Below are positions 1 to 37,258 of a DNA stretch of 37,258 bases, in pieces (position 1 is the first letter of the stretch; the number at the start of each line of letters is the position of its first letter). The position numbers and the translations under genes are program-made. The DNA comes from Hyperthermus sp. (GTDB lineage Archaea > Thermoproteota > Thermoprotei_A > Sulfolobales > Pyrodictiaceae): the NCBI GenBank assembly GCA_003978665.1, contig QNYQ01000012.1:1-37258 (forward strand). The letters are read 5' to 3'. The notes under the pieces are model-generated. The model had not been told where the DNA came from. It searched no databases and saw nothing but the letters and a program-made list of their open reading frames with translations.

Positions 1-745
1 GAGAGACGATAACAACACATCGCATATAAGGATGTGAGCGAAGTACTATGTTAACAGGGGCGGATAGCGCACAGATGCGATAAAGCCGTATCCCCCACCC
101 CATGAGCTCTCCTACGCCAGGGTTTCTCCCCTCCTAAGGCTAATTGTATCAACAAGAGATTACGGCCTTTATTTTGATGGGCATCAAGCCGATGCTCTAA
201 CAACACCAGTGCAAGGAACTCCACCGCGGCCGTGAGCCAAGAAACCATGCCGCTAGCGCATAGGCCACCGTGTCAGGGCTCTCGGGGCCGCTGCCCGCAA
301 CTCTAGCCTCTCGAGCGCCATCGATAACAGAGTGGGTCATGCAGTACATGCCTACCGCTATCTGGGCCAGCGCCAGCATGGCTCGTCGACGGGCTATAAG
401 ACGGGTGGCCCGAAATCCTCAATAAAACACTACGATGCAGCTGAGCCCCGGTCATCTACGGGAAACGGCACCTGCCAGCCCTATGAGAGCCTGCCAAACC
501 CCATTTATAGAGTACTGCATGCTGCACTAAAGAGAAGAGTGTGGGACTATAAGGAGGCTCCTTCGCCCGAATCCGAGACAATAACCGGCTGGGTGGCCGT
601 CGAGGCCTGGGATATAGTCTTCCAGGATTCTTGTCCTGAGAAGGTACCAGCGTACACGCGTCGACACGTGGCATTATTCCCTTCGGGCTCTTTGCCCTAC
701 TCTCGGCCGCTGTCATCATGATTATTAGGTGCTGGACTTAAGTAG
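1..745. other. Gene-poor stretch, possible decayed coding remnants
   Basis: I find no gene I can defend in these 745 bases. Open frames exist on both strands (for example plus 332-721 and minus 456-719), but their translations are rich in Pro, Arg, Ser and His, lack domain motifs, and look like frames opened by GC-rich composition. The minus-strand stretch 379-197 is the most protein-like, with alternating hydrophobic and polar segments. A second minus frame, 248-51, overlaps its 3' end in a different phase, so the pair could be one small gene broken by a frameshift. No tRNA-like T arm, CRISPR-like repeat or insertion-sequence end was seen. Next to the frameshifted PIN gene, this zone reads as eroding accessory sequence. 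Confidence 0.4.
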
Positions 746-1197
746 TTGTGTAGCGTAAGCTACGGGGCAGGGTGCCACCGTGCCAGCACAGCAGATGAGG
801 CTGCGGCTCTACCCCTTAACACGAGCATTGTGATACGTGCGCTTGAGGACCCTGCCGTCCGGGGGTTCCTCGAGGAGTGCTGCACTAGGCACCGGTGCGT
901 GGTCGGTAGCGTGCATGGCCTTGAGGGCTGGAGGCCCGGGACGCTGGAGGCCGTGGAGGAGCTGCTGGGGCGGCTGGGCGTAGAGAGGGGGAGCTCGACC
1001 TAGACGCGCTGGACTCGGCGGTAGACGGGCTGCTGAGGGAGCGGGGCTGGAGCCCCCGGAGGACCATCGACCTAATGCACCTGCTAGCCGCAAAGATTCT
1101 CGGCTGCCACGGCATCGTGGCGGTCGACCGCTTCATACGCAGCCGGGCGAGGGAATATGGCCTACTCTACGTGAACATGTACACGGGGTGCCCCTAG
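746..1197 (+). pseudogene. PIN-domain (VapC-like) protein, frameshifted
   Basis: The gene is readable only across two frames. From TTG 746, residues such as LNTSIVIRALEDPAVRG and VVGSVHGLEGW resemble the first strand and the acidic second motif of PIN ribonucleases. This frame stops at 1001. The other half continues one frame away from about 991, with DLMHLLAAKILG and IVAVDRFIRSRAREYGLLYV, the typical third and fourth acidic motifs, stopping at 1197. The break sits in a run of five G at 987-991; one extra base there restores a single reading frame of about 150 codons. The first catalytic Asp of the family (usually hD-T/S-x-h) is Asn here, so the product would probably be inactive even if the frame were restored. 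No TTG-proximal Shine-Dalgarno is seen. Either a pseudogene or a sequencing slip in the G run. Confidence 0.6.
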
Positions 1198-1406
1198 CCT
1201 TGGGCAGGCTCTACCGGGAGTGGAGAAGGCTACGGGACCAGGCCGGAGAACTCTACTACATGGTTATACAGGCTAAGAAGCTAGGCCGCCGGGAGGAGGC
1301 GTGGCGGGTCTACGAGGAGTGGAGGAGCTGGAGGATAAGCTACGAGGAGGCCAAGAAACGGCTCGAAAAACTCCTCGCAGAGGCCACAGCGGCGGCAAGG
1401 GCCTAG
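1188..1406 (+). CDS. Small charged helical protein, unknown
   Basis: A 72-residue protein from GTG 1188, overlapping the last codons of the PIN remnant by 10 nt, so the two were probably one transcript. It is almost entirely predicted helix, very rich in Arg, Glu, Trp and Tyr, with heptad-like spacing (for example WRRLRDQAGELYYMV and YEEAKKRLEKLLAEA), which suggests a coiled-coil or helical hairpin. No family recognised. Its position after a PIN gene would suit a small antitoxin or partner, but toxin-antitoxin pairs normally put the antitoxin first, so this is only a guess. TTG 1200 is an alternative start. The stop codon lies in a CTAG shared with the convergent gene. Confidence 0.5.
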   Translation: MPLALGRLYREWRRLRDQAGELYYMVIQAKKLGRREEAWRVYEEWRSWRISYEEAKKRLEKLLAEATAAARA

Positions 1407-1612
1407 CCCCTGTCTTCTTTCTGTTCCTGCCTGTACACGGGCTCCAGCATTATCCTCCCAGACTCCTCCTCGACCACCACCCTGTAGGCCTCCACCCGCT
1501 CCGCGATGCGTTCCGGAATGTCTATCTTCACGTAGTAGGAGGGGTACCGCCGCCCCCTCACAGTCTTAGTTGTCCGCACCACCCTAACCACCCGCTCCTT
1601 CCCCTCCCGCAA
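1403..1612 (-). CDS. Small AbrB-like DNA-binding protein (putative)
   Basis: A protein of 69 residues from TTG 1612, or 62 from GTG 1591, which is better placed behind the purine-rich GGGAGGGGAAGGAG. The core YYVKIDIPERIAERVEAY followed by GRIMLEPV resembles the swapped-hairpin AbrB/SpoVT domain: a basic strand, an IP-x-x-I-A segment and a final strand ending hhLxP. Such proteins are usually transcription regulators or antitoxins in archaea. A TATA box at 1672-1682 fits transcription from about 1650. It is convergent with the helical protein, and both genes end inside the same CTAG (1403-1406). Family assignment is by pattern only. Confidence 0.5.
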   Translation of the reverse strand: MREGKERVVRVVRTTKTVRGRRYPSYYVKIDIPERIAERVEAYRVVVEEESGRIMLEPVYRQEQKEDRG

Positions 1613-1671
1613 GACACTATCCCCTCCTGGGCTGCAGCCGTAAGGCGGCGTTTCCTGCGTACGCTACAAGA

Positions 1672-1682
1672 TTTTTTATATT
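1672..1682 (-). promoter_or_regulatory. TATA box of the AbrB-like gene
   Basis: Minus-strand AATATAAAAAA. Transcription expected about 25 nt downstream (near 1655-1650), leaving a leader of roughly 40-60 nt before the candidate starts at 1612 and 1591. Confidence 0.5.
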
Positions 1683-1776
1683 CCTGCTCAGCGGCTTACC
1701 CCCGGGCACCTTAGTCTGAGACGCTATTGAGGTGCAGCCAGTTAATGAAGTACTCCTAGGGCTTTTCCTGACAGTG

Positions 1777-1784
1777 TTTATAAT
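1777..1784 (+). promoter_or_regulatory. TATA box of the gene at 1836
   Basis: TTTATAAT, followed about 30 nt later by a strong Shine-Dalgarno GGAGGTG at 1813-1819 ahead of the TTG at 1836. Confidence 0.5.
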
Positions 1785-1835
1785 AGTGCATTGGAGGCTT
1801 TATCTTAAGTCTGGAGGTGAACGATCATAAGTAGC

Positions 1836-2108
1836 TTGAGAGTTAGCCTGGTTGGCTCGCAAGAGGAGGAAGACCTATACAATGCTGAGCTTAAGGTAGA
1901 GTATGGCGGTAGGAGCTATACACTAAGAGTGAGAAGGCTCTTGCGGAGGCCCTCGGCGATCGATTACAGGCTAGAGGGTGAATATTTGCTTATAGAGCTT
2001 AGAGACCACGCCAATAACCCCATCGCCACATGCTGCATCCACAGGGGACACTTGGATAGAGGCTGTGTTGAGTGTCCCTCTCTCGCGTTACCTCCACGTG
2101 AAGACTAG
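1836..2108 (+). CDS. Hypothetical protein with Cys-rich tail
   Basis: A protein of 90 residues, not recognised. TTG 1836 is the first usable start downstream of the strong Shine-Dalgarno GGAGGTG (1813-1819); the 16-nt spacing is long, and ATA 1827 would sit better if non-canonical initiation occurs. The N-terminal 60 residues alternate short beta-like stretches (AELKVEYGGRSYTLRVRRLL, YLLIELRD), suggesting a small beta-sandwich or barrel. The C-terminus carries four Cys and a His in the order CC-x-H-x6-C-x2-C, a possible metal site or disulfides. It ends 5 nt before the convergent nucleotidyltransferase gene. Confidence 0.6.
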   Translation: MRVSLVGSQEEEDLYNAELKVEYGGRSYTLRVRRLLRRPSAIDYRLEGEYLLIELRDHANNPIATCCIHRGHLDRGCVECPSLALPPRED

Positions 2109-2113
2109 CTGCA

Positions 2114-2683
2114 TCAGAGTATGCCCACTTCTCTAAGCTTGTTTCTTATGAAGCCCTGTTCCTCCTCCGGCATCATCCCCAAAGCTTCTTTGATCAACCT
2201 CCTGTCTAGCCTCAGCCTCCCTGCCCTAACCTGACCGGCTATTGTTCTTAGATCCTCTACATCGCCTTCACGTGCCGCACGGGCCTTTAAGACTACGTAG
2301 TCTTCGGGTCTTATGAACCTAAGAGTTACCCCTCCCAGTACCTTCTCGCTACTCCTTTCTATAATTCCTTGAGGAACGTAGTAGTCGAAGATGTTCTCGT
2401 AGAACTCTACTGTCACCTCTGCACCGCTTGGCGTGACAGCGACGAATCTTGGTGTGCCGAGGCCAGTGTAACCAAGCTCCCATCCCTCCTTCTCAGCTAT
2501 TTCCCTATAGAAGTCCTCGTACACTAGGGGGCTTGGCTCTATAACAAATATGTCAACATCGCCTTCGAACCGCTTAAGGCCGAGCGCTAGGCCTATCACA
2601 GTGCTACCCACTATAACTCCCTTCAGCCCGTAGTCCTCGAGTTTCTTCAATAGCCAAGCAAGATCCTTCAGCGAGTATGTCAT
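2114..2683 (-). CDS. Nucleotidyltransferase-fold protein
   Basis: Member of the polymerase-beta/MNT nucleotidyltransferase superfamily, close in layout to AbiEii- or DUF-type archaeal stand-alone NTases. After an N-terminal helix comes GVIVGSTVIGLALGL and then GDVDIFVIE, the paired acidic DVD of the active site. A later strand EVTVEFYENIF supplies the expected third acidic position, and LRFIRPEDYVVLKARA is the typical post-catalytic helix. I chose ATG 2683 (189 aa) because GAGGGGGGC lies about 9 nt upstream and a TATA-like CTATTTAT at 2736-2743 fits; ATG 2752 (212 aa) is possible but has no ribosome site. No HEPN partner gene is adjacent, so an MNT/HEPN toxin role is not supported. Substrate unknown. 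Confidence 0.75.
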   Translation of the reverse strand: MTYSLKDLAWLLKKLEDYGLKGVIVGSTVIGLALGLKRFEGDVDIFVIEPSPLVYEDFYREIAEKEGWELGYTGLGTPRFVAVTPSGAEVTVEFYENIFDYYVPQGIIERSSEKVLGGVTLRFIRPEDYVVLKARAAREGDVEDLRTIAGQVRAGRLRLDRRLIKEALGMMPEEEQGFIRNKLREVGIL

Positions 2684-2911
2684 ACCCTTAGCCCCCCTCA
2701 GAGAGTTTACCGAGGCGATGCTAATAACATGCTCCATAAATAGCGTATGCATGCTATTCTACGTGGTTCAGTGGCTTGATGCTTTTTTAGCCCGGTGGCC
2801 AGGGCCTTGCTGTTTACCGTGAACTTGGTGGGGTTAGAGCTTGTTATTTTAGCGTTTTTCCTGTATCTCGGGATCCCGTATGGGGTAGGCCACGATTATT
2901 GGTGATTTTTA

Positions 2912-3919
2912 TTGGCATTGGCTAGGGCTACTAGATATCTTCGTACAACGAGGATAAGGAGTGTTGTGAGGAGGCATATACTGTTCGACATAATTATGAT
3001 AGCTGTATTTATATGGCTGGTGTCCGGCAGCTTGTTTTCTATCGTAGAGCGTGTTGGCATGACTGATGGCTTATACTGGGCGCTCGTAACCATGACCACG
3101 GTAGGTTATGGAGACATTGTACCGAGGACGGCTGCCGGGCGTATAATAGCTATGCTGACTATAGCTGCTGGCATAGCAGTCTACACTGCTACGGTCTCGG
3201 TGGCTGCAAGCAGTATTGTTGAAGCTGCTGAGAGGAGGAGGCAGGGATACACGAAATATAGAGGTGTTAGACACATAGTTGTCGTTGGATGGACTCCTGC
3301 AAGTGAGGCTGCGATACGAGAGCTGAGGGCGAGGGGCTATACGGGGGACATAGTGCTCGTCGCCGACAAGCCTGCCGCGCTCATACGCGAAGCCGAGCTT
3401 GAAGGTGTAACGTTTATCCGAGGCGACCCTACGCGAAGGGAGACACTGCTCCGAGCCAATGTACCCAAGGCTAACATGGTGATAGTGAGTACTGATGATG
3501 ACGCTAAAACAGCCCTAGTAGTGCTAGCCGTCAGGGGCCTTAACCTCAACGCTAGAATAGTTGCTGAGGCCTTGCACCCGGAGAACGTGGAGCTCATGCA
3601 CAAGGCTGGTGCAAACATTGTAGTGCCTACACGCGATCTAGGGGGCAGGATGCTTGCTACAAGCCTTATTGAGCCCGGTGCTGCAATGTTTGTAGAGGAC
3701 ATATCGAAGGCTGAGGCTAGGCCAATAGAGTTGCATGAGTTCCCTGCCGCAGCCTTCGCTGGGCGGAGATACCGCGATGTGCTGCTTGAGCTGCGCAGAA
3801 AAGGTTTCACGCCGGTAGCCGTGAGGCGTAGGGGAGTCCTCGTAGCCAACCCCGACGACAACCTGGTGATAGAGCCGGAGGACATACTCGTGGTAGTTGT
3901 TCCGAAGACGAGCTCCTAA
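2912..3919 (+). CDS. MthK-like potassium channel with RCK domain
   Basis: Two-transmembrane K+ channel fused to a cytoplasmic regulator (335 aa). Residues about 22-43 form TM1, the pore helix is followed by the filter TVGYGD (63-68), and about 78-103 form TM2. Residues about 120-235 are an RCK/TrkA-N domain starting HIVVVGWTP and containing GDPTR. The remaining residues (about 245-332) are TrkA-C, with AMFVEDI as in MthK. From memory of MthK, the Asp of its RCK calcium site aligns with Ser here, the first Glu (VAEA) is kept and the second is Leu, so calcium gating may not be conserved. Start is TTG 2912 after GGTGAT; TTG 2918 is the alternative. The DMT permease follows 12 nt downstream, probably in the same operon. 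Expected to set membrane potential or K+ balance. Confidence 0.9.
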   Translation: MALARATRYLRTTRIRSVVRRHILFDIIMIAVFIWLVSGSLFSIVERVGMTDGLYWALVTMTTVGYGDIVPRTAAGRIIAMLTIAAGIAVYTATVSVAASSIVEAAERRRQGYTKYRGVRHIVVVGWTPASEAAIRELRARGYTGDIVLVADKPAALIREAELEGVTFIRGDPTRRETLLRANVPKANMVIVSTDDDAKTALVVLAVRGLNLNARIVAEALHPENVELMHKAGANIVVPTRDLGGRMLATSLIEPGAAMFVEDISKAEARPIELHEFPAAAFAGRRYRDVLLELRRKGFTPVAVRRRGVLVANPDDNLVIEPEDILVVVVPKTSS

Positions 3920-3931
3920 GGTGACAATAAT

Positions 3932-4810
3932 GTGAACGACTACCAGGGGAGAAAAGCTACTATAGCTGTGCTGGAAGCCGTGGCAGCCGCTATTCTATGG
4001 GGCACAATAGGTGTTGTCTATAAGCTTGTAGTAGACATGGGAGGGGACGGAGACTGGCTTATAGCTGGCCGACCCCTGCTTGCAAGCACCGCGAGCCTAG
4101 CGCTTATCGTTACCAGGGGCAGGAAGCCCTCAAAATGGAGCGTAGCAACAGGGGCCTTCGGGCTCGCACCCCTCTACCTCTCATACTTCATCGCCGTAGG
4201 AACCATAGGAGCCGCGCTCGCCAGCCTACTCCTCTATACTGCTCCCCTCTGGGTAGTGTTGCTCTCAAAACCCCTGCTGAAAGAGAGCCCAGGATTGGGA
4301 GGCGTGGCTGCAACCATAGCGGGATTTACTGGTGTCGCAATGCTTGTAGAGCCCGCTGGCACGGCAGCAGTCGCCGGCGTGGCTGCCGGGCTCTTGGCTG
4401 GGATAAGCTACGCAGCCTACATTCTCCTCGCAAGGCTAGCGCAACTGAAGGGGGCAAGCACGGAGGAGGTAGCTATACACAGCTTACCCTTCACTGCAAT
4501 AGTAGTGTTGGCGGCCATTAGACCATATGCAATGCTAACCATGCCGGATGCAATAGGCATCTCGTATCTATCGATAGCCGGAACACTAATACCCTACATC
4601 CTCAATGCGAGAGCCTTAAAGAAGCTTGAGGCGTACAGAGTATCAATAATAAGCCTAGTAGAGCCATTAACAGCGACAATACTCGCCATGCTAGTATTGG
4701 GTGAAAAGCTAACCGCCATACAACTCGCTGGTGCCTCGTTGATATTGGCCGCATCAATTACCACTATGCTGGAAAAGACGCGTAGGACAACACGCCCCTA
4801 TAGGGAGTAA
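3932..4810 (+). CDS. EamA/DMT-family permease
   Basis: Integral membrane transporter of 292 residues, the normal size for a ten-helix DMT-superfamily carrier made of two EamA repeats. The first repeat begins EAVAAAILWGTIGVVYKL and ends near LLSKPLLKESPG; the second begins near GVAAGLLAGISYAAYILLA and ends VLGEKLTAIQLAGASLIL, both with the family's conserved small-residue helices and the P-L-x(2)-x-L-x-L-G-E-x-L motif. Substrate cannot be read from sequence (amino acids, metabolites or drugs are all known in the family). Start is GTG 3932, 12 nt after the potassium-channel stop, with GGTGA just upstream, so the two are likely co-transcribed. Confidence 0.85.
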   Translation: MNDYQGRKATIAVLEAVAAAILWGTIGVVYKLVVDMGGDGDWLIAGRPLLASTASLALIVTRGRKPSKWSVATGAFGLAPLYLSYFIAVGTIGAALASLLLYTAPLWVVLLSKPLLKESPGLGGVAATIAGFTGVAMLVEPAGTAAVAGVAAGLLAGISYAAYILLARLAQLKGASTEEVAIHSLPFTAIVVLAAIRPYAMLTMPDAIGISYLSIAGTLIPYILNARALKKLEAYRVSIISLVEPLTATILAMLVLGEKLTAIQLAGASLILAASITTMLEKTRRTTRPYRE

Positions 4811-4872
4811 GGGTGCAGCATAACGCGCCTAGAAGCTAGAAGCTGAGACGCCAATTACTGGGCTGACGCTTC

Positions 4873-5178
4873 TCAATATCTTATCACGAAGTCGCTTAGA
4901 TCGCCTCTATACTCTCTAAACTCGACAATGACCCTCTCAACCCTGGCTGCAGGCGGGCCTCTTAAAGCCCACTTGATAAGCTCCTCTACCTTGGCCCTCT
5001 CACCTTCAACAAGCGCCTCTACACTGCCATCGGCAACATTTCTGACCCAGCCATTAACACCCAGGCTTCTAGCAACCCGCTGCATATTAGCTCTAAAGAA
5101 CACGCCCTGGACAACACCATATATTCTAATATATGCCCTCACCTTTTCATCGCCAGAAGCTCCCACGGGAAAACTCAT
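4873..5178 (-). CDS. acyP: Acylphosphatase
   Basis: Small alpha/beta enzyme (101 aa) that hydrolyses carboxyl-phosphate bonds. The signature [18 protein letters not shown] carries the phosphate-binding Arg29, and GWVRN provides the catalytic Asn47; [10 protein letters not shown] is the usual next strand. ATG 5178 is chosen: it overlaps the TGA of the upstream radical SAM gene as ATGA (5175-5178) and lies behind GGGGGAGGGT. An earlier TTG (5202) has no ribosome site. Because of the overlap it is probably translated by coupling to the radical SAM cistron. A physiological link between the two products is not known to me. Confidence 0.93.
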
Positions 5179-6398
5179 GGACCAGCTACCCTCCCCCGCC
5201 AATGAGCCTGGGGTGGGGAGAGGAGGCTAGGTCTACCTCCACCCCTTCCAGGCCGCCCTACCCGGAATATAACCTTCCTTCGCAGCAACGTCTCGAGCAA
5301 GATACGTGCCCTCTTCTCGCAGCTCATTCTCCTATTACAAGCAATGGTTATCCTCGAGGACACTATTGAGGCACTACAATCATTACACCCCACCACCTCC
5401 AACATCTCGTCGACATCATCCACATAGACTTGGGGTGCGCCCTGGCCGCAGGGGCCCCATTTACACGCACTACAGCCTAATCCATGTGATTCTACATTGG
5501 CTGCACAACTACTAGGCAGCACCTTTAATCCCACAGCCTCAGCCCTTTTCCTCACAAGCTCCCTCAGGCTAGCCCCCGCCAGAGGCACCTGGTCGCGGTT
5601 GTTTCGGGGCATTCTCGGAAGCATACTGACTACCTTGTCAACGTCGACAACCCCACTAGCCTTAAGCCTCCTCAATATGCCCGGCGTCACACGAAGGACC
5701 CCTGGAATAACTGCCTGGGCACCCTTAGACTTGGCAAGCAAGAGTATTTCATCAAGCTCACTCTCTATTACACTAGGGATGAGAGGCCTTAGAAAGAGAG
5801 AGACATGTATCCCCCTCTCTGCAAGCATCCCGATGAACTCAAACCTTTTTTCCGGAGGAGGAGCCGCTGGCTCAAGAACCCTCGCGTAACGCAGCGTGGA
5901 TACTGATACAAGCACACTGATCTTAGGCTCAGCCGCCCTGAGAAACTCCTCGAGCCCGTCCTCGTCTAGGACGCCTTTTGTCGAAATTTGCTGAGGGTTG
6001 CCCAGCAGCGTCCTCGTAGACTCAAGATACTCTATAGTCCTGCTAAAGGCCTCTGGCATAAAGGGCTCAGTTACCGATCCAAAAGCAAGGAGGGTTCCAA
6101 GAGGGCCGGGCAGAAAGTAGGGGTTACTTAAGAGAGCGTAAACCAGCTGTAGGCCGGAGAGAGGGTAGGGCCTAGGCCTCATAGGAAAACCCATGTCGGG
6201 CACATAGCAGTAAAGGCACCCAAACCCACAGCCTATACCAGTATGTATGGTCATTCCACACGCCAATGGAGCCCTACGAGAATGTGAGTCTCTAAGAGCC
6301 TCCCTAGCCTCGCTCTCCGAGAGCTTGGACTCAACATGCTGCCTCAGCTTTTCCTTGGCATCCAAGATACGGGTGAGGAGGGAGGCTGTCACCCTCAA
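5175..6398 (-). CDS. Radical SAM protein, SplB/COG1533-like
   Basis: Radical SAM enzyme of the spore-photoproduct-lyase-like group. The [4Fe-4S] motif is CGFGCLYCY, with Cys at about 57, 61 and 64 (CX3CX2C), followed by the YPLSG and [10 protein letters not shown] segments typical of this group. The C-terminal third holds eight more Cys (about 298, 309, 312, 317, 338, 341, 354, 360), including CSACKWGPC, suggesting one or more auxiliary clusters; I do not know the reaction. The open frame runs back to 6611, but that part overlaps the divergent cysS and lacks family features. TTG 6398 or GTG 6392 places the start just before a plausible N-terminal helix (about 407 aa). The stop overlaps acylphosphatase by ATGA. 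Confidence 0.8.
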
Positions 6399-6480
6399 GT
6401 CTATCAGCCCCGTAAGCTTAAAGGGTGAAGGCGATGCCTGCTGCGATGGAAAAGTGAGCCTGGAGGTGACGGTAGCTATT

Positions 6481-7938
6481 GTGTTCTCGCCAGGTGCAAT
6501 ACCATACGAGGAACTCCCCCCTATAGTTGTTCGTAACACGCTGGGAGGCAGGCTGGAGGAGTTCAGGCCGCTGGAGCCAGGGCTTGTACGCATGTACGTG
6601 TGCGGACCCACTGTCTACGACGATACCCACTTGGGGCATGCACGAACCTATGTAGCGTTTGACGCTATAAAAAGGTATTTAAGACTACGGGGCTACAATG
6701 TTATCCATGTACAGAACATAACCGATATAGATGACAAGATCATCCAGAGGGCTAGTAGAGAGGGGAGGAGCTGGAGGGAGATCGCCGAGAAATATGCTAG
6801 AGAATACTTCTCAATGCTAAAAGCACTAAAAATCACCGTGGATATACATCCAAGAGTTACAGAACACATAAGGGAGATAATAGCTTTCATAGAGAGGCTA
6901 ATAGAGAAGGGGTATGCCTATCAGGCCCCAAGCGGAAGCGTATACTTTGATGTAGACTCCTACAAGGATTACGGAGAACTAAGCGGGAGGATACACCCCG
7001 AGGAGTGGAGGCAGGAGGAGGATGTCTTACGCGAGAAAAAACACCCCTATGACTTCGCGCTCTGGAAGGCATGGAAGCCCGGAGAACCCTACTGGGAAAG
7101 CCCATGGGGGCGGGGGAGGCCTGGATGGCATATAGAGTGCAGCGTCATGTCATCACTGTACCTGGGGGAACAGTTTGACATACATGGGGGAGGACAAGAC
7201 CTCGTATTCCCCCACCACGAGAACGAGAAAGCCCAGAGCGAAGCCCTCTTTGGGAAAAAACCCTGGGTCAAATACTGGCTTCACACAGGATACCTCACCA
7301 TAAGCGGGGAGAAGATGAGCAAGAGCCTAGGCAACATAGTCTCGGTCAAGGAGGCATTAAAGAAGTGGAGCCCAGAGATACTTCGCCTCTGGCTATTAAG
7401 CTCTCATTACCGCTCCCAGCTAGATTTTAATGAAGAGAGTTTGGAGCAGGCCAAGCTGAACCTTGTAAGAATTAATGGTGCCTTCCAAGACGTTTTAAGG
7501 ATTATGAGAGAGGCCGAGCCCGAGCCCCGCCTCAACGATAAAGAGAGGAAGATAATGGCTATGCTGGTGCGAGCATACCATGACTTCCATAAAGCAATGA
7601 GCAGCGACTTTAACACCTCGAAAGCTTTATCGGCGGTAATGGATGCTGTGAGGATAATAAACCGCGACATTACGCCGCTAGAATCGTATACCCTCTCCAC
7701 CATGGCGTATAGAATCCTTAAAGAATTCAACACCGTATACGATGTACTCGCACCACAGCAAGCTCCCGTCGATATCACCGAGGATCTCATAAACCTCCTA
7801 GTGAAGGTTAGGGGTGAGCTTCGAAAGATGAAGCTCTATGATCTAGCAGACTCCATAAGGAGCGATATGGCCGAGCTGGGAATAAGGCTGCTAGACTATC
7901 CGGGGGGTAGAACAGTGTGGCGCTTCGAGAGAAAGTAA
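6481..7938 (+). CDS. cysS: Cysteinyl-tRNA synthetase
   Basis: Class I aminoacyl-tRNA synthetase charging tRNA-Cys. The N-terminus VRNTLGGRLEEFRPLEPG matches the family start; MYVCGPTVYDDTHLGHA holds zinc ligand Cys41 and the HIGH-type motif (HLGH, 50-53). GWHIECSVM and FPHHENE give the other zinc ligands, and KMSKS is at about 278-282. GTG 6481 (485 aa) sits 11 nt after GGAGGTGA (6462-6469) and gives normal family length; the longer open frame from 6247 only adds non-family sequence over the divergent gene. Divergent from the radical SAM gene with about 80 nt between. Its presence means Cys-tRNA is made directly rather than only through SepRS/SepCysS. Confidence 0.96.
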   Translation: MFSPGAIPYEELPPIVVRNTLGGRLEEFRPLEPGLVRMYVCGPTVYDDTHLGHARTYVAFDAIKRYLRLRGYNVIHVQNITDIDDKIIQRASREGRSWREIAEKYAREYFSMLKALKITVDIHPRVTEHIREIIAFIERLIEKGYAYQAPSGSVYFDVDSYKDYGELSGRIHPEEWRQEEDVLREKKHPYDFALWKAWKPGEPYWESPWGRGRPGWHIECSVMSSLYLGEQFDIHGGGQDLVFPHHENEKAQSEALFGKKPWVKYWLHTGYLTISGEKMSKSLGNIVSVKEALKKWSPEILRLWLLSSHYRSQLDFNEESLEQAKLNLVRINGAFQDVLRIMREAEPEPRLNDKERKIMAMLVRAYHDFHKAMSSDFNTSKALSAVMDAVRIINRDITPLESYTLSTMAYRILKEFNTVYDVLAPQQAPVDITEDLINLLVKVRGELRKMKLYDLADSIRSDMAELGIRLLDYPGGRTVWRFERK

Positions 7939-7940
7939 CC

Positions 7941-7965
7941 CGGCAACCATTACCCGGGCTTGCCG
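7941..7965. terminator. Hairpin between convergent cysS and methyltransferase
   Basis: Perfect inverted repeat CGGCAA (7941-7946) / TTGCCG (7960-7965) just after the cysS stop and overlapping the end of the opposing gene. No T run follows, so terminator function is uncertain; crenarchaeal termination usually relies on T-rich tracts. Confidence 0.3.
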
Positions 7966-8561
7966 CCGCTGCTAGTAAAGCGGAGCAGCCTCTCTCTTTC
8001 AGTAGGAGGCAGCTGGGCCGTGTTTAGCCTCTTAACACCCTCCATGACGGCTTTAAGGAGGTGTGTGGCGCTAGGAGTTGAATGGTAGTCGGAGTAGCCC
8101 TTCACATATATGTAGATGGTTCTCTGCCAGCTCCTTGGCAGCTCCACCTGGGCTAGAGGATTCCATCCCGGTATGGGGAAGTCAAGGGAGAGTATCAGGG
8201 TTCCCGGCCGGAGCTCCTCTTCAAACTTAGGTTTAAGCTTATGGTTAACGCTGGTGAGCAAGTACATGTATATGACATTAGCGTCGCCGAGCCAGTAGTT
8301 AAAGAAATCAGCGTTTATGACATCTATCCTAACACCAGCAGATGCAGCATTGGCTTTAGCCTTATACACGAGCTCCTCCTTAGCCTCAATACACTTGACC
8401 CGGACCCCAGTAAAGTTCCTTGCAACACCCACCGCCACCCTACCATCGCCGCAGCCAATATCGTAGAACACGTCTCCCGGCTTAAGGTTTAGGAGGGAGA
8501 GGATAACGCTAAGGACCTCTTCACGCGTCGGGACCCAGGGCACCGAGGGTACAGTATACAA
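7950..8561 (-). CDS. aKMT4/DOT1-like protein lysine methyltransferase
   Basis: Class I SAM-dependent methyltransferase of 203 residues. The N-terminus VPSVPWVPTREEV, motif I VFYDIGCGDGRVAVG (about 32-45), motif II KCIEAKEELV, then YMYLLTSVN, LKPKFEEELRPGT and LSLDFPIPGWNP all match the order of motifs in crenarchaeal aKMT4, the DOT1-related enzyme that methylates Cren7 and other proteins, with a C-terminal extension of some 35 residues beyond the usual core. TTG 8561 lies behind GAGGGAAC with a TATA at 8608-8620. Convergent with cysS (12 nt apart). A second, more diverged member is at 16753-17337. Substrate is inferred from family only. Confidence 0.8.
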   Translation of the reverse strand: MYTVPSVPWVPTREEVLSVILSLLNLKPGDVFYDIGCGDGRVAVGVARNFTGVRVKCIEAKEELVYKAKANAASAGVRIDVINADFFNYWLGDANVIYMYLLTSVNHKLKPKFEEELRPGTLILSLDFPIPGWNPLAQVELPRSWQRTIYIYVKGYSDYHSTPSATHLLKAVMEGVKRLNTAQLPPTERERLLRFTSSGGKPG

Positions 8562-8589
8562 GGCATTGTTCCCTCTGCGTCAACAAGAA

Positions 8590-8633
8590 GTCCCCCGCAA
8601 TAACCCAAAATAAAAATTACTGGGTTAGGGGAC
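8590..8633. promoter_or_regulatory. Inverted repeat flanking an AT-rich bidirectional promoter
   Basis: The outer arms GTCCCC (8590-8595) / GGGGAC (8628-8633) and inner arms AACCCA (8602-8607) / TGGGTT (8621-8626) enclose AAATAAAAATTAC (8608-8620). The centre can be read as a TATA box on the minus strand for the methyltransferase (transcription near 8588-8583) and possibly on the plus strand. Flanking arms lie where BRE and regulator contacts would be, so this may be an operator. Confidence 0.4.
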
Positions 8634-8671
8634 ACTTATGCATGGTCTCGATGGGATTAATGCTTAAGAGA

Positions 8672-8721
8672 AGGGGCCAGCCCCTCATGCTCTAATACTC
8701 TCTCTTGGAAAGAGTGGAGAG
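8672..8721. repeat. Two short inverted repeats upstream of DUF131 gene
   Basis: AGGGGC-CA-GCCCCT (8672-8685) is a perfect 6-bp inverted repeat with a 2-nt centre. About 12 nt later CTCTT-GGA-AAGAG (8699-8711) lies within a longer imperfect repeat of CTCTC/GAGAG. Both sit just upstream of the TATA at 8740-8747 and could be operator sites or RNA hairpins. Confidence 0.35.
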
Positions 8722-8739
8722 GAAGGCCCCGGCAACCAG

Positions 8740-8747
8740 CTATATGT
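8740..8747 (+). promoter_or_regulatory. TATA box of DUF131 gene
   Basis: CTATATGT, predicting transcription near 8768-8770. This excludes the GTG at 8755 as start and supports ATG 8791. Confidence 0.45.
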
Positions 8748-8790
8748 ACACCTTGTGAGGCTGCATGAGAAGTGGTCGAAGGGTGTTTCT

Positions 8791-9087
8791 ATGCAGCCTG
8801 AAGCTGGTGGAGGCTGGCTCCCTATCAAAGGGTTCATGATAGGGTTTGCACTCATATTTGTGGGAATGCTTGTGATGATTGCTTCCATACTTTACCAGGC
8901 CTTAAAGCAGGGTGGAGGCGGGAAGTATGGTGGCGTGGTTGTTATTGGACCTTTGCCCATAGTTTTTGGAAGCGATAGTGGTATGGTTAAGATAGCGGTC
9001 ATATCGGCAATTGCCTTAATGGTTATAGCATTATTGTTAATGATAATTCCTGGGCTTCTGGTGAAAAGGTGGTTCAGCCTACAGTGA
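8791..9087 (+). CDS. DUF131-type small membrane protein
   Basis: A protein of 98 residues from ATG 8791, placed 5 nt after GAAGGGTG and about 20 nt after the predicted transcription start. Two hydrophobic helices (about 15-37 and 68-90) are separated by a loop containing VVVIGPLPIVFGSDSG, which matches the GPIPIVFG-like signature of archaeal DUF131 (TIGR00304). Function unknown in the family. The longer form from GTG 8755 (110 aa) lacks a ribosome site. No obvious partner gene beside it. Confidence 0.75.
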   Translation: MQPEAGGGWLPIKGFMIGFALIFVGMLVMIASILYQALKQGGGGKYGGVVVIGPLPIVFGSDSGMVKIAVISAIALMVIALLLMIIPGLLVKRWFSLQ

Positions 9088-9285
9088 GGATCAGCAAGAA
9101 CTCGGCACGGGCTTGGGTGCTGTGAACGCCACGATGGCTGTCCCCGCTTTCGTTGCCTCTACCCTATACTGCGTCAGGGGTATCAATGTTACCATTCTAT
9201 ATAGGCTTTGCTATAGACCTATGAAGATAGTAAGGCTTATCAAGAACGACAGATAACATGTGTTAATGGGAGGAGGTGAGAGCCT

Positions 9286-9651
9286 ATGTCACTAAACCTC
9301 AAGGTACTCTACGAGGACGAGGAACTGGTCGTAATGAAGGCCCCCACTGACGAAGAGCTAGTAGAGCTTGTCTACAAGTATATTCGTGGAAAAGGAAGGC
9401 CAGTAACCTGGAGAGAGCTTAGACAAGTGTTTAGTGGTACTGCTGGTGAGGACAGGCTAAGGAAGGCGTTGATAAGGCTGCGCAGAGAGGGCCTTGTAGT
9501 AGAGCTTAGGGGGGGTAGGTACGCTACAATAGACATGCCCGGAGTCGCCGAGGAACTTAGAGAGAGGAAGAGGAGGAGGACGCTACGCGAGGCTGCGAGC
9601 CTAGAATGGAGGCTCCACCGAGGAGGGAGAAAAGGCTTCCAAGTCAACTAG
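9286..9651 (+). CDS. Winged-helix-like small protein, unknown
   Basis: A protein of 121 residues with ATG 9286 behind a strong Shine-Dalgarno GGGAGGAGGTGA. Residues about 25-85 look like a winged helix: helix (DEELVELVYKYI), turn, helix (TWRELRQVFSG), recognition-like helix (EDRLRKALIRLRREGLV) and a wing (VVELRGGRYATID). The C-terminal 35 residues are very basic and helical (LRERKRRRTLREAASLEWR). I infer a DNA- or RNA-binding protein, perhaps a local regulator; no specific family recognised. The 198 nt before it hold only a possible 40-codon frame (ATG 9134) that I do not call. Confidence 0.7.
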   Translation: MSLNLKVLYEDEELVVMKAPTDEELVELVYKYIRGKGRPVTWRELRQVFSGTAGEDRLRKALIRLRREGLVVELRGGRYATIDMPGVAEELRERKRRRTLREAASLEWRLHRGGRKGFQVN

Positions 9652-9811
9652 TTGGGCTATAGGCTGCTTGTTCACCGTGGCCTTAGCTTGAGGATAGACG
9701 TGTAGTAGCCTACCATACCGCCTGAAAGAGGATGGTTCTCCCTAACCACCCTAAGCTTCTTTAAGCATTCCATCCCCCACCTTTGTCTCACGGCTTAGCC
9801 AAGGGGAGATT

Positions 9812-10030
9812 ATGGCAGGAGGTTCAAGGAGGTCGCCAAGGCAATCTAAAGAAACAACGGCTCTCCTCTCCCTGGCACGGCCTCTTAGCAAGACTCTGGC
9901 AAAAGTAGAAGTGCTAGGCGAAATAGCGGTGATTGAAAGGGAGGATGGTGGCCAAGCTGTCGTGCCCCGCGACGAAGTGTGTAGGCTTGCTGAACGCCTA
10001 AACCTGGTGTTAAAAGGCGTTAAGTGCTAG
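9812..10030 (+). CDS. Small basic hypothetical protein
   Basis: A protein of 72 residues from ATG 9812 after GGGGAGATT; a TATA-like CTTTAAG at about 9769-9775 fits. The first 25 residues are basic and polar (likely disordered), followed by KTLAKVEVLGEIAVIE, DGGQAVVPRDEVCRLAERL and a C-terminal KGVKC, which suggests a short beta-hairpin plus helix. Not recognised. The coding phase and the start context look real, but the gene stands alone. Confidence 0.55.
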   Translation: MAGGSRRSPRQSKETTALLSLARPLSKTLAKVEVLGEIAVIEREDGGQAVVPRDEVCRLAERLNLVLKGVKC

Positions 10031-10202
10031 GTGCAAGGACTTCTGCACGCCGATAAACCACCTTATTCGTGTTTGCTGCAGCTCTTCAACCACCTCTCCA
10101 GGGAAGAGGCTCCTCCCAGCTTCTAGCCGTCTTAGCGCCGCTCGGCTGGTACAATATTTCTCGTTTCACGCATGTTGTATAAAGATGCTTGCAGCTGTGT
10201 TT

Positions 10203-10285
10203 TAGGTGAGCGCTATTCTCACCGATTCCCCCATGATACTGTCTAGGGGATGACAGCTGGTGACGGCGCGGCTGCTGGACGGGGA
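10203..10285 (+). ncRNA. Candidate structured RNA or leader
   Basis: It starts about 25 nt after a TATA-like TATAAAG (10177-10183). Hairpin GGTGAG/CTCACC (10205-10210, 10218-10223) is followed by two overlapping, mutually exclusive pairings: TCCCC/GGGGA (10227-10231, 10246-10250) and CTGTC/GACAG (10239-10243, 10252-10256). A further CAGC/GCTG pairing lies downstream. It could be a small RNA or the distal part of an arginine decarboxylase leader. Evidence is structural only. Confidence 0.3.
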
Positions 10286-10343
10286 GAATTTTTAATTAAG
10301 CCTCCTGGCCTTGGGCGCCCGGTCAGAAACGAGGAGTGCTAAG

Positions 10344-10352
10344 GTGTTTATT
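10344..10352 (+). promoter_or_regulatory. TATA box of arginine decarboxylase gene
   Basis: TGTTTATTA, predicting transcription near 10375 and a short leader carrying GAGGTG ahead of ATG 10389. The AT-rich 10288-10297 is an alternative that would give a leader of about 70 nt. Confidence 0.4.
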
Positions 10353-10388
10353 AGGCGTGGTAAGGGTTCCACTTAGAGGTGTAGGGTG

Positions 10389-10817
10389 ATGGTTGACGCG
10401 GAAGTGAAGGCCTTGGCCACTGTGGCTGCCGGCAGGGATTTTATTGTGGGAAAACACGTGTACGGAAACCTCTATGGTATAGCAAGGGAAAGGTTATGGG
10501 ATCGTAAGGGGCTTGAGAATCTAGTGAGGGAGGCCGCCGCCAGGGCTAATATGCATCTTGTGGAGCTTAAGTCATGGGAGTTCCACGGCTTTCACGGCGG
10601 TGTCTCGGTAATAGCTCTAGTACTCGAGAGCCATATAGCTCTTCACACGTGGCCAGACTATGGATACGCTACTGTAGACGTGTACACTTGCGGCGCTAGA
10701 AGCGATCCCTGGAAGGCGTTCAACCATATTGTATCAGTACTGAAGCCAGAACACTACATCGTTCACTACGCCGATAGGAGCAGTATACCTAACGCAACAC
10801 TTTCACCTCCCAGGTAA
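10389..10817 (+). CDS. Pyruvoyl arginine decarboxylase (AdoMetDC fold) proenzyme
   Basis: Self-cleaving decarboxylase of the SpeD/AdoMetDC family. [10 protein letters not shown] near residue 21 and the overall pattern resemble the crenarchaeal arginine decarboxylase rather than the paralogous AdoMet[28 protein letters not shown] contains the cleavage site between Glu80 and Ser81 (Ser becomes the pyruvoyl group), catalytic His86 and Cys101; [15 protein letters not shown] is the normal C-terminal part. Product agmatine feeds polyamine and agmatidine synthesis, essential in hyperthermophiles. ATG 10389 lies behind GAGGTG; a GTG directly in front is in frame. AdoMetDC activity cannot be excluded from sequence alone. 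Confidence 0.85.
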
Positions 10818-10973
10818 TCGCGCGTCCATGATAAAACATTCTAGGCCACGGTAGAATTCCGGATGCCTCTTCTCAGGTATTTTAGAGCTCACTGTACCCC
10901 AGGGCTGCTCCAGCAGTCGCCACGGAGTCTCCAGGGTCTCACGTTTCCCTCTGAGAAGCTCTTTTGTCGACAC
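10803..10973 (-). CDS. Possible small protein (56 aa), unknown
   Basis: A GTG-initiated frame of 56 codons opposite the 3' end of arginine decarboxylase (15-nt overlap) and filling most of the gap before the helicase. The translation has a natural-looking composition ([37 protein letters not shown]) with two Trp and an amphipathic N-terminal helix. The open frame continues upstream of the GTG with no other start. A TATA-like AATACATTA at about 11004-11012 would place transcription near 10985. No ribosome site and no family recognised, so this is tentative. Confidence 0.3.
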
Positions 10974-11005
10974 TACGGTCCTGGGGGATCTGAGGAGGTC
11001 ACGTA

Positions 11006-14000
11006 ATGTATTCTTTGAGGAGCGTCCATGAAATACTGGCTAAGGCGGGGTACGATGTTATAACGTGGGAAGAGGGGGAGGAGGAGCCCGTCACAGTTGA
11101 TACAAAATTCTCAGACGTTATCGAGGAGTTTAAGGCCATCCCTCTAGGTTCCCACAGGCTTTACAAGCATCAGGCCGAGAGCCTTGAGAGCTTGGAGAAG
11201 GGGCTTAATGTCGTATTAACGGCGAGGACGGGGTCCGGAAAAACCGAGGCCTGGGCTCTTGGGGCCTTACGTAATAACTGGAGGACTCTGGCAGTCTATC
11301 CTACGCTGGCGCTCGCCAGCGACCAGGTTAGAAGGCTTGAGGAGTACTATGGGCTGAAAGGATTACGGGAAGCTGTTGTACGCGTTGACAGACCCACCAT
11401 CGCCAGGCTAGGGCGACGTGAAAGTATAATGCGGAGAATAGCTGAAGCCAGACTTGTTGTAACTAATCCAGCGTTCCTGCTCTCAGAGATAAAGAGGCTT
11501 GCCCTGGGGCCTCAACGCGGGTTCCTTGAGGGCTTTCTCTCTAGCCTCGACCTGCTCGTGTTTGACGAGCTAGACTTCTACGGGCCTCGTAGCGCGCACC
11601 TAATACTAGCCATGATAGAGATTATCTCAAAATACCTCTCTAGGGAGCCTCCCAGAGTTGTTGTGCTCTCAGCCACACTGGGCAACCCAGAGGAGCTTGC
11701 TAGAACCCTCACCTATGTTACAGGGAGAGATACAAGGATCATAGAAGGAAGACCCTTCAAGAGACGCAACAGAGTGATCGTGGTGCTGGGCAAGGGTCTC
11801 AGGGCTCTACGCAACTATGCTGAAGCATATTCATCCCTCATAGCCTCGAAAGCTCCCTGGATTCTAAGTGTTGTAAGGAATGAAGAATCCTTGAAGGAGC
11901 ATTTCCATGAGGTCTATGAGGCTCTTGAAGCGCTAGGCCTAAGGCCTCCAAGGCCGGGCGTGGATGCGGTGGAGGTTCTACAAGCCGTAATTGAGGCTAC
12001 AAGGCCTGGAGAGCTGGCCCTTACCTTTACACGCAGCATTAAGCTAGCCGAGAAGCTTTACCGAGAGATTACTTCAAGGCTGGGTGAGAGAAGCCGGGAA
12101 CTTGTTGCAGTGCATCATCACCTTGTCCCCAAGAGGCTTAGAGAGAAGATAGAGGAGAGGGCAAGGAGAGGAGAAGTAAGAGTGGTAATCACGGTTCGTA
12201 CGCTGGCGCAGGGAATAGACATAGGTACTGTTACACGCGTAGTTCATATGGGCTTACCCATGGATTTAAGAGAATACATGCAGCGTGAGGGACGGAAGGG
12301 AAGAAGAAAAGAGATAGAGATGACCGAGACCATCATAGTGCCTGGAGGCCTCTGGGACCGCAAACTCCTAGAGGCTGGGAGCAGCTCCTTTCGTCAATGG
12401 TTGAGCCTCCCACTAGAAAAACTATATGTAAACCCTGGTAATAAGTATATGGTATTGTTCAAAGCCATGTGGAAAGTGCTCAGAGGCATAAAGCTAGATG
12501 CAGACGAAGAAAAACTATTGAGAGACATGGGAATGATAGAGTACATGGAAACCCTCTACGGCCGCAGCATCACACTCTCACGGAAGGGCATCAGGTTCTG
12601 GAACAACATAGGCTTCTATGAGCATGGACCCCCCTACGGCTACCAAAGAACAATTAGGTCTACGTCAGGAAAGCAGATCGTCATTAGGGACGAGGAGGTT
12701 TCGCTGCGAGATTTTGTAGAGAAATACCAGCCCGGATGCTTTGACACCATAACCGAAAAGATCATAGTAGAGGTTGATCCCAAGAGGCTTATGATCAGCG
12801 AGGAGGAGTTGGAGCACGCCATTCACACCCACACATGGCTTGCAAGAGCCTCAGCTCTTTACGAGCGTGTGAAAAAGACTTGGGGAGAGAAGCCAACACT
12901 CGACAGGGATCTCGTGAACGGGCTGGTCTATCCCTCGGTAGTACTGAAGGTTTCAGCTCCTACTAGAGGTTTTGGAGAAATCGTGGAGGAGCCCTTAGAT
13001 GTTGAGTGGATCGTAGAGAGCGTGAAACCTAGGCTTGGGAGAGGGAGCAGGGTCTATCATGAAGTGACGAGTATACCATTAAATGCCCCCGTTAACGGGA
13101 GGTACCGGGACTACAGCTATGGCTTCGTGTTTGAAAGCCCAGGACATCTAAGGGAGGAGGAGCTCCGCTTAGGCCTTGCAGCACTAATAGCCTTCATGAG
13201 GATTAGCAAGGAGACGGCGATTCCCCTAAGCCTTCTACGCTACAATATCACTACAGTAGGAGGCGTTAAGCTGATACATGTCTGGGAGCATGAGGCTGCC
13301 GGGCTCCTAGAGAAGATTGACTGGGTTAAGGTGGCCAGCGACTTAAGGAGGACGGAAACCCCCCCGAGTATTCTCGTGCCATTAATCACCGCGATAGACC
13401 CGCTAAGCGGGCTAAGAATACTAAAGGGTGAAGTCGAGCCCCGCCATGCACTGTACATGGCGGAAACTATTGCAGAAGTGCTTGCCGGGCTCCAGATACT
13501 CAACGCCAACGGCCTGACTATAGAGCATCCAAGACCCAGCCCAAGGCATGGTTTAGCATCTATTGCCGTAGCCTATGAAAACATTGCCAGGGAGGGAGAA
13601 AGCGAAACTATAGCAGCTGTTTCCAGCTTTGACGGGGAACGTTTGCGGACGGATGTTCTTCGAGGAAGGGCCGGGCTGGAATATTCTTCTCGGCTAGCAC
13701 AGCTGCTCCTGCAGCACATAGACCGTCTAGCCGCAATGGGAATGAAGATAGTGTATTTCGGAGAAGAACAGTACAGCGTGATCGAAAGAATCCTGGCAGC
13801 AAGCTATGCTGGCACACTCATGCTAAGAGAAGCTAAAAAGAAAGGAGTGCTTTTAGACCTGCTCAGCCTCGTACCCGAAGAGGCTAGGAAAATACCACTG
13901 CTACTCTCAATCGAGCCTAGAGCCAGGAAATACGTAGAGCTAGCACGGAAAGCCGTAGCCCAGAGAAAGGTTAACGAGCTAGAGGAATCATTAAGGCAGA

Positions 14001-14083
14001 TCTCCAGGATAATGGCCATAGTAGCCTACCGCGTGGCACTCGCAGCACTACGGGGAACAATACGGCTACGCAGGACACGGTAA
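11006..14083 (+). CDS. Large SF2 DNA/RNA helicase (COG1205-like)
   Basis: Superfamily 2 ATPase of 1025 residues. Motif I is ARTGSGKT (73-80); motif II is DELD (187-190) rather than DEAD/DEAH; motif III is SAT (222-224); VITVRTLAQGIDIG and QREGRKGRR (426-434) are motifs V and VI. The core most resembles the YprA/MrfA/Lhr-like group. The C-terminal 550 residues are not recognised and lack the four-Cys cluster of DUF1998. They include a stretch around 870-920 with SSFDGERLRTD and KIVYFGEEQ that could be an RNase-H-like fold, but I cannot show this. ATG 11006 follows GAGGAGGT by 6 nt. No nuclease partner is adjacent. Role in repair or RNA metabolism is inferred. Confidence 0.85.
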   Translation: MYSLRSVHEILAKAGYDVITWEEGEEEPVTVDTKFSDVIEEFKAIPLGSHRLYKHQAESLESLEKGLNVVLTARTGSGKTEAWALGALRNNWRTLAVYPTLALASDQVRRLEEYYGLKGLREAVVRVDRPTIARLGRRESIMRRIAEARLVVTNPAFLLSEIKRLALGPQRGFLEGFLSSLDLLVFDELDFYGPRSAHLILAMIEIISKYLSREPPRVVVLSATLGNPEELARTLTYVTGRDTRIIEGRPFKRRNRVIVVLGKGLRALRNYAEAYSSLIASKAPWILSVVRNEESLKEHFHEVYEALEALGLRPPRPGVDAVEVLQAVIEATRPGELALTFTRSIKLAEKLYREITSRLGERSRELVAVHHHLVPKRLREKIEERARRGEVRVVITVRTLAQGIDIGTVTRVVHMGLPMDLREYMQREGRKGRRKEIEMTETIIVPGGLWDRKLLEAGSSSFRQWLSLPLEKLYVNPGNKYMVLFKAMWKVLRGIKLDADEEKLLRDMGMIEYMETLYGRSITLSRKGIRFWNNIGFYEHGPPYGYQRTIRSTSGKQIVIRDEEVSLRDFVEKYQPGCFDTITEKIIVEVDPKRLMISEEELEHAIHTHTWLARASALYERVKKTWGEKPTLDRDLVNGLVYPSVVLKVSAPTRGFGEIVEEPLDVEWIVESVKPRLGRGSRVYHEVTSIPLNAPVNGRYRDYSYGFVFESPGHLREEELRLGLAALIAFMRISKETAIPLSLLRYNITTVGGVKLIHVWEHEAAGLLEKIDWVKVASDLRRTETPPSILVPLITAIDPLSGLRILKGEVEPRHALYMAETIAEVLAGLQILNANGLTIEHPRPSPRHGLASIAVAYENIAREGESETIAAVSSFDGERLRTDVLRGRAGLEYSSRLAQLLLQHIDRLAAMGMKIVYFGEEQYSVIERILAASYAGTLMLREAKKKGVLLDLLSLVPEEARKIPLLLSIEPRARKYVELARKAVAQRKVNELEESLRQISRIMAIVAYRVALAALRGTIRLRRTR

Positions 14084-14099
14084 TCATCGCGGCGCTTGG

Positions 14100-14115
14100 G
14101 GAGGCTACCGCCTCC
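14100..14115. terminator. Perfect hairpin between convergent genes
   Basis: GGAGGC (14100-14105), loop TACC, GCCTCC (14110-14115). It begins 17 nt after the helicase stop and overlaps the last codons of the opposing CitG-like gene. Could slow or end transcription on both strands; no T tract. Confidence 0.35.
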
Positions 14116-15052
14116 AGGGATAAAGTGCTATAGAAGCTCCTCCACCCCCCTTCTCGAACTCTTCGTAAAGGAAGTAGGCTAGCCCGGAAATAACCACGTC
14201 AGCCACGCTGCCAGGGCCCGTGCCACGCAATAGCCTCCAGAGAAGAGCCTCGAAAACACCTCCATCGCTTGAAGCCTCAAGCAGACTATCCTCGACCCTA
14301 ATGTCCCCCCGAGCCAGTATTAGATCGCCCTCCAAGAGGGCAACAGTGTAGGTGGCCTCCTTTACGGCACCCCAGAGCCCTTCTCCCTTTTCTAGTACTT
14401 CCTCGCGGAGCAGGGGATATACAATGCCTAGGCTTAAAGCCAGGAACCTGGACGCATCACGCATAACGGGATCATAGATAGAGGCCTTGTCAACTATCTC
14501 ACGCAGCTCCAGCCCCAGTCTCTCAACCTCTCCTAGAGCCAAACCCTGCCTTGACGCATCTGGAAGACCAGACCAGGAAATGCTGAAGAGGTAGCTGGGA
14601 TTCGCTGCTGCCAAGGCACGATAGAAGTTAAAAGCCCCTCTAGCACCCTCCGCTTCTACAAGCCTCCTCGACCAACCCATCACACCTTCCACGCGGCCGG
14701 AACCCGACTCCACGGCTCTGCCAAGACTCGATGATAGCAAGGCAAGCAGGAAGAGAGAGCCAAAACCAGGGTTACCGAAGCCCCGCCTAGCAATATCCAC
14801 AACCCCGGAAGCCCAACAATCGCTCCAGCCCCCTCTCCTCCTATAGCCACGCAAACAAGAGCAGAGACAAACCTCATAGCTTCTCGGAATGATTGAAATA
14901 AAGCCCCTTTCCTCACCCGGCCTTCTAGGCCTTTGTAGAGAGAAAAGGCCAGGCCTCGGGATACTCACATCTAACGCCACAGCCTCGCTACATGCTCTAG
15001 CCATTATTCTACAGTTATGAATGGAGGAGCTGGCAGGCATTAGATGCACCAT
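14105..15052 (-). CDS. CitG/MdcB-like triphosphoribosyl-dephospho-CoA synthase homolog
   Basis: All-helical protein, 315 residues from ATG 15052 or 299 from ATG 15004, where the family-like segment MARACSEAVALDVSIPRPG starts. SIPRPG corresponds to the conserved A-x-K-P-G-N motif, GFGNPGFGSLFLLALLSSSLG to the glycine-rich NxxKGxxFLLGLL-type segment, and GPGSVADVVISGLAYFL to the final conserved part. In bacteria the family makes the citrate lyase or malonate decarboxylase prosthetic group; neither enzyme is visible here, and archaeal homologs have no settled role. The KPG Lys is Arg and the Asn is lost, so a changed activity is plausible. Stands alone, convergent with the helicase. Confidence 0.6.
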   Translation of the reverse strand: MVHLMPASSSIHNCRIMARACSEAVALDVSIPRPGLFSLQRPRRPGEERGFISIIPRSYEVCLCSCLRGYRRRGGWSDCWASGVVDIARRGFGNPGFGSLFLLALLSSSLGRAVESGSGRVEGVMGWSRRLVEAEGARGAFNFYRALAAANPSYLFSISWSGLPDASRQGLALGEVERLGLELREIVDKASIYDPVMRDASRFLALSLGIVYPLLREEVLEKGEGLWGAVKEATYTVALLEGDLILARGDIRVEDSLLEASSDGGVFEALLWRLLRGTGPGSVADVVISGLAYFLYEEFEKGGGGASIALYPWRR

Positions 15053-15242
15053 TCCAGTAAAGGGAGAGGAGAACCCCCTTCCTCTCTTTCCACTTCAATG
15101 TTTTCACGGAACAGTATTAGTTAGGCTGTGAGGATGCCGTTCTTAACTCACGTTCTTCTCTTGAAGCCAAGTGGACAAAAAAGAGTGTGGAGAGGCAGGC
15201 TGCCGATGGTTAGTGCTGGTATTGTTGTGCCTGGGTCTCGGG

Positions 15243-16565
15243 CTATTTCTCACTCCACCAGTTAGGTAGCGGGTATAGAGGCTTCGCTGTTGCCGCTGCC
15301 TTAGGCCATATTATCTTTTTCTCGCCATTCTGCCATTGTACGAGCACCATAGGGTGTGCGATCTGCTTTCCGGTGGCCGGGTCTACCTGCATTGGGCCAA
15401 AGAAGGTCATTATCTTCAAGCCGTTAAATGCGCTCCTAACCTTATCGGCGTCAAGGCTGCCTGCCTTCTCTATTGCCTTGGCAAGGTAAAGTACGGCTGC
15501 CGATGCCTCCGCTGCATGGTAGTCTGGCATAGTGTTACCGCAGAGCTTCTTGTAGAGGCTAATGTACTCGTCGTTTGTTGGACCATACCACTCATATCCC
15601 TCCTTCTCTGCCACCTCCGGGCTATACTTTACTCCATACTCCCACTGGGCGGGAGCGCTTACCCCATTCGCTATATTCGGGCCTAGGCTCTTGTAGAAGT
15701 CGGGCAGTGTTGGAGCCACTAGTATGCTTATGAACTTAAGTCTCCATCCTAGGTCGTGGGCCTGCTTGACTAGCTGTAGTCCGTCCTGGAAGTGTCCTCC
15801 GCCGAGAAGGACGTTTGCGCCAGTCTTTTTGGCTGAGGCTATTATTTCAGCGAAGTCTGTGGTGCCTTTGGGGTAGGTTTGCTCGAACACTATGTTTAAT
15901 CCCTTCTTCTTTGCATACTCTATTGCGGCTTTCGCAACGCTCTTTGAGAACGCACTGTCCTCGTATATGAAGGCTATCTTTATGTCCTTGTCGCCCGTGC
16001 TCACGAGGAAGTCAATGGCCGACGTCAGGTACTTGCTTGCCGGGCTCAACGCTTGAACAATATACTTGTAGCCCTTGGCGAAGATGGCGTCACTCGCACC
16101 ACCATGACTTATTATGAGCTTATGATAGTTCTCAGCAATAGGAACCGCAGCAAGCGTGAGAGAACTGCTGTAGGGGGCTAAGAGGAAGTCTACCTTATCC
16201 TGTGTTATAAGCTTGGTATAGAGCTTCTGAACCTCATCCTTGCTGCTCTTATCATCATAGTAGACGAGCTTCAACTTGTACGTCTTACCTGCAACCCTCA
16301 CCCCGCCATGACCATTAATCCACTCTATTGCCGTCCTAAACCCGCAAAGAGCCAGCTTACCCTCATGCGCAAACTTTCCCTGAAGCGATACAGTGCCCCC
16401 GACCTTGATTACAGCCTCGGCCCCCACCGCGCCAGCCGGCGATGCAGTCTTCCCCGCCGAGGCAGTTGTGGTGGTAGGCCTTCCGCCCCCCTTGGTAGCT
16501 AGGAGAGCGGCTGCAGCAACCACTATTATTGCAACCACTATAACGCCCACAAGCCTGCCAGACAC
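15243..16565 (-). CDS. Branched-chain amino acid-type ABC binding protein
   Basis: Periplasmic-binding-type protein of the LivK/Peripla_BP_6 family, 440 residues. GTG 16565 sits behind GGGAGGGGGTG; ATGs further up (16595 and beyond) have weaker context. Residues about 4-23 form one hydrophobic N-terminal helix (membrane anchor or signal), followed by a Thr/Ser/Ala linker (TTTTASAGKTAS), typical of archaeal surface anchoring. The mature part starts IKVGGTVSLQGKFAHEGK, then LAPYSSSLTLAAVPIAE, HGGASDAIF, IAFIYEDSAFSKS and GGGHFQDGLQLVKQA, in family order. Binds an amino acid or amide-like solute outside the cell. No permease or ATPase gene lies next to it, so its transporter must be elsewhere. 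Confidence 0.9.
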   Translation of the reverse strand: MSGRLVGVIVVAIIVVAAAALLATKGGGRPTTTTASAGKTASPAGAVGAEAVIKVGGTVSLQGKFAHEGKLALCGFRTAIEWINGHGGVRVAGKTYKLKLVYYDDKSSKDEVQKLYTKLITQDKVDFLLAPYSSSLTLAAVPIAENYHKLIISHGGASDAIFAKGYKYIVQALSPASKYLTSAIDFLVSTGDKDIKIAFIYEDSAFSKSVAKAAIEYAKKKGLNIVFEQTYPKGTTDFAEIIASAKKTGANVLLGGGHFQDGLQLVKQAHDLGWRLKFISILVAPTLPDFYKSLGPNIANGVSAPAQWEYGVKYSPEVAEKEGYEWYGPTNDEYISLYKKLCGNTMPDYHAAEASAAVLYLAKAIEKAGSLDADKVRSAFNGLKIMTFFGPMQVDPATGKQIAHPMVLVQWQNGEKKIIWPKAAATAKPLYPLPNWWSEK

Positions 16566-16752
16566 CGCACACCCCCTCCCTCTCCAATCCATTTCGGCGT
16601 CTAAGGACGTGTTAGGCGAGAGCACATCTGGGGCCTACAGGGCTAAGAGGGGCCCTTGAAACGTCTTTCGCCACACGCAATCTTTTACCTTTCTAAACGA
16701 GCGTAAAAAGAAAAATACAGTACAGATAAACCACGCAAAACACGGGGCAATA

Positions 16753-17337
16753 ATGAAGAATAGTGAATGGAGTCTCGACATCGGGTCTGAGATAAACCTC
16801 CTATCTCAAGCCTTTGCCTTCCTCGAGGAGAAGGGGGGAAGCTTAAGCCCATATGTAGCCACATGGGGTGATGCGGGAAGAGTTGTTGTAGCTCTCCTAA
16901 CAGCGCTGCTAAAGCGCAGAGGCAAACTCGTCTACTATGAGCCCGGCTGCGGCGAAGCCAAAGTTGCCGGCAGGGTGGCGGAGGACGCGAGCTATACACT
17001 ATGCATAGAGCTTGATGAAAGCCTGGCTGAAAAAGCATGGTCCACGGTTAAAGACCATGCCGCAGACGTTGTAGTAGCTGACCTGGCTTACTTCGAGCCG
17101 CGCAGAGCCGACGTAGTATATACTTACTTACTGCCCAAAGCCATCCAGATAGTAATCAACAACCTCTCCAACCAAAACGCGATAATAGTAAGCCTTGATT
17201 ATCCGTCACCCGGCTACGCCCCGTTAGAGGTTGCGAGGATAAAGGTGGGCGAACGAGAGATATACATATACTACACCTTTAGCGTGAAGGCTAAGCCAGC
17301 CGCGGGAGGCGGACAGCAAGGCCTGGAAACGCCTTAG
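16753..17337 (+). CDS. Diverged aKMT4/DOT1-like methyltransferase paralog
   Basis: A protein of 194 residues that parallels the gene at 7950-8561: a Rossmann start VYYEPGCGEAKVAGR (about 60-74), CIELDESLAEKA as motif II, VVVADLAYF, VYTYLLPKAIQIV, then VSLDYPSPGYAPLEVARI and EIYIYYTF, each aligning with the corresponding motif of that protein. Motif I has lost the canonical DxGCGDG (here ExGCGEA), so cofactor binding may be altered, and the N-terminal VPxVPT segment is absent. It ends in a Gly/Gln-rich tail. ATG 16753. It points at alba1 (convergent, 140 nt apart), which suggests, without proving, a chromatin-linked role. Confidence 0.65.
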   Translation: MKNSEWSLDIGSEINLLSQAFAFLEEKGGSLSPYVATWGDAGRVVVALLTALLKRRGKLVYYEPGCGEAKVAGRVAEDASYTLCIELDESLAEKAWSTVKDHAADVVVADLAYFEPRRADVVYTYLLPKAIQIVINNLSNQNAIIVSLDYPSPGYAPLEVARIKVGEREIYIYYTFSVKAKPAAGGGQQGLETP

Positions 17338-17476
17338 AACAGGCTAAGGCCAGAGGAAGACCGGGGAGGGGAGAAGATCCTCTTTCGCCCCTTTCAGCCC
17401 GCATCCATGTTGCGTGGTATGGTTCTAAAGTTCTAAAAATCATTGTTCTGATGTCTCTCGCCTCCACAATGCCGGG

Positions 17477-17773
17477 CTAGTCTTTCTTCAATAGCACTAT
17501 CTCTATGGTGCTAACCCTGCTCTGCCTGCCGTCAGGCCCCTGAACCACTTGGCTGTCTATCTTTATGTCCTTTATGTCCACTTTTCCTGGGAGGAACCTC
17601 TTCCTCACTATTTCGACAGTGTCTACGGCTTTGCTTATTGCTCGACCCCTAGCCTTTATTACGACCTCGTTCACGCCCTGGTTGAGGAGAGTTAGTGTTG
17701 CGAGCACATAGTTCATTACAGGCTTCTTACCAACTAATACTACATTGCTTGGAGCTGCACTCGCCTGCGCCAT
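17477..17773 (-). CDS. albA: Alba chromatin protein (Alba1)
   Basis: DNA/RNA-binding chromatin protein, 98 residues from ATG 17773, which lies 7 nt after [26 protein letters not shown] contains the Lys16-Lys17 pair, the residues acetylated in Sulfolobus Alba; [27 protein letters not shown] is the canonical central helix region and [10 protein letters not shown] the last strand. Forms dimers that coat and bridge DNA. The upstream open frame to 17809 is not supported. Divergent from reverse gyrase across 208 nt with a clear TATA at 17832-17843. A second Alba gene (21742-22008) lies on the other side of reverse gyrase. Confidence 0.95.
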
Positions 17774-17831
17774 AACCAAACACCTCGCCGACCAGCTCTT
17801 TTTCGTCATGGAGGGCTCCCAGAGAATCCAG

Positions 17832-17843
17832 GGATATTTATAG
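17832..17843 (-). promoter_or_regulatory. TATA box of alba1
   Basis: Minus-strand CCTATAAATATC preceded by AAAA, a good archaeal BRE/TATA. Predicted transcription near 17811, about 38 nt before the ATG. Confidence 0.6.
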
Positions 17844-17877
17844 GTTTTCTTTCGATGCTACCGACGTCTTACTGTCC

Positions 17878-17891
17878 CCTTACCGATAAGG
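17878..17891. promoter_or_regulatory. Inverted repeat between alba1 and reverse gyrase
   Basis: CCTTA-CCGA-TAAGG, a perfect 5-bp inverted repeat, centred in the shared regulatory region of the divergent genes. Candidate operator; the sequence is too short to exclude chance. Confidence 0.35.
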
Positions 17892-17981
17892 CAGCCATGT
17901 TACAATTCTCTAGATGAAATTACGGAGATAGGTGAGGGAAAGAGGTTCTCCTCTACGAGGCGGGGAGAAGGGGCGGTTGAA

Positions 17982-20900
17982 GTGGTGTTATGGAAGAGCT
18001 TACAGCCGCTCTATAGTGGTGCGTGCCCTAACTGTGGAGGTCTAATAGGCGCTGATCGCTTAGAGAAGGGTATCCCATGTAGCCGATGCCTGCCAGGAAA
18101 CTATACTGGCCTACCTGGCGACTTCTATAGTCTGGTAGAGTTTATTGGGAAGAAGCTGGCTGAGAGGGGGAGGCTGCAGGGGTACTCGCTCCTCTACTCT
18201 ACTATTAAGGAAACAAGGTCTTTCAGCAGCTTCTTTAGAAAAGTAGTTGGCCACGACCTTTGGAGCGCCCAGCTCACATGGGCTAGGAGGCTGTTAAGCA
18301 ACGAGAGCCTTGCAATAGTGGCTCCTACGGGAGTCGGGAAATCAACTCTTCTAGGCGTGTACTCGCTCTATAGGGCTCTGGAAGGAGCTAAAGTCTACTA
18401 TCTGCTCCCCACGGAGAACCTTGTAGTTCAGACTCTGAGCAAGCTTGAGGCTATGAGTAGTAGAGTTGAGGCTGTGCCGAAAATCGTCGGGTATTACTCG
18501 GGGTTGAGCAGGAGGATTCGTGAGAGTGTGCTGGAGGATATAGCGAACGGTAGCTATAACATACTTGTGACAACAACTAGCTTCTTGTCAAGAAGGTGGA
18601 GCATTCTCGGAGACAAGTTCTTTAACGTTATTATAGTCGATGATGTTGACGCTGTGCTGCGTAACTCAAAGAATATAGATAAGCTTCTACAGCTTCTTGG
18701 ATTCAATGAAGAAGTGTTGCAGCTCGCCATGAGGCTTATAAAGGCGAAGATGAAGTTACTTATAGCTAAAGTATCTGGCAACATGAGGAAGTACTTGCGT
18801 CTACTTGAGGAAATAGAGGAAGTCGAGTCCACGATGGCTTCGAAGCTAGCTAATGTGACGCCAGGACAGCTTGTGATCGCGTCGGCAACGGGCAGGGTAA
18901 GAGGGATTAAACCCAAACTCTTCAGGGAGTTATTGGGATTCGAGATAGGCAGGGTCTACGACTACACGAGAAGTGTTGCCAACTTTTACCTAGCCAGTTC
19001 CCGTGAGACCTTGCTACGAGACACCATAAGAGTTACGGTTGAGCTAGGTTCTGGAGGCCTTGTATTTGTGGCAAGGAGGTACGGTAGGAACCTAGCTAGG
19101 CTGCTTGTAGAGGAGCTTAACAAGAACGGTATTAGGGCGGGCCTTGCCATTTCGGGTAGCCGCGTCCTAGACAAGTTTGAGGCTGGCGACTACGACGTGC
19201 TGGTTGGCATGGCAAGCTATTATGGCGTCATAGTGCGCGGGCTTGATATGCCACATAGAGTTGTCTACACGGTGTTTGTCGGAGCTCCTAGCATGTCGCT
19301 TGAAGCAGACAAAATACTTACTTCGCCTTTCACAATAGCCAGGCTAGCCATGGAGATGGGCATAGAGGGTAACGAGAACATTGTTAAAGTTGTATCCAAG
19401 CTAGCTCCCGGCGAGCAAACGGCATTGCGTATAGCACTAGCCAATAAACAGAAGCTTGAGGGTAGACTCGAGGAGGTTAGGAGTATGCTAGACTGGGCCA
19501 GGAGAACAATCACACGTAGGCTCTACGCAAAGCTCTGCGCTGATGGAGGCATGGGACAGCTTATACTTGGAGGCCTACTATTCAAGTGTGTGGACGGCAT
19601 AGTTGTCGCGATAGTACCCGACCCTGCTACATACGTTCAGGCAAGCGGAAGATCAAGCAGAATGCTGGGAAGCTATATGACTCACGGAGTAAGTATCATA
19701 GTAGAGGAGGAGCCCCTACTCATAGAGCTTCTAAAAAGAAAGCTGACCCGGTTCATAGAAGAGCTAGAATTCATTGAGTTCGACGAGAGGAAAGTAGCTC
19801 TTGAACTCTCGAGAGCGAGGAAATCGAGAGAGATGGGGCGAGGGGTGAAAAAAGTCAATATTGAGACGAGCCTCATTATCGTGGAGTCGCCCACTAAGGC
19901 CAGGACAATAGCCTCCTTTTTTGGTAGGCCAGTAAAGCGTAAGTTAGGGTCCATAGTGATATATGAGACAACATTCTATAACAAGGTATCAGGAAAAATA
20001 CACGTGGCTGCAATAACCGCTTCACTAGGCCATATCTACGACTTAAGCATGGACAATGAAGGAGTATATGGAGTGGTAACCACCAGTGAAGCTGTAAAGC
20101 CCGTGTACAAGCCCGTAAAAAGATGCTTGAACTGTGGCTACGACTTCTCCTCGGACTCAAACACTTGCCCCCGCTGCGGCTCCACGAACATAGTCACCAA
20201 GGAGGAGGTTATTGCCGCCCTAAGACAGTTGGCCAGCGAGATGGAGATAGTCTACCTGGCTACGGACCCCGACATCGAGGGAGAAAAGATAGCCTACGAC
20301 CTATACGTTAGCCTAAAACCCTATGCAAGAATGATTAAAAGAATAGAACTCCACGAGATTACTCGTAAAGAACTAGAGAAGGCCCTGGCCAAGCCCAGGG
20401 ATATCAACAGGAGAATGGTAGAGGCACAGATAGTGAGAAGGATCGAAGATAGGTGGATCGGGTTCGGACTTAGCCAGAAGCTTTGGGAGAGGTTCAATAA
20501 GAACTGGCTTGGAGCAGGCAGAGTTCAAACTCCTGTGCTGGGCTGGATTGTAGATAGGTATGAAGAGTGGCGTAGGAGGAGGGGCTACAACCTCTACGTG
20601 AAAGTAAGGGATGGGCCTATTCTCCGCATATACTATCCCGACTCGGCGACGGCTAGGAAAGCTGCCGAGACCCTAACTGCCGCTGGGATTAGAGTCATTG
20701 AGGTTAAAAGAGAGGTTAGAGAGATTCATCCACCACCACCTTATACGACGGAGTCTCTCATATACGATGCCTCCAGGCTATATGGGTATACTGCACAGAA
20801 AACCATGAAGGTAGCCCAAGACCTCTTTGAGGCTGGTCTAATAACCTATCATAGGACAGAGTCAACTTATGTTTCATCATTCGGGCAAAGCATAGCTAGA

Positions 20901-21683
20901 AAGTACCTGGAGGAGAGGGGGTTAGAGGGCTTAAACACGCCAAGATCATGGGGTACTCCAGGACACCACGAGGCCATAAGGCCTACAAGACCCCTATCCG
21001 CCGACGAGCTACGGCGCAGAATAGCCTCGGGAGAAGTTAGGGTATCTCTGACGCTAAGGGAGAGCCATTATAGGATCTACGATATCATATTTAGGAGGTT
21101 CATGGCAAGCCAGATGAAGCCTGCATTGCTTGAGCATTTAACGCTTATAGTCAATGTAGCTGGTGATGTACACACGCTTGAAGTATACACGAAACCCGTA
21201 TACAAGGGCTTCCTAGAGCTTTACTCCTCGTCCATAAGATTCTACGAGGAGATGTCGAAGCTCAAGGAGGGAGCAGTGATAGATGTTGAGGTATTAAGAG
21301 TGAAGCCTGGATCTATGGTGCAACTCTATACGCATGGAGAACTAATAAGACTTATGAAGGAGCGGGGGCTTGGAAGGCCAAGCACCTATACGAGGATAAT
21401 AGACTCCATCATGCGGCACGGGTATGTAATAGAGAGCAAGTATAGGAAGAAGCTGATACCGACAAGGCTAGGTATTGAGGTGTACTCTTATCTTGCGGAG
21501 ACCTACAGCGAGCTTGTCTCCGAGGAGAGGACGAGAAAGCTTCATGAAAGAATAGACTCGATAATAGATGGGGCCTACTCTGCAGTATCCGTGATAAGCG
21601 AACTGTATACGGAGCTAGAGGAGATAGTTAAGCAGACGATAATGAGCAGTTACGGAGAGGAAGAGAGTCTTGCTACAATGTAA
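17982..21683 (+). CDS. rgy: Reverse gyrase
   Basis: Type IA topoisomerase fused to an SF2 helicase-like ATPase, 1233 residues, introducing positive supercoils; the hallmark enzyme of hyperthermophiles. The N-terminal zinc finger has Cys15, 18, 33 and 36; Walker A is APTGVGKST (114-122); Walker B is DDVD (220-223). The topoisomerase part begins near residue 630 with LIIVESPTKARTIASFFGRP; a second zinc finger CLNC...CPRC lies near 712-732; TOPRIM acidic residues are in ATDPDIEGEK (about 760-770); the catalytic Tyr is in LITYHRTESTYVS (about 956). Both zinc fingers are intact. GTG 17982 or the next GTG is the start. No intein. Flanked by two alba genes. Confidence 0.97.
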   Translation: MVLWKSLQPLYSGACPNCGGLIGADRLEKGIPCSRCLPGNYTGLPGDFYSLVEFIGKKLAERGRLQGYSLLYSTIKETRSFSSFFRKVVGHDLWSAQLTWARRLLSNESLAIVAPTGVGKSTLLGVYSLYRALEGAKVYYLLPTENLVVQTLSKLEAMSSRVEAVPKIVGYYSGLSRRIRESVLEDIANGSYNILVTTTSFLSRRWSILGDKFFNVIIVDDVDAVLRNSKNIDKLLQLLGFNEEVLQLAMRLIKAKMKLLIAKVSGNMRKYLRLLEEIEEVESTMASKLANVTPGQLVIASATGRVRGIKPKLFRELLGFEIGRVYDYTRSVANFYLASSRETLLRDTIRVTVELGSGGLVFVARRYGRNLARLLVEELNKNGIRAGLAISGSRVLDKFEAGDYDVLVGMASYYGVIVRGLDMPHRVVYTVFVGAPSMSLEADKILTSPFTIARLAMEMGIEGNENIVKVVSKLAPGEQTALRIALANKQKLEGRLEEVRSMLDWARRTITRRLYAKLCADGGMGQLILGGLLFKCVDGIVVAIVPDPATYVQASGRSSRMLGSYMTHGVSIIVEEEPLLIELLKRKLTRFIEELEFIEFDERKVALELSRARKSREMGRGVKKVNIETSLIIVESPTKARTIASFFGRPVKRKLGSIVIYETTFYNKVSGKIHVAAITASLGHIYDLSMDNEGVYGVVTTSEAVKPVYKPVKRCLNCGYDFSSDSNTCPRCGSTNIVTKEEVIAALRQLASEMEIVYLATDPDIEGEKIAYDLYVSLKPYARMIKRIELHEITRKELEKALAKPRDINRRMVEAQIVRRIEDRWIGFGLSQKLWERFNKNWLGAGRVQTPVLGWIVDRYEEWRRRRGYNLYVKVRDGPILRIYYPDSATARKAAETLTAAGIRVIEVKREVREIHPPPPYTTESLIYDASRLYGYTAQKTMKVAQDLFEAGLITYHRTESTYVSSFGQSIARKYLEERGLEGLNTPRSWGTPGHHEAIRPTRPLSADELRRRIASGEVRVSLTLRESHYRIYDIIFRRFMASQMKPALLEHLTLIVNVAGDVHTLEVYTKPVYKGFLELYSSSIRFYEEMSKLKEGAVIDVEVLRVKPGSMVQLYTHGELIRLMKERGLGRPSTYTRIIDSIMRHGYVIESKYRKKLIPTRLGIEVYSYLAETYSELVSEERTRKLHERIDSIIDGAYSAVSVISELYTELEEIVKQTIMSSYGEEESLATM

Positions 21684-21699
21684 CGCTATGGTTAGATCA

Positions 21700-21711
21700 C
21701 AGCATATGCTG
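21700..21711. repeat. 12-bp perfect palindrome after reverse gyrase
   Basis: CAGCATATGCTG, in the 58-nt gap between the convergent reverse gyrase and alba2 genes. Could be a protein-binding site or a small hairpin; no T tract follows. Confidence 0.3.
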
Positions 21712-21741
21712 CTGCATCGATGGAGGAAGCCGGGCTAAAGC

Positions 21742-22008
21742 CTATATGGTTCTGCGGACCTTGATCTCTATGAAAGGTATCAGCCTCCTCCCCTTCTCTA
21801 TACTGTCTATCCTAACAGACACTAATTCAACGCTGTCACGGAGCCTATTAACTAATGCATTATAAACGTCAACTGCCTTGCTTATATTGGCACCCTGCCC
21901 TCTTATGACCACCTCGTCAAAACCCTTATTGAGAACAACTATTGCTGAGAGCACGTAGTCCGCTATGGGCTTCTTGCCTATTATAATCGTGTTTTCTTCA
22001 ACAGCCAT
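21742..22008 (-). CDS. Alba paralog (Alba2)
   Basis: Second Alba-family protein, 88 residues, ATG 22008 behind GGAGGGGGT. TIIIGKKPIADYVLSAIVVL keeps the two Lys of the family (here 12-13); DEVVIRGQGANISKAVDVYNALVNRL and IEIKVRR follow in order. In Sulfolobus, Alba2 forms heterodimers with Alba1 and changes how it compacts DNA; the same is likely here. Convergent with reverse gyrase (58 nt apart). A TATA-like TTCTAAAGC lies near 22069-22078 on the opposite reading. Confidence 0.93.
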   Translation of the reverse strand: MAVEENTIIIGKKPIADYVLSAIVVLNKGFDEVVIRGQGANISKAVDVYNALVNRLRDSVELVSVRIDSIEKGRRLIPFIEIKVRRTI

Positions 22009-22081
22009 GGCGACCCCCTCCTCTAACTGCTGGCCAGAGCCCTTGCTCCAGGCTGCTTAGGATGCCGCTGCTTCTAAAGCA

Positions 22082-22597
22082 TTATTTTCCTATAAACTCC
22101 ACCAATTCCTTAATGCAGTCTAGAGAGTCTTCAAGCAGTCTTCGGAGGTCCTCTCTGCGAGTGAAAACACACATACTGGGAGGCATGGCGATCGGGTCTA
22201 GGCTACTACCTCTCCTACAGTACTTCACTAGCAGGCGCTGCCTCCGCCACTCTCCCCATAGGACTGCGTTTCGCCTCTTACACTCGTAGAGGAATAAGTA
22301 CTGGCCGCTGGGAGTCTTCACTGCATGCAGCTTATCGCGGAGATGTGGCCTAGCTACTTTGTGGATGACTGCCTTAAATTCTACCGTATAATCTATGCTG
22401 TATTTCTCTAGAAGCTCTTTCACGTATTCAAACGCTCTTGGTGTAGCCTTTACAAGGAGCCTCCTTTGGTGCTCGTCAAAGTCGACTATTGTGGCCTTCT
22501 CCTCAAGTTTACTTATAACAGTTGCCATAGCGTATTTTACGTGTATCGTGGCCGTGAATGCTATATAGGGGTATAGGCCTTCAGGCTTCTTCACCAT
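22082..22597 (-). CDS. Hypothetical protein, 171 aa
   Basis: Not recognised. ATG 22597 is used, with GGTGG 4 nt upstream. The N-terminal part (FTATIHVKYAMATVISKLEE, RRLLVKATPRAFEYVKELLEKYSID) looks like a small alpha/beta domain, possibly ferredoxin-like. The C-terminal part is basic with four Cys (YECKRRN, KYCRRG, SMCVFTRR, LDCIKEL), which might bind metal or nucleic acid. The gene lies between alba2 and the Lhr helicase, on the same strand as both, and 33 nt downstream of a candidate C/D-box RNA that may be cut from its leader. Confidence 0.6.
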   Translation of the reverse strand: MVKKPEGLYPYIAFTATIHVKYAMATVISKLEEKATIVDFDEHQRRLLVKATPRAFEYVKELLEKYSIDYTVEFKAVIHKVARPHLRDKLHAVKTPSGQYLFLYECKRRNAVLWGEWRRQRLLVKYCRRGSSLDPIAMPPSMCVFTRREDLRRLLEDSLDCIKELVEFIGK

Positions 22598-22630
22598 GGG
22601 CCACCAGTAGGGACTGAGCAGGTTTCCTCG

Positions 22631-22691
22631 TCAGCCGGGGATAACCTTGTCATCCCCGCTTGTCTAGGTCGTGAACGGGCTTTTTCATCAT
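22631..22691 (-). ncRNA. Candidate C/D-box guide RNA targeting 23S rRNA PTC
   Basis: Minus strand, in order: C box ATGATGA (22691-22685); a first spacer with a poor D'-like CTAG (22667-22664); C'-like ATGACAA (22653-22647); a guide of exactly 12 nt, GGTTATCCCCGG (22646-22635); and D box CTGA (22634-22631). The 11 guide bases next to the D box are complementary to CCGGGGAUAAC, the universally conserved sequence in domain V of 23S rRNA. By the D+5 rule the target would be the third G of GGGG (E. coli G2446). Weak points: D' is not canonical, the C-C' spacing is long, and no clear terminal stem flanks C and D. Transcribed toward the gene at 22597. Confidence 0.5.
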
Positions 22692-22796
22692 GGTTTATGC
22701 ATGGTAATTGTAGGGGTTCTGGCATGGTGGCTCTGTAACACGGACCTTCATCACATGTTTCAGAGTCGTGGCTTTCTTCACTGCCCAGTTCCCAGG

Positions 22797-25658
22797 CTAA
22801 AATACCGGGTTATTCATTTGGATTTTCTGGATGTATGCCGCCGCGTTCAGTATGAGATAGGGTACTATGCTCCTTGGCACGTTCGTGTATCTGGGGGCTG
22901 CTCCATTATAGTAACCTGTAAGCGGGACCACTTTAAGTTCATGTATCTCCTTGAACGGTATCTGATCTATGACAGCTTGGGGGTTGGAGATTATTTCATC
23001 GAGCCTTATTATGGCGTGGATCAAGCTGCCTGCAGAGTTCTTAGCAAGGATCATGTAGAGGGAGTCCAGCGAGAGTGGCTTAAAGGATGACATGAACTCT
23101 TCAGATGATGCTATAGCTTCCGCATCTTCCACAAGCCCCCAGCGGAGCTCTCCCGTATCCGTGTCTATGAAGTAGAATACTCTTTTTACAGAGCCTGGCT
23201 TCATCATCGACTTGAGCTTGCTCTCGATTATCGTTTCGGGCAAGTTTAATGCATCAGCCAGCTCCTCAACCGTAAAGGCCATTCCACGAAGGATGTCTGC
23301 AAGCATCTCTTCCACATTACCGAGCCAGAGTCTTTCGGGCGCGCTCTCAGTTATCGATCTAGCATAGAAGGACACCTTTGTATTACTCTTCTCCACACGT
23401 ATCTTACCCAGCTTTAGCAGCTCAATGATCTCCCAGGCAGTATCTGGGTCGAAGTAGCCTTCTATAGTCTGTCTTAACGCCTCCTGGTAGGGCAGTGTAT
23501 TGTCTGATCTAAGCTTCTGTGTGACACCGAAGACTAGTTGGATGTTGTGTGCCGTCTCAACTATGTAGGGTGAGCGCTTAGCGGCCTCTAGAGCTGCTTC
23601 ATAGAAGGTTTCCCTATCCATGTTCTTTAGTAGGTCTATAGCGTCGAAACCGTTAACGTTTACCATGCTGAACCCATAGTGTGTTATCCTCGTGTAAGCG
23701 TTGCTATTGTAGCGGTACGCATACAGCATGGCCACGTATGCTAGGGTTCTTATAGCCTTTATGGGAGCTATCATTACGTATATTTTCTCATTACCCATGT
23801 ACTCTACTATGATCCTATCCATGGACGGCTGGGGATACCGGTATCTCCTAGCCTCCTTTACAAGTTCTTGGAGCTTGCGTGAAGCTCCATCACTCATTAT
23901 AACGTTAGATGGCATTGAAACTAAGCCGGCGTGTAGCTCCTGGATTACACGTTTAATCTCATCCAATACTATCGGTGAGGCTTCGGGGCCCCGGCCACGC
24001 CAGAATGGTACCACAGCGCTCTCCTGCGCTGCCTCAACTACAAGCACTTTGTTGGTATGCTCATCTATGCTGAGTACTTGCCAGTTTCTGCCACCAAGCC
24101 TTATGGTTTGCCCAACCCGCAGTATTTGTATCACATAGTCGGAGTCGAGCTCGCCTACTAGTCTCCCATCCACACTCCTAACCACATAGTTCTTCTTCTC
24201 ACCCATTGTGGTAAAGAACTCGGAGAAGCTCTTTACCCACCAACTGTAAGCGCTGTCGCCTGGATTAAATCTCCAAATCCTGTAGAACTGGGCGCCTATG
24301 CTTAGGGTACCATCACTGTCGACCTTAACCATCTTCATTGCTTGAAGATACTCTATTAGCTTATCGAACGTGCCTCTATCAAGGTCTCTGAAATAGTACA
24401 CGTTACGTAGAATGCTGTATGCCTCCTCTATCGTATGCCCCCCAGTGAGGGCCATCCCCAGTATAGCCCTGGCAGCCATGTCGAGAGGTGCCTTGGGTAG
24501 TGCTGGAGGCTCTACCCTTCCTTGGACAGCAAGTCTGGCTTCAGCTATAGCCTCCAGGAGCTCGGTCTCGTCGGTAGCTATTATCACTCCTCTTATAGTT
24601 CCATGCAAGCTATGGCCGGAGCGGCCAAGTCTTTGCAGCAGTGATGCTACTTGACCCGTAGGCCTAAACAAGATGACTTTTCTAGCATAGCCTATGTCTA
24701 TTCCAAGTTCTAGGGTCTTGGTTGCTATTATCATGTCGAGTTCTCCCGCCTTAGCACTAGCCTCTATCCTCTGCCTCTCCTCTGCTGAGATAGATGCATG
24801 ATGCACGACGACACCCTTCACTCCCATCTTCTCTATTTCACGGTGCAGGCTCTCGGCTACATGCTTTGAGTTGACAAAGACTATTGTAAGAGGCTCCATG
24901 TGTTCTAGCAGCTTCTCTGCAGCCCTCTTCCAGAACCCTGTCGAAGAAGAGTCGACATAGTCGATGACTATGCTAAGCTCTTTCCGCGCATCTACGGTTA
25001 TCACACTTAGCTTTCTCTTAGAGCTGCCCGTAAACGCCTGCGCCGCTATCTCGGGGTTGCCTATTGTTGCTGAAAGCAGTATTAATTGGAAGTCACCTGC
25101 CAGTCTTCTCAGACGCTCCAAGAGCACTGAGAGCTGAACCCCTCTCTTGCTACCAACTATTTCGTGTACCTCGTCTATGATGACCCAGCGTAGGTTCCTA
25201 TAGTGTTCACGAAACCTTGAGGCCCAGTCAAGATCTATTTCGAGGCTCTCCGGTGTCGTGACAAGTATGTGAGGTATTCTGCGCAGTCTTCTCGCTCTCT
25301 CAGAGTGGGGCACGTCACCATGCTTCCGCGCTACCCTGAATCCGAGTCTTGTAGCCCACCAGCTTATTCTCTCGTAAAGGTCGTTTATTAGTGCTCTCAG
25401 GGGTGTGATGTAGAGTAGCGATACAGGCTTGGAGTCCTCCTTAACCATCATGGATAGTATGGGGAGTAGGGCGGCTTCTGTCTTACCATAGCCTGTTGGC
25501 GCAACTATTATCACGTTGTCCCCTTGCAGTATGGGCTCTAAAGCTCTCTCCTGCACCGAGGTTAGTCTACTCCATCCACGCTCTCGGATAAGCTCCCTTA
25601 ACCTGGGCTCTAGCACGTCAAGGTAGGGCTGGCTTTCCACGGCTATGCTCGTACTCAT
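22797..25658 (-). CDS. lhr: Lhr-type ATP-dependent helicase
   Basis: SF2 helicase of the archaeal Lhr group, 953 residues. LTSVQERALEPILQGDN is the Q-motif region; Walker A is APTGYGKT (53-60); DEVH is at 162-165; SAT at 196-198; TKTLELGIDIG and QRLGRSGHS are motifs V and VI. After the RecA pair come the winged helix and the Lhr core domains (ILRVGQTIRLGGRNWQVLSID and later segments). Lhr proteins translocate 3'-5' and unwind forked DNA, with roles in repair and recombination. ATG 25658 follows GGGAGG. The final residues overlap nothing. Lies near radA and reverse gyrase, but no operon link is visible. Confidence 0.93.
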   Translation of the reverse strand: MSTSIAVESQPYLDVLEPRLRELIRERGWSRLTSVQERALEPILQGDNVIIVAPTGYGKTEAALLPILSMMVKEDSKPVSLLYITPLRALINDLYERISWWATRLGFRVARKHGDVPHSERARRLRRIPHILVTTPESLEIDLDWASRFREHYRNLRWVIIDEVHEIVGSKRGVQLSVLLERLRRLAGDFQLILLSATIGNPEIAAQAFTGSSKRKLSVITVDARKELSIVIDYVDSSSTGFWKRAAEKLLEHMEPLTIVFVNSKHVAESLHREIEKMGVKGVVVHHASISAEERQRIEASAKAGELDMIIATKTLELGIDIGYARKVILFRPTGQVASLLQRLGRSGHSLHGTIRGVIIATDETELLEAIAEARLAVQGRVEPPALPKAPLDMAARAILGMALTGGHTIEEAYSILRNVYYFRDLDRGTFDKLIEYLQAMKMVKVDSDGTLSIGAQFYRIWRFNPGDSAYSWWVKSFSEFFTTMGEKKNYVVRSVDGRLVGELDSDYVIQILRVGQTIRLGGRNWQVLSIDEHTNKVLVVEAAQESAVVPFWRGRGPEASPIVLDEIKRVIQELHAGLVSMPSNVIMSDGASRKLQELVKEARRYRYPQPSMDRIIVEYMGNEKIYVMIAPIKAIRTLAYVAMLYAYRYNSNAYTRITHYGFSMVNVNGFDAIDLLKNMDRETFYEAALEAAKRSPYIVETAHNIQLVFGVTQKLRSDNTLPYQEALRQTIEGYFDPDTAWEIIELLKLGKIRVEKSNTKVSFYARSITESAPERLWLGNVEEMLADILRGMAFTVEELADALNLPETIIESKLKSMMKPGSVKRVFYFIDTDTGELRWGLVEDAEAIASSEEFMSSFKPLSLDSLYMILAKNSAGSLIHAIIRLDEIISNPQAVIDQIPFKEIHELKVVPLTGYYNGAAPRYTNVPRSIVPYLILNAAAYIQKIQMNNPVF

Positions 25659-25803
25659 GGCCTTTCATTCCCTCCCAGCAAGCAACCTCCAGTCCTAAAC
25701 CCCTCTCAAAGCTATCGTAATCTGCCAACACCATAGTAGAGGGCTTTGCTGTGCTCGTAGTGGCTTATGGGGTTTGCACCTCTTGGTAGCGCTAGTCAAT
25801 AGG

Positions 25804-25812
25804 GTTTAATAT
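25804..25812 (+). promoter_or_regulatory. TATA box of L24e-like gene
   Basis: GTTTAATAT, predicting transcription near 25832, which lies downstream of the ATG at 25826 and so supports GTG 25850 as the start. Confidence 0.45.
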
Positions 25813-25849
25813 AGCTTAGTTAGCAATGCGGCATGGAGGTAACGGTGAG

Positions 25850-26089
25850 GTGGCTCGAACGAGACAGCATACGTGTATCGTGTGTGGTAGAAAATTCCCA
25901 GAGGGGCAAGGGATTGTATTGGTGAGGGCTGGAATCACTATAGCGTTTCACAGCAAGTCATGCCTTACAAAGTTTTTCAAGCTGTTTGTAGAGAGGGTGG
26001 AGGAAAAGGAGTTTAAGAGGCTAGTTAGGGAGCTTACCAGCGAGTTCGAGGAGATGAGGCGTATGAAGGAATCGAAGAAGAAAATATAG
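25850..26089 (+). CDS. L24e/TRASH-like zinc-binding protein
   Basis: A protein of 79 residues from GTG 25850, 9 nt after GGAGGT (25835-25840). TCIVCGRKFPEGQGIVLVRAGITIAFHSKSC has the layout of ribosomal protein L24e and TRASH domains: CxxC, then G-x-G-x-x-x-V, then F-x-S-x-x-C, followed by an aromatic helix LTKFFKLF. The second half is a charged helix rich in Glu, Lys and Arg. It may be a ribosome-associated or metal-sensing protein. It differs from true L24e in the second half, so I do not name it. Confidence 0.6.
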   Translation: MARTRQHTCIVCGRKFPEGQGIVLVRAGITIAFHSKSCLTKFFKLFVERVEEKEFKRLVRELTSEFEEMRRMKESKKKI

Positions 26090-26178
26090 TAAGCGTAGCG
26101 GGTGTAGCCGCCTAACCTGTACCGTCCATCGCCCGCCTATTCTCGTCGCGTACTACCCTCCCCAACGCCTACACAATG

Positions 26179-26382
26179 TTACTGCTTGTCTTCACGGTAT
26201 AGGTCTATTATCTTATCAAATCCAAGCTGTCTAATAATGTCGCTTGCCTTACGTTTTGCTTCATCTTCACTATCCGCTGCAACATTAACGTATAGTATCG
26301 TGCCGCGGAGATGCAGCCTATACCTTCTCTCTCCCAGAAGCTCATATACCTCAACTATTTCGAGATCGTTACTGTAATCCAT
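26179..26382 (-). CDS. Hypothetical protein, 67 aa
   Basis: Not recognised. ATG 26382 is clearly favoured by GGGAGGAGGGCGGCC directly upstream; the longer frame to 26511 is rejected. The protein is a compact alpha/beta unit: EIVEVYELLGERRYRLHLRG, TILYVNVAADSEDEAKRKASD and IIRQLGFDKIIDLYRED. It reads as strand-strand-strand-helix-helix, with the SEDEAKRKA helix start reminiscent of small DUF-type sandwich domains. Intergenic gap to the divergent gene about 155 nt. Confidence 0.6.
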   Translation of the reverse strand: MDYSNDLEIVEVYELLGERRYRLHLRGTILYVNVAADSEDEAKRKASDIIRQLGFDKIIDLYREDKQ

Positions 26383-26507
26383 GGCCGCCCTCCTCCCATG
26401 AGCCTTACCATACTGTCTCAGCCCCAGCCACAGTATCGAAGAAACGTTACCTCTTCTCCACCTATAGCCACCATCGCTGCCTGGAGGTGCTGCCTTAAAG
26501 GTACCTC

Positions 26508-26518
26508 CCATATAATAT
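26508..26518 (+). promoter_or_regulatory. TATA box of winged-helix gene at 26538
   Basis: CCATATAATAT. Transcription would begin near 26538, matching a leaderless or nearly leaderless TTG start. Confidence 0.45.
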
Positions 26519-26537
26519 GAGGGTAGGGCTGGGTGCC

Positions 26538-26771
26538 TTGAGTAAAGAGGTTAGGTGCCGCGAAGAGATCATAGGCCTGCTCTGTGCTAGCTCGTTTTTG
26601 ACATATGATGAAATCTTTGAGAAGGTCTCAGGGAAGGGTTGTACGGGTTTTTCGCGCGAGCTTATAAGGTTGGCTCTGGCCCACCTTGTAAGGGAGGGGG
26701 TTGTGTATAGGGAGCCTGACTATGAGCGGGCTAGAATGGTGTTCAGGGCAGATAGAAGAATATGCGGGTAA
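26538..26771 (+). CDS. Winged-helix-like small protein
   Basis: A protein of 77 residues from TTG 26538; the ATG at 26517 lies inside the TATA box and is unlikely. EEIIGLLCASSFLTYDEIFEKVS, FSRELIRLALAHLVREGVVYREPDYE and MVFRADRR form a typical helix-turn-helix plus wing, as in archaeal transcription regulators. Three Cys are present without a clear metal pattern. Its last 50 nt overlap the start of the next gene, so the pair is probably co-translated. Target unknown. Confidence 0.6.
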   Translation: MSKEVRCREEIIGLLCASSFLTYDEIFEKVSGKGCTGFSRELIRLALAHLVREGVVYREPDYERARMVFRADRRICG

Positions 26772-27132
26772 ACCTATCGACCACGTATTCAACAATGCTG
26801 TACGCCTGCTTGACCACGCTGAGGAGCTACTGTTGAGGATTGAGCAGAGCCTCTCAGTAGGTGAGCTTGAAAACACGTTTAGGTGCCTGGCTGCAGCGCT
26901 ACGTTACCTGTCTCTGAGCTTGAGTGGGATCGAGAAGCGCCGGCTGGAGTATCATGCTAGTAGGGTGGACGTTCTTCTCACTTACACTAAAGCACTCAGC
27001 TACTGGCTTAAGCGTGGGAGTAGAAGGGGTCTTGGAAGAGCCCGGGACCAGATGATGAGGGAAATAAATGAAATACGTAACTACTTGGCTTTGGTGGTTA
27101 AGCCCAACCTCTCTGCTACCCTCTGGAAGTAG
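26722..27132 (+). CDS. Helical hypothetical protein
   Basis: A protein of 136 residues from ATG 26722, overlapping the winged-helix gene by 50 nt; GTG/ATG alternatives upstream are weaker. It appears all-helical: HVFNNAVRLLDHAEELLLRI, ELENTFRCLAAALRYLSLSL, VDVLLTYTKALSYWL, ARDQMMREINEIRNYLALVV. This layout suits a helical bundle and could be a partner of the small DNA-binding protein. No family recognised; I cannot show HEPN catalytic residues (no RxxxxH). It ends 52 nt inside the convergent HIT gene on the other strand. Confidence 0.55.
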   Translation: MSGLEWCSGQIEEYAGKPIDHVFNNAVRLLDHAEELLLRIEQSLSVGELENTFRCLAAALRYLSLSLSGIEKRRLEYHASRVDVLLTYTKALSYWLKRGSRRGLGRARDQMMREINEIRNYLALVVKPNLSATLWK

Positions 27133-27599
27133 GGTTTGAGGTACTTGTAGGACTCATTGACGTCCTGTGAGATGACTTTTACTCCGCCTATGACTGGCAT
27201 GAAATTTGTATCACCGTTCCATCTAGGTACTATATGAACGTGTATGTGATCTTTTATGCCTGCTCCCGCTACTCTGCCAAGGTTTATGCCTATATTGAAT
27301 CCGTGAGGCTCGTACGCCTCCCTTATCGCTTCGAGAGATATTTTGATGAGTAAGTGAATTTCTAGTGCCTCGTCACGCGTTAGCTCGGTATAGTCTGCCA
27401 CATGCCTATATGGTACCACCATTACGTGACCGGTATTGTATGGGTAAAGGTTCATTATAACGTAGCTGTGCCTGCCGCGCAGCAATATTAGTGAATCGTC
27501 GTCGCTGCGCTTCTGCGCTTCACAAAAAATGCACGACGTTTTCTTGGCGTCTACGCTTTTTAGGTATGTATACCTCCATGGGGCGAAAATAATGTCCAA
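27081..27599 (-). CDS. HIT-family nucleotide hydrolase
   Basis: Histidine-triad protein, 172 residues from TTG 27599, which gives the classic start IIFAPWRYTYLKS of archaeal HIT proteins and lies behind GGTGAGAGG. CIFCEA provides a CxxC zinc site; NLYPYNTGHVMVVPYRHV is the conserved beta-sheet region; DHIHVHIVPRW (about 117-127) is the catalytic triad HxHxH. Members hydrolyse or transfer nucleotidyl groups (dinucleoside polyphosphates, AMP-lysine and similar). The longer frame to 27650 would overlap the upstream prepilin peptidase gene. It shares 52 nt with the convergent helical-protein gene. Confidence 0.9.
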   Translation of the reverse strand: MDIIFAPWRYTYLKSVDAKKTSCIFCEAQKRSDDDSLILLRGRHSYVIMNLYPYNTGHVMVVPYRHVADYTELTRDEALEIHLLIKISLEAIREAYEPHGFNIGINLGRVAGAGIKDHIHVHIVPRWNGDTNFMPVIGGVKVISQDVNESYKYLKPYFQRVAERLGLTTKAK

Positions 27600-27630
27600 T
27601 CCCCTCTCACCAATGGTGATACCAGTACTT

Positions 27631-28371
27631 CTATTTGAGGAGGGCTTCAATTGCGTTTAGGAAGAGTTTGTCGCCTAATGTGAGGCTTGCCAGATAGGCG
27701 AGCGATAGTAGAGGTATGCCTGGTATACCGTAGCTCACCCATATCTTGGAAGCGTTGTGGATACATTTCTTTTTTAACGCTTTCCTCACCTCATTAACGA
27801 TATCACTAGGCTCCATATATATATTGAAGCTTAGTCTGTATTTACCACATATGTTTAGAGGGTACCACCACGATGGTTTCTTAACTAGCACCTCTGCTTC
27901 CACAGGCTTGGCGGTGAATGCATATATCACCCTATATCTCCACGGGAGTTTTTTCAAATCTTCCCTATTCAGCGACAAGTTATAAAGAGCGTTCAACAAT
28001 CCTAGCGTCAACATTAACGTAACATAGTACATTAATGTTACCAGCACCGTTGGGAAGACCATCCCTTGTCTTGGGGCTGCAGGACTAGCCGCCATTATGA
28101 GGGCTAGTACTGCTACATCGCCCCAACCTAGTATCCTTAACCAGGCTATGATCGCCGCAAATCCAACAAGCATAGCATTAACCGTAACGTAAAGAGGCAC
28201 TAGTATTGATGGAGCAGTAAAATAATCCTGGCCCAGCCAGCCATCACACAACTTGCCCAGCACGACCAGGGCCAGTGCAATTAAATACTCCTTTTCACTT
28301 ATCTCTCTTCGCTTAACATCATCAATACTAAGGAGGGCTAGAGAAACTAAGGCTATGGCTTCAGCTATCAT
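27631..28371 (-). CDS. Archaeal prepilin/preflagellin peptidase (A24 family)
   Basis: Aspartyl membrane protease of 246 residues that cleaves class III signal peptides of archaellins and pilins. Catalytic residues are visible as DDVKRREI (Asp18 in the D-x-K-x-R-x-I motif) and GWGD (Asp85, the GxGD motif). Hydrophobic helices occur at about 2-15, 28-45, 55-80, 84-97 and 102-125, with another at the C-terminus; the soluble part about 130-220 has WYPLNICGKYRLSFNIY. No pilin or archaellum genes are in the window. ATG 28371. Lies 31 nt upstream of the HIT gene and may be co-transcribed with it. Confidence 0.85.
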   Translation of the reverse strand: MIAEAIALVSLALLSIDDVKRREISEKEYLIALALVVLGKLCDGWLGQDYFTAPSILVPLYVTVNAMLVGFAAIIAWLRILGWGDVAVLALIMAASPAAPRQGMVFPTVLVTLMYYVTLMLTLGLLNALYNLSLNREDLKKLPWRYRVIYAFTAKPVEAEVLVKKPSWWYPLNICGKYRLSFNIYMEPSDIVNEVRKALKKKCIHNASKIWVSYGIPGIPLLSLAYLASLTLGDKLFLNAIEALLK

Positions 28372-28486
28372 AGCTATCGACTCCCATAGCCTACTAAGTC
28401 ATTGACTCCTAGGGATTACTAGGTATATGAGTAGAGCGCCTAAAACAATACAGAACACCGCTGGTGGCTGGGTTCAGGATCCGAAG

Positions 28487-29002
28487 ATGAGAGGCGGCGA
28501 ACATAGTATTACGGCAGGGCCCCGTAATAGCACAACCATAATAACTATTAGCAGCCTAGTGTCGACAAGCCCTATCTGGCTAGGAGTCTTGGTGAGAGAC
28601 TACTGCATGGAAGACGTGCCAGGATTGGCTGGGATAAGGCCCGTCCGCCTTCCCCTACGTACAAGGGACGCTAAAGCGGTGGCCGAGAGGTTTAGGAGGG
28701 GCCTCTTAAGAAGGGGCAGTAGCATGTTCTTGTTGTTTTGCTTCACAAACGGCATAAAGAGGTTTTGGATTATTTGCGTCTCACCTAGCATTAAGCTTGA
28801 AAGAAGAATGGTAAAGGTTAAGGATAAGCTGAGCGGGCTGGAGATGCTGCTTCCTATACCAACGGTGCGTGTGGGCACTTGTGCTATAGCTCCGCGCTGG
28901 AGGGGTACGCGGCTAATACTGCAAGCAGAGGATCTTAAGCATTGTAGCAACTGCATATTCACGCACTCTGTTGACGAGTTAATTAGTCTTCTGGATCGCT
29001 AA
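28487..29002 (+). CDS. Hypothetical protein, about 171 aa
   Basis: Not recognised. ATG 28487 after AGGATC is preferred; the ATG at 28427 lies in a TATA-like GTATATG (28423-28429). The protein has a possible alpha/beta core: [60 protein letters not shown], then a C-terminal part with [21 protein letters not shown]. Four Cys toward the end could bind metal. It is convergent with radA, the stops overlapping by 20 nt, an arrangement often seen with housekeeping neighbours but not informative about function. Confidence 0.55.
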
Positions 29003-29951
29003 TACCGTAGTCCGTTATGAGGAAGACGGCTTCACCCTCGGGAAGGTGGGGGGCATCTATTATGCGTGCTATTCTCTTGTTGCCTCGGCTCTTCCTCAGC
29101 TGAACCCTAACGCCTGGAGCATGGTAGAGTACATGGCCTCCTACGGGCTGAGTCGGATCGCCATAGAAGACGTCGGGCCGTGCCATAACTTGATTAGTTA
29201 TAACTATTGCGAGGTCATATATTTCGGCTAGTCTGGCGAGCTGGTGCAAATGCCTGTTAAGCTTCTGCTGCCGTGCTGCCAGGTTTTCCCTGCCAGGATA
29301 CTCTGCTCTGAAATGGCTCGTAACCGAGTCCACAATTACTAGTTTAATGTTCTCCTTAGGCACCATATTAAATAGTTCGTCAACTATTAGCATTTGGTGA
29401 TCGCTGTTTATAGCGCGGATGTAATAGATGTTGCCCATAGCCTCGTCGGGGTCTAGCCCCCATCTTTTAGCCATGTTTTCTATGCGCTCCCATCGAAACG
29501 TGCCCTCAGTATCAATGTATACCGCCTTCGCACTTTTATCACCTACACTTAGCCCTCCTTTCTCTTGAGGTAGCTGCACGTTGACAGCAAGCTGATGACA
29601 TATCTGTGTTTTCCCACTCCCAAATTCTCCAAAGAACTCTGTGATGGTTCTTGTCTCTATCCCTCCGCCTAGGAGGTCGTCAAGATTTCTGCTCCCCGTG
29701 GTTATTTTGCGTGTCTGGAGCCTCTCCTTCTTTACTTCGAGGGCAGTCTTGAAGCGTATGTCGAGTGCTTCCCTAGCGGCTTTGATTATCCTCTGCGCAC
29801 TAGTTATTGGTATCCCAGCTGCCGCACTAAGTTCCTGAGGCGTCGCGACCGCTATAGCCTCTATGGTGGAGTATCCCGCCTCGATTAGCCTATTGGCGGT
29901 AGCTGGCCCTACTCCGGGAAGGTCTGTTATCGATCTTACCTCTTTCGTCAA
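28983..29951 (-). CDS. radA: RadA recombinase
   Basis: Archaeal RecA/Rad51-family strand-exchange protein, 322 residues from TTG 29951. The N-terminal helix-hairpin-helix domain is [24 protein letters not shown] (about 67-70) is the polymerisation motif; Walker A is GEFGSGKT (108-115); Walker B is [11 protein letters not shown]; loop L2 runs near [20 protein letters not shown] 29951 lies 5 nt after GAGGTGA and fits the TATA at 29990-29997, whereas TTG 29981 (332 aa) would precede the predicted transcription start. Divergent from thrS. Central to homologous recombination and fork repair. Confidence 0.96.
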
Positions 29952-29989
29952 ATCTTTCACCTCAAATGAGCGGGGCGCCAAGTTCCCTA

Positions 29990-29997
29990 ATATATAG
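29990..29997 (-). promoter_or_regulatory. TATA box of radA
   Basis: Minus-strand CTATATAT; transcription predicted near 29967, which favours TTG 29951 over TTG 29981. Confidence 0.55.
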
Positions 29998-30004
29998 AGT
30001 TCTC

Positions 30005-30039
30005 CGGTTAACCGAAACTAAAATATTATGGCTTAAGCC
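30005..30039. promoter_or_regulatory. Two perfect 10-bp palindromes in radA-thrS spacer
   Basis: CGGTTAACCG (30005-30014) and GGCTTAAGCC (30030-30039), 25 bp start to start, just upstream of the radA TATA and ahead of a CTTATAG-like TATA for thrS (about 30055-30061). The centres GTTAAC and CTTAAG are alike. Candidate operator pair for a dimeric regulator. Confidence 0.4.
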
Positions 30040-30118
30040 TCTCCGCAACTAAACCCTTATAGCATACATGTAAGCGACCGTAACCGTCCTAGAAGGCTTA
30101 CCGTAAAGGCGAAGCAAG

Positions 30119-32011
30119 ATGCGTGTCCTGCTAATACACGCTAAAGAATTCTGGTTCAAAGCCCACAGGAAAGCTATAGACGAGGCAGAAGAGGCCTCAG
30201 CACCACCAGAAGGAAGAGCCTCAAACGCTCTCGTGGTATTCACCACAGTGGAGAAGGATGACGCAAACAACGTTGATAATGTCACATCCATAGCCGCCGC
30301 AGACATAGCCTCAGTGGCATCTAAAGTGGGAGCGGACACAATAGTAATATATCCATATGCACACCTTTCCAGCGACCTCGCACCCCCACATAAGGCTGTA
30401 GAGGCGCTACAGCTGCTAGAGGAGAAGATCAAGGAGAAGGGTGTTGGGGAGGTAATCAGAGCGCCTTTCGGCTGGTACAAGGAGTTCTACTTGCATTGCT
30501 ACGGGCACCCGCTTTCAGAGCTCTCGCGCAGCTACCAAGCTACTGAGACGAAGAAGCTACGGGTAGAGAAGAGGTATTATGTGGTTACACCGGATGGTAA
30601 GATATATAAGCCAGATGAATACTTGTCTATGGCGAACCACGACTTCCGCGCACTCATAGAGAAGGAGGCTCTAGGCAAAGAACTGGGGGAGATAGAGAAC
30701 CCTACAAACGTGCTCTGCAGCAAGTTCGGGTTTGAATGGGAAAGCATGAGCGACTATGGCCATATGAGGTACCATCCACACGCAGCACTTATGGCTGATG
30801 CAGTAGCCGAGTATTCATGGCAATTAGCCCGAGGACTAGGAATACCCGTACTGAGAGTGAAAGGCACAAACATGTTTGACCTATCCTCAAAACCCGTATA
30901 CGAGCACGCCGCCCTCTTCGGAGACAGGCTCTACGAGATGAGCACAGAAAGAAAACGCTTAGTACTAAGGTATGCTGCATGCCACCAGCAGTTCGCCATG
31001 CTCAAGGACTACATACTTAGCTACAAGGACCTTCCCCTAGGAATGTTCGAAGTAGCTGACAGCTATAGGCTTGAGCAAAGCGGAGAGGTGACACTATGCT
31101 TCCGCCTGAGGAAATTCAACATGCCCGACCTCCACATATTAACCAAGGATCTAGCCGAGGCTGTTAAGATAAGCGAGAGACTGCAGAAGGTAATACATGA
31201 GGAGGCACGCAAACTAGGCCGCGAATATTATGCAGTATACAATGTAACTGAAGACTTCTGGACAAATAGGAGAGAAGAACTCCTTGAACTTATAAGACGA
31301 GATGGAAAACCAGCTCTCATAGCCCTCTACCCGGCCGGCATATACTACTGGGTAGTGAACGTAGAATACCACATCATAGATGTGGCAGGCAGGCCACGAG
31401 AGATAGCAACATTCCAGTTTGACATAGGTAATGCCAAAAGATTCGGCATACGCTACGTAGACGCCAACAACAAAGAGAGATACCCAGTAATAATACATAC
31501 AGCCCTCATAGGCTCCATAGAGAGATACATATACATGGTATTCGATACAGCCGTTAAAAACGAGAAGGAAGGAAAAACACCCGAAATCCCACTCTGGCTA
31601 TCACCAATACAGGTTAGAATAATACCCATATCACCCAACGACCCAGGACAGAGGGAGCTAGCGGAGAAAACGGCCACCCTCCTCGAAGACAACCTAATAA
31701 GAGTAGACATAGACGACAGGGAAATAAGTCTAGGCAAAAGAATACGAGATGCTGGGAGAGAATGGATACCATACATAGTCGTAATAGGTAGACGCGAAGC
31801 CGAGACGGGCACCCTCAACGTTACCATAAGGAGGACTAACGATCGTGTAGTGCTAAAGCCCGACGAACTACTCCTAAAGATAACAGAGGAGCTCAGGGGC
31901 TATCCGAGAATAGCTTCGCCACTGCCAAGATACGTGTCACAGAGGCCAAGCCTAACCTACCTAGAGCGGTCGCTGGACAGAATGCTACGGATCATAGGTA
32001 AGGAGGAATAG
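30119..32011 (+). CDS. thrS: Threonyl-tRNA synthetase, archaeal, with editing domain
   Basis: Class II synthetase, 630 residues. Residues about 1-145 (MRVLLIHAKEFWF...) are the archaeal D-Tyr-deacylase-like editing domain that removes Ser from tRNA-Thr. The catalytic core spans about 200-485, with motif 2 YRLEQSGEVTLCFRLRKF, motif 3 GSIERYIYMVFD and zinc ligands Cys288, His339 and His460. About 490-600 is the anticodon-binding domain (LWLSPIQVRIIPIS). ATG 30119. In Sulfolobus and Aeropyrum, by contrast, editing and charging are split between two proteins; here both are in one. The next gene, glmS, follows after 117 nt. Confidence 0.96.
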   Translation: MRVLLIHAKEFWFKAHRKAIDEAEEASAPPEGRASNALVVFTTVEKDDANNVDNVTSIAAADIASVASKVGADTIVIYPYAHLSSDLAPPHKAVEALQLLEEKIKEKGVGEVIRAPFGWYKEFYLHCYGHPLSELSRSYQATETKKLRVEKRYYVVTPDGKIYKPDEYLSMANHDFRALIEKEALGKELGEIENPTNVLCSKFGFEWESMSDYGHMRYHPHAALMADAVAEYSWQLARGLGIPVLRVKGTNMFDLSSKPVYEHAALFGDRLYEMSTERKRLVLRYAACHQQFAMLKDYILSYKDLPLGMFEVADSYRLEQSGEVTLCFRLRKFNMPDLHILTKDLAEAVKISERLQKVIHEEARKLGREYYAVYNVTEDFWTNRREELLELIRRDGKPALIALYPAGIYYWVVNVEYHIIDVAGRPREIATFQFDIGNAKRFGIRYVDANNKERYPVIIHTALIGSIERYIYMVFDTAVKNEKEGKTPEIPLWLSPIQVRIIPISPNDPGQRELAEKTATLLEDNLIRVDIDDREISLGKRIRDAGREWIPYIVVIGRREAETGTLNVTIRRTNDRVVLKPDELLLKITEELRGYPRIASPLPRYVSQRPSLTYLERSLDRMLRIIGKEE

Positions 32012-32128
32012 CACGCCATGAAGGTAAACACGAAGATCAATAACTTCAGGGAGGTAAAAACCATTATGCCATAGCTGAAGAAGCCAAAACTTCCAGCGAG
32101 CTTCACTCCCCTAAAGAGGGTAGGGGCC

Positions 32129-33973
32129 TTGTGCGGGATTGTAGGTATAACGGCTGACCCACTCATTACTGGCAACATCATACCGCAGCTCATTGATAGC
32201 TTAAAGAGGCTCGAGTACAGAGGCTATGACAGTGCAGGCTTTGCATTTATAGAATGCGGAGCCGACAAGCTGCTAGTATTGAAAGACAAGGGTAAAATAG
32301 ACAGTGTGGTCAAAAGACACCGTGTTGGCTCTAAATGCGGCACAACCGGCATAGCCCACACGCGATGGGCTACTCATGGCCCTCCAAGCCAGAGGAATGC
32401 CCATCCACACGCGGATTGTAGGGGAGAGATAGCTGTAGCCCACAATGGTATAATCAAGAATTTTGCTGAGCTGCGTGAACTATTAACCGCCAAGGGGCAT
32501 AGATTTACCAGCGACACTGATACAGAGGTAATAGCACACTTATTCGAAGAATACATCTCAAAAGGCATGAGCGGGTTCGATGCATTCAAGAAAGTTATCA
32601 GTCTAATCGAGGGAACATACGCTATAGTGTTGATACATCTCGGCGAGCCCACACGAATATACTTTGCTAGGCATGTAAGCCCGTTGATAATAGGCGTGGG
32701 CGAGGGTTTTAACGCAGTATCGAGCGACATACCCTCACTGCTCCCCTTAACTAGAAGGATAATAGTTGTTAGGGATGGCGAGTACGGGTACATAGAACCA
32801 TACAGGATACATATAGAGTATGAGGGTGCTAAGGCGGAATGGAGGAGTAGAATAAGGCTGGTAACCTGGAGCATTGAATCAGCCGAAAAAGGAGGATACC
32901 CCCACTTCATGTTCAAGGAGATCATGGAGCAGCCACGAGCCCTCTACGAGACGTATAACGGGCTTCTCTCAGCCGCCGCAGAGGTGGATAAGGCAGCATC
33001 AATAATTTCTTCAGCGGACCACATTTTCGTGACGGGTGCTGGAACAAGCTATCACGCCGGCCTAGTGTTCGCCTACTACATGTCAACAATAACCCGTCTG
33101 CCCGTAATCCCGTTCATAGCCAGCGAGTATAAAGCATATGAGGGGCTTGGCGGTAGAAGGGCTGTTCTAATAGCTATAAGCCAGAGCGGTGAGACCATAG
33201 ACACACTCCAGGCACTAAGAGCATTTAAAGCGAGGGGTACACGAATCGTATCCATATCCAATGTAATCGATAGCACCATACCCAGAGAATCCCATCAGGC
33301 AATATACACTCGCGCAGGCCCTGAGATAGGAGTCGCTGCAACAAAGACCTTCCTGACCCAGATATTGGCTTTAACTCTACTGAGCATAAGCACAGCCTTC
33401 ACCCTAGGTACCATAGACAGCAGGGAGAAGGAAGACATGATAAATGAACTTGAAAAGGCGGGAAAGTATGCGGCGAAAGGCATAGAGACCAGTATAAGAA
33501 GGATCGAGACACTCACCGATGTGTTAAAGAATAAGACAAACATGTATATACTTGGCAGAGGCCTAGGAGTACCGTTAGCATATGAAGCCGCATTAAAAGT
33601 AAAGGAGGTAAGCTATATTCATGCCGAAGCGTATCCCGCAGGTGAAAGCAAACATGGCCCAATAGCCCTTATAGAGGAAGACTACCCCGTTATATTCATC
33701 GGTGCATCACCCTCTAAAGAGTATATAGAAAAACTGCAGGGTAACGTCATGGAAATGAAGTCACGGGGAGCCTTCACAATACTCATAGGCCATGATGCTT
33801 ATAATGGAATTAAAGGATTAGACTACTTCGTGAGCGTAGGCAACCCCTCAGAACTGCTCGCACCCTACGCCATCACACCACCGTTACAGCTACTGGCATA
33901 CAAACTAGCAGTAAGCTTGGGCAGAGACCCCGACAAGCCCAGGAACCTAGCAAAAACGGTTACAGTAGAGTAA
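32129..33973 (+). CDS. glmS: Glucosamine-6-phosphate synthase (isomerizing)
   Basis: Glutamine-dependent enzyme making glucosamine-6-phosphate from fructose-6-phosphate, 614 residues. TTG 32129 puts the catalytic Cys directly after the initiator (M-CGIVGI). The Ntn-type amidotransferase occupies about 1-225 (LEYRGYDSAGFAF, THTRWATHGPPS-like segment HTRWATHGPPSQRNAHPH). Two SIS domains follow: HIFVTGAGTSYHAG with AISQSGETIDTL, and YILGRGLGVPLAYEAALKVKEV, with AEAYPAGESKHGPIALI as the sugar-binding loop. AKTVTVE is the usual C-terminus. First committed step to UDP-GlcNAc; the next gene likely continues the route. Confidence 0.96.
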   Translation: MCGIVGITADPLITGNIIPQLIDSLKRLEYRGYDSAGFAFIECGADKLLVLKDKGKIDSVVKRHRVGSKCGTTGIAHTRWATHGPPSQRNAHPHADCRGEIAVAHNGIIKNFAELRELLTAKGHRFTSDTDTEVIAHLFEEYISKGMSGFDAFKKVISLIEGTYAIVLIHLGEPTRIYFARHVSPLIIGVGEGFNAVSSDIPSLLPLTRRIIVVRDGEYGYIEPYRIHIEYEGAKAEWRSRIRLVTWSIESAEKGGYPHFMFKEIMEQPRALYETYNGLLSAAAEVDKAASIISSADHIFVTGAGTSYHAGLVFAYYMSTITRLPVIPFIASEYKAYEGLGGRRAVLIAISQSGETIDTLQALRAFKARGTRIVSISNVIDSTIPRESHQAIYTRAGPEIGVAATKTFLTQILALTLLSISTAFTLGTIDSREKEDMINELEKAGKYAAKGIETSIRRIETLTDVLKNKTNMYILGRGLGVPLAYEAALKVKEVSYIHAEAYPAGESKHGPIALIEEDYPVIFIGASPSKEYIEKLQGNVMEMKSRGAFTILIGHDAYNGIKGLDYFVSVGNPSELLAPYAITPPLQLLAYKLAVSLGRDPDKPRNLAKTVTVE

Positions 33974-34007
33974 GTAAGCATGACTACTATAGCTTGGGTG
34001 AAGCTCC

Positions 34008-35156
34008 ATGAAGGTCATACTTCTAGCCGGAGGAGGAGCAAAGAGACTGGTACATGTAATGGGCGAGGAGAGGTCTCGCGCCCTCCTACGTTTCCCCAAG
34101 GGGAGTCTTCTAGAAAAGCATTTAATGCAGCTAAAGAGAGTAGTGGACGAAGTATACGTGGTATCAGATGACGATCAGATAAACGATGTCTGCAAGAAGA
34201 TGCCGGAATGCCGGTTCGTATCACAGACGCACAGCGGGATAGAGGGGGCCATATGTAATGGCTTAAATGCAGCCTATCCCTACGACAGCGTAGAGGAAAA
34301 CGTAACAATACTCTACGGCGACCTCTACTACTCTCAAGGCTTCATAGAATCACACTTGTCGAGAATAACCAGCAGCTACGAGCCTACCATAACAGTCACA
34401 AAACCCCACCTTCTACGAGGCCAATACCTTAGAACAGAGGTAGACCCGATATCGGGCATAGTAGAGGCACTAGGCAGAGGCTCATACATATTCGCTGGGT
34501 TAATGACCATGCCCGTAGGCGAAATAAGAAGCAGCTTATGCAAGAAAGGCGAAACAATTGAGGCCATGCTACATAGGCTTGCAAGAGAATCAAGGCTGAC
34601 CGCCATAATGTGGATGGGAGAATGGATCGACATAGACACGCCCTGGGACTACCTGGTGGCCGTCAGACTCGACATGAGCAAGCTCTCAAACACTTACATT
34701 AGCCAAACCTCTAAAATAGGGAGAGGAGTGGTCATCGAAGGCCCCGTGTATATAGATGACGAGGCACAAATCGACCACCACGCAGTAATCAAGGGACCAG
34801 CATATATTGGTCCAAGAACGCTCATAGGAGCACACGCCTTCATAAGGAACTCGGTAGCAGTATTTGACAACGCGATAGTAGGCGCCTACTGTGAAATAAA
34901 ACGTAGCATCATCTACAGCAGGGCACGCATAGGATCACACTCATACATAGCTGACAGCCTAGTAGGCAAAGAAGCCAAGGTATCACCATACACCATTACC
35001 AAGAACGTACCATACAAAGGCGTATCCAAAGAGATCATAATAATGTCCACACACCCTCTCGAAGGACTCAAGGTAGGCGCCCTAATCTCGGCTAAAGCTG
35101 AAACAAAACCCCATCAAACACTAGAGCCAGCCACAGTACTCAACCCCCAAGCATAG
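34008..35156 (+). CDS. Sugar-1-phosphate nucleotidylyltransferase (GlmU-like)
   Basis: Two-domain enzyme, 382 residues. Residues 1 to about 225 are a nucleotidyltransferase starting MKVILLAGGGAKRLVHV, a variant of the GGxGxRL loop, with ILYGDLYYSQGF as the metal-binding Asp region and MGEWIDIDTPWDYL closing the domain. Residues about 235-340 are a left-handed beta-helix of hexapeptide repeats (IGRGVVIEGPVYIDDEAQID). It resembles ST0452-type archaeal enzymes that can both acetylate glucosamine-1-phosphate and transfer uridylyl groups. Its place 34 nt after glmS supports UDP-GlcNAc synthesis (for N-glycans), though a mannose or glucose substrate is possible. ATG 34008. Confidence 0.85.
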   Translation: MKVILLAGGGAKRLVHVMGEERSRALLRFPKGSLLEKHLMQLKRVVDEVYVVSDDDQINDVCKKMPECRFVSQTHSGIEGAICNGLNAAYPYDSVEENVTILYGDLYYSQGFIESHLSRITSSYEPTITVTKPHLLRGQYLRTEVDPISGIVEALGRGSYIFAGLMTMPVGEIRSSLCKKGETIEAMLHRLARESRLTAIMWMGEWIDIDTPWDYLVAVRLDMSKLSNTYISQTSKIGRGVVIEGPVYIDDEAQIDHHAVIKGPAYIGPRTLIGAHAFIRNSVAVFDNAIVGAYCEIKRSIIYSRARIGSHSYIADSLVGKEAKVSPYTITKNVPYKGVSKEIIIMSTHPLEGLKVGALISAKAETKPHQTLEPATVLNPQA

Positions 35157-35203
35157 AAGCCAGAGAAAACGGGCACGGAAAACCTTAGGGGAGAACAGAG
35201 GCA

Positions 35204-35286
35204 AGGGGCTCACCGCTTTGGCCCCTCAGCATGCCAAGCACGGAAGACACTCTCAGAAGACCCGGCCCGCCCGAGGACAAGCCGGG
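35204..35286 (+). terminator. Two hairpins after the glmS-glmU-like operon
   Basis: AGGGGC/GCCCCT (35204-35209, 35221-35226) and CCCGGC/GCCGGG (35261-35266, 35281-35286), both perfect. The second is followed by TTCACA. They could end the operon transcript or protect its 3' end. No T run. The remainder of the 249-nt gap holds a TATA-like TTAATTTTAG (about 35368-35377) for the next gene. Confidence 0.3.
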
Positions 35287-35405
35287 TTCACATCCCAGCT
35301 AGCTCACAGAACTTAACTCCCTGAAAGTTCATTGCCCCAGGAGATACCAGGAGACTCTTACCACTATTAATTTTAGTTCGACCCCCCTCATAGAGGGAAG
35401 AGACT

Positions 35406-36011
35406 GTGACAGACAGACCAGAGAAAACCAGGTTTATCGGACGCCACATCATGGTTAAGGGAGACTACGTGGAGGACATACTCTCGGGGAGGAAAACAAC
35501 CACCATAAGGCTTGGGCGAGTGAAGCTGAAACACCACGAACTAATAGTTCACGGCGGTGGAAGACCAATAGCTAAGGTGAGAGTAAAGAAAGTTACCTAT
35601 AAGAGAGTAGGCGAACTCACCGATGACGATGCTAAGAAAGACGGCTTTAACACACTAAACGAGCTCTTATATGAACTAAAGAGAGTCTACTCAGACCTGT
35701 CACCAGACGACACAGTAACAATAATAGAGTTTGAAGTCATACAAGACCTCTCAAAACTCGAGCCACAAGACCCCTACCTAGGCCTCGAACCAGCCGATAT
35801 AGCACGCCTTGCACTACGCTACCTTAAAGACCTCAACGAGGAGGAAAAGCAGATACTAAAAGAGCTCACATCAACCAACAGTATAAGAGCAGTCTCACTC
35901 AGGCTCTATGGAACCCTGGACAAGCGCTGGAAAGTAAGGAGGGCACTAAGAAAAGCATTACAAGCACTTATAACACATGGACTGCTCGGGAGGAGGCAGG
36001 ACAGGACCTAG
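35406..36011 (+). CDS. ASCH-domain (PUA-like) protein
   Basis: A protein of 201 residues from GTG 35406, behind GAGGGAAGAG. Residues about 10-115 match the ASCH fold: FIGRHIMVKGDYVEDILSGRKTTTIRLG, PIAKVRVKKVTYKRVGEL, DDDAKKDGFNTLNELLYELKRVY and DTVTIIEFEVI. The K-x-x-T-x-R-x-G motif after the first helix is the putative nucleic-acid site. The C-terminal 85 residues are helical and basic (DIARLALRYLKDL, KRWKVRRALRKALQALITHGLLGRR), resembling a helix-turn-helix. Probably an RNA-binding protein in translation or RNA processing. A zinc-ribbon gene follows 32 nt later. Confidence 0.8.
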   Translation: MTDRPEKTRFIGRHIMVKGDYVEDILSGRKTTTIRLGRVKLKHHELIVHGGGRPIAKVRVKKVTYKRVGELTDDDAKKDGFNTLNELLYELKRVYSDLSPDDTVTIIEFEVIQDLSKLEPQDPYLGLEPADIARLALRYLKDLNEEEKQILKELTSTNSIRAVSLRLYGTLDKRWKVRRALRKALQALITHGLLGRRQDRT

Positions 36012-36043
36012 GAGGACTAGGGCCACAGCTAGGTGGGAGCAAA

Positions 36044-36202
36044 ATGACTAAGTGGATACTACAGTGCACACGCTGCAAGAGGGAGTGGACCCTAGAAGTA
36101 AGCTTCGACCTCACAAAACTAAAGAACAGCAGGCTTTACCACTATTGCCCCTATTGTCGGCGTAACACGTTCCACGAGGTTAAGGGGCGTAGTGAAGAAT
36201 AA
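36044..36202 (+). CDS. Small zinc-ribbon protein (52 aa)
   Basis: A short gene of 52 codons. ATG 36044 lies 4 nt after GGTGGGAG. It holds two CxxC knuckles, LQCTRCKREW (Cys8, Cys11) and YYCPYC-type HYCPYCRRN (Cys35, Cys38), separated by 23 residues, a classic zinc-ribbon spacing as in small archaeal ribosomal or RNA-polymerase-like proteins. It is basic overall. Close spacing after the ASCH gene (32 nt) suggests co-transcription and a nucleic-acid role. Exact family not assigned. Confidence 0.7.
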   Translation: MTKWILQCTRCKREWTLEVSFDLTKLKNSRLYHYCPYCRRNTFHEVKGRSEE

Positions 36203-36227
36203 ACTACGAGTACATAAGCCTGGAGCC

Positions 36228-36280
36228 ATGATGTAAGCCCGCCACCGAGCCCACGCTATGAGGACACCTGTCTCAGCTGA
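36228..36280 (+). ncRNA. Possible C/D-box guide RNA
   Basis: In order: C-like ATGATGT (36228-36234), 10-nt spacer AAGCCCGCCA, D'-like CCGA (36245-36248), 9-nt gap, C'-like ATGAGGA (36258-36264), a spacer of exactly 12 nt, CACCTGTCTCAG (36265-36276), and D box CTGA (36277-36280). The order and spacing fit archaeal C/D RNAs, but C, C' and D' each carry a mismatch and no terminal stem is clear. Eleven of 12 guide bases are complementary to UGAGACAGGUG as found in bacterial 16S near helix 34-35; I am not sure this organism's 16S has it. Confidence 0.3.
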
Positions 36281-36571
36281 TTATCGCCGATGATCAGACC
36301 TGGAACACGAGCCCGCAACTCCCACCACCTATTCCATCTGTGCTGCTGTAGGGGAGCGTGTTCTGCTAAGTCGATTCCTCACGCTTTAAATACCTAAGCG
36401 ATTACTAGTGGGGGCTAGCGCTACTAGCAATTATACCAATAAGGTACAGAGGATACGTGTAGACAACCTGCTTAAGGAGGATAGAAATGAGCTTCCAGAA
36501 GAGTAGGTGATATTCCTTTAAGATTAAAGCCTATTACGTAAAGAACCAGGCTAGCAATATAACACAACAAT
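36281..36571. other. AT-rich spacer, nothing recognised
   Basis: No gene, RNA motif or repeat that I can defend. Composition shifts toward A and T compared with the rest of the window, and this continues to the end. Confidence 0.4.
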
Positions 36572-36966
36572 ATGTACTACCCGGGAACCTGGTTCAGGAG
36601 GATTATAAGTATCGAGGAGCTCTTCATAGACATCATCTTTTACGAGAACATCTAGTGTATCTATGTTTAGCGTACCTCCTACACCACTGAGCCATCCTAT
36701 CCCTATTCTCACCCCTGTACTCCTTAACGATACCGAGCACAGCTGCTGTAGAGGCTACCCAGGCATTAAATGTAGGAATGCTGATAGCTATAACAATAGT
36801 TATGGTATATATTGCTAGATACGCTATACAAACCATCTATGGCTCAATAGGGATGAAGTCTTCATCTGTAGCACCCTTTTTAATACCACTCCTTATAGCT
36901 ATGTCCAGTAATACAGCTATAGGGGCCCTCCTAGCAAACGACATATCTAGCTATTGGGTTTACTGA
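36572..36966 (+). pseudogene. Decayed membrane-protein gene
   Basis: Three in-order pieces read like one protein of about 130 residues. ATG 36572 gives 27 codons (GTWFRRIISIEELFIDIIFY) to TAG 36653. A shift of one frame near 36650 gives the hydrophobic LVYLCLAYLLHH to TGA 36688. The same frame continues AILSLFSPLYSLTIPSTAA, then two strongly hydrophobic helices (GMLIAITIVMVYIARYAI, SVAPFLIPLLIAMSS) to 36966. One frameshift and one nonsense codon thus interrupt it. Family not recognised; two to four membrane helices. ATG 36778 could still start a 62-residue product. Confidence 0.4.
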
Positions 36967-37158
36967 GTATACTTGGTAAGAACGGATAATGCCACACATT
37001 CCTTGCTATTAAAATATCCATTTACCCTTCTGAAGTACTGCTTTAATGTTTATTGTAGATACTGTAGATACAATTATAACGCGGAATAGTCCATTCCTGT
37101 TGTTCCCATTGGTTAGTACTTTCGCTAACGACTACCACACCTTATCCTTGTATTAGTT

Positions 37159-37258
37159 GTGATGATTTACTTTGCGTCGAAGAGGAGGATCATAAAGTAC
37201 ACAAAGTGCACACAGACTCATATGGATGTGCTTGAGGAAAGGGTATCAGGGACAGTAC
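37159..37258 (+). CDS. Possible partial gene running off the window
   Basis: Open from GTG 37159/ATG 37162 to the window end (about 33 codons): MIYFASKRRIIKYTKC and so on, basic, preceded in frame by a hydrophobic run without a start codon. No ribosome site. The region 36967-37158 before it shows nothing I recognise. Very tentative. Confidence 0.2.
   Translation, partial: MMIYFASKRRIIKYTKCTQTHMDVLEERVSGTV

Follow-up and report, generated by a model that had tools for sequence, protein, structure and literature searches.

An intergenic gap in a contig of Hyperthermus, a hyperthermophilic archaeon of the Pyrodictiaceae, raises two questions: (i) whether it encodes a C/D box guide sRNA and (ii) which ribosomal nucleotide such an RNA would address. 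The window, meaning the whole 37,258-nt stretch of DNA that was analyzed, carries on its minus strand a series of boxes that an earlier note, made from the sequence alone, had read as a guide aimed at the peptidyl-transferase loop of 23S rRNA. We consider it very probable (roughly 93%, for class and target jointly) that this locus is an archaeal C/D guide sRNA for a predicted Gm2446 (E. coli numbering). The features are listed in Table 1.

Table 1. Features of the candidate sRNA locus and its surroundings, in window coordinates.
Feature	Position	Strand	Remarks
Probable C/D guide sRNA gene, 61 nt from C to D box	22631..22691	-	Sequence, simulation, recurrence in relatives
C box ATGATGA	22685..22691	-	7/7 to RUGAUGA
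C' box ATGACAA	22647..22653	-	5/7; exactly 12 nt upstream of D box
12-nt C'-to-D interval GGTTATCCCCGG	22635..22646	-	Minus-strand reading
D guide GTTATCCCCGG	22635..22645	-	11 Watson-Crick pairs with 23S CCGGGGAUAAC
D box CTGA	22631..22634	-	Minus-strand reading
D' guide region	22664..22684	-	D' box uncertain; not conserved in relatives
D' box option ACGA	22669-22672	-	12 nt after C box (usual interval)
D' box option CTAG	22664-22667	-	Degenerate
Intergenic region with sRNA, 199 nt	22598..22796	-	Between Lhr-type helicase gene and 171-aa ORF
Lhr-type helicase gene	22797-25658	-	Pfam DEAD/Helicase_C/WH_Lhr
171-aa ORF	22082-22597	-	Without Pfam match
Second, tandem C/D sRNA candidate	22730..22785	-	Just upstream of first sRNA; Rfam below gathering

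The minus-strand order is CATAAACC-ATGATGA-AAAAGCCCGTTCACGACCTAGACAAGCGGGG-ATGACAA-GGTTATCCCCGG-CTGA-CGAGG, which bears out the claim that a C box, a C'-like box, a 12-nt guide, and a D box CTGA follow one another. The C box sits close to the 5' end of the element and the D box (CUGA) close to its 3' end, with 57 nt from the start of the former to the latter. Of the internal boxes, C' is in its conserved place, and D' is as poor as had been described, ACGA and CTAG being the only options and both degenerate. By inspection, the locus has no canonical terminal stem (AAAC on the 5' side versus CGAGG on the 3' side). Stems are present in genomes G010 and G001 and in Methanothermococcus, and the same module occurs without one in others (e.g., G138 and G146); judged from these sequences, the stem is not kept across the whole group that carries the module. 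No tRNA was detected in the window (ARAGORN), and the 171-aa ORF had no relatives in the genome contigs searched. In the covariance search that the earlier note had proposed, nothing in the window reached the Rfam gathering threshold, and C/D families were matched only below it, the best at this locus being sR11 (E=0.96).

Addressing the second question, we found that the reverse complement of GTTATCCCCGG is identical to CCGGGGATAAC in the 23S rRNA of three Pyrodictiaceae genera, with the target at position 2649 in G007, 2632 in G014, and 2629 in G012. The 11 pairs begin at position 1 beside the D box, and the fifth guide base from the box lies opposite the equivalent of E. coli G2446, the predicted methylation site. 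Thus both the complementarity of the eleven box-abutting bases and their register are as first proposed. In E. coli, the AUAAC stretch (GGAUAAC) has A2451 as its second A; from this placement and the count of five bases from the D box, the predicted target is G2446, five nucleotides from catalytic A2451. The alignment of the guide to 23S held as an exact match. The target sequence came from other Pyrodictiaceae genera, because no 23S was found in the window's own MAG (61% complete), which lacks a 16S as well. The 23S gene of a congener (L021, G004:C100:800-4000) was rejected as a source of the target; it is bacterial-like, with a CAGGCTGGTCTC context, and probably represents contamination.

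By coincidence, intergenic or coding sequence could resemble the series of C box, C' box, guide, and D box. The boxes are short, and isolated matches to TTATCCCCGGCTGA do occur in unrelated sequence (bacteria, L071, L073). However, the window has 192 CTGA sites, and a box-abutting rRNA complementarity of at least 10 nt is found at just one of them, the D box of the sRNA; the full C/C'/D grammar is found only at this locus. In simulated windows (first-order Markov versions of the real one), 11-nt box-abutting rRNA matches arose at 45 of 34,212 CTGA sites (0.13%). The earlier assertion that an accidental match at exactly the D-box position is unlikely therefore holds, both by the null rate per site and by the count of real sites. 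Together with the evidence from relatives described below, namely empty reversed-pattern controls, C' spacing kept to the nucleotide, and compensatory changes of guide and target, this makes coincidence highly improbable.

We scanned 147 genomes of the order, with reversed patterns as a control. The pattern TGA..TGA..TTATCCCCGG-NTGA was recovered in 20 genomes and GATGA-gap-TTATCCCCGG-NTGA in 14, and neither reversed control gave a match. The shorter TTATCCYYGGCTGA alone was recovered in 32 genomes (reversed control, 1), and a few of these matches are coding or chance occurrences without C/C' boxes. Exactly 12 nt before D, a C' box (at least 5/7) is present in 21 of 26 candidates with C/D context, where about 2% would be expected per random site. 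All 13 Pyrodictiaceae copies examined have such a box there. Four isolated chance or coding matches have neither a C' nor a C box. Matches to TTATCCYYGGCTGA in G103, G135, G115, and G048, and a second copy in G018, were rejected as lacking C/C' boxes, and the counts of good candidates exclude the G046 and G114 matches, which have a different D box. Most genomes of the order gave no guide match with the strict patterns, and looser guide patterns in the genomes without a match yielded mostly background. One motif is on JABXKE010000002.1 (Pyrodictium sp. isolate DIMAG01); other matches are labeled Pyrodictiaceae or Pyrolobus. The earlier note had named disappearance of the C and D boxes from close relatives as a refuting observation, and this was not seen: two congeners, G001 and G002, have both boxes, as do other Pyrodictiaceae genera. 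The guide match was not found in the congeners G003 and G004, an uninformative absence at 67-72% completeness. Conservation covers the guide, C', and D, whereas the flanks and the D' half as a whole vary even within the genus. Rearrangement and drift of such kind are known for archaeal C/D sRNAs (PMC4644070).

The guide and its target change together. In genus g9 of family f2 (G020, G040, G074), the guide is TTATCCTCGG, and the 23S of G040, a genome that also carries this guide, reads CCGAGGATAAC, as does that of G030 from another f2 genus. In genus g33 of family f5 (G060, G068), the guide is TTATCCTTGG; four f5 genomes, family members other than the guide-bearing MAGs, have CCAAGGATAAC in their 23S. 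Specifically, the guide has CCUCGG where 23S has CCGAGG and CCUUGG where 23S has CCAAGG; in the other clades for which both are known, the guide is TTATCCCCGG and the 23S CCGGGGATAAC. In G100, U replaces the first C and a wobble pair is retained. The varying positions are 2444-2445, and the predicted methylated G2446 is invariant. On these comparisons, we regard the covariation as the decisive evidence for guide function, and it refutes chance for the guide family. More broadly, such covariation offers a sequence-only route to guide targets in uncultured archaea.

The same evidence bears on a second possible target. The D guide also matches 16S CGGGGAUAACC over 11 nt, one base off the box, so a true C/D sRNA could act on this site (near 16S position 126) and not on the peptidyl-transferase loop. 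In the 16S of G007 it forms 11 contiguous Watson-Crick pairs, and the duplex energies are equal (-21.0 for 16S versus -20.8 for 23S). However, the base adjoining the D box is mismatched, and the 11th pair needs a G where many Pyrodictiaceae guides have C or T. Moreover, the 16S site differs among families and the guide follows 23S: in f5 the guide (CCUUGG) fits 23S CCAAGG but not the f5 16S CGGGGACAAC. The covariation favors 23S over the 11-nt near-match, and we judge a functional 16S target improbable.

Another reading concerns the fold. The guide can pair with the C' flank of its own RNA (CGGGGAU/AUCCCCG, 7 bp, window 22634-22658, minus strand), and the minimum-energy fold uses this pairing, as might be expected of a structured cis element in the leader of the 171-aa ORF that is not a trans-acting guide. 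However, families f2, f5, f6, and f11 lack the hairpin or have a reduced form of it and yet retain guide:23S complementarity; a cis element of this kind thus seems very unlikely. If the locus is a guide sRNA, the pairing may hide the guide in the free RNA until proteins bind. A shorter pairing of guide and C' flank, GGGAU/AUCCC, is common among Pyrodictiaceae copies.

The D' half is less clear. With CTAG as D', there is a 9-nt match to 16S UCGUGAACG or one of 7-8 nt to 23S GUCGUGA; with ACGA, 11 contiguous pairs (2 of them G-U) are possible with 16S GGGCGGGCUUU. The 7-nt GUCGUGA match reported earlier for the first guide region is real, but it is weak and shorter than both 16S matches. None of the three target candidates was accepted, since they are not conserved and all match at a level close to chance. 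The D' guide of the window sRNA may be an orphan or species-specific guide.

Clear D' guides were read elsewhere, of the ATCGAGGTA type, in G007, G013, G088, G044, and G022. They fit 23S UACCUCGAU or nearly so, with C2498 at N+5, and among clades with known 23S they occur where 23S has ACCUC, not ACAUC. In E. coli, C2498 is methylated by a protein enzyme, RlmM (PMC11542601). At loci L035, L036, L023, L024, L041, and L042 (the same five genomes and G028, whose 23S was not found), the D' guide points to 23S UACCUCGAU. As a separate observation, the D' halves of the four f11 loci (L037-L040; G138, G146, G120, G100) read GGTCGATGTGA or GGTCGATGGGA and mirror 23S UCACAUCGACC (G100) versus UCCCAUCGACC (G146), with 11 pairs each. 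This would be a second covarying guide, though its complementarity extends into the D' box position.

Returning to the first question, the window sRNA shares with archaeal C/D box sRNAs (Rfam sR, snoPyro_CD; PMC4644070, PMC7994747) the box order, the 61-nt size, the 12-nt interval, and the N+5 register. Like them, it is intergenic, shortly downstream of a protein gene, and its target is in domain V near the peptidyl-transferase center, where sites cluster. It differs from them in having no Rfam gathering match, a weak D' box, and no canonical terminal stem. By analogy with these RNAs, the locus would be transcribed, and the C/D and C'/D' motifs of the transcript would be bound by L7Ae, Nop5, and fibrillarin to form an RNP. 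The 11-12 nt between C' and D would then anneal to 23S CCGGGGAUAAC, which lies at the base of the peptidyl-transferase loop; the nucleotide opposite the fifth guide base, the counterpart of E. coli G2446 (Gm2815 in yeast), would be methylated at its 2'-OH by fibrillarin. Neither fibrillarin above the cut-off nor Nop5 was found in the window's own 61%-complete MAG; fibrillarin is present in the congeners G002, G003, and G004. By its sequence features, the new sRNA belongs to a known kind of RNA, and its interest lies chiefly in the covariation and in a site shared with eukaryotic snoR38.

To look beyond the order, we scanned all GTDB species genomes with the pattern GATGA-gap-TTATCCCCGG-CTGA. 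Archaea account for 16 of the 46 matches, versus about 6% expected, the archaeal share of genomes being an estimate. Under this assumption the enrichment has P ~5e-9, or 1e-4 without Pyrodictiaceae. Methanothermococcus (four contigs), a nanoarchaeon (L096), and a hodarchaeon (L139) show textbook C/D anatomy, with the guide between a C box and CTGA, then a second guide between a C' box and another CTGA, and a terminal stem. The guide is upstream of D' in Methanothermococcus and L096, and probably also in L139. The 23S of all three contains the target, with one G-U pair in Hodarchaeota. The Methanothermococcus and nanoarchaeal RNAs (L123, L124, L126, L131, L096) have the same guide within a textbook C/D anatomy; they differ from the window sRNA in the D' position of the guide, a clear terminal stem, and another second guide. 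Sub-threshold Rfam matches to snoR38 were obtained at L096 1724-1793 (E 0.0065), L124 5159-5239 (E 0.0092), and L126 3199-3263 (minus strand, E 0.023). The hodarchaeal locus (L139 2430-2450 and flanks, JAUUVJ010000385.1) is an Asgard C/D-like RNA that has the same guide, probably at the D' position; a GTTGG/CCAAC hairpin separates D' from C', and the terminal stem is CACT/AGTG.

The eukaryotic counterpart is snoR38/SNORD1/yeast snR38 (RF00213). Yeast A2820 corresponds to E. coli A2451; because of this and because the guides align, yeast G2815 corresponds to E. coli G2446. The target nucleotide and register are the same, with the RF00213 guide reading CAGUUAUCCCUGU-CUGA versus GUUAUCCCCGG in the window. 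However, the snoR38 guide precedes D', whereas that of the window sRNA precedes D. RF00213 had no gathering match (45 bits) in the window and none at the locus up to E=10. Eukaryotes methylate, with a guide RNA of their own, the same nucleotide adjoining the catalytic center of the ribosome that is the predicted target here. In yeast, snR38 directs Gm2815 (PMC5199042), and the human counterpart is Gm4392, or Gm4362 in older numbering (PMC3511168, PMC11542601). A 2012 comparison listed sR12 as the only archaeal guide whose site corresponds to a conserved eukaryotic site, with a few weak cases proposed by others (PMC3511168). In a 2024 compilation, the yeast Gm2815 row has no archaeal entry in its P. 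abyssi column (PMC11542601, Table 2). In PMC4644070, the main text names the G2446 site neither by its E. coli number nor by its estimated alignment number (about 2720 from the offsets of that paper); the supplementary target lists of the archaeal surveys may have it.

The guide itself does not distinguish homology from convergence with snoR38, since any guide to this site must mirror a near-universal rRNA sequence. Guided methylation of G2446 could be ancestral to archaea and eukaryotes, with snoR38 descended from an archaeal sRNA of this family, survival in Thermoproteota, Methanococcales, DPANN, and Hodarchaeota, and a shift of the guide between the D and D' halves; we hold this scenario tentatively and consider it rather unlikely. 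A predicted G2446 guide family in several archaeal groups, supported by covariation of guide and rRNA, makes the age of the modification testable.

The same gap holds a second C/D candidate (Table 1), with C box AGTGAAGA, D' CTGA, C' GTGATGA, D CAGA, and a GGGC/GCC stem. Its weak Rfam matches, sR17 (E=0.0039) and sR5 (E=0.0044), are both below gathering. The D guide GGTCCGTGTTA abuts CAGA and is complementary over 11 nt to 23S UAACACGGACC (about position 1550), read in two Pyrodictiaceae genera (G012, G014). With two C/D candidates so close together, the case for an sRNA locus in this small gap becomes stronger. Separately, some 23S genes are interrupted after the GGGGGUGCAGCA / GGGUGGGGCU stretch (L149-L153 in G040, G022, and G074; L016; L003), which suggests rRNA introns near the peptidyl-transferase region in these genes.
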